Source of the DNA: Ischnura elegans
Taxonomy: Eukaryota > Arthropoda > Insecta > Odonata > Coenagrionidae
Direction: 5' to 3'
Length of the DNA: 64,000 bases
Assembly (NCBI RefSeq): GCF_921293095.1
Contig: NC_060254.1
Location: 60,620,069 to 60,684,068 of the forward strand
Part shown: positions 1-64,000 of the stretch, piece by piece
Position numbering within the stretch: the first letter of the stretch is position 1
How the letters are laid out: every line of letters begins with the position of its first letter
Notes under the pieces: model-generated
What the model saw: the letters and a program-made list of their open reading frames with translations, nothing else
The model's database searches: none
Told to the model about the DNA's origin: nothing
Translations under genes and position numbers: made by a program

Positions 1-2440
1 AAAATTTTAATCGTAAAACTTTGAAATATCAAAACAGAAGAAAATACTTGTTTCTGACAGAAATAATCAATGTAGTAACACGTATGGGTATTGATATAAA
101 TAATTGATAAATTTCCCACAAATTCATCCACCAAGATTTCACTATGCATTTGTGTTCTGAACAACTTTAATGGGTACGAAATCGTGATTTGGGCATCGAA
201 TTCACTTGTATTGAGAATTGCTTAATATAAAAGTATATTTAGCCCAAGCATTATGTAAAATGCGACGCAATATAAACAAAACAGCAGCAGATATTAGGAC
301 AAGTCTTATGTGAAAGGTTGAACGACCAAAGAAAATAATAGCTACCAACAAACTTGAAGTTTATGCATATTAAGCGTCCACACCTTTGAGGCGTTCAAAA
401 ACAATTCGCTGGCGTCTTAAAAAATCTGCTGAAATGTATGTCAATTATCCAACTGCAGAGTTATGGTGTTAGTATGAGGTTACGACACATTTAGACAGGT
501 AGAGGCCCTATTTCAGGAAGTTAGAGATAAACAGCTTTATAAAAATGAAGATTATCACCCACGGTGACTATAAATCTTCATTTAGCACGTAATTACTCTT
601 TCATATCAACTGAACTCCTCAGAAGCTCCCTCTATTTATACCTGAATGTGGCAAATTCTTTCCAAGGAGTTTTGGCCTTATCTATCCATAAAGCTGCTCA
701 CCGTTCACCAACTATTCTTGAGGCTGGGAGTACAATAAGGGAATAGCGATATAATAGAGCAGTGAAAGATGAACAGTAATCCAGTGCCCTTACTTACGCC
801 TGCTATACAATAAGAGAACACTAAGGAGACCATTACGTGGAACTGAGACCCCAACCCATATTTCGTAAAATAAAAAGTAAAAAAAAAAAGAGTTCACAAT
901 GGTGTGGCAAGAACACATTTCGAAGGATCTGTCACATCTCATAAGGCGTGGAAGGAGCCCGAAACTTGCTTTCCGAAAGCCATAAAACCATTCATAATTA
1001 ACCACACCCAATACGGAAAATAAAAACGCTTCGACGCGAACTCCATTCACGGGTGACCACCACGTTTCGCTAACGTGATTTGACTCCAAGAGTCTCCTCT
1101 TACATCCTACGGACAGCCCGCCAGTCTATCCTCCCCTAATCCCTACCTGTGCAGACCCCACACTACCGCCATTCCCCGAGAGTTCTTTCAGCGAAACTCG
1201 CCACAGTGACATTACCATGAAAGAGAAAGAGAGGAACTACACGGCCAGCAAGGAAAGCCCAGACACTCACTTCAACCTAAAACGTGGATTCATTCCATCA
1301 ATGCTTACTGAACCATTACATCTCGGTCATTTTGTTCTGGCTTAAAAATAAATTTTCCGTTTAGTTCACGAGTAAACCTTTTTAGGTTTCGCGGGAAGAA
1401 AGTGGTCTTCTGAGCAGATTCTAAATTATGAGGCGACAACTATAGTGAGAAAGGCATTAGTAACATTTCAAAAAACATTTTCACCGTATTTCATTCATAT
1501 GTGTGGCTAAGCAACATAAAATTGGTTACTGACTGAAGGTCCTTAGATCACTATTTTTCCCAGCATTAAGATAACCTTAAACAGGAATATCTTTCGAATG
1601 ACGTGTGTAATAGAAAAGGCCACTTACATGTTACGATAACTTTTCCACATAAATGAAATAGAGTTTCAAAATTTCACCACGCTAAGTTTGCATGCTTAAA
1701 AAGAGAACTACAACCCAAAAAAGTATGACTTTCTTTTAGAAGTTTCGTAAAAATGTATACTATTACGGTATGGTCATCTTTCTCTAGCTTAAATAATATA
1801 GAACATAAAAATGTAACATAATATAAGTATATTTTTTTTAAATATATAAAACATAAAATGTAACATAGTAAAAGAATTATAATATAAAAAGTTAAGCTAG
1901 CATGTAAACCGAATAAGGTTATATCACGGAAATATTACGTTACATAGAATAAAACTCATACAATAGCCATTAAGTACTTATACTATTACTCCATGGTCCG
2001 TTAAGCTGACCAATTTCACTCAAAATTAGAGACGGAAATAGTTTCATTATTTTAGATGGAATAAAAAATTTTATTAATATAAATTTTCAATTTAGTCTTG
2101 CTTCGCTAAATGCTTGGTTGGCGGTAGACAGCGGTGGCACATCTTGCCAACAGCACCCCAGACGTCGCTGCCTAGTTCCGTCTGCGCCCCCTAACCCACA
2201 TTCCCTTGCTAACTTCCTGCTTCCCTTCCCTGCCTACTTCGAAGTTTCTCCCCACCCCTCCTCCAGAATCTCAGACTGCTTAACCCTGCGAACTTCTTTG
2301 GCCCAATATTAAACTAGAGCTTCAGAACGTACGACTCGAACTGCAAAGATACATACTCCTGCAACATGAAGTATCTCAAACACAGACTTCTTAAATAATC
2401 GAGACACCCTAGGAGTTGGAAGGCTATCCTGATATTCTTC
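1..2440. other. AT-rich non-coding stretch, nothing recognised
   Basis: I see no convincing gene or repeat here. Short reading frames at about 564-746 and 790-1089 lack family resemblance or splice context. A very AT-rich patch at about 1790-1890 contains short imperfect direct repeats of a motif like ACATAAAATGTAACATA. Confidence 0.5.
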
Positions 2441-2469
2441 GAAATCCTGATAGGAAATGTGATGCGAGC

Positions 2470-2812
2470 GAAGATTGATGAAGATGAAATGGATTGGCCG
2501 TGTAAGTAACGAGAAAGTGCTAGCAATAAGAAGAGTGGGAGAAAAGAGAAGTCTTCTAAAAACCTAAGCAGAAGACGGGGCTACCTAGTTGGCCACATTT
2601 TGAGGCACGATGGCCTGATGAAGACTATCGTTGAAGGACAAGTGGAAGGGAAGAAGGGCAAGGGACGGCCCCGAATGAGTTGCATAGGACAGGTTATAAA
2701 GGATGTAAAAGAGAAAAAAAACGTCTCTATAAAAAGGTTAGCGGATAGGAGAGAGGAATGGAGAGCTGCGTCAAACCTATCTTAGGAGTGTTGACTGATG
2801 ATGATGAGGATC
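2470..2812 (+). pseudogene. LINE-A copy 1, 5'-truncated non-LTR retrotransposon 3' end
   Basis: The plus strand encodes, with frame breaks, the extreme C-terminus of a non-LTR retrotransposon reverse-transcriptase polyprotein: a piece reading KIDEDEMDWPCK-like, then HILRHDGLMKT, EGQVEGKKGKGRPRMS and RREEWRAASN. The same block recurs at six other places in this window, which is what identifies it as a repeat. It ends in a short GATGATGATGA run, typical of a LINE with a simple-repeat tail rather than poly(A). Stops and a frame change near 2560 show it is dead. Family-level assignment (Jockey/CR1 or another clade) is not possible from the tail alone. Confidence 0.85.
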
Positions 2813-4890
2813 AAATAAATAAATATCCTCCACGAAAGTATATCCTTATTCTCTCCGAAAAACTGAACAACGATAGCCACGAAACATCGGGCAACAAACC
2901 CACTAAGTACGGGTGGAACACCCGAGAAACATCATCAACGGCTCTAACGACCCGCGAAAGCTTCACCGAAGAAATAATTCACCCCATTTCACGCAAAATC
3001 CTAACAGGCAGAATTTCTGCGGCACCGAAAAGGTTGCTGGAGGCGATTCTACGGAGGGGGGCCAGGGGGGCCCCCTGATTCGCAACTTCTCCCATCTCGG
3101 AGGCCCCACTTCACTTCCTCCCCGACACGTCCCTCAACCCACTCCGCTCCAGAATACCCCCCACCTCCTTCGCCACCAAGAGCTAAACCACCGGCGACGA
3201 CTGCTTTCCCTCCCGCCGATTCACAATGGACCTCACCCCACCTCCTCGCCGAACAAACGCGGCTGCTGGTTCCTTCTACGCCGGCTCCCCGAGACAGAGG
3301 AAGGCATTCATGCCTTCCTCCCCACAAACTAGCATCTATCCGCGGTGGGATTTGCTCTAAGTATGACCAGCCCTCGTGCCAAACTTCCTTTTGTTCGATA
3401 CCCATCGTTTTCGGGCTGTAGCAGTCATCAACAGTCCTAGTAACCAGTAAATGCACCATATGGGCAACTATTTGCGTAATCACCCTGGATTCGTCGACAA
3501 AAACCCCTGTATATACCTGCGTAACAAAGTGATGTTCTTCGGGTTAATAGAGATGAGTACTGCACGAGATATGAGCAACCTAGTACACTGGAAACTGCAA
3601 TCCCAAACAAATGACTCGTGGCAAATGATAAATTTTGACGTAATGTCAAAATGACATACCTACAAAAATTAGCATTAACGAACCAATTACGTACCGAATA
3701 AGGGATGAAATTCACACCCGTACTGTCTGACAACAAACCAGGTGTAACTAATAACGACATATGCTGTATCATATAAATATTTACCGTCATAACTGGGGCC
3801 TTTTAATTAACTCAAAAATTTACATTTATTTTGTAAAAGAATAATTCTAAAGTTTACACTGTAGTCAGTCAGAGGCCTCTAGATAATTACGAAACTCAAC
3901 CATATAACAATTACAAACCACATGGCGTTTTAGTAACCTGCAGCGTGAACGGCGATGAAATTCGCAATCACTCCCGCGGGGAACTAGTGGCCTGGAAAAC
4001 CAAAAAGGCTCCATTCCTGGTTTCTCAGATTGTTAAATGCTGACAATAATTGTGAACATCAAACCAAGATAATCTATTTTGAGCACACTACCACCACAGT
4101 ATAAGACCAGTTAGGATTTACCATGGCAGAGGGAGGAATGCCAGCATGCGTAGCAGGCCATTCAGAATGGAAAACCACGGGAGAGTTCCCTGGACGACCA
4201 AGAGACGAGAGAGACTAGAGGGGTGTCTGGAGCGGTGAGAGAATTGGAGTCGGAAGATTTGGGATAGGACGAAAAAGTTGAAGAATTCGAGGACGAGGAG
4301 GTGGTTCGTGTCTGGGTAGGGGTTCGAGGGGTCTGTAGAAAGGGGGGGAAGGGCGACAGGGTCATCGGAAGAAAGAGGAGGGTGGGGGAAAGAAGGGATA
4401 AAGGATGCGAAGCAGACGAAGAGGAGGAGGAGGAGAAATGTCGAGGAGGAGAGAAAGAAGGGGGTCGAATATTCGCAGACGGTGGCAGACCCTCCTCTCC
4501 CTCGGCGGCAGAGACAGCCGCGGCGGCTGCCCCCGAGGGGAGGAAAGGGAAAGGGAACGGTCTCCGCCGCCCTCGACCCCTTGCGCCGAAGAATGCGAGA
4601 GAGGGACGAGACGGCGAAAAAGGAATAATAGATTGGAGCAGATTTTTGAGTAGTGGCGGTGGAGGAGGAGGGTGCGCCGGAATCAATTGAACGCCACGGA
4701 ATGAGTGCTCGGGATTTGGCGCAAGAGACAGATATCGATATTGTTTCACGCTCTGGGGGTACGCAGGGTTGGGTAGGACATATCCAAGTCGGCAAACTAA
4801 AATTAGTAGCAATTCGAAGAGCAAGAGAAAAACGTTAATACCTCGCTTAATAGATGGCGCTGAAATCACACCACTGGGGCTACATCTATT
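2813..4890. other. Non-coding stretch with CpG-rich (3.0-3.5 kb) and polypurine (4.29-4.68 kb) islands
   Basis: Several long overlapping frames occur on both strands at about 2900-3480 and 4118-5010, but they track base composition (GC-rich, then G/A-rich on the plus strand) and none resembles a known family. The 4290-4680 segment is strongly purine-rich on the plus strand, with GGAGGAGGAGGAG and GAGAGG runs. Either island could be a promoter or CpG-island-like region; no TATA box or transcription start is evident. Confidence 0.4.
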
Positions 4891-4895
4891 TAATA

Positions 4896-5094
4896 CCGGC
4901 CTCGCTGGCGGTGGGGTAAAGTCCTCGCCTTTCAAACATGAGGTCGCGGGTTCGAGTCCCGCCTGGGAAGTTTCACTTATCCAGGGCATGGTTCTTCGTG
5001 TACGATTCATTGTTGAATTTGTTGAATACCCCGATTTAAAATGGCCTATGAGAGCTGTATTCGGAGGTTTGGGAATAAAATAAATAAATAAATA
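4896..5094 (+). repeat. tRNA-derived SINE (SINE-1, copy 1)
   Basis: The 5' part resembles a tRNA gene, with a perfect B box (GGGTTCGAGTCCCGCC, about 4948-4963) and a weak A-box region around GGTGGGGTAAAGTCC. A non-tRNA body follows (TTGTTGAATACCCCGAT, AAAATGGCC) and the element ends in an (AAAT)n tail. The same B box plus body recurs at 29478-29680, showing that this is a SINE family and not a working tRNA. The cloverleaf is not intact. Confidence 0.85.
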
Positions 5095-5440
5095 AAATTA
5101 CCCTGACAGCCGCCTCGAAAGTGTTCGGCAGGGGGGGTTCAAACGCAATCATGCAACAGCATTCCCACACGCACATTACACGGGCATAAAAAATGTTACG
5201 CATACTAACAAATTATACTTGCACACTCATTCAAAGGCAAAACTCGCCATTTAATAATAATGAAGGCAATCTTACCATGACTTACTTAAGATAGGTGGTG
5301 AAGCAATGAGCTAACCCTTTGCCCTACGCTGTCCTCCGTAGCCAAGTACGGGAAAAGTCTTGCTAGTTTTTGACCTCTCACAATGACACAGCTTAAATAC
5401 CTAAACGCCGTATTGATGATAAAAGTTTTTTCTCGTGGCA
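5095..5440 (-). repeat. LINE-B 3' end, copy 1
   Basis: This shares sequence with 9555-9926 and, inverted, with 6060-6290: ATTACCCTG-like end, GGCAGGGGG, CCCACACGCACA, then GTTACGCATACTAAC. It is the 3' untranslated end of a non-LTR element read on the minus strand. The inner limit is uncertain; it directly abuts the tail of SINE-1. Confidence 0.6.
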
Positions 5441-5514
5441 ATGCTTACTGCAATAAACATTAGTGAAAAACTTGTCACCGTATGATCAAAATGAAAAACA
5501 CAAAATATACGGCC

Positions 5515-5583
5515 TTGACGAAGTTTCGAACCCTAGACTCCCATGTTAAGGCCGGACGCGCTATCTACTAGACCAACTATTGT
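5515..5583 (-). repeat. tRNA-like sequence, probable SINE head
   Basis: The minus strand reads TTGGTCTAGTAGATAGCGCG followed after about 25 bases by GGGTTCGAAACTTCG, matching the layout of tRNA A and B boxes. The acceptor stem does not close and no CCA-adjacent terminator is visible, so this is more likely a SINE head or tRNA pseudogene than a functional tRNA. Confidence 0.5.
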
Positions 5584-6059
5584 TGTTTGTAAGAGAACGC
5601 TATTTTGGGATTACATAGCGCTTGTTAAAAATACCGCTCGGAAATTAATTAATTACAGCCAAACTGGCCCATTCAATGGAACCACTATCAGTTCAGAGAT
5701 GCGTTCGCCAGTCTGAACGTCATAAAAAATACGGCATTGAAAAAGGCGGAGCAAGGAACGTGGTCTCCCCTTGTCAGATGGGACTCTATGCCAGACAGCA
5801 TACTAAAAAATAGACTTAACCTATTATGTAAAATCGAGAGCAGTGTATTTTCAGAGCCATATCTTACGAACATACTACGGTAGATTAGATCATACGAATA
5901 AAACAAGAGATAGATTTTAAGACAGATAGATAAAGAATGACGTTATTTCAACGATCGATAAGAAACTAACGGCAGATTTAGGACTTACTATCAGATTAGT
6001 AGACTTGCAGTGTAGCCTACTAACTTATGTATTCCTTAATGCGTATTTGTGACTTTTTC

Positions 6060-6290
6060 TAGTATTTATAACAGTATGTTATAGCTTCATTGGCAGACTG
6101 CCTTCAGTGTCAAACGTCAAGTTTTGCCTTTGAATGAATGTGGAAGTATAATTTGTCCGTATGCGTAACATTTTTATGACCTCGTGGTGTGCATGTGGGA
6201 ATCCTCCAGCATACTGATTGATCAGCCCCTACCAAATACCCTAGTGATGACTCGCAAGGCATTATGTGGATGTAGATAACATCCAGATTC
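6060..6290 (+). repeat. LINE-B 3' end, copy 2
   Basis: The plus strand carries the same 3' untranslated sequence as 5095-5440 in reverse orientation (GAATGAATGTGG, CGTAACATTTTTATGAC, CATGTGGGAA). It ends in GCATTATGTGGATGTAGAT, the ATGTAGATG-type simple tail of this LINE family. It and copy 1 form an inverted pair about 1 kb apart, by independent insertion. Confidence 0.65.
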
Positions 6291-6364
6291 TGTTATATAC
6301 GCCAATTTTTCCAAGCATTTTTCTATCATCAGTGCCTACAATAGATAACTACTCAATAAAAATT

Positions 6365-6460
6365 AAACATTATTGAAACACTTCGTAAAATTCCAAGAAA
6401 TTTTTATTCCTTTCCACTGGTTTCATCGTACAGACCGCAGTTTTCATGACCAAATAGTTC
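6365..6460 (-). repeat. Possible CGAAAC-motif half-palindrome (weak)
   Basis: On the minus strand, ATGAAAACTGCGGTCTG is followed by ACGATGAAACCAGTGG and then GGAATAAAAATTT. The arrangement resembles the CTGAAGATG - hairpin - CGAAAC family described at 26-27 kb but is diverged, so I list it only as a possible member. Confidence 0.3.
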
Positions 6461-8395
6461 ATGTTGGACAACATTAAACTTTTTGTGGAACTATACAAAG
6501 TGTTTAAATCATGTTTAATACACCAGCGTTCCGCAACGCAACGTCTAATTCCTTCGGCATAACTAGCACACATGTTCACCATCTAACTTCCACCCCCTTC
6601 AGTAGAGTTCTGCTACTACTTCAGTCAAGAATCTCTCTATTTTTTTCACGTTCGTCCATCGCATTTTTTTTTCATTCTATAGAACGCACTCTGTCGGCCA
6701 GCCTTTAACCTCCAGATAGCTAGGCCGTGGAATCTTATCGCGAGGTGGGTTATCCAATATATCCAGAGAATGGGTTCTTGCGATTGTTAAACTGGCTAAA
6801 TGATAGAAAAGACTAAGTAATCACTCCTGATTTCGGTAATATAAATAAGTCTCACGTGAAAACATTAAATAAATTGAAAAAGGATATATTTTGTCTAATC
6901 TCTCGTTTCTTTACCAATCTACGCCATTCACACGTAGAGAGTCATAGACAATGTCCATGTAGCAGAAACAATTGCCAACCGGTTGGCATCGTAAATCAGA
7001 ACACTTGGGGCAATTTCTTCCACGCGGAAGCACACGTAGAACAGCGAAATGACGCAACGCCAAGGTGTGCAGGTTTATCATTGGGGAGCAAAGAAAAAAC
7101 TCTTCATCAGCATCTTATTTGCCGTTGGTCTTATTCAGCCTTTTCCTAACGATACACGGCGCGGAAACCTCTACTTAACGTGCCACCCGAAGGACGAGTT
7201 ACTGTACCCATTTGTTCTCAAAACACTATAGCAGACTTCTGGAATTCACAGAAAAGTTTTCGGTCACCACTTAGCCTCAAATCCACACTCTTTGCGCAGA
7301 AAAATAACACCAGACAGACTTACCCATTTCGGCCCCAAAAACTTTTCACTATGTTGATTCAAAATAATTAAAAACGAAAAATCCATTAAATACTTATCCT
7401 ACCTTCAACAAAATAAGCTCTTATCAATGAGTACAATCACATTTGTAGTTTACAAATTCAGATTCCTAAGAACTGTTGGGTTGTCATGATACCTGGGGGG
7501 TAAAATAAAGCTGGAAATGAAAAACAACTCAATTTAACGAGTAAATCACCAATGGTTCTAACGAGGGCAGCTCCCACGAGGTAGCATGTACACAAGTTTA
7601 TGGCACAATTATCATGGTAGCATAAATAATCGAAAATATATATATCGAGTAAAACAAGAGATCCTTCCCCATATAAATTGTCGACAGGTTTTTCTTGGTG
7701 GAAAATATGAATATCCATTTTAAAATGGGAAAATTGGTAAAATTCCAAAGCAAACGTTTATTAAACACCGACCATTATTTTAACACAAATAGTATATATT
7801 AAAAAACCTCGAAAATCATTTCTCATTTTAAATTATTTCATTGGAAGTGCCTGTCTCACTTCAATACGAAGGTACTGATAACTTTTCAATAACAACTGGC
7901 GAAACCAAAATGAAAGGTATCACTCAAGCTTACTACAAATCTCTCAGTAGCATCTTCGTTTCGTCCTACCACTCCAATCTCTTCAGTTATCACTTTCATC
8001 CTCCACACGGAGCCACTGTTCCATCATTCGACGTAAGGTTGAACCCGCTACGTATAAAAAAATAACATGGTGTTTACCTCATAACCTCCCAAGCCTATTA
8101 TGCTCTCCTCAGAACGTGAAACAGGGCAACGGGACCGTCTCCGGTGATAAGAAAAGGAAAGGAGGAGGAAGGTTATGGAGTACGTGCGCTCGCATACGGG
8201 AGGATTCGACTTCGCAAAAATGTGAAATGTAAGAGTCGAATGGGGAGGACGAGGAGGGAAAAGATAAGGAAAGAAAGGGAAAGAAGGAGACGAAGGAGAT
8301 AATGGCATTGGATCAAAGGCGGTCTGGGGAGACGGGCGGGAGAAAAAAAGAGGTGGGGGATACGGTAAAGATTACAATTGGATGGAGGGGGGAAT
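6461..8395. other. Non-coding stretch, nothing firmly recognised
   Basis: I see no supported gene or repeat. Short frames at 6856-7371 and 7841-8065 have no family resemblance. The plus strand becomes purine-rich from about 8110 to 8410, running into LINE-A copy 2. Confidence 0.45.
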
Positions 8396-8396
8396 G

Positions 8397-9035
8397 CAGC
8401 AGAAGAGAAGAAGTCAAGACTGACATTAAAATAGAGAAGCAAAAACTGGTAGAGGTGGACGAATTCTGTAATTTGGGAAGCAGGATAACTAGCAAAACGG
8501 GAGAAGCAAGAAAGAAATAATCTACAGAATAGCCCAAGCGAAGAGAGCATTCCAACAAAAGAGAGACTTGTTTACAGCGGGATACTTAAACATGGAAGTA
8601 AAGAAACAATTTATAAGAACCTACATTTGGAGTATGCTCCTATACAAAAGTGAGGCATGGACAATGACCGCAGCGGAGAAAGCAGGGATAGAGGCCTTTG
8701 AAATGTGGTGCAACAGAAGAATGATGAAGATCAAATGGATCGACCGGGTTAGTAACGAGGAGGTCCTAAGAAGAGTAGGAGAGAAGAGAAGCCTCATGAA
8801 AACCATAATAAGAATACGGAACAACCTTACAGGCCATTTCTTGAGACATGTTGGGCTGATGAAGACAATCGTTTAGGGACAAGTGGATGGCAAGAACGAA
8901 AAAGGAAGACCTCGAATGAACTATATGGAACAGGTGAGGAAGGATGCGAAAGAGATGAAATACGTAGGTTTGAAAAGATCAGCTGATAAGACAATTGAGT
9001 GGAGAGCTGCGTAAACTCAATCTTAGGATCTATCT
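8397..9035 (+). pseudogene. LINE-A copy 2, degenerate reverse-transcriptase C-terminus
   Basis: This is the longest simple stretch of LINE-A. Frame one encodes VDEFCNLGSRITSKTGEARK; after a frameshift near 8515 the sequence continues IAQAKRAFQQKRD, TYIWSMLLYKSEAWTMTAAE, AFEMWCNRRMMKIKWIDRV, NEEVLRRVGEKRSLMKT, and GHFLRH. These are hallmarks of the C-terminal region of insect non-LTR polyproteins downstream of the reverse-transcriptase palm (the EFxxLGSxI and YGxEAWT blocks). An in-frame stop follows MKTIV near 8873, and another replaces the Q of the AASNQS block. The GATGATGA tail is missing. It belongs to a different subfamily from copies 1, 4, 5 and 6 (KNEKGRPRMNYMEQV here, KKGKGRPRMSYIGQV there). 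Confidence 0.88.
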
Positions 9036-9461
9036 CTAGGAAACACTATCTTAGAATCTGAGGGACGATGAAAAATTTTATCCATCGACAACGGCACCAA
9101 GTGTATATAAATACACACTATTAAAACTAAATTTAATACCAGCAAACGATAAAATACTGAAGTGAATGTGAAGTAAGGGATGTGAAAACTCATTCGAAAG
9201 AGCACACAAGTGAAAATAGGGGATATATCTTCCTGCCATCATCATAATGTTATCAACTCCAGATAAACTCAAGGCTTCGCAAATACTTCGTAAACTCTCA
9301 ATAGAATCCAGAAAAAAACAGTGCCATCCATGCGCGCATTGTCTCTCCCCAGTCTGTTCCACATAATAAATCCACCCCTCAGACAGGGACGAGAGATAAC
9401 AGGTAGGGAATGGGAGAAAGAAGCGTTCGATACCAAAATTCGCTTGATCGTCACTATCTAG

Positions 9462-9992
9462 TGGCGGAATAAACGAAAAGAGAAGACCTCGAGCAAAATA
9501 CATAGAACAGGTAAATAAGGATGTGAATAAGAAGAAATACGTAGGTGCTTGAAGAACCACATCTACATAATACCCTGCGAGCCACCTCTAGGGGGTTTGG
9601 CAGGGGGTGACAAATCACCAACATGCAGCATGCAAGAGGACCGCCACATGCACACCGCACGGTCATAGAAATATTACGCATACTAGCAAAATATAAATGC
9701 TTATTCATTTAAAAAAACTTGCTAATGGTTAGTAATTCCTATAGCAAATACATACCAGGTTAGAACTACGAAAAAAAACATGCAATGAGTGATCCTAGCG
9801 AGCGACGCCATTAATCCTATCAATTGAGACAACGTTGCTATCCTTAATAGTACGAGGGAAGAATGACATTCTAAATCTCTCTGTTTTGCAGTCTATTTCT
9901 TTTATTTTCTTTTCATCATCTAAGATTAGCTGATTGAAGAATTGAGTGGAGAGCTGCGTCAAATCAATCGTAGGAATGTTGACCAGTGATGA
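9462..9992 (+). pseudogene. LINE-A copy 3, split by a LINE-B insertion
   Basis: The left piece (9462-9554) encodes KRRPRAKYIEQVNKDV and KKKYVGA; the right piece (9927-9992) resumes with an IEWRAASNQS-like block and ends in a GATGATGATGG tail. Between them lies LINE-B copy 3 in reverse orientation. Joining the flanks restores the order seen uninterrupted in copy 2, so LINE-B landed in an existing LINE-A. Confidence 0.75.
9555..9926 (-). pseudogene. LINE-B copy 3, 3' end including the ORF terminus
   Basis: On the minus strand the end of a non-LTR reverse-transcriptase ORF is readable: KTERFRMSFFPRTIKD, matching the FFPRTIRDWN-type motif near the C-terminus of many Jockey/CR1-type polyproteins. 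It stops a few codons later and is followed by a 3' untranslated region shared with 5095-5440 and 6060-6290. The tail reads GGTATTATGTAGATGTGG. It is inserted into LINE-A copy 3. Confidence 0.75.
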
Positions 9993-12935
9993 TGATGGAA
10001 GGGGAAGAAAATGCGTTTCAGAGGAGGGGAAGTGGAGAAGTCAGACGGGCAGGGTAGGGGAAGTGGGTGGGAGGTTCGGATGGTGGTCGTGTGGGCGTAC
10101 TGCGGAAATGACGAATGATTCAACACGTCCCTACCTTCACGCGGGCATAAATACTAACCCCCACTACCTTCCCAGCTTCCCACACCAGAATTCTCTCCCT
10201 CTCTCACTCCCTCAACAGTCGAAATTAACTACTCACTAGTAGGGAAAGGGGGAGACCACTGCGCCGGTGTTCAAAATAGGCCGAGGAAAGAACGCAGGGG
10301 GAGGCGTGGGCCGAGCAAACCGGTGACGAATGTTTCAACCAACCTTTTATTAAAAGGCCATAGAACCACTTATCTTTCAGTGATTTCATTTAAGGATAAA
10401 TTTGGAAGAAGAATCTGAACATTTTTTTAGGATAGAGAGAGAGAGGAAACGTATATAAAATATTTGAATACGTTTTATAAACGTGTACACTTTTAAAATG
10501 TTAAAAAGATTTAATCAAGATACATAAAATATAGTTTTTCGCTTACTGGTTAAATAAAATAATTTAATATTTCCACAGGATTTAATCGAGCAACGATTTA
10601 TTCGTTGCTACCACAAAATTGTAACAACAACATTTCTGAACAAATTCTGTGGAAAAAATGCAATGATTCATTTAACTAATATAAAAACTACCAACAAATT
10701 GTGCCGGATATTATACAAAAAGTTTTTCGCGTTCGATGCACCGAATGATGGTATATTTTAAGCGGCCAATCTCATCACACTTGAAGGAATAAACATATAT
10801 TTATCCAATCAACCATTTAAATCACCTCTTAATGATATTTTAATATTCATGCAAATATTTATATCTACTTTACCAAAATATTAAAACCAAAAACTTAAAC
10901 AAATACTCTGGAAAAAAGAATTTTTGGAACAATACAAGTTTCAAATGACTAACTTTCAAAACTGATGTGGAATGTAACAAATGACTTTAGTACCATTCCA
11001 GTACCAATAAACATATAAAGTGAAATAGGACAAATATCAGCATGAATGAAATTTAATAAATCATGAATGAAAATAGGTTTTCCCAAGTTATTCACAAACC
11101 CCTTCTATAGTGGGCGTTTTCCTTCTGAGGGTATTTTTCCATTGAGGACGAAAGTCAATATCCTTATTTTTTCCCATGTTTTTTTCACATCTTTTTACAC
11201 TGGGTATATGTAACATTGTTCACTTTGCATTTTTCATGTTTTTAAAAGAATATTTCTACGCCTCTTTTGTTCTAATTTGACTACATTTAATTTCAGGAGT
11301 AACTTGACAATGTATTCCTCAGCAAATAGCTCATATATGAGAAGGGGTTCGATAAAAGATGGGCTTTGATAGTTCCAATCTCGCCCAATACAGACGAATG
11401 ATTACAATTATCCTCCAGGTCTCAGGCTCCATTAGTTGCGGGACGGACTGGAGATAAATACACGAAATAAGCCGAACTGAAAGCGTAACAACGCCTTAAC
11501 GCACGTGAAATATATAGAACCCTTTCCCTCACTCTTCCAGCACACAGAATTTCCCTCGCATTTCGCGGCGTCTGAAATTAAGACAGCTCAAGAGCTTGAT
11601 TTGAAAATTACCTCGTTGCAGCCTCCACTTAAGGGATGAACGAGTTTATAAGTAGGGTATGCACTTAACACTTGAAAGCTAAAGGTAACGGTGGGGCCCG
11701 GCGCATAATGACAAGAATTCATTAGTTCACCAGAGCATGCCTTTCTATTTGGGGAGCCCAAATCCCTAAAAATACGACGAAATAATGCCGCCGCGAGGTA
11801 TTAAAATGGGAGGAGGGACCGAACTAATAAAGCAGACGCCGCAATCAGAGTTTCCACGGGTGCTAAGGACAGGTTGGTGCTAATTGGAAACCCGATTTCG
11901 GAGAACGATACGCGTTGTCTCCCGCTTCGCATGCACAAGAATGATACATGGACGGCGAGTCATTTATGAATCACTAATGTCATTACGCGATCCCACAATT
12001 AAGTTTAAGGCGGAGGGGAGGAAACCTTTATTAACTCTGAAAATACGGAAACCTAACGACTTCTCGCCTTCCAGGAAGGAAAACTTGACGAGCTTAATAC
12101 AGACAACTTCCTCGGAGGAAAATGGTGCCTCTCATTACATTATCTTCCACGAAGAATTCAACAAAGTAGTCAGCAATTTATAAAGGTGAAAGCGAATTGA
12201 ATAATTGTAAAAATAACCTGAAGACCTGGAGAGTTGGCCCAAAATAATTTTAATATCGTGGAATAATACAACAATACGTTTTTTCCAGGAATAATCGAAC
12301 GAATACAACAGAAGGACTTGAGCCTTGTCCACAAAAAGCTAACTTGAGGTAATTATGGCGTTGAAAACTCAATAAGAGCGTCTGTTTTTTTTTACAATGG
12401 CGTCACTGGACTGAGGAGATTCATTAGTTGAGAAGAGCTCAAATTTTAATTGAAATTAACCAGTGGCAACGAATATGGTTTTGTCCATCGACAGACATAA
12501 AAGTATCGTTTATAAGTCAAGTTTTGTCCAGTTAACATGCTGTGGACAAGACTTAAGTACTGAAAGTCAATAAAAACTACAAGGAAAAGTGACGACAAGG
12601 TACAAAGGTTTGATGCTAATAGTTTCCTTAATGGCTCCTTCAAAATTGAGAAAATTGCAATGTAAAAAGAGGAAACATTAAATTCTATTTTCACTAAAGT
12701 CGCACTTTCCTGTAATAGCGACCAACATACGCCACAGCGATAAACATAGGTAACAGGGACAAGTCTCTTCCTTTTCCAACTAAAACACTCTGGAGGAAAT
12801 ATATGTACGCACAAACTGAAGTTTCTATTTATTGTATCTAGATAATTCAATGCGGATGTTAAACACTCCATGAGGAAATGTCAGAGCTCCCGCTTTATTA
12901 GCGCTGTTATCAATAACAGACATTTTTTAACTTCC
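9993..12935. other. Non-coding stretch; possible conserved regulatory DNA at 11.6-12.1 kb
   Basis: The sequence is AT-rich from 10.35 to 11.4 kb with no features. The 11640-12070 segment is more complex and GC-balanced (GGGGCCCGGCGC, GCCGCCGCGAGGTATTAAAA, GTGCTAATTGG) and reads like a conserved non-coding element, but nothing proves it. A 141-codon minus-strand frame at 12446-12871 and a 99-codon plus frame at 11884-12183 match no family I know. Confidence 0.35.
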
Positions 12936-12936
12936 A

Positions 12937-13125
12937 CGGTGTATTTTTTGAAATTCCAACCGGCTTCGGCTGTTACACCACTATCTAATACAGAAAAATT
13001 GATAACGGAGTAACTTCCGAAACCGGTCGGAATAAAAAAAATACACTGGGGAATTAAAAAAGTGTCTGCTATTTACAATATGGAACCCTTCCACCACGTA
13101 CAAGCTTCAAGTTTCGATTTAATTA
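12937..13125. repeat. CGAAAC-motif palindromic element (family copy, with unique flank)
   Basis: Two inverted arms share ACCGGTTTCGG (left, 12958-12974, as rc) and CCGAAACCGGTCGG (right, about 13016-13030) around a short centre. The outer sequence AAAAGTGT / ACACTTTTTTAATT also pairs. Beyond the right arm, TATGGAACCCTTCCACCACG and AAGCTTCAAGTTTCGATTT match, inverted, the sequence beside the palindrome at 44.88 kb, so both are copies of one element rather than chance hairpins. Confidence 0.7.
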
Positions 13126-13148
13126 GTGATGAATAAATTGTCTACTTA

Positions 13149-13205
13149 GCAGGGCCGGGTAAATGGAGGGGGCCCAATGCGCCCGGGCCCTGGGTCACTC
13201 ACCAA
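13149..13205 (+). repeat. Possible hAT-type terminal fragment
   Basis: CAGGGCCGGGTAAATGGAGG followed by GGGCCCAATGCGCCCGGGCC resembles the end of hAT-derived repeats, which often start CAGGG. I cannot find a matching opposite end or target duplication. Confidence 0.35.
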
Positions 13206-13713
13206 CCCAGTGCCCCTCACCAAGCATGAGTCTTCCGCCAATATAGAGGTAAATCTCACAAGACCGGAAAAAAACGAAGAAAACAACATCATGCATGAGC
13301 GGATTCGAATTGAAGCTGGGTTATTTTGTGTTAACATTTAGTCGTCAACAAAGACATTAATAAATGGTTAATCAAGGAGAGTGCCTGAATTGTAATGCAT
13401 TAGTTACATGCATACATAATGCAAATAAATTTACTGAAAATGTGTTATTATGTTACATATTGGAACACTTTAAGGAATGACGCCTCGGTAACTTAACCCA
13501 GTAGAGAGCGCACGGCGAAATGTAACATTAGAAGGAAGGCACGTGGGGAGTTGTCGACACTCCATAGAAAATATTTTTTTATCTTTCCTTGGATTATAGA
13601 TATGCTGTAATATCTTTTAAATAGGTCCACCGAATTTGATTGATACTAATAATTATTCTTATTAATTAATTAAAGAAGAAACACGTGATATTCACCCCGC
13701 GCGCCCTTTCCTG

Positions 13714-13815
13714 GGTTTACTGGCTAGAGCACTCGACCAGAAATCGGGGGATCCGGGTTTGAATCCAGATCAAGGCGAATGGTTTTTTTTCTCCGTAGAT
13801 TTTTCCCACCAAAAC
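13714..13815 (+). repeat. tRNA-derived SINE (SINE-2, copy 1)
   Basis: TGGCTAGAGCACTCGACC (A-box-like) is followed by an anticodon-arm-like stretch and CCGGGTTTGAATCCAGAT (B-box-like), then AAGGCGAATGGTTTTTTT and CTCCGTAGATTTTTCC. The same head and body occur on the minus strand at 17832-17932. Confidence 0.75.
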
Positions 13816-13925
13816 GGGCTCCTGGCCACCCACATCATAAATCTGATACTAAGTAATGTAACTCAATTATTCTTCTTAATTATACACGATGTTGTTGTCT
13901 CTTTTAACTTATTTATTCAACTGCT

Positions 13926-14085
13926 CTGGTAACTTGCCAACAACTTTTTACCCCTGACAACCCTTTTCTTATTTATAAACTTCAACACTTTCCCTTGTTG
14001 ATTTAAATTAAACAATACGTATCTCAAAACAACTTTTTACCCGTGACAACCCTTTGCTTTATAAACTTCAACACTTAGTACTTCC
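13926..14085 (+). repeat. Local tandem duplication, about 2 x 60-80 bp
   Basis: CAACTTTTTACCCCTGACAA ... ATAAACTTCAACACTT (from about 13939) is repeated with few changes from about 14029 (CAACTTTTTACCCGTGACAA ... ATAAACTTCAACACTT). Confidence 0.75.
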
Positions 14086-14523
14086 TATCATTTTTCAATT
14101 GAATGTTTTTCCTAAAGACTCGCACCGATTACTAAACGCCACGTCACGAACTCATTTGCCCTCTTCCCTAAAGGGCTCAAAAACTTATAAGTTAATTCAT
14201 CTCGACCGGCTCCCACTCCAACTCTCTCGACCGTGGAAGATTCGCCTCCTTCTCCAATCCATTACGCCAATTGATTTCGGCCAAAGGGGTCATCGAGGCT
14301 GAGAGCTGGTCCGAGAGAATCAGTTGATTGGATCGAAAGAAGATGGGATGAGAACGGAAGGGAGACCAGCTTAGGACGTCGCGACGAACAGGAGGCTGAT
14401 GCCGTCAGCCATAAATGACCATTTCGCCATTGACGTCGAGCACAGAAAAGTAACTCCAAAAGAGATCTGGTGCAAGAAATAGGATCGGTCACTGAGACCC
14501 GAAATGGCAATTCAATTCAGTAC
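14086..14523. other. Non-coding stretch, nothing recognised
   Basis: The base composition is balanced, with short frames on both strands that match no family. No repeat copy was seen elsewhere in the window. Confidence 0.4.
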
Positions 14524-14524
14524 A

Positions 14525-15034
14525 TCGATGGCTAAGTTCTAACAATACGTATCTCAAAATTTGGCCGATCTGAGTTAATACTGCCAATACTGTTTATTTA
14601 TTTATCAAATTTTCCACATACATCATATTTTGCCATTTAATAGAGGCACAGTATAACAAAATTAAAAAGTACAAACTCAATCAAACATAATAAATCTAAA
14701 TATATAACAATACATTGAAAGTACATCTTCTTGACCTTAAGAGTTTCTATTAAGGTAGGAAAGAGCGCGGTTTGTAAAGGAGTGGTTTGGAAAGGAGAGC
14801 GGGTCAATGTGATTTGGAAGAGAATTTATGAGGGAAGACTGTCAATTAAAAATAAAATTCAAGAAAAAACAACTCTTTGTTTGGAAATTTATGCTTCTTT
14901 CTTAGTTTTTAAAAAGTATTTTTGCTTTTTCATTTCAATTGGTTTTTATATAAAATTTAAAAAATAAATCGTTTTTTTGGTCTCCTGAAAAGTTGCTATT
15001 ATTGAGGTACGTGTTGTTAGAACTTAGCCATCGA
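14525..15034. mobile_element. MITE with TCGATGGCTAAGTTCTAAC terminal repeats, copy 1
   Basis: The left end TCGATGGCTAAGTTCTAAC followed by AATACGTATCTCAAA is matched, inverted, at the right end by TTGAGGTACGTGTTG and TTAGAACTTAGCCATCGA, giving terminal repeats of about 33 bp. The interior is AT-rich and has no transposase. A second copy with the same ends lies at 32573-32827. Confidence 0.85.
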
Positions 15035-15044
15035 TATACTTACC

Positions 15045-15235
15045 TACAGGGTGTTTCAGGAGGATTATGCAATACTTCAGTGTTAGTGGAGACAATTTTA
15101 AGCATTTTTTGTGCTATATACAAGGGGTCGCAAGTCCTTAGTTACTGCGCTATGGCAACGCAAACATTTTTAGGAAGCACTTTACAGGTAACATGAGAAC
15201 GGTTTTACTTGGGTATCATGCCTTTTCGACATTTA
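15045..15235 (+). repeat. GGGTGTTTCAGGAGGA repeat, copy 1
   Basis: ACAGGGTGTTTCAGGAGG, TATGCAATACTTCAG and GGAGACAATTTTAAGCATTT match the block at 46005-46115. This looks like one end of an unclassified dispersed repeat. Confidence 0.65.
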
Positions 15236-16530
15236 TTAAAACTGGATTTTTAAGGATATTAAATACATAAGGTTGGGCAAAAATGTGCGATTATAACTGA
15301 ATGGGAGAGAAGCCAAGGGAACAAGTGATTTCTTTTTTAATACAGAATTATGTGCAGAATTACGTAAAGAAAACAAACGACTTTCAGAACATAACTGAGA
15401 GACACTCGTATCCCTTGGCAACCAAGTTTTTAAGTATTTCTTCTAAAAATTTACTTTACATAACTCTGTTGAGAAAAAAATCACTTATACCCATTGGCTT
15501 CAAACCCCCTCAGTTGTTAGAAACAATTAATCTTCGACCCTAATTAAACGGCAGCCTTGAGCGAGTACCAACAATAGGATTGCGCAATCTCACCCTTTTT
15601 GAGATTATTTCAAACTTTAATTTAACAATTTCAAACAAAATTTAATTTTAAGGTAGTTGCATTTACATGGCAAAACAATATGGTAAACTCGATCTACACT
15701 ACGTCGAGTCACTTTAAAAAGCATCTCGACAATCATGCATAAAAATACTGTTATTATCAGGTAGGTACTCCAAGCTCATGAAATACTTATCAGATAAATC
15801 AAGCGTAAACAATTCCCCAGACGGAACAAGAAACTTCATGAGTAATAAGAATAAAATAAATACGCTCACTTCACCAAGTTAAACTAATGCTGATCCTTCA
15901 AAAGTAATAGAATTAATTATTTATAGCACGATTTACGTACTTAAATAGACATTGAATAAAATATGAAGGATGACAGTACGATAGAAGCTTAGCCTTATAA
16001 AATATAAGATAAGTTGAAACCAAACTTGAGCAATTTTAATGGCCATGATGAAGATATCCGTGGTAGTGGCCTGGAATTCTATTTCCTACGGAATGAAAGC
16101 CATAACGAACCGAGGAGACGGGTCGCCGTCTGCCTTCGACGAAGAATGAAGGGCGCGCGATTCCTCCGTGGCCTTGCGCGTTGCTGGTCCGCGATGGAAT
16201 TCACGCGGATTTCGAACAACCCGGGATTTCCCCGTCCCTCTCTGACGAAGGCAGAGGAGGAATAAGAAGTTCGCGGAGGGGGAACAAAAGAAAGCGGCCC
16301 GTCCAGCCAGCAGACGTGAGCTGGTTCTGATGCAGCCAACCAACATCTCCGGGGCGAAAACGCCACGCAATCGAAACGAATCATCGAATGAACCAGTGCT
16401 CTCGTAACAGTTAAATGCACAGAGAATATCGAGAAGATAAAAGAATATGTCAGATCTTTTTCATGCTTCTGCATTTTATTGGATGGTTAATGATGACCTG
16501 GAGTGCAGTGCTTTAAGGTGCGGAAATATA
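15236..16530. other. Non-coding stretch; complex segment at 16.05-16.4 kb
   Basis: The first part is AT-rich and featureless. The 16060-16380 segment is GC-richer (GGGTCGCCGTCTGCC, GAAGGGCGCGCGATTCC) with overlapping open frames on both strands, and could be a CpG island or an exon. None of the frames resembles a known protein. Confidence 0.35.
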
Positions 16531-16534
16531 GACA

Positions 16535-16935
16535 CTTGGAAGGAGAACCAGCAGCAGAGAAGTCAAGAGTGGAAGCATTCGAAATGTGGTGCTACCGAAG
16601 AATGATGAAGATAAAATGGATTGACCGTGTGAGTAACCAGGAAGTGCTAAGGAGAGTGGGAGAAAAGAGAAGCATCCTAAAAACATTAAGCAGAAGAAGG
16701 GATAACTTAGTTGGCCACATTTTGAGGCACGATGGTCTGATGAAGACAATCGTTGAAGGACAAGTGGAAGGGAAAAAGGGCAAGGGACGGCCCCGAATGA
16801 GTTATATAGGACAGGTTGTAAAGAATGTAAAAGAGAATAAATATGTAGCTATGAAGAGATTAGCGGATAGGAGAGAGAAATGGAGAGCTGCGTCAAACCA
16901 ATCTTAGGATTGTTGACTAATGATGATGAGGAAGG
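16535..16935 (+). pseudogene. LINE-A copy 4, best-preserved tail (about 120 codons open)
   Basis: A continuous frame runs AFEMWCYRRMMKIKWIDRVS, VLRRVGEKRSILKTLSRRR, DNLVGHILRHDGLMKT, EGQVEGKKGKGRPRMS, VAMKRLADRREKWRAASNQS, then a stop and a GATGATGAGG tail. It is 5'-truncated: everything upstream of the AEKS block is absent. The N-terminal residues of the surrounding frame (from about 16503) come from flanking DNA, not from the LINE. Because this is the least degraded copy, it is the best seed for building the family consensus. Confidence 0.9.
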
Positions 16936-17830
16936 AGAACGAGAGAAGACTGGAGATGTTAAGATGCGGGTGTGGAGAGGAATGGAGAAGAGTAAGTGGA
17001 AGGAAAGGAAGAGAAACGACGAAGTGTTGGACGTGGTGGAGGAGAGGCATCTTTTAGATGAGATACGAAGGTATGGATAAAGCGAGTGCTTGGCGGGTAG
17101 GGGATGTTGAAGGCATTGTTAGAATACATAGCTAGAAATCAAAGGTAAAATGTTGGGTAAACGAGAAAGTGGAAGAAAGAGAATATGATTTTTCGATCGA
17201 ATGAATGGGAGTAGCCCTTATTATGAATTCACGTGGGAAGTCATGATGGGAGGGGTAACTGTAGGAGTGCTTTGCAAATACGTCATACAAACCTACCTAA
17301 TCGGTAGAATACTTAAATAATAATAATTGAGGAGGTGTAAAACCAACAGGTACAAGTGATGTTTTTCTAAACAGTTAAATACATATAGATAAAAGAAATA
17401 AAATAATAAATATACAAAAACTTGGAGGCCAAAGGATAGGAGTGAGTCTCTGTATTAACATCAAGTGGAAAATCAAATACACTACTAAATATCTTATCGA
17501 TCCCATTTGTTTTCTTGACCTAATTTCTGTACCAAACTCTAACCTCTTAGCTCCTCACCCTCTCAAATGAAAAAAGGGAGATTTTTTTAACGGAGTATTA
17601 AGTTCTTATAAATCATTAACGTAGGTGAGTCAAATTTTGGGCATTTTTAATGTTTTCACTATGGACATGTGCCTTTAAATAAATCTTCTCTCATTTTAAT
17701 ATATATTGTAGTGTTTTTCTGAATAAATACGAAGATAAGCGTATTAAAATATTTTATGTCTACCGACAGTTCGATGGAAACACGGCGCATCGATATAATA
17801 GCGCGATCTGGGGACTCGATGATGACAGTC
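16936..17830. other. Non-coding stretch, nothing recognised
   Basis: Purine-rich to about 17250, then AT-rich. No supported gene or repeat. Confidence 0.45.
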
Positions 17831-17831
17831 A

Positions 17832-17932
17832 TTGTGCAAAAAATCCAGAGAGAAAAAAATAGTTCGCCTTGAACAGGATATGAACCCTGAACCCTGGATT
17901 TCCAGCCGAGTGCTTTAGCCAATTATAGTTTC
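17832..17932 (-). repeat. tRNA-derived SINE (SINE-2, copy 2)
   Basis: The minus strand reads TTGGCTAAAGCACTCGGCTG, GGGTTCATATCCTG, AAGGCGAACTATTTTTTT, then CTCTCTGGATTTTTTGCAC. Order and spacing match SINE-2 copy 1. A fragment of the same body (TTTTTCTCCGTGGATTTTTC) lies at 18158-18200 on the plus strand. Confidence 0.75.
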
Positions 17933-18016
17933 GTGCGCCAACTTACGGTATACACCTATACAAGCTACCGAGGCGTTATTCCTCTTGGTGGATATTTGCG
18001 GACACAACTGGACTAG

Positions 18017-18063
18017 GTGGTATGGACTGCTGAGCATATGATGCCACAAGCAGTCCATACCAC
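18017..18063. other. Perfect 15-bp stem-loop
   Basis: GTGGTATGGACTGCT and its exact reverse complement AGCAGTCCATACCAC flank a 17-base loop. Function unknown. Confidence 0.8.
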
Positions 18064-18118
18064 GTGCGCACAGCGCCACAGCCGGAATGCAGGCCCGGAC
18101 TTGGAACACTTAGAGGCG

Positions 18119-18248
18119 TTAAGTATACCGGGACTAAGTATACCGTACATTCATCACGATTTTTTCTCCGTGGATTTTTCGCACAATTTGTGCATTGCGG
18201 GTGACTCTCGTAATAAGTTATCACCGTGGCTAGTCCCGGTATACTTAA
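18119..18248. repeat. Small inverted-repeat element with 18-bp perfect ends enclosing a SINE-2 tail
   Basis: TTAAGTATACCGGGACTA at 18119-18136 is matched exactly, inverted, by TAGTCCCGGTATACTTAA at 18231-18248. The enclosed 94 bases contain a SINE-2 body fragment (TTTTTTCTCCGTGGATTTTT). Confidence 0.75.
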
Positions 18249-18880
18249 GACGGTCATGCTTGACTCACCACTTCGTAAACCACCATGTACCTACTCCGAA
18301 AACCTCTGGTTCCTCCGATTACGTCCGTTCCCATGCCTCTCGCCTCCGATGGACGACCGACATCCGCCAGTACTACCTGGAGGCCTCCGGAGAAAGCACT
18401 TCGACGCCACTCAACGATTCAATCACCGGTGAACTGCCTCCGGTTCTCACAGCACTAGTTTCCGATCCATTAAAATCGACGAACCCATTCGCAGAAACGA
18501 CCCGCGAAAATCGCTAAATAGAATATCATTATTTTTTTTCTTTCCCAAGATCTCTCTATACGCCAGAGGTGATCACGAAGAATGCAGAGGGAGGGCTCAG
18601 GTGCTCAAAGGAAAGCCGATGAAGGTCTTTATTTCGGGGAAAATAAAAGCCGTTGGCATCGATGGGCTAGTTTACCTTTTTCACTATACCCCCTCTTCAC
18701 ACTTTCCTCGGAACCTTGGGGAAATGGATCATAAGAGAGAATACGAGAAAGAAGTGAGATTATGATAACTCATTCCCATTATTAGATTTGAATATCATTG
18801 CATTCCTGTAACACCGAAAACAACACCATTGGCCTTTTAAAATGGGTTTTTAGCTTAAAAATTTAACGTACAAGAGCATC
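18249..18880. other. Non-coding stretch, nothing recognised
   Basis: An open frame crosses this region from 18017 to 18517 but begins inside the stem-loop and the SINE fragment, so I do not treat it as a gene. Confidence 0.4.
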
Positions 18881-18881
18881 C

Positions 18882-18972
18882 ATACCCTGGATCGGGGCAA
18901 CCTAACAAGGTGGGACTCAAACCTGCGACCTTCCGGGTGGCAGGCTTTAACCAAAGGACTTTAACCAAATAA
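18882..18972 (-). repeat. tRNA-like sequence, probable SINE head or tRNA pseudogene
   Basis: The minus strand contains GGTTAAAGCCTGCCACCCGG then GGTCGCAGGTTTGAGTCCCA, a recognisable T-arm (B box). No closing acceptor stem is present. Confidence 0.45.
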
Positions 18973-20455
18973 AATAAAAATGAAAATTTTAAACTTTAAT
19001 ATCACGCTATATTCGCATCTTATACTGCTTTGGCCCAAATAACTGTTAAGAAAATGAACTACGGACTGGCCTCCCTCAGCCATTTCAAAAATGATAATTT
19101 TAAGACATGCAATTTTATGCGGAGGTAAACACATCGTTTTATAAACAAATTCACAGCACTGTACTTAACAGTGAATACGTTAATTTTATTTTTTTACATA
19201 TTTATTTATGATCAATGTTTTTTACTCTTTAATCATTAATATTATGTTATTTAGAGCATACGAAAATGTGGTTACCTAAAGATTAGGTATTTTTACATAC
19301 TCAAGGGAAGCATATGTATTAAAAAATCATTACATTACTTTGAAAAAGTCAACCAACAATCAAGCAAGAAAGGTGTTGTCTTTCATTTTAAAGGAGTATA
19401 ATAATATACGAAGTTTATTTAAATTGTAGAATTAAAATGAATTCAGTATTAAAAACGGAAATTTGGTATCGACTACAAAAAATATTTTACCCACACATTA
19501 TTACACACGCTAAGGAAACTAATAAAAATTTGAAGCAATTTTTATCATGATCTTAAAGTTTCGATGGGATACCACGGTGTTCGCCCATAACAGTCTCTTC
19601 ACCTCGGAATAAAACTCAAAAAAGCATAACTAACATTGAAGTGAACCTCAACTACACTCTATCTCAACAAACATCATTAAACAGTTTAAAAAAGAAGCCT
19701 TTTTTCATTCCCCAAAAGGAAGCATTTACTGAACATTCTTTTTGTTCGAATCAAAGCACCTGACAACTTCCGCGGAGAAATAAATAAGAAAATATCGATC
19801 ACAACATAACGAGTAGATTGAAGGACACTCTTTTTGGGAAGATTTTTCAATTCGCACGACAGTCACACAGCTTTAAGTCTCTCACACAAAATTGAAAGGA
19901 GGTCACGGCGGAAGGAGTACCTATACCCTCCAGGTCACACAAACATTGAAAGCTTTGCGAAAATTAAACGAATAAAAACCGTCCACTTCTCACGAGGAAA
20001 TTTCTCGAATAAGATCAAATGAAAAACCCTTCATTCAACAGCGGTTCACAGGAAGAGAGGAGGTTGAAAAGCGAAAAATATAGCGTTTGAGCGAAGGAAA
20101 AATTCAGCTACGATATATACTCTCCCGTTTCCTCTACTGCAGCCGTTTTATTACTGATTCACCTCGAAAAATGCTTGGAAACGAAACGATCGGGAAACTT
20201 ACAAAAATTAAACGATGAAGTTTATCACTGAATGAAATTAACCAACTATATTTAAAATTTACTCTCCTTCAAAGTAAATTAATCCATGCAAACCTTAAAA
20301 ATAGTAACATTTATCTTGTAACTTAATTTTTTATATGCTTTTCGTTCAAAATTTCCTAAGCCATGCTACTAAAAAAAACTTATCTTACTACCTAGCAAAT
20401 ACATTCAACGCATTCATTGATTTGTGGAATTTCGACACATTGAAATAAGACGTGG
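18973..20455. other. AT-rich non-coding stretch, nothing recognised
   Basis: No supported gene or repeat seen. Confidence 0.45.
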
Positions 20456-20459
20456 TTAA

Positions 20460-20562
20460 ATTTGTCCATAATTATTTAATGTGTACGACACGTTTCGGCA
20501 TACACAACCTTGAGCCAGAAGATGGTTCTGTGAGCCGAAACGCATCGAACGCATTAAATAAT
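20460..20562. repeat. CGAAAC-motif palindromic element, interrupted on the right by a MITE
   Basis: Left arm ATTATTTAATGTGTACGACA then CGTTTCGGC; right arm AGAAGATGGTTCTGTGAGCC, GAAACGCATCGAACGC and ATTAAATAAT. The arms are inverted copies and the right arm shows the family motif AGAAGATG - hairpin - CCGAAACG. The 665-bp TIR element begins immediately after the right arm. Confidence 0.75.
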
Positions 20563-21226
20563 AGGGTGGTTTCCAATTATTTTTTTGTTGCCTAAATCGA
20601 AAGATTATAACTCCTGGAGTACGTATTTCACGCTTTTAGATTTTTGAATGACGATATCTATTTTTTGCGATTGAATGAAAAGTGAAAATTTTCAAGCACG
20701 CGAAAACGCGACGCGTAAGTATGAATGCCGGGAAAGCTCCCCGTGTGACGTATTTCTGGTTCCCGCTGCCGCCCTGTGAGGTGACCTTGAGGCGAGGCTT
20801 AGCGCTGATACGACGCAGGCTGCTAGCAGGCAGCTGAGTACCCTGCTGGCTGGTAGCGCTTGGCTTATTTAAGGATTATTAATACCTTATCAAATGAAGA
20901 AAACTTTCCGACTTTAGCCAGTTTTAATAAGTGATTATTAAGACATGTTTCCCTGAGCTCTGCGCCTCATGCATGCATTGGTTATCTCAGACAATGTAAA
21001 ACTCCTATCTTCTCGTATAGAAACTAGGTCCCTGTGACGTCACGTGGAGTGGCATCGCATGGGCGCCAATCTGGTCCTTTTCAAATGAGGATAAAAATGG
21101 ACCATTGCCATTCGTCTAAACCGGTATTTCTAAAACGAAATAATTTGTATATTATGAATACAGTAATGGTGGGTAACGAATCGCAATCAATGACTTTCGT
21201 TTTCTTTGATGAAGGAAACTACCCTA
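20562..21226 (+). mobile_element. 665-bp TIR element flanked by TA (GGGTGGTTTCC ends), copy 1
   Basis: The left end TAGGGTGGTTTCC is matched by GGAAACTACCCTA at the right, with TA at both borders, as in Tc1/mariner-type insertions. The copy at 59126-59779 on the opposite strand is similar throughout (GTGACGTCACGTGGAGTGGC, ATGGGCGCCAATCTGGTCC, GAAATAATTTGTATATTATG). Both copies keep a short open frame reading MTSR-VASHGRQ-GPFQMRIK... through FFDEGNYPI; see findings. No transposase domain is recognisable, so it is non-autonomous. Confidence 0.85.
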
Positions 21227-21264
21227 TTGTCGAAAAGCGCAACTATCTTTTACTGAACTTTAAC

Positions 21265-21645
21265 AACAGCGGAGAAGTCAAGAATGGAAGCATTCAAAAT
21301 TTGGTGCTATCGAAGAATCATGAAGACAAAATGGATCGACCGTGTAATTAACGAGGAAGCTAAAAAGAGTGGGAGAAAAGAGAAGCCTCCTAAAAGCATA
21401 GAGCAGAAGACGGAACAACAGTTGCCACATTTTGAGGTACGATGGTCTGATTAAGACTATCGTAGAATGACAGGAGGAAGGGAAGAAGGGCAAGGGACGG
21501 CCCCGAATTAGTCACATAGGACAAGTTATAAAGGATGTAATAGAGAAGAAATACGTCGCTATGAAAAGGTCAGCGGATAGTGAGTGGAATGGAGAGCTGC
21601 GTCAAACCAATCTTAGCGTTGTTGACTAAAGATGATGGTCACTAA
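21265..21645 (+). pseudogene. LINE-A copy 5, frame-broken tail
   Basis: Shares with other copies the blocks NGSIQNLVLSKNHEDKMDRP (in a shifted frame), AGTGGGAGAAAAGAGAAGCC, GGGCAAGGGACGGCCCC, and GTGGAATGGAGAGCTGCGTC at nucleotide level. Several indels destroy the frame. It ends at GTTGACTAAAGATGATGG. Confidence 0.85.
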
Positions 21646-22200
21646 CTTGATTTAATTACACTCATGTTTTACATTTTTATTCGAAAGATATGTAATTATT
21701 TAATCTACATTAAATTTTTAAAATTAAAAAAGAAGAATTATGAGAATTTTTTCAAATTAACCGTTTTAACTCTATATTAACTGTACTCTCCCATCATGGG
21801 TAAAATGCATAAATTAAATTTGATTCAGGAAGTACACTGGTACTGGCATGGAGAGTTATTTACGCCAATACATTAGCAATTTTGCTCTTTACATCAAAAG
21901 CTGCAGTACCGTGCGTACCCACTTGACGGTCGCAGTGCATGAAAACGGGAGGGATGAAGGGAGGCGGACGGAATTCGGCAAAGAGATGGAAGAGGGAGGA
22001 AAAAGTGAAGGGGAGGCTGGATAATCGATTTCCCGGATGTGGAGAGGGCATTGCAGAGGGACGGAAAGGGTGCATATTTACAAGAGCGTAGGGCGTTTCA
22101 TTAGCATAGCACTGTTGTTTCTGGGATGTTGAGAGCGGGCTCACTTCATGGGCAATCGAGTCGCCTCTCCCCGCGGAATTAGTCCGACTCCGTCACCGGA
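21646..22200. other. Non-coding stretch, nothing recognised
   Basis: AT-rich until about 21830, then more balanced DNA with a purine-rich patch at 21940-22040. No supported gene. Confidence 0.4.
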
Positions 22201-22210
22201 CCACGCACAT

Positions 22211-22768
22211 TAGGGCGGATCGGAAAAAATCGATTTTTTTCAAATCCATCTGGCCCAATGAAAAAAAGTTGTGGGACCGATCAAAAATAATCGATCGATT
22301 ACCTTCTACCATCTTCCGATTTATATTATCAAAGATAAATGACCTCCTAGCAGCATACGCGGGATGAATTTTGCTGTATTTGAGGCGTGGGAGGGGTAGA
22401 AGCGAGCGGGGAGGGGAGGGGATCGGCCTGCGGCTCTTGTATCCGCGACGCTGCGTGGGCGTTGGAATATTTTCTTCGCGGGCGCGGACTCAAATTAGGC
22501 ATTTTGTGGCTAAACGGTGGCAGATACGTCAAAATGCACGAAAATTTTGCCCTAGAAGAGCAGTAACTCGGCAAAATGTATAGAAAATGACCATAAAATA
22601 TCATATTTTTCGAATTTCGACCTTCCCCCCCTACATTGCATTTGAGCGAGGGTCAGGGGTTCACCTAGAGGTCTCAAATTTTTCAGGCCTTATTTTTGAT
22701 CGGTCCCACAACTTTTTTTCATTGGGCCAGATGGATTTGAAAAAAATCGATTTTTCCGATCCGCCCTA
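22211..22768. mobile_element. hAT-like MITE with 8-bp target duplication ACGCACAT
   Basis: Ends TAGGGCGGATCGGAAAAAAT and, inverted, ATTTTTCCGATCCGCCCTA-like sequence; the inverted repeats extend about 75 bp (AAATCCATCTGGCCCAATG, GTTGTGGGACCGATCAAAAA). ACGCACAT occurs immediately outside both ends (22203-22210 and 22769-22776). An 8-bp duplication with TAGGG ends is the hAT signature. The 558-bp interior shows no transposase. Confidence 0.92.
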
Positions 22769-22792
22769 ACGCACATAGCTGCTCGCTCAAGT

Positions 22793-23755
22793 CTGAATCA
22801 CACGATCATTTTTTCCGTCCCTCAGAATGATAGACCCAGCAATAGCTTTTAAGTGGGGATGGCCGGATCGGATACCTCGGATCCAAATATCCGCGGATAT
22901 TGCCCTTCATCGGATACATAGGATCCAAAGTCGCGGAAGACATGGGATCTGGATCCAAAATTTTAATTAATAGCTTCAGTGAATGCAACGCCCCATAAGG
23001 GTGGAAAGAGTTCCGATTCTCTCTTCGAATGCGCCGTCGCATGCGATTCTTGTCCTACGGCACTGGTCAGTGGTTTATCCTAAGATTTTTCCTATTTTAG
23101 TTTCCAAACCCAAGCGTGACAGTTCAGGTCCTGAGCTCGTGAAGATGTTTAAAAAAAACAACTTGAAAGCCTATAAAAATGATTTTTAATTTATAAAATA
23201 CTAAAATGTGTATGAAAATCTAAAAAGCATTCCTTCGATTGTACGTATCCATAATATACTTGAATAATTACTTTGTTTAATAGCAGAAATTGTAAGAAAA
23301 TGCATTTGGATCCGAAAATATTCGATCCGAAAGATCCGGCTCCGAAAATCAAGGATCCGATACGAATCCGGATCCGAAAACAAATCCTGGATCCGTCCAT
23401 CCCTACTTTTAAGGGATCAAAGAAATGATCGCTCGACCTATCATTTTCTGAATCACACGGTGTCATTTCCAACCGACCCTTTTTCCATAGATTTTTCGGT
23501 CATTTCCCGTTTTTTTCCAAAAAGGGATGCGATTCAGTTATGGTCTATCGTCATTATGTTCTATCCCACCAACGTTAAGGCCAATTAATGCTGTTTTCGG
23601 GGCTAAGAAAATAAATTTAAAAAAATATTAAATATCTATCCCTCGATCCATCGCGGAATATGATGGCGTGAAAGTGTTATTTTTTCCGCCATCATTTAAG
23701 CGATCGCTTGAGCTGTCCCTCGAAATAGATGGAAAAAAAAGATCGCGTGATTCAT
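22793..23755. mobile_element. Older TIR element (GAATCACACGATC ends), split by a hAT MITE
   Basis: Left GAATCACACGATCATTTTTT and CCGTCCCTC are matched, inverted, by GTCCCTCGAAATAGATGG and AAAAGATCGCGTGATTC at the right. Related internal blocks GAATGATAGACCCAGC and GAATCACACGGTGTCATTT suggest internal repeats. The 552-bp MITE at 22854-23405 lies inside it, so this element is older. No target duplication is clear. Confidence 0.65.
22854..23405. mobile_element. hAT-like MITE with 8-bp target duplication CTTTTAAG
   Basis: Left end TGGGGATGGCCGGATCGGAT, right end rc TAGGGATGGACGGATCCAGG; CTTTTAAG sits directly outside both ends (22846-22853, 23406-23413). The interior is dense in GGATCC and GGATCCGAAAA repeats near the right end (CCGGCTCCGAAAATC, GATCCGGATCCGAAAAC). 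No transposase is visible. Confidence 0.92.
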
Positions 23756-23800
23756 TCGAACCTTCACATTAGCCTAAATTTAGTCGCCTTTGTAACTTAC

Positions 23801-23940
23801 CCACGAGTACGTTTATCTCAAAGGCCCACCATAACTGCACTGGAGAATAATTGTTGGTACCCTGAGGGCATCCATTCAGTTCGTGACCATTCCAAATAAT
23901 CGTAGGAGGAGATGAGAAGGAAGACTAGAGCATTGCTTAC
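23801..23940 (-). CDS. Possible host exon (unidentified), low confidence
   Basis: On the minus strand a long pyrimidine tract ending CTCTCATTTCAG (23941-23960) is a good splice acceptor, and 140 bases later GTGG|GTAAGT (around 23801) is a good donor. From the acceptor one frame reads SNALVFLLISSYDYLEWSRT then EWMPSGYQQLFSS and stops after about 40 codons, consistent with a terminal exon. Another frame in the second half reads WNGHELNGCPQGTNNYSP then VQLWWAFEINVLV right up to the donor. No single frame is open across the full interval. I do not recognise either peptide. This may be a genuine exon, two alternative exons, or chance. Confidence 0.2.
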
Positions 23941-23959
23941 CTGAAATGAGAGAAAAAAA

Positions 23960-25865
23960 CATACAATTAATCCACGAAATAAGTATAAATAAGGTTTTTT
24001 AATACTGTAATGATAAACGCAACACGGTAGTAATATGGAATGCAATTATAGGTTTCTGAACGATTTTTCAACCCCGGGATTGGGCAGTTGCAAAGCCTTA
24101 ACTATAGGAAATGATCGATTCATAGATTTTGCTAAGATAAACAAATATTTTTTGACATTTTAACAGCAATTAAAGTTTTACTTTAATATTGGAGATCAAA
24201 TAAAAGTTTATCACCCCTGATGAAATGATATTTCTTCTGCAGCATTTACGGTTCAATACTAACAAAACAATTCATTCCTAAAAAATATTGCTTATGTACA
24301 CGCCTGACGCGTTCGTGAAACTTGCTTGAGTTGTCTGGGAGTGGAACAGAAATTGTAGTGATGGTATTAGGGTTAATGCTGTTACGGCACAATTTTTATT
24401 TCCTTTTTTTGTATTTTTCTAAAATGTGTAGTCAATAATTTTCACAATAATAATAATAAATGATTATAGATTGCCTTATTAGCATATACAAACTTGGTCC
24501 TTCTAAGCCTTATGGTTTGTCCGAAGGTTCCATTTATCATACACAGTGGCAACATAGAAAACATAGCATTTATATTACATTACAAGTTACAACTTCATAT
24601 CCAAAAACACCATGACATTGCACAGAAATTTTTAGGAGCTTTGAAATAAAAATATGAGAATTTAATATAATTTGTACATACCTATCCGATTAAATTAAGG
24701 AAATTAAAAATTTACCGTTTCAATCATTAACTCTATTCTTTCCCTTTTCTTTTAATATCGGCCAAATATATTAGATTACATAGAGCCTTTGGCATACAAT
24801 TGAAGGTATGACGTACAAAATACTTCAGCAGCCTTTTACCATACATGTTATTGTAAGGATACGTTTTCAACAAAGGACTGTTTCACTTATCCATAGAATG
24901 TGAATGATTACACTCAATTTTGTGCTCTCTTGAAACTGGTTCTCTTCATTTATACTTCCCTAAGTATGACGCTTCAATTTTTGCGTGAGGTACAAAATTA
25001 CGATATAAAATAGTACGGATTTATTCGATAATTCAGCTGGATTTATTTTCGATCAGGTACCCATTAGGATTCCGTATTGAGCCCGCGACTTGTGGGACTG
25101 ACCTTGGGTGAACTTAATTTTTCAGATCGCTCGCCGCGCACTTCCAGCTTTGACGAAGAAAACTCATAAGAGTTAATGGAGGATGCGCTGCGTCGGTTAA
25201 AAGGAGTTTCACTCCAATAATGAACGCACGGGATCGTGAGAGAGAGAAGGGCGATTAGACAGAGCGGGCACAAGGGTGAAACCGACTCTCTCGGTGGGAG
25301 GGACAGAAAAAAGAAAAGAGGAAACCGATGAAGAAACGAGAAAGATGGAGGAAACGCAAAAGCAATTTGCGAAGGAAGAGGAGGAGTGGGGGCGGACGAG
25401 AGGAAAAGGAATAAATAAGAATCCCATTGCGCAAGGAGAGGAAAAAAAAACTTTTTTTTCCGAACTTCTTCATCGTAATTTTGGGTCGTAAAACTCAAGG
25501 ACGGATCCTTCGCGGTCTCCTCTCCACGGTCATTTTACGGATATAGACAAGGGAATGGAATTGGAGAAAAGGTATGGGGCGGAGGGAGAGGGGGGCTGGG
25601 GAGGGGGTGAATTTGAGACAAAAAGGGAGAGGAGGGGTGCGACGAACTGAGACCCCGCCGACGTCGTATCCTTGAAAATCCCTCGATGCTTTCATATTCC
25701 CCCCCACGATAAAGTACGCGTCCCCCTTATTAGATTTTAATCGCATGAAACCAAGAAAGAGGGAAAAAATATAAAACGCATTTCATAAGTGCACGTTTGT
25801 CCTAAAAATTAGATCATGCCATGCACTTTTTTTACTGTAATCCATACGAGTAAGCATTAAAGAAA
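23960..25865. other. Non-coding stretch; polypurine island at 25.2-25.65 kb
   Basis: AT-rich and featureless to 25.06 kb. From about 25230 to 25650 the plus strand is strongly purine-rich with overlapping open frames on both strands, resembling the 4.3, 8.3, 31.7 and 52.3 kb islands. No gene recognised. Confidence 0.4.
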
Positions 25866-25869
25866 AAAG

Positions 25870-26361
25870 TTATTAATATTATTTCATGCATTATACGTAT
25901 AGTATTAATGTATGATTTCATTGACTTATGATATTAATAATAATTTACTCGTATGTAGAAGTACCAGAAGCAGGCGAAATGTAGTAGAATGACAGAAAGT
26001 ATTAAAAAAATAGAGATACCATTTTTCCACGGGTTTATTTAGAGTACGACGCGTTTCAACCGTTAGGTCATAATCAAGTACAATTATAGTATTTGATAAT
26101 GTATTACACTTGATTGACTATATTAGATACCTATGCAATACAATTATTGTCCTTGATAATGACCTGACGGTTGAATCGCGTCGTACTCTAAATAAAACTG
26201 TGGAAAAATGCTATCTCTATTTTCTTTAATACTTACTGTCATTCTACTACATTTCGCCAGCTTCTGTAACTTTTACATACGAGTAAATTATTATTAATAT
26301 CATAAGTTAATGAAATCATACATTAATAATATACGTATAATGCATGTAATAATATTAATAA
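25870..26361. repeat. Long CGAAAC-motif palindrome (arms about 215 bp)
   Basis: The two arms run from TTATTAATATTATTTCATGC to the matching GCATGTAATAATATTAATAA. They share, inverted, ACTCGTATGTAGAAG, GGCGAAATGTAGTAGAATGA, TTTATTTAGAGTACGACGCG and TTGAAACGCGTCGTAC (rc form). The motif near the centre is TTGATAATGACC - CGGTTGAATCGCGTCGTACT. Arms are about 90% alike by eye. Confidence 0.88.
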
Positions 26362-26885
26362 CATAATGGTAACTATTATTGCACTAAGCACAATATTCAA
26401 ATACGTAAAATATTTGCAAAATGTTTGGTTTTTGTACATAACAGCTCAGACGAACTATTTCAGAAACGCAAAAAATTGCATCGTTTCACTTTAGCAAAAG
26501 CTTCCGTAAAAACTTGTATGTTGACATCTTGTGCAAAGTTCATGAATCATGTTAAAATGTTGCAAATACAACCTTAAGTGTTTAAAGCGTCACGTACATT
26601 GAGAAAGCAGATTTTTTCCTCAATAATGACTAAACATGATAACATAAATAACTGACAACCATTCAATTGCATCACTAAAAACGGTGACGCCCCTTAAAAC
26701 AACAAGCTAGCATATGAAATTATTTTTAAGCTGTTCAGTAAGTGCTCGTGAACCAACTAGCATTGACAAAAGAATTTTATTTTAAAAACGCACCCCTAGC
26801 GCGGCCTGTAAAAAGATGCTTTTGCATATGTAAGGGGAGAAATAAGTTCAACAGATTCAGGCTTCAATTGGTGGAAGTTAGACAT
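26362..26885. other. AT-rich non-coding stretch, nothing recognised
   Basis: No supported gene or repeat seen between two palindromic elements. Confidence 0.45.
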
Positions 26886-26887
26886 AT

Positions 26888-27080
26888 TTAAATAAATAAA
26901 AGATTGTAGCACTTTCCACAAAATGTTTTACTGCGTACAACGCGTTTCGGCTCACTGAGCCATCATCTGGTACACGAGTCTTACAAGGTCTTGTACCAGA
27001 TGATGGCTCAGTGAGCCGAAGCGCGTTGTACGCAGTAAAAAGTTTTGAGGAAAGTGCTACGATCTTTTATTTATTTAAAA
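26888..27080. repeat. CGAAAC-motif palindrome, nearly perfect (arms about 90 bp)
   Basis: Left arm AAATAAATAAAAGATTGTAG, CACTTTCC, TTTTACTGCGTACAACGCG, TTTCGGCTCACTGAGCC, ATCATCTGGTAC; the right arm is the reverse complement with few changes. On the plus strand the motif is AGATGATGGCTCAGTGAGCC then GAAGCGCGTTGTACGCAG. Confidence 0.92.
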
Positions 27081-27463
27081 AGGGGATACATTATGATGAA
27101 GTAGAAGAGGGGTTATGAGAATTGAAGAACACGCAAAAACTTCTTTCTCTGGGAAACAAGATGCTCCAACTCGGCCGTGGGATCGACGATGCCCGCGCAA
27201 TGATACCGTACTCGGCGAATGATGCAGCCGCAAATCCATTTAGAGAAGAGACCGCCACCCCGTTCCACCCTCCTACCACACCCTCCCTTTAGACTTCCGC
27301 GGGAGAGGAGGACAAAGAATGGGAAAGAAGTAAGGGAGAGGGAAGAACAGTGGAATTATACTTACTCATCCAGGGATCGTTCTAATAACTACTTGTTATT
27401 GATTTAAGTACTTCTTATTTATTACCTGCTAACTTCAGGATTTATTTTGTGAAACCTCTCCAT

Positions 27464-27635
27464 ATTGGAAATACAGGAATAAAACTTTGTAAGGTTCATT
27501 GTTATATTAATATGGGCACGACCCGGGTTTCGTAACGTAGTTACACCTGAAGATGTAACTACTTTACCAAACCCGGCTCGTGCCCATATTAATGTAATAG
27601 TGAACCTTACAAAGTTTTATTCCTTTATTTCCAAT
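27464..27635. repeat. CGAAAC-motif palindrome (arms about 80 bp)
   Basis: Left arm TTGGAAATACAGGAATAAAA, CTTTGTAAGGTTCA, ATATTAATATGGGCACGACC, CGGGTTTCGTAACGTAGTTA; the right arm is its reverse complement. The centre reads CACCTGAAGATGTAACTAC, and the left-arm complement gives GTTACGAAACCCGGGTCGTG. Confidence 0.92.
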
Positions 27636-27724
27636 TCCAATTTATTGTTTCTGTTGTTGTTGCTTTCTTCATTTGATCAGTATTTTAAGATGGTGTTATC
27701 TGCAGGAAATGAATAATTACGTAA

Positions 27725-27870
27725 ATATTGAGCATGTTCGTAAAATACGGGACTTTTACATTTCACGTGTATGGAGGGTACGATATTCAATTTTTTTATT
27801 ATGCTGGTATACATGCCCCTGAACATGATAAAAATTTCAGCTGTGTTTATAAATATATAACTAAAGACCC
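27725..27870 (+). pseudogene. Fragment resembling the 5' end of the mariner at 28.0 kb
   Basis: GGTATACATGCCCCTGAAC and TGATAAAAATTTCAGCTGTG parallel GGTGTACATGCCTCTGAAA and TGATAATATTTTCAGCTGTA in the 5' untranslated part of the neighbouring mariner. Only this part is recognisable. Confidence 0.55.
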
Positions 27871-28024
27871 GGCCGAGATACTACAATAAAATATACAATG
27901 GCCAATAAAATACCTCATCTATGTGTGATACAGGCAATTAACAAAGTAAAAGGACGAAATGTTTACGATGACGCTACAATAAATAAATACAATCCTTTTG
28001 CAACTTGCTTTCCGTGATATAAAA

Positions 28025-28578
28025 GGTGTGTTCAGAAAATAATGGGAATTTTTAAATTTCGATGTTTTGTAGAGTCCGATCGCCAATTCTTTTTAATAAT
28101 ACGTTGGTGTACATGCCTCTGAAATATGATAATATTTTCAGCTGTATTCATTAATTAATTACATTGGCTGTGCCAGCCGCTGAGGTTGGACGTGGTTTTA
28201 TGGGCAGTACGATTTTCGTTTGTTAAAAGAAATGGACAAAAGAGTCTGTATAAAAGTTTTGCGTAAAAAATGAAACAAAGTGTTAAAAAAGTGTGTTAAA
28301 TGTTATAAAATTACCTACATTGAGTGTGCAATTAATAAAACAATAAATTACGAGTGGTATAAGGTTTCCAAGATGGTAATGACGACATTGAAAATGACGA
28401 AAGTCACAGCACATCAACGACCAAGATGAAAACGTGGAGAAAGTTAAAGCAATGGTTATGAACTAGTAACCTAGTGAATACCTTATGGGAACTATTTTGA
28501 AGGTGAAAATATTATTGTAGACAAATAAATATTTTTTTTTCAAAAACATAAAATTCCCGCTTTTTTTCTTAACTCACC
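28025..28578 (+). mobile_element. mariner (Tc1/mariner superfamily), internally deleted and dead
   Basis: Terminal repeats GGTGTGTTCAGAAAATAATG and, inverted, GGTGAGTTAAGAAAAAAAGC identify the ends, with TA outside the right end. Inside, degenerate mariner transposase sequence begins with an RVCIKVLRKK-like block, stop codons, and NYEWYKVSK (the N-terminal helix-turn-helix region, which in this family precedes a D/E-rich stretch and HQRP). It then jumps, after a VKAMV-like stretch, to YFEGENIIVDK and a stop, which is the C-terminus. The whole DDD catalytic domain is missing, so about 250 codons were lost. The length of 554 bp compares with about 1.3 kb for a full element. Confidence 0.9.
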
Positions 28579-28975
28579 TAGTAATAAGGGTTGGGGTGGG
28601 GGTGGAAGAAACCGGAGAGGGAAACAGAAAAAAACGGATTTCCACGGCGTAATAAGTGTGCATAAATTGGATTACAACAAGGGTCGGGGGAGAGAAATGA
28701 GATAGAGGAGCAGAGAAGACCCCTGGAAGTGAAGCGAACACTGAACGACAGGATTAAAGGAAGAATACAAAGGGATTCGCCGATGTTGACTCCACCACGC
28801 GATGCTGCAAGCCACTTATCAACACTCATGCGCGATGTCACATACATTCGTCATAAACTTTTAATATTTTATTTTCTCTGAGGTCGATCGCTGTTTTACA
28901 AATTAATAATTATTTTGGATATTTATTATAGGTCTTTTAAGTTTTCCCGACGTATTAGGTGCAGAAAAGTTTCTC
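28579..28975. other. Non-coding stretch, nothing recognised
   Basis: Purine-rich on the plus strand at 28590-28770. No supported gene. Confidence 0.45.
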
Positions 28976-29062
28976 GGGTTTTCCACCGGTTGATGTCGTC
29001 CATGTCTCCCGACGTTTCGATCCGCGACTTGCTGATGATCCTCAGGGGATCTTCCGAATGCC
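28976..29062 (-). repeat. CGAAAC-motif half-palindrome
   Basis: The minus strand reads CCCTGAGGATCATCAGCAAG, CGCGGATCGAAACGTCGG and GAGACATGGACGACATC. This is the same CTGA-GAT - hairpin - GATCGAAACG layout as the palindromes, but only one arm is present. Confidence 0.7.
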
Positions 29063-29477
29063 GTTCTTCGAAATTTGACCACTATATCTACACATTATTA
29101 TAGGTACTTTAAAGAAGTTAATATTCTTTGCCAAAATTTCGGAACCGTACTCGATGCTACAAAAAGAGCATTTGAGGGTACAATAAAATCTTCATGCAGC
29201 AAACAAAAATAGCATGCACAGTCGATTTCCAGTAGCTTTATAAGCCCCTGGAAATGGAAAAATTACAATGGTCAGAAATATCTGCATGGAATTTATTAGA
29301 GCACCACGGACCACGTCGGTCAACTCCAAGAGCAAAAACACAAAATTTTGTGTGCTGGAGTCATATCTATCAGTATAGCAGTGGTAGTAATCTCAAAAGC
29401 AAATTAAGTAGGTGTGTATCCCAACGCAAGGCGTGCGTAATAGTACAAACCCTCAGAGGACACTTCATTCCATCTAG

Positions 29478-29680
29478 GCCGGTCGGATATTTTTTTTGAG
29501 TCCCCGCCAGCCACACAAGAGATCGCGGGTTCGAGTCCCGCATGGGTAGGTTTCCCCAACCCAAGACATGCGTGTTCGAGTGCGTGTAATTTTTTAACTT
29601 GCTGAATACCCCAACATAAAATGGCCAATATGAACTGTAGTCGTTGATTTGAGAGTAAAGTTAAATTAAATTTCAAGAAA
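29478..29680 (+). repeat. tRNA-derived SINE (SINE-1, copy 2)
   Basis: GTCCCCGCCAGCCACAC, then the B box CGGGTTCGAGTCCCGC, then TTGCTGAATACCCCAACAT and AAAATGGCC. Order and sequence match SINE-1 copy 1. The A-box area is degraded. Confidence 0.85.
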
Positions 29681-32040
29681 AAAGCGAAAGATTTTAACAA
29701 CTAGTACACGGCTATAATACACCAACCCAGTGGACACGACGCATCCTCTTAAGAAAGAACGTTATAACATTAAAAACTTTGAATATTAAATTAAATACTT
29801 TTACTGCAAGCAATTAAAACTATGAAATAGTAAACAGCTCTATGAGGTCGTAAGCGAAATATTCATGAAATTATATAACCAGTACATCGTCTTCGGTGTT
29901 AGCTAACGACGCACTGCCTCGATACTAATCAGTCTTATCGACCGTTGCCGAAAAATTCACAGATGAGGCCGACGACCGCATAGAGGAGACGGCACCATTT
30001 GAAAGAAAGAATGATCAACATAATGACCAAACGACCAGACGACGAGGATTCTCAAGAATTTATCCTGTTTGTCCACGACGAGATAAGTGTTCAGCCAAAG
30101 AGGGCAACAGACTTTGGGTCATAGAAATCTTAGAGAAAGCCATCAAAAATGAACCCGAAACACCAACAATGCAATACACCAGAAAAATTCCTACTCTTGA
30201 ATCAATCAATGCACTTACTGCTTGAACAGCATCCGAAAAGAATGGATTACGAGGGAAATCGAGACAGGCTATACATAAACTTAGCTCAGTCCTTCAACCT
30301 AAAGGTTGCTTTGGATAGGCGAGGGTACGGCTCCCCCGGGTTAAGACCAGGATTAAGGTTGCAGAATAGGGAGGCAGCTCCTTTCCTTAGGCCACGCTGC
30401 ACTCACAGGGTGTTCGTTCAGGACTATTCGAAGGTCATACCCACTATTTGAGCCCTGATTTCAGTCAGGAGCCAAGCACTCTACTCCATAATTGGCAAAG
30501 GACCGTCTCAAACACCTGGAGATTATTACCAGATTTAAAACGTGTATGTGTAAAAATAAGATATTTATTATGTACTTTTCTAACCTGTTAACGGAAACAT
30601 TCGAAAATAATTTTAACAAACATTTGTCATCCCTAGCAATAATTAGAGGAAGATAAGTTAAGAAACAATTGATTTCATTCCAGGCACGTTGAATACGTTA
30701 AATTAAGGCCACACAAGGGAATAGACATCGACAAAAGAATACGATAGAAATTAACAAACACTTTTTAACGCTAAATTTCACGAGCTTTCTCAGACTACTT
30801 GACTGCATACCAACGGTGAGTCAAACTATAAATACACGCGGACAGAACGCTTTCTCGGGAAAGGAATAATTTTCCACAATGAGGGATTCACTCCAGCGTT
30901 TCACCACAAAGACGCTCAATGAAACGACGACAAATCCGGGAACGACAACGAACTCTTGTCCGTACTGTTGGGAAAAACAAACAAAACTGATGAAAGAGAT
31001 GAGATTTTTCCAGGAATACAACAAGAGGAAAATCAAAACTGCCTCTCTCAGTGGAGGAGGCGAGGAGAGTTTCCAAAAAGGAAAGATTCCTGAGGGCCTG
31101 AATGAGGAAAATCAGATTTGATAACAGAAGAAGCCACGAGGAAGGATTTCATTGAGTGATAGAGCTTGTAAACTCACATTTATATCCTACAGGGACTATT
31201 CGGATGCACCAGAAAACTTAACGACATCATTTTGACATAATTACTCACAATATTCCACGATTATAAAATTTATTACGACCTAGGTTACAATGTTACCTAA
31301 TTATTTTCAAACTAAATCATTTTTCCTACGTTATCTTAAAAGACTAAACATATTTTTTCGAACATTTTCCATTATTAGTCCCGCCTGGATAGACTTCACC
31401 TTCCAGGAAATGGGTGTGTGTGATCGTCTGTTGTTGATTGTTTAATTTCCAGATGTAAAGGCGGGAGTAATTGAAAGAAAAAAGTAAAATAATTTTACCA
31501 TATTTCAATTTAAAATTTTATTTTCTTTTTCATTACAAAATAGTCTGATCTAACGTGTACTTCAAATTACACTGCTTTTTTAAAGTCCAAAATAAAGAAA
31601 GGAAAAAAATAAATATAATTTAAATAATGAGTAAGATAAAAATTCGCGTGCAAAGAAGTAGAAGAAAAAAGGAGCGAGCGAAACTAACAAACAAGCCTCT
31701 TCAGCCCAATGGAAACGAAGCAAAAAGAAACAAAAGACGCCGATGCATGAGTCGACAAAAGAGGAGGTTCGCGAAGAGCGAAAATTTTTCGGGAGAGACT
31801 CCCGCAATCAGGTCGCAAAAACGGACGTATATATATATTTTTTTTTCATTCGAGGCCACCGCATTCCACAGCGTTCTCCCTACTCCCACAATTCCAAAAC
31901 ACCACCCTCTGCGTCTCACGACCGTCCCCCTAACACACACGAGCCGGCGGGAATTGAAAGGAAGACAAGAGGAAAAAACATCTTGAAGAGAGAAGAAAAA
32001 AAAGTGATTCTTCCCTTTCTCCCCGTGCAAGAGCATGAGT
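29681..32040. other. Non-coding stretch, nothing firmly recognised
   Basis: A 100-codon frame at 30149-30451 matches no family. Polypurine DNA appears at 31640-31760. The stretch 30310-30490 has a tRNA/SINE-like texture (GGTTAAGACCAGGATTAAGG) but no second copy in the window. Confidence 0.4.
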
Positions 32041-32070
32041 GGTTAGGAATGAGCGAATGATGAAACTGGA

Positions 32071-32094
32071 GAGAGAGAGAGAGAGAGAGAGATG
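32071..32094 (+). repeat. (GA)n microsatellite
   Basis: About twelve uninterrupted GA units. Confidence 0.95.
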
Positions 32095-32214
32095 GTTCCG
32101 TCAAACGGGATACTTTCGCATTCCTATCCCTCCCGTTCCCTCGGGCGCCCGCAAAGGTAGAACCTGCGCTGAGAGAAACGCACAAAATATAGCGTCAAAA
32201 GCTCTCCGGAGTGC

Positions 32215-32290
32215 TACCGGGTCAGGAAGTGGAATAACGTTTCGGTGTCCGACCCGGCCGTCATCTTCAGGACTGACAGTGGACGACTGA
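32215..32290 (-). repeat. CGAAAC-motif half-palindrome
   Basis: The minus strand reads CAGTCCTGAAGATGACGGCC, GGGTCGGACACCGAAACG, TTATTCCACTTCCTGACCC. CTGAAGA and CCGAAACG are separated by a G/C-rich hairpin-forming stretch, as in the other family members. Confidence 0.8.
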
Positions 32291-32300
32291 CAGTACCACC

Positions 32301-32436
32301 CAGAAGCGGATCCAGGATGGGGTAAACTCCCAGCAGTAGTGGGGGTCCAAAAAAAATTGCAATTCTATCTAATGCGAATTGGATATCTAAGGAGGGGGCA
32401 ACAGCTCTCTTAGACCCCCCCATAGATCCGCCACTG
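32301..32436. mobile_element. hAT-like MITE (136 bp), near-perfect 8-bp target duplication
   Basis: Ends CAGAAGCGGATCCAGGATGG and, inverted, CAGTGGCGGATCTATGGGGG. GTACCACC precedes and GTACCAAC follows (7 of 8 identical), as expected for a slightly aged hAT duplication. Confidence 0.85.
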
Positions 32437-32445
32437 GTACCAACA

Positions 32446-33245
32446 ATGGACGAAGCAAGAAAGAAAGAGTAGAATAGCGCAGGCGAAGAGGGCTCTCTAC
32501 AAAAAGAAGAATATCCTTAAAGCTGAGAATACAAGCATAGTAGTAAGGAAAGAATTCATCAGATGCTACATATCGATGGCTGAGTTCTAACAACACGTAC
32601 CTCAAATTTGGCCGGTTTGAGACAGGTATCTTAAATAAAATATAATAGCATTAAAAAAATAAAATACAAACATACAACAACTTTTTGTTTGCAAATGAAC
32701 GCTTCTTTTTCTGTTTTTATGAACTTTTGGATTTTAATTTCAGTGTACAAGTAAAAAAAAATAGTCTTTTCGCTCTCCTGAAAAGTGGCTGTTTGTGAGA
32801 TACTTGTTGTTAGAACTTAGCCATCGAAATTTATGGAAGCGAGGCTTGGACGTTGAGAGCAGCAGAGAAGGTAAGAGTGAGAGCATACGAAATGTGGTGC
32901 TCTCGAAGAATGAAGAAGACAAAATGGATCGACCGTGTAAGTTACGAGGAAATGCCAAGAAGAGTGGGAGAAAAGAGAAGCCTCCTAAAAACCTTAAGTA
33001 GAAGACAGGACAACTTAGTTGGCCGCATTATGTGACATAATGGCCTGATGAAAACATTCGCAGAAGGACTGGCGGAAGGGAAGAAGGGCAAAGGACGGTC
33101 CTGAATGATTTACTCAAGACAGGTTATAAAGGATGTAAAAGAGAAGAAATACGTCGAAAGAATACTATGAAAAGGCTAGCGGATAGGGAAGAGGAATGGA
33201 GAGTAGCGTAAAACCAATCTTAGGATTGCTGACTAATGATGATGA
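32446..33245 (+). pseudogene. LINE-A copy 6, longest copy, split by a MITE
   Basis: The left part encodes IAQAKRALYKKKNILKAEN then VVRKEFIRCYI. After the MITE at 32573-32827 the frame resumes IYGSEAWTLRAAEKVRV, YEMWCSRRMKKTKWIDRVSY, RRVGEKRSLLKTLSRRQDN, and then decays. It ends with GGATTGCTGACTAATGATGATGA. Removing the MITE restores a plausible CYI-YGSEAWT join, as in copy 2. Confidence 0.88.
32573..32827. mobile_element. MITE with TCGATGGCT terminal repeats, copy 2, nested in LINE-A copy 6
   Basis: Ends TCGATGGCTGAGTTCTAAC and, inverted, the same sequence with CTTAG for CTGAG; inner blocks CTCTCCTGAAAAGTGGC and GATACTTGTTG match copy 1. It is half the length of copy 1, so it is an internal-deletion derivative. 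Confidence 0.88.
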
Positions 33246-34408
33246 ATGAAATTTACTTTTATTTGAGAGAGCAGAAGATCATATTTTTTTCCCGCACGCA
33301 ACACCAACACGAGGGAAAGATGAAGTTCACCATGTTTCTCGAAGGGCCTTCCTCATCGGTGATCTATGATCCATACATATCTCTCCTTTTCACTTCTCTC
33401 CATCTCCCTGCCTTCCACTAAAAATCGTGAAGAGCACTCCAGCACGGTAAAAAAACGCCCATGATGCGGGAGAATCTGAGATCAGCAGTCCCCGACTCGC
33501 AAGCTCCACTCTTTCCATTGTTCATAGGGGAGCCATTCACGGTCTCTCTTTCAACTTCCAGCTCCGTTGCTCGCGTGTGTATTTGTGCGAGTAGGCTACT
33601 CCCGCCGACTTCCCTTCCGTAATATTTCTCCTTCCGCGTTTCCTATAGGGTTGCGCGGAACGAATACGAGCGATGCTTCCTCGGAGTTTGAATGGAATAC
33701 TCCACTTTCGCTACAGATCAAAGCAGAAATACCAACGGGGTATTTAAGGGTAGTGTATCTGTATATGGATACTTTTTCGGAACTTAGGTGGCGCTAATAC
33801 AGCTACGTATAATAGGCATACATGAAATATGTGAAGAGAATTCACTGGCTAAAATAAATGGGTAACCATTATTATCCATGCATATAAAAATATGTTGGCT
33901 CTAAATATGTATGTGGAATCTATATCTATTCCATGCATGCAAAATCTATTAAGTAATGAAAAATATGTGACAAATCTGTACATTTCCAATACCTATGGAA
34001 ATTATATAGGGAAAAAATAAACGCCGATTCAATATATGTGATTCTTATAATATTTATATGTACGGCATCAATTTAACCAATAATTGCTATATATGTAATT
34101 ATTATGTACATAAAATTAATTACATTATTAATTTCTACATGGAATAAACGAGGATAGTGTAGTATGTCTCCATCCCACATATGGGGAAAGGACCTCCAGA
34201 ATTTTTCTCCTTTTAAATACATGGAAAACCACGCAAATTTTCATTTTTCCTCAGCTCATTTAACTGGGTTGAGATAGCGACTTGCAAGAAAAATTCCTCG
34301 TATCCAATACGATTATGTTGCCACAAAATGTTCTTCAAAATGCTCTTCATATTCGATTTTGGCACATTATCTGAGGGAAACTGCATGGTATTCGGCCATT
34401 TTTGGACG
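33246..34408. other. Non-coding stretch before the Harbinger element
   Basis: 33.46-33.75 kb is moderately GC-rich (CCCGCCGACTTCCC, GTTGCGCGGAACG), then AT-rich with many short palindromes (ATATGTA/TACATAT). No gene recognised. Confidence 0.4.
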
Positions 34409-34640
34409 TCCTGGGGGTCTATTCTGGTTCTTTCTGGCTATAGCAACCGCGATTTGTGGAAAAAATTGGCGAACGGTGACTGAATTCGTATTCTCGTTTT
34501 CATTCGTTAGGTATTTCGCAAGATAAGCTTCGCTTCGTTCCTCTGGCGACGAAAAAGTTATTCTCGTTATGTCTGGCGAGCAATTATCGAATGTAAACAT
34601 TCGATAAGAGCGAATTTTGTTAGCGACGACAATGAACTCG
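34409..34640 (+). promoter_or_regulatory. Harbinger left end with repeated subterminal motif
   Basis: ATTCTGGTTCTTTCTGGC (34421), ATTCTCGTTTTCATTCG (about 34490), CTTCGTTCCTCTGGCG (about 34533) and ATTCTCGTTATGTCTGGCG (34560) are variants of one motif, also present in inverted form at the right end. In studied Harbinger elements the Myb-like protein binds subterminal sites; these are candidates by analogy only. Confidence 0.55.
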
Positions 34641-34824
34641 CTCTAGCGACTCGGCGAAAGAATTGATGAGAGAACGACTCGTGATTTAATTACAGCTATA
34701 CACCATTATTATGTTACATTTTTGATCCCAATTAGATTAATTGTTATTTTAGTGCTTGGCATGCAACGCGCCTTGTTGTTCTACGTAATTAAATTGATGG
34801 GATTAAAAGTGGGTTTTCATTTGA

Positions 34825-37427
34825 ATGAACCGTGAAGCTTTTGTGTCATTAGTGTTTGCGTTGAAGACGGGAATGGCGGCCTTACAACCGATGCTAAATG
34901 CGTTAGCTGCGGAAGTGGAGGAAAATGAAGAGGCTGCGGTGATGCGTTCCCTGAGGGATAGAAGTAACGCATTCGATCTTTCGGATGAAAGATTTAGGAG
35001 GTACTTCCGCCTCTCCAAAGATGCAGCTAGGTATTTGTGCAATGCCATCAGAGAAACATTCCGACGTCAGCGTTCACATGCCCTTAGTGTGGAAATTCAG
35101 GTATGTCAAGCAATGAATAGTTTTATTCACATTGGTTTAATGTTCATGAATTTGAAGTGTCTTTTATCTCCTTTATATAGGTATTAGCAGCGCTGAGATT
35201 TTTCGCTGTTGGCTCATATCAGCGAGCCGTTGGGCAGGAGCGATTTATATCGATGTCCCAGCCTGCTATCAGCAGAGCTGTTAGAAAGGTTTCGAAAGCA
35301 ATAACAGAAAAACTTGGTAGTGAATGGGTTAAGTTCCCCATAAACGAGGAGCAGCGGAACACGATAAAGAGGAGGTTTGATACATTTTTTTATGCTTTAT
35401 ATGAATATATGCACAGGCTACCTGAATTAGCAAAGAGTGAATTATGTGTATGATTTTACACTTTCCCGACGAATAACTTTAGAAAAATCTTCTCGGGATT
35501 GCGCGCGGGTAAGATTATTTAAGAGCGCCGACGTTTCGGGTACCGACTCGCTACCGAATGAATTGCGAATGAATGGTGAGAATGGGTAGCGAGTCGGTAC
35601 CCGAAACGTCGGCGCTCTTAAATAATCTTACCCGCGCGCAATCCCGAGAAGATTTTTCTAAAGTGAATTATGTGGTTGTGTAATTTTATTCTGTTCCTAG
35701 ATGAATCACATTAATTTGACTGACTCCGAAATGTTACTTTATAACTGTGAGATTAAAGAGTGACTATATGTTTCAACCATTATGATAGGTTTCGACAAAC
35801 TCGTCAAATGAAAGGGGTAGTCGGCTGCATGGATTGCACCCATATTGCAATAATACGGCCGAAACAAAATGAGGAGGCCTATCTTAATCATAAGGGATAT
35901 CATTCTTTAAATGTGCTGGCCGTGAGTATTTTTTTCCTTTAACTATTTTCAAAAGTTATTTGGGTGTTTTTCCTTTTGGAGTTTTAAATTGCTAAAGGAT
36001 GTTTTGTATCAAATAGAAGTATACATAAATGACTAATTGAGGACTCTAGAAGCCAGAGAGTGAAGTGGAATTTTGGAGATAAGTGCAAAAAGTAATAAGA
36101 GAATTAATAAAATATCTATCAGAAAGCCGTAAAACTTATCATTCGTCTTATAAATTTTTTGGAGGGCATCCACACCTCATGTTTACCCTGGCGGGTATGC
36201 TATACCCCCATACTCTCCAGTATTAGTTGCACCTGAAACCCCCCTAACCTTAATTCCTAGCTGCGCCCCTGCCACCAACTATCATCTGCATTTATCTCCA
36301 AAATTATAAGAATTGCAATTGCACCCCTCGGCTACTAGGGGTCCTCAAATCCATACCCAAAGATGAATTAAATATGGGGGCAATTTTTTTTGCTTTTTTA
36401 CAATTGTTGTACTCAAACTAATGCCTTTACAATTGTGTAGCGCACAAATATTACAAATTCCATGAATATTTTTTTCATGAATTGGACTTGTATATTCTAC
36501 ATTTAAGTGTTAAAATGAGAAATTATGAAGGAGTTTATAAATAAATAAAATTATCATAAATAATTTTTATCAGAGCAAAAATTCTCATTTGTTGTTACCC
36601 AAACAAATTTTTGGGGACCTGAATGATTTTGGAGTGGTAGCATAAATGTTTCCTCTTTTTATTTTGAAATTTATGAATGGGGAAGAAACCTCATCATGTT
36701 TTTCAGGATAAATTTTGGAGATGTCATGGCAATATCACATTGACCTACATTTCAATGTTATTGTATTACGGCTGTACTCTTATGTTTCAATTCCATTCAA
36801 GGTATGTTCTCATGATTTGGAATTCCTGGCAGTTGTTAGTCGCTATCCTGGGTCGGTGCACGATTCATTTATATGGAGACACTCCACCATAAGGGACAGG
36901 ATGATTGAGAACTGGGATGCAGGTGACCACTCATCTTGGCTATTAGGTATCACTTTATTAGAAGCCATTCTATATTTTTTTTAAATATTAAGTTTGACCG
37001 AAGGATTAATGACTTATACAAAATTTAATCTACAGGAGATTCAGGATTTCCTTTAGAGCCCTGGCTCATGACCCCAATAGTAAATGCTGAAGAAGGTACC
37101 CCAGAGGCTCGATATACTGAAGCCCATTGCCGAACAAGAAATTGCATTGAAAGGGCATTTGGGGTATTAAAAAACACCTTCCGATGTCTTCTACAGCACA
37201 GAACTCTGCATTATAATCCAGCTCATGCGGCTTGTATTGTACTGGCTTGTTGTATCCTCCATAATATTAGGATAAGATTTAATATACAAGATACTCCAAT
37301 TCATGGTGACATTGCAGGTGATGAAGGAAATGTAGAAGCTGCAGAGCAGCCTGCTGTTGAGCAGGGAGACAGGCTTCCGGAGGGTGTTAGAATTAGGAAT
37401 TTGTTAGTCAGGGGATTTAGAAATTAG
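34825..37427 (+). CDS. Harbinger transposase (HARBI1-like nuclease, DDE), intact, 5 exons
   Basis: The DDE transposase/nuclease that cuts and joins element ends. Exons: 34825-35100, 35181-35374, 35789-35921, 36802-36946, 37036-37427 (276, 194, 133, 145, 392 nt). All introns have GT/AG borders and all phases join, giving 379 codons with no stop; HARBI1 relatives are typically around 350-400. An N-terminal region (to about residue 150) contains the helix-turn-helix-like block MSQPAISRAVRKVSKAI. The catalytic domain carries D172 (GVVGCMDCTHIAI), D222 (RYPGSVHDSFIW) and E288 (RTRNCIERAFGVLK); R284, E288 and K295 fit the R-X3-E-X6-K signature of the related IS5 group. GDSGFPLEPWLMTP and the C-terminal IVLACCILHNIR block are also typical of the family. 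The start is the first ATG of the open exon. Intron 2 contains a 213-bp palindrome and intron 3 a hAT-type fragment. Not recognised: a poly(A) signal. Confidence 0.93.
35449..35661. repeat. CGAAAC-motif palindrome inserted in transposase intron 2, 13-bp target duplication
   Basis: AGTGAATTATGTG occurs exactly at 35436-35448 and again at 35662-35674, a clean 13-bp target duplication. Between them, arms of about 80 bp pair nearly perfectly (TTTAGAAAAATCTTCTCGGG, ATTGCGCGCGGGTAAGATT, AAGAGCGCCGACGTTTCGGG, TACCGACTCGCTACC and their complements). The left side has an extra 20-25 unpaired bases. The long duplication argues for target-primed insertion rather than for a DNA transposon. Confidence 0.93.
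36030..36271 (-). repeat. GGGGCGCAGCTAGGA hAT-type repeat, copy in transposase intron 3
   Basis: The minus strand begins CAGGGGCGCAGCTAGGAATT and continues GGGGGGTTTCAGGTGCAACT, AGCATACCCGCCAGGGTAAA and GTTTTACGGCTTTCTGATAG, matching the element at 55514-55809. The opposite terminal repeat is missing, so this copy is truncated. Confidence 0.8.
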
Positions 37428-37577
37428 GTATTGCTTTGGGTTCAGGGTTAAAAAGTTTGAAATGTTATTTATTTAGAAATTTTGCAATATACATGTATTA
37501 TTATTATTTTTTTTTTATATATTATGCTTTGTTAATGCAGCTTGCAATTAGGCTTGAGTGTAAAAAAAACATGTTTA
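37428..37577. other. Intergenic gap between the convergent Harbinger genes
   Basis: About 150 bp separate the two stop codons. The Myb gene's AATAAA lies here (minus strand, overlapping its stop). The T-rich tract at 37500-37520 may serve transposase 3' end formation. Confidence 0.7.
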
Positions 37578-39884
37578 TTAAAAAGATGGAGGTTTAACTA
37601 AATTTGCTGCAATTATTGCCAGGGACTGTGCAATTGATTGCAGGGTTTCTGATATGTTGTTGACATTGCTATTCAGATCCTGAAAGGCAATAAATAATTT
37701 TAGATGGATAATATGCAAAGATATTAGCTGATATTGTGAAGTTAACAAAATGAATTGGTTTTGAAACCTGCAGCAATTCATTAGTTTTTCTTTGCATCTT
37801 TTGTAAATCATCAGTCGCAGCACACATTTTTTCCATTAAATTTCTCTTTCCTAAAAATATAAGAAAAGAAATGTTAATTTAAAACTAGTTGGTAGCTAAA
37901 GCATTGAAGTTATTGATAAACATTGTGGGTTATTTAAGTATGATGATGAGATTTGTTGATGTAATTGATATAAGTAAGGTAACATGTATTTTGTAATATA
38001 TTATGTATCATAAAAGTCATGATTATCTTATAAATATATGTCATGTCCAATGATTAACTGACAGGGATAACACTAGTTTTTGGCAATAAAATAAGTGCCT
38101 TTCAAAAAAATCTCAGTTTCTAACATCCTTATGACTTTTAGCTATGATAATAGACAGCATCCCAGAAGAGAGAGTATCCATACATAAATTTATTTTTTAA
38201 AACGTAGGTTGCAATAATCATTGGGTCATACATGCCATATAAATTTTAAGCAGTCATATATATATTTGGATTTTAGATGTTTTGATAAGCATATTACATG
38301 ATATGAGAAATTCCAAATATTTGACAAGTTTCAAAAAGGACAGAGAAACTGAAAAATGAGAATAAGTGCACACATATTTTGTCACCAACCTTTGGAATAG
38401 ATATTTTTTAAATATTTGATTTATTTCTATTAATCACCTGTCAAAGGAGTCCTTGCAGAAGTTGATGGTCTAGAATTAGGTGGAGATGGGGGTGGTTGAG
38501 GTGGGCTATTGACCTATGCGGAAGGATGTATACATATTAATACTGGCATGCAACAAAGATATTAATCTTCTCTTCAATATAATGTATTAATTCACTTTGT
38601 TGGATTACTTACAATTGTTTCCTCTTGAAACTCCTCCTCTAAGTGACAAGGTGCTTCTGTTATTTCACAATTAATGACCTCTTCATATTCATTTCCTTCA
38701 GTGCACTGATAGAAAAGGCTATTCGTTAGATCTCTAGGAAAAACATTTATTCTGATTGTTTACATGAGAAAATTATAAGCTTACCACGGTGAGCCCCAGG
38801 TCAGGTATGTCAGCTATTCCTATTGAGGAGCATTCACCAATCACACAGACTACCTTTCTATCTAGGTCACCTAGCTCAGGGGGTACTAAGGTGTTGCCAG
38901 TCATAGTTGCGGCTTTGTTTATTTTGGCCACCCGTGCTCGAACGTGGCAGCGGAGGTCTGCCCAACACTGTAAGGTACAATTATTTCAGATTTTACATAC
39001 ATTTTCAAAATTTTAAGAACTAGTTACTACAATGAGGAAAGAGAAACTATAAAATGGTCACTTCCATCCCACCTGTCACTATGCTTGACAGAACACTAGT
39101 GGTTACCTAAGTGAACTCCAAGCAACTATATTGTGCAAAAACCTTTTTCCATTCAGACACTGCCTTATCAGCCCCTGGAAAATCATTCAGGGTGTCTGCC
39201 AGCCTCTCCCATTGATTCTTCTGATGTGCTTTTCCTTGTCCACCATTCAAACGCCCGGCAGCAAACTCCTTGTGTGCTAACATATAATCAACTAAATAAT
39301 TCAGTTGATCTCCAGACGCTCGGGCATTTCTACGCTCTGCTTTTGCTTAAAAATAACGAGGTAGTATTTAAGTCATGATCAGTTAAAAATTAATTAAAAC
39401 TATTTTTTAAGATTACCTATGTATTGTCAACATTTGCACTGCGCAGACCACTACACCATCTACGTTTTAAGTCATAAGTGAGAATTTGGATTCGATATGG
39501 TAATAGATGTTAATTTAAGCTATTCCCTGAGGACAAACATTGGTAACGTATCTCCATTTTGCCGCATTATGGATACATTTACTATTGGTTGTTATGTAAA
39601 AGTTTCCAAAAGTGTAAGGATCTTGAGCCTAATAGTTGTTCTTCCAGTGAATAGACTACAACAAACACCGGTGACATGCACAAACGATAGAAAAAAGCAT
39701 TTACTGATGTTTCTCTTAAATATATTTTTAATGGATGTTAAGCTCATGATAACTATTACATTTATGATTAATTCCATAGTTAAAAATGACAAACACGAAA
39801 ATAAAAATGGTAAATTTTTAACAACTTAGGTTTAAACTGAATATACAAACCTATTAATTTCATCGGAGTGGCTTTTGGACTCAT
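37578..39884 (-). CDS. Harbinger Myb/SANT-like DNA-binding protein, intact, 7 exons
   Basis: The second Harbinger protein, which binds element DNA and helps bring the transposase to it. Exons on the minus strand, from the start: 39884-39851, 39345-39143, 38967-38785, 38705-38613, 38513-38438, 37850-37768, 37679-37578 (34, 203, 183, 93, 76, 83, 102 nt). Borders are GT/AG throughout; the 774 nt encode 257 residues with no stop. Residues 13-100 form a trihelix Myb/SANT-like domain with spaced tryptophans W57, W77 and W81 (NQWERLADTLN; AVSEWKK joined to CWADLRCHVRARVAKIN). A proline-rich linker (SPPQPPPSPPNSRP, about 174-188) precedes a C-terminal helix likely to form a coiled coil (DLQKMQRKTNELLQ, NISETLQSIAQSLAIIAANL). 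The stop overlaps AATAAA. An acceptor-like TTTTATAG lies just upstream of the ATG, so a 5' untranslated exon further right is probable. Start chosen as the first ATG; a second (codon 8) is possible. Confidence 0.93.
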
Positions 39885-40110
39885 AGTGATTACCCCTATA
39901 AAATTTTAAAAACAAATAGAATGGTTACAACTACAAATATGGAGAACGAATAATGAATTAACAACATTGTATAATAATACTTAGAGCCGGTTTTATAATT
40001 TCTGGTTAAACCATACAAGTAAACCATAAATTACATGGACACTGAATGACTACTTGTGAATGGCTCCAATCAAAGTGGAATCCCTGTGCAAGAAATATTG
40101 GTAATTTTGG

Positions 40111-41074
40111 TTTGTGCTTATTACACGGTAACGAAGATTCTCATTTGTATCGTGAAACCAATTGAAATGGTTTTCTATTGAGTAGACCACCAGTGCGATT
40201 TTAGGAACATTTGTGGCTACAATGTTATCATAATAAGGATAAATTTTAATCATACTTTTGGAGTAAGGTGTATCTTCTTAGCGTTATTATGGACCGTACG
40301 CAAGTTTATCATCATCTCTGCATAACTTACAGAATTAGAAACTATTTGCAAGTTGTGAATAATCAAAACCTTTCCTGTTTTCAAAGTACTCACCATGGCC
40401 ATAATTTCAATAACAGAATTTATAACCAACCACCATCTAATAGACAAATCCATCAGTGTTCATTGTAAATGATAGCGTGCAGAATGACTTCTGTCACACT
40501 GAAGATGTCATTGTTATGATCAATTAAATCACAAATAATTCATTGTAATTCATTTGATTATTTTTCTGTTTTTATAGAAGCATTTTCAGTTTTGTTAAAA
40601 TGTTCACAATAAGGAGGTATCTTCAGGCATTTGCCACTCATGTAACAGACACGAAAAGAATTCAGCCATATAATAGTCAGCTAGCAGCAGATATTTCATA
40701 ACTTCAAATTATCCCATGTTATTTATGGATATATATACATATATACTATTGAGAAGCAATATGTTTCATGAAATCCATAATCTATGGCAAATAAAATTTC
40801 AATGAGGGACAGTGCTAAGTTTAAAGTTCTTCATTAGGGAGACAAAACATATTGCATCACACCAAGTAGCCTTTACCATTGAAGTACAAGGTGAAATATA
40901 TTTTGATACTGGCTGTCAATAGTGTAGTTCATATTGTGTAATAGGGAGAACTGTGAGTCTTAATGGTTAGGGCATTGATAACTTATTCATTGCCATCGTA
41001 AAAGTGAATAGATGATCAGAAATCACTGATTATGAACGTAACTTCACTGTCTAAAATTAGAATAGATATGAATG
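40111..41074. repeat. Left arm of a 964-bp inverted repeat
   Basis: This arm and 42971-43934 are reverse complements with exactly equal length and no detectable indels; every stretch compared was identical. Both arms carry the same 67-codon open frame (MDLSIRWWLV... to ...IHLTPKV), read outward on opposite strands. Just outside the arms the flanks are still weakly related (AAGAAATATTGGTAATTTT against AAGAAATAGTGGTAAATTA). No transposase is recognised in it. Confidence 0.95.
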
Positions 41075-42970
41075 AAAATAGTTTGAATAACTAAAGAATA
41101 ACCCTACCACAGCTACTTCAAGGGCTCATAGCCTAGTAAACTTGCCATCCAATTATTAAATGAATGTTCAGTTTGCAGCACACCTTTCATGCTTTACAAG
41201 TAGGCTGCATTTTGTTATAACAATATGCATATGTAACAAAATGTTGCTAATCTTTTTGGCTCATAGCTAGGGATGGGGATCTATTTTTTATGGGAAGACT
41301 ATTTTTGCAAACCTTATGTATGTTATAAACTATGTCAACCTTAATGAGTAGATCACTTATTACAGGAAGTAATGGAATGAGATATCTAGTCACACATTGT
41401 TACAAGTGTTGATGATTTCACACATAATGTATTTTTGAAACTATTTACTCATTATTGATAGTACTATGGATGGAGAAGGAAAAAAATAGTAAAAGGTATG
41501 TATGGGATTGAAATCCTAAGGAACTAACATGTGTACCAGATATGTGATGTAAAATGATTGTTATAGGAATGAAACTATACCAAGAATTACATTCAAGACT
41601 TCGAAAGGGTTATCAGTAAAACTATACATTACAATATTTCTACTGAATTTATTATGATAAAACTCAGTGGAAATATTGAGAATTCTAATTTTACTAATAC
41701 AAAGAACTTCCGCCATATCTTGCCTTACATAATAAAACATACTTTGAAAGAGCTTATTGTTGAAAAAGTTTCAGTGGTCAATGATGAGCATGGAAAATAA
41801 TGGGTGGTGAATGCAGTCATCTCCGGTTAATTTAAACTAATGAGGAAATCCATAGGTACACAGACTACAGCTTTCCCCAATAGCAAGAGTGGCCCAGCTG
41901 GCTCAATATTATAAGACATACAACTGACTCTGATTGTTTCAAACATTCCCCTCACATTCAATACTTGAGAACCTAATATAATATATTCCCTTAGCATACA
42001 ATGATTGAGAACCTTAATATAATATACATATTCCCTTAGCAGACTATGATTGAGAACCTTGATATAATATTTCTTTGATTAATCTAGCTTTGATGTTCTA
42101 TGAGTCTTCAGGTGTAAGGGTCCAAATTCTCACCTTGAATTAAAGCTCAAATTTTTGGAATAAAATCAAACTTTTTAAAGGTTAAAGCATCGATTTGTTT
42201 ACTTTCACCATATTAAAATATTCAAACCTGAAATAAGATAAATAATTATTGGCAACCAAACTGGCACTCTTATGTACTAACCTGAGGTATAGGCACCACT
42301 GATTCTATGACTCTGAAGCTACTTCTAACTGTAGATAATTTGATAAGAAGTTTTAATAGTACATAACCTGTGTTTAGCTACGAACAGCATTAGGGCTATA
42401 AAGACACATTTTTTTCGTAGAAGACAATACATTAGAACATGCAAAGAAGGGAAGACTTCTCTTGCTTAAGGTGGCTTTCTAAATCTTTTTCTACCGACAG
42501 GATGAGAGTTCATCGCTTAGTCAAAAAATGTACAATACTAGGTCAACTTCCACATTCTAAACGCTCATCTGCCAAAGGAGTTCATTTATAATTAATATTT
42601 CAAACTATCTTATGAGCAAATCAGTCATTCATACTTACTGTACCCACACAAGCTGTATTGGCTGCATCAATTATCAATTCTCAACTACCAAAGAAAACTC
42701 AAACTGCATCTTTTATATTAAACGTACGAAATGTGCTAAATCCTATCTTTTTCACGCAATCTTTCACTTGCCAGACTCATTCCCACATACTCATCAACAA
42801 GAAATACCAAGCCGTAAGCCACATATTGTTATTGAAATTACCAGCAAATTTTATTGTAGTACTTTGAAAAACATAACCTTAGGAAAAGACAATAGGAAAA
42901 TATTTTAACAGCTTACCACCTTTCACCTCATAACATATATCCTCACAAATATTTATGAATTATAAACTGA
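41075..42970. other. Spacer of the inverted repeat; contains a small tandem array
   Basis: AT-rich, 1.9 kb. At 41955-42080 a unit of about 50 bp is repeated about 2.5-3 times (TTGAGAACCT, TATAATATA, TTCCCTTAGCA). A 98-codon frame at 42612-42908 matches no family. Confidence 0.6.
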
Positions 42971-43934
42971 CATTCATATCTATTCTAATTTTAGACAGTG
43001 AAGTTACGTTCATAATCAGTGATTTCTGATCATCTATTCACTTTTACGATGGCAATGAATAAGTTATCAATGCCCTAACCATTAAGACTCACAGTTCTCC
43101 CTATTACACAATATGAACTACACTATTGACAGCCAGTATCAAAATATATTTCACCTTGTACTTCAATGGTAAAGGCTACTTGGTGTGATGCAATATGTTT
43201 TGTCTCCCTAATGAAGAACTTTAAACTTAGCACTGTCCCTCATTGAAATTTTATTTGCCATAGATTATGGATTTCATGAAACATATTGCTTCTCAATAGT
43301 ATATATGTATATATATCCATAAATAACATGGGATAATTTGAAGTTATGAAATATCTGCTGCTAGCTGACTATTATATGGCTGAATTCTTTTCGTGTCTGT
43401 TACATGAGTGGCAAATGCCTGAAGATACCTCCTTATTGTGAACATTTTAACAAAACTGAAAATGCTTCTATAAAAACAGAAAAATAATCAAATGAATTAC
43501 AATGAATTATTTGTGATTTAATTGATCATAACAATGACATCTTCAGTGTGACAGAAGTCATTCTGCACGCTATCATTTACAATGAACACTGATGGATTTG
43601 TCTATTAGATGGTGGTTGGTTATAAATTCTGTTATTGAAATTATGGCCATGGTGAGTACTTTGAAAACAGGAAAGGTTTTGATTATTCACAACTTGCAAA
43701 TAGTTTCTAATTCTGTAAGTTATGCAGAGATGATGATAAACTTGCGTACGGTCCATAATAACGCTAAGAAGATACACCTTACTCCAAAAGTATGATTAAA
43801 ATTTATCCTTATTATGATAACATTGTAGCCACAAATGTTCCTAAAATCGCACTGGTGGTCTACTCAATAGAAAACCATTTCAATTGGTTTCACGATACAA
43901 ATGAGAATCTTCGTTACCGTGTAATAAGCACAAA
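42971..43934. repeat. Right arm of the 964-bp inverted repeat
   Basis: Reverse complement of 40111-41074; positions in the two arms sum to 84045 throughout, so there are no net indels. It lies between the Myb gene and the right end of the Harbinger element. Confidence 0.95.
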
Positions 43935-44214
43935 CAGGGTTAATTTACCACTATTTCTTACGCGAGTAATTTTATTTTAACGACACACAGATGATTGACC
44001 ATATAAATCGTCAACGATTAAAACCGAAAATATTGGCTTAATCTACGTTTTCAAGGCTAACCATCACTTCAAAACAAACGTAAACAAACCTTTCACCATA
44101 CTCCACACTCGATTTTCCAATTCCGACTTTCGTTTGTTTCACTTTTCGCGTTCAATTGTTGGTATGAGAATTATCCATTTACGGGTATTCTTTATTACCT
44201 ACATCACAGTATTT

Positions 44215-44361
44215 CGCTAAGAGAACGAAGTTACCCGAACTGTAGCGATAGGAGGAGCGAAAAGAACGAGAATAATCGCGGAGAAAATTTTCGCTACGCT
44301 TCGAGTTGCCGTAGCGAAGCGGGGACCCGAGCGAAAGGAGAACGAGAATCACCGCCCTGGA
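44215..44361 (-). promoter_or_regulatory. Harbinger right end with repeated subterminal motif
   Basis: On the minus strand GATTCTCGTTCTCCTTTCGC (ending 44352) and TTATTCTCGTTCTTTTCGC (about 44275) repeat the motif found at the left end; a weaker ACTTCGTTCTCTTAGCG follows. This is also the likely promoter side of the Myb-like gene, if its 5' exon starts here. Confidence 0.5.
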
Positions 44362-44837
44362 CAGGCTTCAGTCTATCCTCAACTGATTCTGTGCGTGGCG
44401 AACAGTGACCAACATTTCATTGCTTTGAGTCCCTAGCCAACGGCTGGTGATAGATGAATTAATAGTTAATTATAATATCGATAATAGAAAACTCCATTTC
44501 CGATACTTGGTTCCCATATGATTTCTTGCACTACTAAAACAACTCCTCATACTCGAGACTTAAAACATATCGTATTTTTCTGCCATTTTCACGTTGCTTC
44601 AAACACGCTTGCATCTTGAAGTACACGAATACCCTTTTAACAATTGAGTTGAATTTAGTGGCATATAATCTTAATCAACTCAGTTTAAATTAAATTATCT
44701 GAATCTACTGAAAATTTACTTCGTCAACAAGAAATTTAACGATACCGCCAAAAGAAACGAGGTTACGATAAAAAGGAAATCACGAAATACAAGAGGAAAG
44801 AGGGGAAACCAAAGACGGGAAACCAAAAGGGTTATTA

Positions 44838-45100
44838 TAAATCGAAACTTCAAGCTTTTACGTGGTGGAAGGGCTCCATATTAATAATGAAATACACTTT
44901 GTTACTTCCACAAAATTCACAAGAGTTTCTATTTATTACCGATTTCGGCTAATACACCATTTTCTAATACCTGTATTTGAAAATACACCATTTTCAAATA
45001 CCTGTATTTGAAAATGGTGTAATAGCCGAAACCGGTAATAAATAGAAACTGTGTGAATTTTGTGGAAGTAACAAAGTGTATTTCATTACTAATAGGGTTA
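44838..45100. repeat. CGAAAC-motif palindrome, same subfamily as 12.94-13.12 kb
   Basis: Arms (GAAATACACTTTGTTACTTC, CACAAAATTCACA, TTTCTATTTATTACCGATTT and complements) surround a centre of repeated ATACCTGTATTTGAAAAT. The right arm shows GGTGTAATAGCCGAAACCGG. To the left, AAATCGAAACTTCAAGCTT and TACGTGGTGGAAGGGCTCC match the flank of the 13-kb copy, inverted. Confidence 0.88.
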
Positions 45101-46000
45101 TTATACTCAAAGAAAACACAGACGAGGGGGGGTAAGCCGTATTCTCCGCGAACACCATGAATTTTTCCACGAGGACGACAGGATGGGGCGGTTGAAAAAA
45201 AATCAGAAAAAAATGTAGGGGTGGGCCTATACCGTCTCCTCCTAAACGTCTAGTCTCCTGCGGTGAGCGATAAGATTAAGGCGGCCCGGATGCCGCCGTC
45301 CTATGTGAAGGGGGGGCCTATTCTGAGAGGAATGCGCTGGACATATCGAGACTCTGACCTGGATTTCAACGCAGTGTTCACGTGGCCGAGTCGAAAGACA
45401 AAGAGTGACGACCACTGCACGGGGCACACGGAACTCCAGGAAGATGACCAAAGCCGGAAGATTTCAAGGAGACGGATCATTCCCGCTAATAGCTGATTTA
45501 TTTTATTGGAGAGATTATAAACATATTGGTGCAGAGTCAAAAATCAAAGTTTTTCAACAATTAAATGATAAAGTTCGCAAAAAGTTGGAGCTGTTCTGAG
45601 GACTCCCAGGATGTGCTGCTACCTGGCGGTCCCGAGCATAACCATGGATTGCACAATTGTATTTCTAGGAAGATTTTTTAGGAGAAGGCAATTTTGGAAT
45701 CGGTTGCCAGGGATATCTCAAATTCAACAAAATTGACATTCACCAATATGTTTCTCAGCTCACCACCAATATGAAAACTTGATCGAAGTAAGGAGGAAAA
45801 AATAAATTGTATATTTCAGAAAATTTAGAGGATTTTGAACGAAATAAATGTCTGACGTCGCATGCTCGAACGGTTTTTTTCCTGACGTATTACTAGCTAG
45901 AGATTTGATTCATCATTCATTTATGTTACGCATAAAAATTAACGTGATCAACTTCTACGAAAAAAGTCTGAAGCCGTGCGACGCATTAATCTAAAATAGA
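45101..46000. other. Non-coding stretch, nothing firmly recognised
   Basis: 45.12-45.5 kb is G/A-rich and partly open on both strands, but the frames (about 80 codons) match no family. Confidence 0.4.
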
Positions 46001-46004
46001 TTAA

Positions 46005-46115
46005 TGGTGTTTCAAGAGGAATATGCAATATTTCAGGTGGTAGGGGAGACAATTTGTCAGTATTTTTAAGGATACACTTTGCAGTTACCATGAAAACGTT
46101 TTTTAGCACTTTTTT
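46005..46115 (+). repeat. GGGTGTTTCAGGAGGA repeat, copy 2
   Basis: GGTGTTTCAAGAGGAATATG, CAATATTTCAGGTGG and GGGGAGACAATTTGTCAG match the block at 15045-15235. Confidence 0.65.
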
Positions 46116-47095
46116 CTCTTTACTTCGAGCAAGTTCTCCTTTTCTTTATCTCTCCAACAATCCCCCAATCCTCTCATCAATAACTCTCTAACAACATCAA
46201 CATCAATAATTAAAGGGCGAGAAACATATTAGTGAAAGTCATTAGTAACATCAGTAAGGGATTGGAAGTGGGTTTTATAGTATTTGGATTCACCATTTAT
46301 CCCCCTATTTCATTCCCGAGGTTAAAGAAATAAAGTTTGAGTCAAACGTACCTTAAACCTAAAACTCTACGCGCACAAAGTGGAGTATTTTCAACATTAA
46401 AATAGAATATTCATCTATTACATAGGGTTGAAAGGCTTCTATACCATCCACATGGGAACAAAAGCACTGCGACAAGCGCCAGAAAATGAGAATCCTACCT
46501 CCAGAGATGAACCAAAAGAGAACACTAACCGATTCCGTCCCATCGTAGGGCCTCAAAAACATTTAACATTCATAGGAATACATAATGTGCATGACAATAC
46601 AGAAGCAGAAGGAACGGCTCCTATGCATGTATATGAATACCGTGCTGTTGGAAGCAGAAGGACGCTGTTTACCTTTGAGCGGGGGAAGGAAAAGACGGAA
46701 TACGAATATACTTCGTGGAATAACTGAATGCGAGACGAAGGCGAGAACTTAAATACAGTCTCCAAGCCACAAATGTCGGGAAAGGTCTTGGGAAGAGCAA
46801 GCGCGTGGACAGTGGGGCTGAAAAGAAAGTGTCTTTTTTTAACCTTCGCTCTTTTCGGTACCTGGTATCTTCAGAGAATCGAATTTTTAACTGTTCTATT
46901 ATGTGCACGTATATACAGTCGTCTTTGAAAAGTCACGTAGGAATAGCGGTCCTTTGAACAAACACTGGATTATGAGTAAATGTCACTGTAATTTGCTGAT
47001 TACGAGAAGTTTACGATTGAATTGACTCAGGATTAGTTGAAAATCATGTGGATAACGTAGGAATGACTACTAATCTTCGGTTAAAAAATCTTTTT
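46116..47095. other. Non-coding stretch, nothing firmly recognised
   Basis: A 99-codon plus frame at 46428-46727 is open but matches no family I know. No repeat copy seen. Confidence 0.4.
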
Positions 47096-47240
47096 TTTAA
47101 TTTGTACCTCATTTCTATCGTAAAATATTTTTCACTTTTAGTGCAACAAATTTCTTTAAATGCAAAATACCAATTTTGAATTTCCAAAATTCGTGTTAAT
47201 CTGGACTACTTAAATTAACTACTCTTCACATTTTCTTTAA
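47096..47240 (+). repeat. About 140-bp direct repeat, unit 1
   Basis: ACCTCATTTCTATCGTAAAA, TATTTTTCACTTTTAGTG, AAATACCAATTTTGAATTTC and AACTACTCTTCACATTT recur nearly unchanged at 48048-48187, inside a MITE. This copy may be a remnant of another copy of that MITE. Confidence 0.85.
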
Positions 47241-47875
47241 AACGAGGAAAAAAATTCTCTTAGAATTCCTTGAAAGGATACAGGAACGCTAAATAGCCGA
47301 AAGGGAGGAATCTATCGTAGAAGAAAAGGAGCTATGACCCAGCTTTACCACACCAATTAATCTCCGTTAATACCCTGTATTCATTGCTCTACTACTAGAT
47401 CTTCGAGGAGAACAAGACAAGAAGTTTAACCGCCCCATTCCATTTTCGCAACAGAAGCACTCGTACCGATATTATACCGACTCGTCGCTCTTTCTTTAAA
47501 CGACTTCCCATCCGGGAGTGTCCTAATTTCACGAATTACGGACGCGCTGACGTAGCGGCGGATATCATAAACGAAATGGAAACGGGAAAGGAAGCGAGGC
47601 CGGAGCAGCTGACAGCGTGATCGATTCGGAGGCCCGGGCCTTCTAAGGGTTGGCGCGGCAGGTGATGGGGTGCCAATAGCTTCCCCACGCAGGCCATGGG
47701 AATTCTACCGCATTTAGGCCCGGCGATAAAGATGCCTCTTATCGATAGACGCACGGCACAAATGCCTCGAGAAAATGAGAGTGGCCTCATTTTCTTACCA
47801 GCTGAAACCTAATTCACTGGGGAGCTACCAAAACATCGCATATTCGTCCAAAATTACTATCTCGCTACCTTGGTT
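47241..47875. other. Complex, GC-balanced non-coding segment
   Basis: 47.46-47.8 kb contains GACGTAGCGGCGGATATC, GGAGGCCCGGGCCTTC, GGGTTGGCGCGGCAGG and CCGGCGATAAAGATGCC. It reads like a conserved regulatory element or part of an exon. An 84-codon minus frame matches no family. Confidence 0.35.
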
Positions 47876-48420
47876 TGACAAGGTTCTAACTGACCTTAAG
47901 CTGGTTTTGAGAAAAACCTTGTCAAAGTTTTAAACTGCTCTATTTCTATTAATAATAGGAATTTATTTTTGATTTTTGGCACATACACTTTTGATCCACT
48001 AGATACACTAGTAATTATTACTTTAAGAAAATATGTTATTTATTTTATTTTTTACCTCATTTCTATCGTAAAATATTTTTCACTTTTAGTGAAACAAATT
48101 TCTTTAAATCCAAAATACCAATTTTGAATTTCCAAAATTCGTGTCCATATGAACTACTTAAATTAACTACTCTTCACATTTATATATGAGTAATAAATAT
48201 ATGAGTAATAAAATGAGTTAAATGCAGTTAGAACCTTGTCACACCAAATATTAGTTTTTTCTCCTTGCAGTTGGAACTTTGTCACTGTTCTAAATCTGTT
48301 ATTATTTTACATAGAGGAATAAAAACCGAAGAACACATAGGGAAACATAAACTTAGTTTTCTTGAGTGAAAACGCCAAATTTTGCAAAAATGTCGGTTAG
48401 AACCTTGTCAAACCAAGGTA
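47876..48420. mobile_element. TA-flanked MITE, TIR CCTTGGTTTGACAAGG
   Basis: TACCTTGGTTTGACAAGG then TTCTAACTGACC at the left is matched, inverted, by GGTTAGAACCTTGTCA and AACCAAGGTA at the right. TA borders both ends, as in Tc1/mariner. Inside are the second 140-bp repeat unit (48048-48187) and further GTTAGAACCTTGTCA-like internal copies. No transposase. Confidence 0.85.
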
Positions 48421-49350
48421 GCGATATTCTACTAGCAGGCCGCACAGCGTTGCTCGGGAAGGAGCGGGAACCTGGAGGAGTGGGAAACTTGGAACTCATG
48501 GTCACACACAATGGGACTGCAGAGAAAAGGCCCAATTCCTTCCCGTAGAAGGATGATTTCTGTTGCCACTTCGGTCGCATTTTAATTGCTTTCAAAAATG
48601 CCCGCGGCGCGGTGATGAGGGCAATGTGATTCACTTTTTTCCAATATTTTGTATTATAACTTTTGTTATTGCGAGAAATAGCATTGCGCTTTTATGCATT
48701 TGATCGATCACAACATCATACAGATAACTTTCGGTAAAAACCGCTAATTATTCCTTATTTCCTCGTCAAACTCGGATCAATTTGTTCGTCAGCGACGCGA
48801 GTGGCGACTTTGGTAAACCCATTTAAATGCGCGGTCGTTGACAACACATTTAGAGGCCAACTTGAGGATCCTCTCCTGTAATATTCGTGGTCACACAGCT
48901 GGGTTTTAGGCACACTGAACAGAACACAATCGCAATAACGATTTCCATATAACGCGCACGGGATCAGCTTATACCCCGCTCCACAACATTGATCGCTATG
49001 TATATGCGTATGTGCGTAGACCAAAAAGTCTTGTGATCCCATAGCCCAGAAAAACGGTTTGGACTAATAATAGGAAAGTATAGTGTTACTTGAGTAATAT
49101 TTTCCTTTAAAGCGTGTCACAGAGTGTGCCCACCCGTCAGGATAACCAACCACAGATGATGTATCACGTGACGTAACTGATGGTAGTGAGAAAACGACGC
49201 AAAAGACGCCTATGATGCAACCGAAAGTAGTACTAAGGAGTTTGAGAGCATGAAATGCACCTATGTACTAACTATGGTCACAATCCGTGCTGCCGTAAGG
49301 AAACGCATACCGGACAAACAAACATATATGCTCTCTTATACATGCATATG
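48421..49350. other. Non-coding stretch, nothing recognised
   Basis: No supported gene or repeat seen. Confidence 0.45.
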
Positions 49351-49354
49351 GATA

Positions 49355-49665
49355 AAGGCCCAAGGTTACTAAACTCTGGTCATGGGGCTTTAACCTAGTT
49401 CATTGCTATGATAGAGTGTAGCTCAAAAATTATACCTTTCCTCCGTAATCAACACAGAAATGCCCCACATAGACAAAAACAGTTCGAGATAGTTGAAGTG
49501 GAATTACAGAAAATATTGTGGCTAAAGAAATATTTTCTATTCTCCTAAAATTATTATCTATAAAAGCCCAAGGTTACTAAACTCTGGTTATGAGACTTCG
49601 ACCTAGACCATTGCTAAGATAGTGAGTAGCTCAAAAATTATACCTCGCTATCATATTCAACATAA
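49355..49665 (+). repeat. Local direct duplication, two units about 205 bp apart
   Basis: AAAGGCCCAAGGTTACTAAA, CTCTGGTCATG and AGCTCAAAAATTATACCTT (from 49355) recur as AAAAGCCCAAGGTTACTAAA, CTCTGGTTATG and AGCTCAAAAATTATACCTC (from 49562). Confidence 0.85.
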
Positions 49666-51302
49666 ACAGAATAATGACTTTTGAATGAACCATAAATAAA
49701 AATAACTGAGCTCCTATAGCATATGAAATATTACGGAAAGATATACCGCCAATGTAGCCGTAAATAATCATTCATTTCTGCATCATCCCTCCTTTTTATC
49801 AATTTTTTCTTTTGAACACAATAAAATCTTGTCTCCAAGGCATTCATCAGCTGTTGCGCCACCCATATATTTATAGATATAATAGAAAAAGATGAAAAAA
49901 CTGAAACTTCCAGCAGACAGACGAATCGGTGGGCTATCATGGCCGCGCGCTCGCACATAAGGAACGACCACGACTTGACCAAGACAAATAGGAAAGGGGA
50001 TGACCGTGACCGCCAAGGACTAGAGATGCAGATAAGGTCCATCAAGAGGCAAACATCAAGGAGGAGAGGTGACGAGGAGCGGGGGAGATGAATAAGTCGG
50101 GAGGGATGAAAGTTTGAGGAACACACCCCGAGGGGGAGAGGATAAGAGGGCTCACCACCTCGTTGCTGTAGAACAGAACGATTTTTCCACCTCCTTATGT
50201 AACCATTCTTATGGTGCACCTAAATTTCTCAGCATATACAAAGGTAAGAATGAATTCCTGCAGATATTACGAGAAAGACGTACTTACGCAGTTTCGTCCC
50301 AAAAAATGGATACATCACGTTATCACAAAAATTACTGGTCCCTCATCGTGGTATGCAAATAAAACGCATTAATCCTATAATGAATACAAATCAACATATA
50401 TTGAAAATACATGTTGAAAAAGCAAAATTTTCACTGATATTTGCACGTGGACATCGGCAAAACACAAAATGTGAGTTCAAATTTATTTGCATATTCGTAT
50501 TATAAATGCAGAGGTAGATATAGTTTCAAAACAAAAAAATAAAGGGTGGGAGGGGCAGGGATGTAATTTTGAGGAACAGACCCAGATATGCTGTTAAGAG
50601 GGCTCACCACCTCATCGCAAAGACCATAAACTCGACTTTCTTAGGAGAGATATCGTGCAGCATAGCTAATGATAAACGAAGATAAAGTATGCCTACAATT
50701 TACAAATATTTTGTGGGCAGACTATATCTTCGTTTATCAGCAGAAGACCATGCCGATTTTCCACGTAAAGTAGCCTTTCTCATGATGCGCATAAATTTCT
50801 CAGTACATTCAAGGTAAGAAGCCATTGTGCAGCCATTGCGAGATAGGGTTCATTTAAATTATAAAGTTAAAAAAGATTTAATAAAAGCTAACATTTTTCC
50901 TCAATTTTACAAAATATATTCGTGCAGTTTCGACCTAAATAATGGATACATCATGCAATAGTTACACATTCTGGTCCATAATTGTGGAATGGTACGCATT
51001 AATTTATTCATGAATAGAAAGAAACGCATCTGAAAACACTGGAAACATAATACCTTTGAGAATGACATGGTGCATACTGCCAAAACCTGTATCAGACCAT
51101 CCAATAATTTGTGGAGCACAAAACATAAGTGTACCTCTGATTATGTTTCCTATTACACAATTCCACTAAATATCGCCATACATCCTTAAGTTGTTCTAAA
51201 AAAAACTGGTTGAAATGCCGAAATTTTCACCGATATTCGCACGGCAAAATTCAAAAAGTGAATAACTTAAATTTTGTTTTCCTACAGAATTTCTTCTTAA
51301 AT

Positions 51303-51350
51303 AACGACCATGGTTTCGAAGGATAAGATCATCTTCAGGTAAGTCTGGAT
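51303..51350 (-). repeat. CGAAAC-motif half-palindrome
   Basis: The minus strand reads ACTTACCTGAAGATGATC, TTATCCTTCGAAACCATGG, TCGTTATTTAAG, the same CTGAAGATG - hairpin - CGAAAC layout as other members. Confidence 0.8.
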
Positions 51351-51361
51351 GCTTCAAAAAG

Positions 51362-51720
51362 GAATTGACAACTTTGAAAAATCAAATTCGCAAGTTTTCC
51401 CAATACACGCCAAACCGTTGTATGTGGGACTTGCAGCTCAAGAGATGCACGACAGGTCGATTCCGTAGGGCTGTTGACAAAACTTCATCTCAATTGCTCA
51501 ACGACTTCGTCAGATGTGCTAGGAAGACCTGATGATTTCTTATGTTTTACTGAGCACCCCATTTTTTACAGAACATTTACGCCACTCATAAATTGTAGGC
51601 TTATTAGGAGGATCTTTAACTTAGTCGGTACGAAATTTATGCTGAACTGTTATCGCCAACGTTGATTCTTCAAACCAAAATACACACCAAGCACGTTTGG
51701 GTCTAGTGAAGGTAGCCATC
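51362..51720 (-). pseudogene. Decayed N-terminal helix-turn-helix of an arthropod transposon protein (DUF4817-like)
   Basis: On the minus strand the frame starts MATFTRPKRAWCVFWFEEST, continues ITVQHKFRTD, stop, VKDPPNKPTIYEWRK, then stops and frameshifts, and resumes near the end as a LELQVPHTTVWRVLGK-like block. This order (RAWCV-F-E, PP--PTIY-W, HTTVWRVL) is the N-terminal DNA-binding region common in arthropod mariner-related transposons and annotated as DUF4817. The DDE domain is not found. At least three stops and one frameshift make it a pseudogene. It lies in unit 2 of the tandem duplication. Confidence 0.8.
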
Positions 51721-51936
51721 TTTAACGTAACTGCCGCTAGCGCTTATTGCGGCGCGATTCTGCACTAGCAAACTACGCTAGTCAAAACGTATTGTGCTTC
51801 CCTTTAAAACAACACGAAAACCAGCACAGTACCTTTATTGAAATTTAAATTTATATGAATTTTAAAAGTTTTAAAGTCCTTTTTGAAACACCGTGCATTC
51901 TCTTCTGTAAATACAGAGGTAGATATAGTTTCCACA

Positions 51937-52219
51937 CATGGGCGCACCCAGCGGGGGGCAGAAGGGAGCAGCTGCCCCCCTAGAAGCAATGTTAAATTTA
52001 TTTTAAAAAGTAATTTTTAACAAATTTTCTTTAAATCCTAGAAAAGTGATAGGAGTATTGAATATGTAATTGAAATAAAAATATTTTTTCCGAGCAAATA
52101 ATTTTTAAAACCAATAAAGCGCGGAAATAATTTTCTTTAAAGTTAGGTTTCATAACCTTCTCTGTGTTACAACGACCACGGCTTGCCCCCCTCTAGTTTT
52201 GATCCTGGGTACGCAAATG
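51937..52219. mobile_element. hAT-like MITE (283 bp) with 8-bp target duplication TTTCCACA
   Basis: Ends CATGGGCGCACCCAGCGGGG and, inverted, CATTTGCGTACCCAGGATC. TTTCCACA lies directly outside both ends (51929-51936, 52220-52227). The interior is AT-rich, with GGGGGGCA / TGCCCCCC near both ends and no ORF of note. Confidence 0.9.
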
Positions 52220-52227
52220 TTTCCACA

Positions 52228-52985
52228 TGCAAAAACAAAGCATCAATTGACTCAATAACTGTTCAGGCGTTACTACACTTTCCGCCGAGGTGGACTGCCC
52301 CCTTAAGTCTGAGAGGGTGGCAACATCGAGGGAGGAGAGGCGGTGTAGGGGGGGCGGAGAACGACAAAGGGCGGGCAGAGGTCTTCATCGGATACAGATA
52401 AAGGCCCAGTCGTGGGAGGGACTTAGGCAGAGTGTAGGTGGGACAAGGCGCGGGTGGAAGGAAGGAATAAAAAAAAAAGAACGGAGACAGAGCGCATGGT
52501 GAGCGGGGGAGGACGGAAGAAAGAGAAGTAGTAGTGCCCTTTCTTTCACCTCTGGGACGCCCAGGCGATATTTTTTCGAGCGAGAAAATAAGTGGCTCTT
52601 TCTTCCCCACCCACCCTAATCGCCCGCGTGAGATCCAAGAGTCTTAGACCGCCGCCGCCGTCTCAACATATTTACTCAATCTCTTTCGTCCGCTAAGGGA
52701 TGCAGCTAGCCGAGGAGGGAAGAGAGATCTCGAGGCAATAATGACCCATCCCTCCCACTCCGACGAGACGCTGGGCAAATGGAATTAAGAAGCCAAATAT
52801 CGAGCTGGGCAAACAAGAGCGGGGAATTGCTTCACTGATCCGGGGGAGCTAGAAGACAGTTCCTCCGCTCACGAGGCTTAATGTGGTCCGAGGAATACCA
52901 GTAGACTATTTTGATTCTGCACTTTTCTCAGCATTGAGTGTGTTAAGACCACACATATATGGACGAGAAAAATTGGCTCTGAAAA
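52228..52985. other. Non-coding stretch; polypurine then GC-rich island
   Basis: 52.3-52.55 kb is purine-rich on the plus strand; 52.6-52.86 kb has GACCGCCGCCGCCGTC, CGAGGAGGGAAGAGAG and CCGGGGGAGCTAG. It looks promoter- or CpG-island-like. A 115-codon minus frame (52263-52610) follows the base composition and matches no family. Confidence 0.35.
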
Positions 52986-52989
52986 TCTA

Positions 52990-53305
52990 ATGCGCTCCGA
53001 TTGGCCGCGAGATTTCCCTGTTGCCGGATGTCTCGCATACATCGCGATCCCCGGCAGGTAAAGCATTCGAAGTCATGGGTTGTCCACGGCATCCGGCAAC
53101 AACGCAAACTGGTAACGTTTAGGCCGAAAACGCAGCGTTTTTAGCAACATAAACTTTAAGGCAAGCGCTCTGATTGGCCGTGAGTTTGCCCTGTTGCCGG
53201 ATGTCTTGCATAAATCGCGATCCCCGGCAGGTAAAGCATTCGAAGTCATGAGCTGTCCAGAGCATCCGGCAACAACGCAAACTCGCGGCCAATCGGAGCG
53301 CTTGG
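52990..53305. repeat. Two tandem copies of a palindromic MITE (GCGCTCCGATTGGCCGCGAG)
   Basis: Unit 2 (about 53163-53303) has ends AAGCGCTCTGATTGGCCG and, inverted, AAGCGCTCCGATTGGCCGCG, then TTGCCGGATGTCTTGC against GTTGTTGCCGGATGC. Unit 1 (from 52990) has the same left part (TTGCCGGATGTCTCGC, ATCGCGATCCCCGGCAGG) and loses the right terminal repeat near 53110. Confidence 0.85.
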
Positions 53306-55505
53306 CTCTAAGTTTCTTCAGTTTAGAAATGGTGCGTTTACGACCTCAACATCATCAGTAATGTTAGTTTCTACTGGCATCAACTATCCATGGTTAAAAT
53401 ATAATGAAACAATTTTTCTCTACCCAGTGTAACTTAGAATTCACCGTTCCCCTAATTTTGATAAGAATAAGCGTCAGGCACGCTCCTAGAGTCCTAAATT
53501 CTAATGCTTACACGCCACAACATAAATAACAGCTCCAATGCCAATGATAAAATATCGGGAAAACAAAACTGTCAAGTTGACGGAAAACAATTACATTAAA
53601 CATTGGCACGGTTCACCACAGTCATATCTTTTAAGATCAAGTTTTGATGGGATTAAGTATGTCTCAAATCCCTACCCTCTCTCGACAGATTCCTTGATGA
53701 ATTTGTCAAAGACTTTATTCAAACACGAATATTAGCTGAAAACGCTGAGTCCCCATTTTTCGTACTACCTGGAATCCTTTCCGACACCTTTAAATCGCCC
53801 CGCGAGTTCCCTCGCTCTAGAACGCAAAACATGTTTACGAAAGCGAAAAGCCACTTGCGCGTGTAACATCACCGGATGCGAATGTCATTCACTTAAGACT
53901 TTACTCGGATATGCATGAATTGCTTACCACGTTCCTTGGATGTTCTCATATTAGCCCTACCCATCGTCACCGTCACCTCGGTTATAGCCTAGTGAGTGTA
54001 TTACGCTATTATCTCATTTTACGTTTTTTTTCTCTGCTTCAGCTCGAGGGAAGATGCTTTCAAAATAATTCCTTAGAATGCTCCAAGAAATTATTCCAGT
54101 GTTGAAATATGTTATGTTAAGTAAACAACGGATTCCTCATGGTACACTCATATTTCAAACAGACACAGTGGAAAAGACATCATCGATGCACGGGCTGTCC
54201 AGATGCATCAAAGACCAAACTTAAGGTTCTAAGTTCGAATCGTCCAAATATTCACATATTTAACACCATGTCTAGACACTAAGAACACTGCTAACGACGA
54301 ATGTCCGACAAAAGACTAAAATAATACAGAGTATTCTACCATTAGGTAGTACCCGTTATTATAATTCTTGCAACTGGCACAAAAAAACAAGTAAAAATTA
54401 CGAAACGAGACATAAAAAAGTACTAGCAATTTTTCAGAAGTGATGTCAGTACTAGAAGATATAACCATAAATATTTGTCAGATTAAATGATCACATATAG
54501 CTACAAATGAGTTTTTAAAGCTGTTATCCATATTATTTTGTATCAGTACCTCAGTGTTACAAGCGAGCTCCTTCGGTTATATTTTCCATTCTAAAAATCG
54601 CTAAAAAACGTTTTGGGAAATGAATATATCACTCTGGACCATCGCCTCAGGAAATCTGAGTTAGAAACGCAGAAACATATGCTTTTAAATATATATATCA
54701 CAAAGCACTTTAAAATTCATGACTAATTAAATGCATGCACATTAAAATTGAGTTGGTTCACAAAAATTCAATCGTGCTGCGTAGTCAAGATTCCCTGCAT
54801 TAGAAACTCACGTGCTCTACATGTGACTGCTTCTTATGGTGCTCAATAAGTTAGCAGATGGATTTAAGTAGAAACACCTTAAGGGACCTTTATGAAACAC
54901 TGATAATGTCAAACTTACTAAACTATCACCCTATTTCTTGATAAAACTATATCAAGGTACACATTCAATAAATTAACTATCCATTTAATCAATAGCTCGA
55001 AAGCAGAATAAATAGGAAGGAAAGCAGACATTATAGTGATCCAAAAAGGTGTTTAAAAAAATACAATGACGACAAAACACTGAAATTCGTCATTATAAAA
55101 TGACCAGCAGGGAAGTTAATGCAGGCTAGAGGAAGCAAGAAATAACTCGCATATATTCTTTTGAACATTAACCAAAGACCATAAACAACCATGAAATTTC
55201 GATAAAATTTTTCCCCCATCTATTTCAGGCACACCACTCAGACAGTTACCGAATTTTCATAATGATATTATCAACTAACACAGGAATCAAACATTAGTTC
55301 AGATCCCCGAAAAAAAAGCCAAGGGGACAGCAACTGCATTCGTAATATTCGTGAGAAAAGTATGGGAAGCAAAATGAGGCAGGCCAGACATGAAATGACG
55401 CAACGAATGGTAACGAACGCCGAGTATTTAAATCCGATCATTTTTTTCACGTAAAGTGATCGAGACAAATATAAGAGTCAACCAGCCCGAAATTCACTCT
55501 AGGGG
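53306..55505. other. AT-rich non-coding stretch, nothing recognised
   Basis: No supported gene or repeat. A T-arm-like stretch at 54230-54250 (GGTTCTAAGTTCGAATCG) is too degraded to call. Confidence 0.45.
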
Positions 55506-55513
55506 CAGCAAAC

Positions 55514-55809
55514 CAGGGGCGCAGCTAGGATTAAGGCTAGGGGGGGTTTTAGGCGCAACTAATACCTACGGGTGTAGGGGTATTGCATAACCACCAGGGT
55601 AAGAAGGAGTTGCGGGGGCCCTCCTCCAGTAAAAATTGAAGAATAATGGTTCAAAATGGTGAGTTTTACAGCTTTCTGAGGGATATTTGATAAATCCTAA
55701 CACTATTCTATTAGCAATACTGATCCAAATAAGTAAAATGGATTATATTTAAAAATTTCTCTGGGGGGGGGGGTTTATCCCCTAAACCCCCCTCCTCGCT
55801 GCGCCACAG
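55514..55809 (+). mobile_element. hAT-like MITE, CAGGGGCGCAGC ends, near-perfect 8-bp target duplication
   Basis: Left CAGGGGCGCAGCTAGGA, right (inverted) CTGTGGCGCAGCGAGGA; CAGCAAAC precedes and CAACAAAC follows (7 of 8). Interior GGTGTAGGGGTATTGCAT and GTTTTACAGCTTTCTGAGGG recur at 36.0-36.3 kb (inverted), and part at 63.94-64.0 kb. Confidence 0.88.
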
Positions 55810-56595
55810 CAACAAACCATTTTTTTCAAACCTGAACAAAAGCGAAACGTCCCTTCGAAGAGTCGGATGGAGCCCGACCAAAGTTACCCCGGAGGAATAA
55901 AGGCACTTGTCGACTTCTCGATTGCTTTCCGGTTTTCGGAACGTTTACCTCCCACTCTCGCCGTGGGTATTAAGACTGGGTGGACGAGGGAGAGAACTGT
56001 AAGAGTAATGCAGGAATACCCTCTCTGGTCGAGACACGTCAGCGAAGGGCGACAACACACTTCCCCGCACAGAGCCGGCCAATTTATTCATGTGCACAAA
56101 AATACCCGGAGCCTGAGTACAGACTCTTCAATGCCACCTTCACCTCTCAACTTCCGCAATAGAGCTACAATCCCCCTATGGTGATTGCCCCCTTCACCAG
56201 AGGACCTGGAGGAGGGGCAAAGTCCCCCCTAAACGTCCACAAAACATGGCTGGTCCATTTGGAATAGCACTCTTCCCAATTTGCATCCGCGATGCTGCTG
56301 TTCCTCCTGCACGTCTACTCTCTTCACTCCGGATATTTTTGCAAATTCAATACCCAACCAATGACTCCCCTCGCCAAAACGGTGATCACCCTCCGACCTA
56401 ACTACGAAATGGAAAAGGGTACGCCCATAAATCACGCGGAACGGGGGTTGTAAATACGGATATACAGACTGTCCCACAGGTCGTGTGTCATTGTTGACCA
56501 CTAATTTTTGTAACTTCTCCTCGAGCAATATTCATGAAAATTGGCATACTTGTAGGGAAAGGTCCAAAGTTTTGTTGAGTGCGAGCAAAATTTTA
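55810..56595. other. Non-coding stretch, nothing recognised
   Basis: A 105-codon plus frame (55867-56184) and a 99-codon minus frame (56229-56528) match no family. Confidence 0.4.
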
Positions 56596-56599
56596 CAAA

Positions 56600-56955
56600 T
56601 TTGACCTTTTTGACCTGAAAATGTGGGTCCAAACCAAAATGTTGAATTTGCACTATGGGGCTTCCATGTTGAAAAAAATCGAGATAGAAAAAAGTTTGAA
56701 TTTCATTGACCAAGATGTCAATTCTTAGGTTTTCGGACACGAGGTGAAAATAACACTTTTATTTTCAAAAATTCAATTTTTGACCCACTAAGGTCACAGT
56801 GAAGGTCATATGGGTGGCAAAAAGAATGTCATACCAACAAAGGTGTCGAATCAGTAGGTTTTAAAGGGTACCCAGGTTAGTTTTTCAATTAATGGATTCG
56901 TATTGTTGATTTTACCTACGAAGGTCATAATGGGGGTCAAAGGTGATAGCGGTAT
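56600..56955 (+). promoter_or_regulatory. Cluster of AGGTCA-type half-sites (possible nuclear-receptor sites)
   Basis: TTTGACCTTTTTGACCTG (two TGACCT, spacing 3), TTTTGACCCACTAAGGTCA, AAGGTCACAGTGAAGGTCAT (two AGGTCA, spacing 6), CGAAGGTCATAATGGGGG and GGGGGTCAAAGGTGATAG (GGGTCA A AGGTGA, a DR1-like pair) occur within about 350 bp. AGGTCA direct repeats are the classic binding sites of nuclear receptors such as HNF4 and USP/RXR. The regular texture could equally be an old repeat. Confidence 0.3.
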
Positions 56956-58810
56956 GTTTTTAAATATCAGGATAATAGAAAGGATTGAGAATGATAGGAC
57001 ACGAAGCAACACGCTACGCGAGGGTGTGTCCCCGATGAATCACAATAATTTTTATCGCCTAGATTAAATTCATGTTCACAAAAATTTATAATTAACATCT
57101 CAATCTCTTCAAAATGGGAAGCAAACAAGCTGACTGTAATTTTGAAATTTATGTAGGAAAATAATTTTACAAAAATGCCATACACTCAAAATAGAACGTG
57201 TTTTACAAAATGTTTCAGGACTTCGTTCCTTCTACAAAACTGCGTTCTGCGTTGAATTGAATGATTTATCTATTTTGCGCACTACAATGTTATAGACGTG
57301 AAACAAGTCGTGTGAGGGAGGGGGTAAATACAACGTCTCCAAATTTTACAGCGTGGGAATAGAAATGACCTGAGGTATGCCACAAAACTTGCCAACACTT
57401 GCAGAGCTAACATTTACTTGACCATACACCTTTTTTCAAGTACTTTGAGGCTAACTCCGATTTTCAAAGTAGATCCAAATCTAACGCCATCGATTGACGA
57501 CAACAATCAGTCAGCAAAATAAATTTTTCAGCACATCCGTATTGGGCATATTTCATCAAACAAACAGTTTTTTGTCAACCAAACGTAAGTGACGAACACT
57601 GTAAATGTACAAGGAGTCTATATAAATATATATTCCAAACAATAGTGCGTGGAGATATAACCAACTGATTTCATTATGTTAGATATTAGGGGAAATTTAT
57701 AAATTTTATTTTATTACTTAGAATTATAAATTATCAATAACTTAAACTATAAATAAAAAATTATTTGAGGTCACCCCATGACATAGCATACTTAAATGAG
57801 GAATTAAACAATTAAGGAAACAAGATAGTACTAGTGGATGTATATGAAGTACTGCGATAGCTATACTCTGCAGGCGGTGGGCTGCTTAAATGCTAAACAT
57901 TTTCCTCGTTTTTAGCGGGAAAGAGCCGCCTTGCACACACCCCTCGGGGAGATGAATGGGAAAATAGATGGCGGATGGCAGAAAGGGAAGGGGATGTGCG
58001 AATGCATATTTTTTTCGTGGAGAAACGAACGTGCGTGATTTGGAGAAGGGGAGACAAGCGACGAGCGAAATCCGAAATGGAATCCGCCCTCGTCATTTTC
58101 CAACTCTTCCCGTTATCTCCCTTCTAAATCGTCATCTCCCCTTAACTCTCCATTCCCCCATTGACTTCAGCCACGGATACAGATTGCGGAAAAGATTATT
58201 TCCGCAGTTCGAAGATGCGAGAGACTAGCGAATCTTTGAAGTTGAAATCACGGCTTCTAATATAATACCAGCAGCAATTAGTGTACACAATAGGTTGGAT
58301 TGTGTTAATTGTCTTTTAATTTATCAATGCTATGGAATATACGAGCTAATCCTCAAAAAAACACTCGATATTCTTAACTTAATTCGACATTAAACTTGGT
58401 TCTTTTAAAGACGCTCTCTACAAACGTTACTGTCATCGAACATTTACTGATGAAGGATGAGGATAACGTTCGTAAAACACTAGCATATATGCTAATATAA
58501 GGTAAAAAAATCAGTAGGATGAAATTACATGAAACAATATAACTGGGATGGTAAAATTTTTCATCCATCCATCGAAACATCCTGAAGATGAATGACATCA
58601 TCTGGATCACGGATATACATTTTAATTACCACTATAGAAGGCGGGAAGTTAAATATCTAACATCCATGGCTACAAAAATAAGAAAAAATATTTCATACGA
58701 CATGAGACAACGATTACATCGATATGAAAAGAAACAAAGCACAGTTAAGTAGTCAAAACGCTAAACTGGACTATTTGTTCTCCTTTAAAGGAAATCATGG
58801 CAAAAATTAA
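56956..58810. other. Non-coding stretch, nothing firmly recognised
   Basis: AT-rich; 57.9-58.2 kb is more complex with overlapping short frames that match no family. At 58.38-58.52 kb a CTGATGAAGG ... CGTAAAAC arrangement may be a very diverged CGAAAC-motif member. Confidence 0.4.
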
Positions 58811-58816
58811 TACTGA

Positions 58817-59970
58817 CAAGGAGACATCGTCAAAGTGATGTTCGGGATCTGCATGCAGATGTTATTAACTGAAACTATATAGGTAAGGCAGAAAAAGTTT
58901 CACGGCTTTCTTCCACATAGGCCCGGGTTCGAGAGATATTCGCTTGTAAAGATTTCGCGCAGCATGACGTCCCTTGAGTAATCACTAACCTCTTAACTAC
59001 GGCCGTGTTTTTCTCTCTTCTAATTTTTGAAGTCACTGTTAATTTTTATCCTCGTTCGTTTTATTTAGTTACTTCGCGATTTTTTAAATTTAATATCAAT
59101 TTATGTATTTAAACGAAACCCTGAATAGGGTAGTTTCCTTCATCAAAGAAACGGAAAGGCATTGATTGCGATTTGTTACCCACAATTACTGTATTCATAA
59201 TATACAAATTATTTCGTTTTAGAAATACCGGTTCAGACGAATGGTAATGGTCCATTTTTATCCTCATTTGAAAAGGGCCAATTTGGCGCCCATGCGATGC
59301 CACTTCACGTGACGTCACATGGACCTAGTTTCTATAGGAGAAGGTAGGAGTTATACATCGTCTGAGATTACCAATGCATGCATGAGGTAAAGAGCTCAGG
59401 GAAACATGTCTTAATAATCACCTATTAAAACTGGCTAAGGTCGGAAAGTTTTCTTCGTTTAATAAGGTATTAATAAACCTTTTTTAAGCCAAGCGCTACC
59501 AGCCAGCAAGGCACTCAGCTACCCGCTAGCAGCCTGCGTCGTATCAGCGCTCAGAGCCTCGATCAAGGTCACCTCACAAGACGGGAGGGGGAACCAGAAA
59601 TACGTCACACGGAGAGATTTCCTTACCCGTCGCGTTTTCGCGCGCTTGAAAATTTTCACTTTTCATTTAATCGCGAAAAATAGATATCGTCATTTAAAAA
59701 TCTAAAAGCGTGAAATACGTACTCCAGGAGTAATAATCTTCCGATATAGGCAATAAAAAAATAATAGGAAACCACCCTATTGTGCCTTCATACGGCGATT
59801 ACTCAAGGTATGCCATGTTGCGCGAAGTCTTTACATGCGAATATCTCTCGAACCCGGGCCTATGTGGAAGAAAGCCGTGACACTTTTTCTACCTTACCTA
59901 TATGGATTCAGAAAGTAACATCCGTATCCAGATCCTGAATATCACTTTGGCGACGTCTCCTTGTGAGCGG
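58817..59970. mobile_element. Inverted-repeat element (arms about 170 bp) interrupted by the 665-bp TIR element
   Basis: The left arm GACAAGGAGACATCG, TATATAGGTAAGGCAG, ACGGCTTTCTTCCACATAGG, CCCGGGTTCGAGAGATATTC, CCCTTGAGTAATC is mirrored between about 59798 and 59968 (GATTACTCAAGG, GAATATCTCTCGAACCCGGG, CCTATGTGGAAGAAAGCCGT, CACTTTGGCGACGTCTCC). The arms are about 85-90% alike. No transposase. Confidence 0.8.
59126..59779 (-). mobile_element. 665-bp TIR element flanked by TA, copy 2
   Basis: TAGGGTAGTTTCCTTCATC at the left and GGAAACCACCCTA at the right; reverse complement of copy 1 at 20562-21226, with close similarity over its length (for example ATGGACCTAGTTTCTATAGG, ATTATTTCG). It carries the same short frame on the minus strand. 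It lies inside the inverted-repeat element 58817-59970. Confidence 0.88.
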
Positions 59971-61630
59971 AAATCTACAATGGGAATGAAATACTTGCAG
60001 CCAGAACTTACACCGTGCTACACATCTACGCGCAATGTAGGGAAGAGAATGTATTTAGTAGATTCCAGAAATACATGAAGGACACGGCTCATCATTATAA
60101 TCAACGAGAAAAATATAGTAATCACCGATACGATAAAGGCTGGAAACATTCAATCACGGATAATCATGGCACGTCCTGCCGTGACTTTAATGAGCGTTGG
60201 TAATTAAAAGCTTTATCGGCCGTGAGGGTATAACTCGCCGTTATTTTTACACACAATGGAGTAGCCCGTTAACCGGATCTCAGGTCTTACACAAAGTTCG
60301 TGCGCAGAAAAAAAATCGGGAGGCATCGAAGGATGGCTTACAGGAAAAAAAATGAAGTTACGTTCTGTGAAAAATTGCCACGGTTAAGCCCAGAACACGG
60401 ATTTCCTGTCTGGGAACCCGCTATGGAACCGATTTCCAGTAAATGCAGCATCGAGCAAATGTAGTCATAAAAATAGTCTTCGCCTTACGACACGATTTGG
60501 GGTACACGGATACTGCACTGAGTTGCATTACATGTGCTGAAATTAATGACATCCAAAGAAAATAGAATCAATAGGTTTTAAATTTAAAGTCTGCCTTATA
60601 AAACATCTTTCCCCAATCAATGGATTTTCAAAGTAATAAAGAATAGCATGACAGATTCTTTTAGGATGAGGAGATTGAGAAGAAATAACTTAATTCCGAT
60701 AAATACTCAATTTTTGGCAGAAATCAACAAAAAATACTTGAAAAAGAAAAAAAGCCTTAAAATTCTGCTATGAAAAAATGCACGTTTTATCTCATTCACT
60801 TAAAACAGAAACACATTTATTGTAATAGGTAAGGGTAACCACGGAGAGAATTAAATGTAAACTTTTTTTGGGCCAGGATAAAACACTATCAAAAAACTAA
60901 CAAATCAAACAATATAAATTCGGAAATTCTCAAAACTTTACGTAAATACAATTTTTTTATTAGAATATACGGAAAGCCGCAATTTGCGAACTTACTATTT
61001 AGAAAAAAAACTATTGAATTTTTCATCATGTTATGGGGAAATCCGTCATTCTACGCTAAAAATATTTTGCGAGCCTACTGATTAGAGGAAACGATTAGGC
61101 ATGCCACCACTTCGGAAATAATTGCAGACTTCCCCGATCCACCCTACTGCACAACCTGATACTCAGCGAAGAATACGATCAGCTACCAAGAGTTCTTCAA
61201 ATTCAGGTCCAGCACGTTCATTTATGGAGCCAGTCGGCGCGCGGACGGACCCCCTCATTGGGTGTCGCCTTACCCTTGGTCGAATACGAGAAGAGCGGGC
61301 AACGCCTCTCGGATGGTCAGGGAGATTCGGCAGAGCTCTTTGGCATCCCCTCCAGCGACTGACTGACTGTTTATGCGCTTGGCGGAGTCTCTATATACTC
61401 TCCCGTGCCGCAAGAGACCATTACGTGCACGCGCGGGCACCCAAAGAACCTCATACTACTCCTCAAAAACCTCACCCACACGAACGGTGCACGTGCTGTA
61501 GTTGGAATCTCGGAAGGGATTGAGCTTCGAAAGAAAAAGGCCACCACCACTGCAAGCCGAATGAGAAACAAAGTAAGGACTGACGTTTTCTTTCACGAAA
61601 TATAGAGCGAATGTTGCGAAAAATTTTAAA
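59971..61630. other. Non-coding stretch; CpG-rich segment at 61.1-61.55 kb
   Basis: 60.15-60.45 kb (GTCCTGCCGTGACTTTAATG, GCGTTGGTAATTAAAAGC) reads like possibly conserved non-coding DNA. 61.12-61.52 kb has a 133-codon plus frame and a TCTATATACTCTCCC promoter-like string, but the protein matches no family. None is a confident gene. Confidence 0.35.
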
Positions 61631-61633
61631 TTT

Positions 61634-61880
61634 AGCCTTCTAACGACACAACCGATTGATAGTCGCTCTACAAGACTGATCTTTAGAAACATTTCTAATA
61701 ATTATTTTCATAGTACGCTACGAACATAATATAAAAATACTTTGTTAGGATAACAGTTCTACAAATAACTTTGCTCAAACTTATTAGCCTTTTTGCGACA
61801 CAACCGATTGATACTCGCTCTAAGATATAGATGTTAAGAGATATTTCAAACAACTGTTTTCACATTATGCTGCGAAATTA
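61634..61880 (+). repeat. Local direct duplication, units about 150 bp apart
   Basis: TTAGCCTTCTAACGACACAA, CCGATTGATAGTCGCTCT (61634) recurs as TTAGCCTTTTTGCGACACAA, CCGATTGATACTCGCTCT (61783), and similarity continues for about 90 bp (ATTTTCATAGTACGCTACGA / TTTTCACATTATGCTGCGA). Confidence 0.85.
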
Positions 61881-62394
61881 TTTTTAAAAAATATTTGGAA
61901 ATATTTAAGTTTAACATATCACCTTCCTCAGAGTTATCCCGATAACTTCGCAGTAAGAAAAATAAAATTCACCTCAATATTGACTCAACGGAAGGATAAT
62001 CTTCAAGCAACAGAATATGTCTTATATTCTTCTCGAAATATTCACACATTTTATTCACACAAATATATTCACACAAATATTCACATGTTATTCCACAAAT
62101 TAAAAAATAAATTAACCACACCATTTTTTTTTAAATATTGCATACCACCAAGGCGCCGTGGGAAGTGAAGAAACTCCTTATTACCGACTTAAACACATTA
62201 TTGTCCGCTCACGTGCAAGTACGTGTTTAGGCAACCAGCGATAATGGTACGGCCACGCATTTTCACGTATTTATGCATTATGATTTGCGACTCCCCACAG
62301 TAGAATTTTTTTGGACTATTCGGACCAAGTTCTTATTCTTGCAAAAAAAACTACATAAAAAATATACCTAAAAACACATTAAAAACTATGTTTA
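61881..62394. other. Non-coding stretch with a TTCACACAAATAT mini-array
   Basis: TATTCACACA(AAT) is repeated about four times at 62036-62095. Nothing else recognised. Confidence 0.5.
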
Positions 62395-62695
62395 AAGTAA
62401 GTCCTAAGAAGAGCAGGAGAGAAGAGAAGCCTCATGCAAACCTTAATAAAAAAGGAACAACCTTATAGGCCACAACTTGAGATATGATGGCCTGATGAAG
62501 ACAATAGTCGAGGGACAAGTAGATGACAAGAACGGAAAATGAAGACCTCGAATAAAATATATGGGACAAGTAAAGAAGGATGTGAAAGAGAAGAAATACG
62601 TAGGAGTGATAAGTTTAGCTTATAGAAAAATTGAGTGGAGAGCTTCGTCAAAGCAATCTATGAATAGTAGACCAGTGATGAAGATGCTTAAAATG
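62395..62695 (+). pseudogene. LINE-A copy 7, decayed tail
   Basis: AGTCCTAAGAAGAGCAGGAG, GAGAAGCCTCATGCAAACC, GATGGCCTGATGAAGACAAT, GAAGACCTCGAATAAAATAT and GAGTGGAGAGCTTCGTCAAA follow the order of copy 2, so it belongs to the same subfamily. Stops and indels are frequent. It ends CCAGTGATGAAGATGC. Confidence 0.82.
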
Positions 62696-63150
62696 AAAAT
62701 GTGCATTTAAAAACATGCATCTGTTCTCGAGTGGTGTAAGTTTCAGTTTATAACTTTATCTTCCCCTTAAAAATACTAAAAAAATGGCCGGGCTAGTCAA
62801 ATGTAATGGACCACATGTGCTAATATGCCCCTGTACTTAGAAATAGCCTCCTCCGTGCCAAGCGGAAGACTCGTCAAGAGCAAGGTAATTGCTACGTTAC
62901 GAAACGTCCAAACCCCTGGGACCGTGGCGGTGGCTCGCGTTGTGGGTGGCATGGTTTCAGGCGGCAGGGAACGGAGACGGAGAGAACGGGTCTCGAGGCA
63001 CGGGAAGTGCACGCCAAGCCATCCAAGGACACGAGCGCCTCGGCTATATTTGCGAGTCCGACTCATAGACTCGGATAGCGTGGGGTGCGGTGAGCAGGAG
63101 AAAAAAAAGGAGAACGAAATGTGTTTCCACGTCCGTTAACAGCTGAACTT
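62696..63150. other. GC-rich segment of unknown nature
   Basis: 62.83-63.1 kb is GC-rich with a 104-codon plus frame and a donor-like AAGAGCAAG|GTAATT. It could be a promoter plus first exon, but nothing identifies it. Confidence 0.3.
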
Positions 63151-63154
63151 CGTA

Positions 63155-63588
63155 ATGCCTCGTTCAGATTACGATAGTCCGAGCCGTCGTCGGAACTATC
63201 GTGCATTCACACAACTATGGTTGAAACCTGTGCTGCTCTCTAGTGCTGACATCTAAAGTGAACGGGAAATTGATAATTAGCAAAGCTGTTGTGGTTTGCA
63301 TTGACAAGATATTACTGTTTTCAACGTGTATTTACCGAATAATTTTTCTTCCGCCCATATTCTTCCTTCCTAGGACAAATCCATGAAATGTCCATGAAAA
63401 AAATAGAGCTTCACGAGCATTTCGTCTTTCTCTTGTCGCTTCCGTTTCCGGTCTCCCAGCGCCTAACCATAGTAAAGTGGCAACGTTCGGAACTACGTCA
63501 ACTATAGTCAGAACTTGCATTCACACGGCTAGTTCGGTCAACTATCGTAAGGACGACGGCTCGGACGATCGTAATGTGAATGAGGCAT
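63155..63588. mobile_element. TIR element (ATGCCTCGTTCAGATTACGA ends)
   Basis: Left ATGCCTCGTTCAGATTACGA, TAGTCCGAGCCGTCGTC; right, inverted, ATGCCTCATTCACATTACGA, TCGTCCGAGCCGTCGTC. Inner blocks (GTGCATTCACACAACTATGG / TGCATTCACACGGCTAG) are also repeated. 434 bp, no ORF, no clear target duplication. Confidence 0.82.
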
Positions 63589-63930
63589 AACTCACCGCAA
63601 ACCAAATCAGGAACTGCAAAGAGACCAAAATGAAACATCCACCGGAAGCGCACGGACACAAAGTGTCAGCCGCAAAATTGTGCGCGGACGAGCTGAAAAA
63701 CGGAGCGAGTCTTGAACATCGGTGACCATTCCTCCCACATTGGAAGGCAACCACTCAATTTCTAGATGCGCACATATCCTAGAAGGTAGAAATTAACAAA
63801 TACGCGAACTTGCTGGTTAATAAAAAGTCTCACGAAAATCCCTGAGACGTGATTCACATATCCCACAGAACCTAGACGATAAATCGCAATAACAATGATT
63901 TTAATTTAAGGTTTTTCATGAAATGACTTC
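63589..63930. other. Non-coding stretch, nothing recognised
   Basis: No supported gene or repeat. Confidence 0.45.
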
Positions 63931-63939
63931 TTCGCCCTG

Positions 63940-64000
63940 ACCTGCTGTGTCTGGAGGTACGGAATACCCGCCAGGGAAAGCGGGAGTTGCGAGGGCACTC
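63940..64000 (+). repeat. CAGGGGCGCAGC hAT-type repeat, partial copy cut by the window edge
   Basis: GGAATACCCGCCAGGGAAAG then CGGGAGTTGCGAGGGCACTC parallels CATAACCACCAGGGTAAG and AAGGAGTTGCGGGGGCCCTC within 55514-55809. Confidence 0.6.

Follow-up and report, generated by a model that had tools for sequence, protein, structure and literature searches.

Two-gene Harbinger transposons with a CWG-type target are known from zebrafish, where Harbinger3_DR is of this kind. The NuwaI group of the PIF/Harbinger-ISL2EU-Spy (PHIS) superfamily, as described in the sections of PMC4482050 considered here, combines a 3-bp CWG target duplication with a DDE transposase and a separate Myb/SANT protein; its terminal inverted repeats (TIRs) of 12-61 bp usually begin with GGG, its autonomous candidates average about 4.46 kb, and it is reported there from animals only.

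The window analysed here, a stretch of 64,000 nucleotides from Ischnura elegans (NC_060254.1, positions 60,620,069 to 60,684,068), contains a two-gene element of 9,943 bp with CTG on either side (Table 1). By description only, it resembles Harbinger3_DR in its two genes and CWG-type target. Judged by its CWG target, its pair of Myb/SANT and DDE genes and its short, GG-starting ends, the element appears to fit the NuwaI group as set out in the sections cited above, but it measures 9.94 kb against about 4.46 kb, has a palindromic part of 3.8 kb, and its right TIR starts with GGC and not with GGG. The element is of a known kind: with a probability of roughly 92%, we take it for a DNA transposon of the NuwaI (CWG-target) group in the Harbinger superfamily, one that moved recently and is probably autonomous.

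Table 1. Features of the two-gene element, in window coordinates.
Feature	Position	Strand	Remark
Complete two-gene Harbinger element (NuwaI-type)	34414..44356	+	same ends in two other copies, different flanks
Left target-site duplication CTG	34411..34413	.	
Right target-site duplication CTG	44357..44359	.	
Left end	34414..34815	+	first 18 bp equal right end at 13/18 positions (imperfect TIR)
Transposase exon 1	34825..35100	+	start probably ATG 34873, not 34825
Transposase exon 2	35181..35374	+	
Hairpin repeat in transposase intron 2, 214 bp	35449..35662	.	13-bp direct repeat AGTGAATTATGTG at 35436-35448 and 35663-35675
Transposase exon 3	35789..35921	+	D172
Transposase exon 4	36802..36946	+	D222
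Transposase exon 5, through stop	37036..37427	+	E288
Myb/SANT exon 7, through stop	37578..37679	-	
Myb/SANT exon 6	37768..37850	-	
Myb/SANT exon 5	38438..38513	-	
Myb/SANT exon 4	38613..38705	-	
Myb/SANT exon 3	38785..38967	-	
Myb/SANT exon 2	39143..39345	-	most of Myb_DNA-bind_5 domain
Myb/SANT exon 1	39851..39884	-	
Palindrome left arm (perfect 965-bp palindrome)	40110..41074	+	homologue in non-autonomous family
Palindrome loop	41075..42970	+	homologous, inverted, to non-autonomous family interior
Palindrome right arm	42971..43935	-	
Right end, last 397 bp	43960..44356	+	probably captured

The first-pass annotation had given the span as 34409-44361; the element is there, and its exact ends, 34414 and 44356, lie about 5 bp further inside. 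The terminal sequences, GGGGTCTATTCTGGTTCT on the left and GGCGGTGATTCTCGTTCT on the right, are to be set beside the length and usual GGG start of NuwaI TIRs given above. The left terminus, allowing at most one mismatch, is present at 49 loci of the genome. The genome was searched for matching termini and for other copies with the same ends, and two further full-length copies were found on other contigs (C2 and C6, 9954 bp each), 99.7% identical to the window copy by substitutions and each flanked by a separate CAG/CAG target duplication, so that all three full copies have CWG duplications. Pairwise substitutions among the three amount to 0.31-0.32%, which, together with the separate 3-bp duplications, bears out the earlier reading of a recently active element. 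The 47 variable columns divide into 15 private to the window copy, 16 to C2 and 16 to C6, and from this star-like pattern we infer that a single source gave rise to all three copies in a brief burst. A query made of the joined flanks gave two weak matches, 72-73% identical over about 100 bp and continuous over the insertion point as read from the match list and not from alignments, which look like candidate empty sites. No tRNA was found in the window at large.

Both gene models were recovered as first annotated: a transposase of five exons and 379 codons plus the final stop, with GT/AG at 4/4 introns and D172, D222 and E288 at those residues, and a Myb/SANT gene of seven exons and 257 codons plus stop, with six GT/AG introns. 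A run of 636 stop-free codons would arise by chance with a probability of about 5e-14 at equal base frequencies, a figure that makes the case look stronger than it is, since freedom in splice-site choice is ignored. The transposase matches DDE_Tnp_4 (PF13359, E=1.5e-39, profile 1-158) and the Myb/SANT protein matches Myb_DNA-bind_5 (PF13873, E=3.9e-11, residues 17-94) in Pfam. In alignments with eight other DDE_Tnp_4 loci of the genome, the three catalytic residues have D, D and E counterparts in six (about three distinct sequences); the other two gave no blastp match. A PDB sequence search returned nothing meaningful for either protein (best E for the two, 0.7 and 0.32), and an NCBIfam search with the transposase only was empty.

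The splicing of the models has independent support from a diverged copy, C5:32.12M, which retains seven open Myb exons and six GT/AG introns, and from the transposase splice sites, most of which, where aligned, are kept in older copies. C4_32M departs from them at the two sites flanking exon 3, C1_17M at the acceptor of exon 3 and the donor of exon 4, and C5_32M at the acceptor of exon 5. In all three older copies in which this region is present, the frame opened by the first ATG runs into a stop (residues 9, 21 and 9) well short of the ATG at 34873. That second ATG is conserved, so translation probably starts at Met17, and the first 16 residues of the transposase are doubtful.

Alternatively, the open copies might owe their movement to proteins supplied in trans from elsewhere, in which case the pair that they encode would not itself be the active one. 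Full copies number only three among the scored candidates, with one further, interrupted copy (C4:91.15M, with 4 nonsynonymous and 2 synonymous differences in 378 transposase codons), a number that does not prove current activity, and further Harbinger transposase and Myb/SANT matches are numerous in the genome; both points would agree with movement in trans. We nevertheless consider it improbable, as both genes are open in 3/3 full copies, while the close relatives are damaged or partial: C4_32M, C1_17M and exon 5 of C5_32M carry stops and frameshifts, and C6_26M carries stops (C6_35M is open, but was matched over exons 1-3 only). The other transposases among the matches listed show identities of about 33-67% across the part that matched.

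HARBI1 and NAIF1 are a domesticated transposase and its Myb/SANT-type partner. The first-pass annotation had offered, as an alternative to recent activity, a gene pair of this sort kept by the host, which could also be compared with the insect PLG/MADF pairs. Open reading in both genes would suit such a pair, as would the strong past purifying selection on the transposase lineage: its stem shows 37 synonymous to 12 nonsynonymous codons, against 16 synonymous to 54 nonsynonymous changes plus 6 stops private to the older copies (Fisher P=1e-8). By these counts the lineage was under purifying selection before the burst and the older copies decayed neutrally, a picture typical of live transposon lineages. 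Since the three copies split, coding and non-coding DNA outside the palindrome have diverged equally (9 variable sites in 1914 bp of exon versus 19 in 4014 bp of non-coding DNA, 0.47% each), and the exon changes, 5 nonsynonymous to 4 synonymous, show no sign of purifying selection at the locus itself (P=0.12 against neutrality, at low power). The insect pairs likewise consist of a transposase and a MADF-type partner; however, in the sections of PMC9710019 considered here, the absence of TIRs, TSDs and related copies is the mark of their domestication, whereas the present element has all three, namely TIR-like ends, target duplications and near-identical copies elsewhere with TSDs of their own. 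Domestication is extremely improbable, and we reject it on the copies, the TSDs and the pattern of divergence. Nor do inserts next to intact exons point to selection here: all three copies share these inserts, which therefore came along with the element, and the youth of the copies explains why their exons show no damage. Segmental duplication of the three copies is out, as their printed flanks differ and each has its own TSD.

The right 4 kb of the transposon are related to a non-coding (non-autonomous) family of the same genome. Over the right 397 bp the element is 1.8-3.5% from 12 of the 13 non-autonomous copies with both ends read and 5.8% from the remaining one, whereas the distance is 8-9% for the left end and 9-12% for the palindrome arms; three of these 13 paired copies are without matching TSDs. 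Counting against end capture, a separate subgroup of related elements lies about 10% away at the right end (10/10 read), and three of its ten members served as outgroup in the tree. Tests of end capture on this tree gave P=0.03 (AU) and P=0.05 (KH and SH), the latter not a rejection. Together, the sequence comparisons suggest that the right end was captured from a non-coding relative. C1_17M was kept as outgroup in the end comparison and tree tests; its apparent right end, situated to the left of its left end and inverted, is probably a separate element. The older copy C4_32M also carries loop-like sequence, corresponding to 42422-42895 of the window, so that some of the right 4 kb could be of older date. 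The region as a whole is a mosaic related to the non-autonomous family.

The palindrome, previously placed in an intron, is located between the Myb start and the right end. It was considered as a separately inserted transposon and rejected: no matching TSD flanks were seen by eye at 40110/43935, and its homologues lie inside non-autonomous elements. The arms are still perfect or almost so, and among the three copies they have 2 variable columns in 1930 bp versus 16 in 1896 bp of loop. At the paired arm site 40177/43868 the window copy has A/T, C6 T/A and C2 T/T, the pattern that arm-to-arm conversion would leave. The maize Mu killer is an inverted-repeat silencer, and by analogy the palindromic right part could have a role beyond that of a passenger: transcription of such a hairpin, if it occurs, could yield dsRNA against the whole family and so provide the element with its own brake, a reading to which we give little credence. 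Three older copies lack the hairpin repeat of transposase intron 2.

By analogy with the protein roles described in the part of PMC9179366 considered here (binding of the ends, nuclear entry, excision and insertion), the Myb/SANT protein would bind the element ends and assist the DDE transposase in entering the nucleus, and the latter would excise the element and insert it at CWG. The palindrome and the intron hairpin were present in the source copy beforehand and travelled as passengers. As the element seemingly carries the right end of the non-autonomous family, its two proteins plausibly move that family too.

Overall, the locus provides a worked case of a live two-gene transposon lineage in one genome, with selection on the stem, a recent burst and neutral decay among the old copies. 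Should the palindrome silence the family or keep it homogeneous, it would offer a testable system of self-regulation. The locus also presents an autonomous element that seemingly acquired its right end from a non-autonomous relative, which would link both families to a single transposase.

Reassembly reproduced the transposase and Myb/SANT gene models of the first-pass annotation, and the element proteins were assigned by Pfam to DDE_Tnp_4 and Myb_DNA-bind_5. Of eight other DDE_Tnp_4 loci in the genome, six (about three distinct sequences) align D, D and E with the triad, and the other two gave no hit. The NuwaI group (PMC4482050) shares with the element a CWG duplication, DDE and Myb/SANT proteins and ends starting with GG. 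The roles assigned to the two proteins follow PMC9179366. In three older copies the first ATG lies 272-278 bp from ATG 34873, as against 48 in the element, and the frame from the first ATG terminates at residue 9, 21 or 9. On both counts, ATG 34873 is the likelier transposase start. Other Harbinger transposase matches about 2-3 kb from an oppositely oriented Myb/SANT match were seen at C3:1393190-1395533, C3:125913463-125916317 and C13:11983282-11986312, so Harbinger families with two genes seem to be plentiful in this genome.

Features of the element in window coordinates
Feature	Position	Flanks
Complete element	34414-44356	CTG on each side
Intron-2 hairpin repeat, 214 bp	35449-35662	13-bp direct repeat at insertion site
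Palindrome arms, 965 bp	40110-41074 and 42971-43935	

Copies with the same ends, for which the first-pass annotation had proposed a search, were indeed found. The left 3.2 kb and the Myb region served as DNA queries and only the best candidates were scored; among these were two further complete copies, on contigs C2 (111.434 Mb) and C6 (15.97-15.98 Mb), each 9,954 bp long, with its own CAG/CAG flanks and different surroundings. The three full copies differ by 0.31-0.32% per pair in a star-like pattern: of 47 variable columns, 15 set the window apart, 16 the C2 copy and 16 the C6 copy. Each of the three keeps both genes open. A fourth copy among the scored candidates, on C4 (91.145 Mb), is twice interrupted; its transposase part is 98.9-99.1% identical, its match ends within Myb exon 6, and no more element sequence was found in the 7 kb beyond. 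When the flanks of the window insertion were joined and used as a query, two places matched without a break across the join (72-73% identity in about 100 bp; E 1e-6 and 5e-6), consistent with an old repeat in which these are empty sites. The intron-2 hairpin is shared by the three full copies and the C4:91.15M copy, is missing from three older copies, and has 36 other loci among the best 40 scored candidates. A further strong hairpin (44876-45097; 61-bp and 46-bp inverted repeats, 31-bp tandem unit) lies about 500 bp past the right end of the element.

Outside the three copies, the right end matched 35 loci among the best 40 scored candidates. Identity is 93-98% in 28 of them, 24 with a match of about 400 bp, and 89-92% in the other 7, where the match spans about 210 bp; arm matches are at 84-91%. 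Many elements of this non-autonomous family, here called N, also carry a left end (86-90%). The left terminus was found with at most one mismatch at 49 loci, 4 of them autonomous-type copies; both ends could be read in 13 of the other 45, with the same trinucleotide on both sides in 10 of the 13. Non-autonomous elements with both ends of the window element comprise C6:8671713-8680005 (L025, L073) and as many as 44 further left-terminus loci. This C6 element (8,293 bp, CAG/CAG flanks) showed no DNA match to the element's genes and no ORF recognised as a transposase; it has ORFs that resemble a broken LINE reverse transcriptase. Its arm is present once, fragmented, ahead of the right end. Since the arm match is broken at the same place in other N copies, a LINE-like passenger is suggested to have been amplified along with the family. 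The ends are 8.2-8.3 kb apart in several N elements and 5.8 to 16 kb in others.

The two ends of the element differ in their relation to N. At the left end, the window is 7.7-8.7% from 13 paired N copies (N-N mean 3.9, maximum 7.9%) and groups in the tree with older autonomous copies (support 0.88). At the right end, the distances are 1.8-3.5% for 12 of these copies and 5.8% for one (N-N mean 2.1, maximum 6.8%), and the window is placed inside N. Nine more right ends, read alone, lie 1.8-3.8% (8) and 6.3% (1) from the window, and another subgroup of ten loci 9.8-10.4%. The arm of the window is 8.9-11.6% from seven N copies, which differ from one another by 0.5-6.2%. A right-end tree was constrained to separate these N ends from the window, the outgroups being three loci of the ten-locus subgroup and the older relatives C1_17M and C5_32M; the AU test rejected it (P=0.03), whereas the KH and SH tests did not (P=0.05). 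In the simplest reading of these sequences, an autonomous element would first have taken up inverted N-like material; the right end of N would have been acquired later, and template switching in a presumed gap repair may have been the route.

The palindrome arms are identical in the window and C6 copies and differ by one mismatch in C2. Over 1930 bp of arm, 2 columns vary. The loop has 16 such columns in 1896 bp (P=6e-4 against the arms), and the whole element outside the arms has 45 (P=0.005); the test was picked after the data were seen. Because both columns fall at one paired site (40177/43868; window A/T, C6 T/A, C2 T/T), arm-to-arm conversion is suggested. The loop contains a 45-bp tandem repeat (41974-42070; 2.1 copies, 3 with looser matching). 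C5_32M has only about 0.23 kb between the stretches matching up to 39977 and from 44200, a spacing that may reflect a gain of about 4 kb on the lineage leading to the window. However, about 0.5 kb past its Myb remnant C4_32M has a stretch resembling loop 42422-42895 (80%), so part of this material appears to predate the young copies, which speaks against a simple gain.

Among the three young copies, exon variability (9/1914 sites) was not significantly below that of non-coding sequence outside palindrome and hairpin (19/4014) plus the loop (P=0.60). The proposed comparison of substitution types between them gave 5 nonsynonymous and 4 synonymous changes, no significant departure from neutrality (P=0.12, at low power). 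The transposase stem leading to the window, polarised with the older relatives C4_32M, C1_17M, C6_35M and C6_26M (360 codons compared, 11 ambiguous), carries 37 synonymous and 12 nonsynonymous codons, as against 16 synonymous, 54 nonsynonymous and 6 stops among private changes of the older copies (Fisher P=1e-8, stops left out). C4_32M and C1_17M contain stops and frameshifts and C6_26M three stops; C6_35M is open, with only exons 1-3 matched. The transposase was thus maintained while the lineage transposed, with copies decaying after insertion, and the stem was constrained whether its changes fall on the side of the window or on that of the older copies. The older relative at C5:32118260-32126705 (L043, L047, L048, L051) retains a fully open seven-exon Myb gene, with one in-frame 3-bp insertion, GT/AG at 6/6 introns and dS 0.29, dN 0.15; its transposase exon 5 is broken by 5 stops and a frameshift. 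The element does not fit the criteria that PMC9710019 applied to domesticated insect pairs, which argues against the domestication offered as one option by the first-pass annotation.

Overall, the element is of an ordinary kind but unusually well preserved: a two-gene transposon that is young and complete and whose right end is a mosaic.
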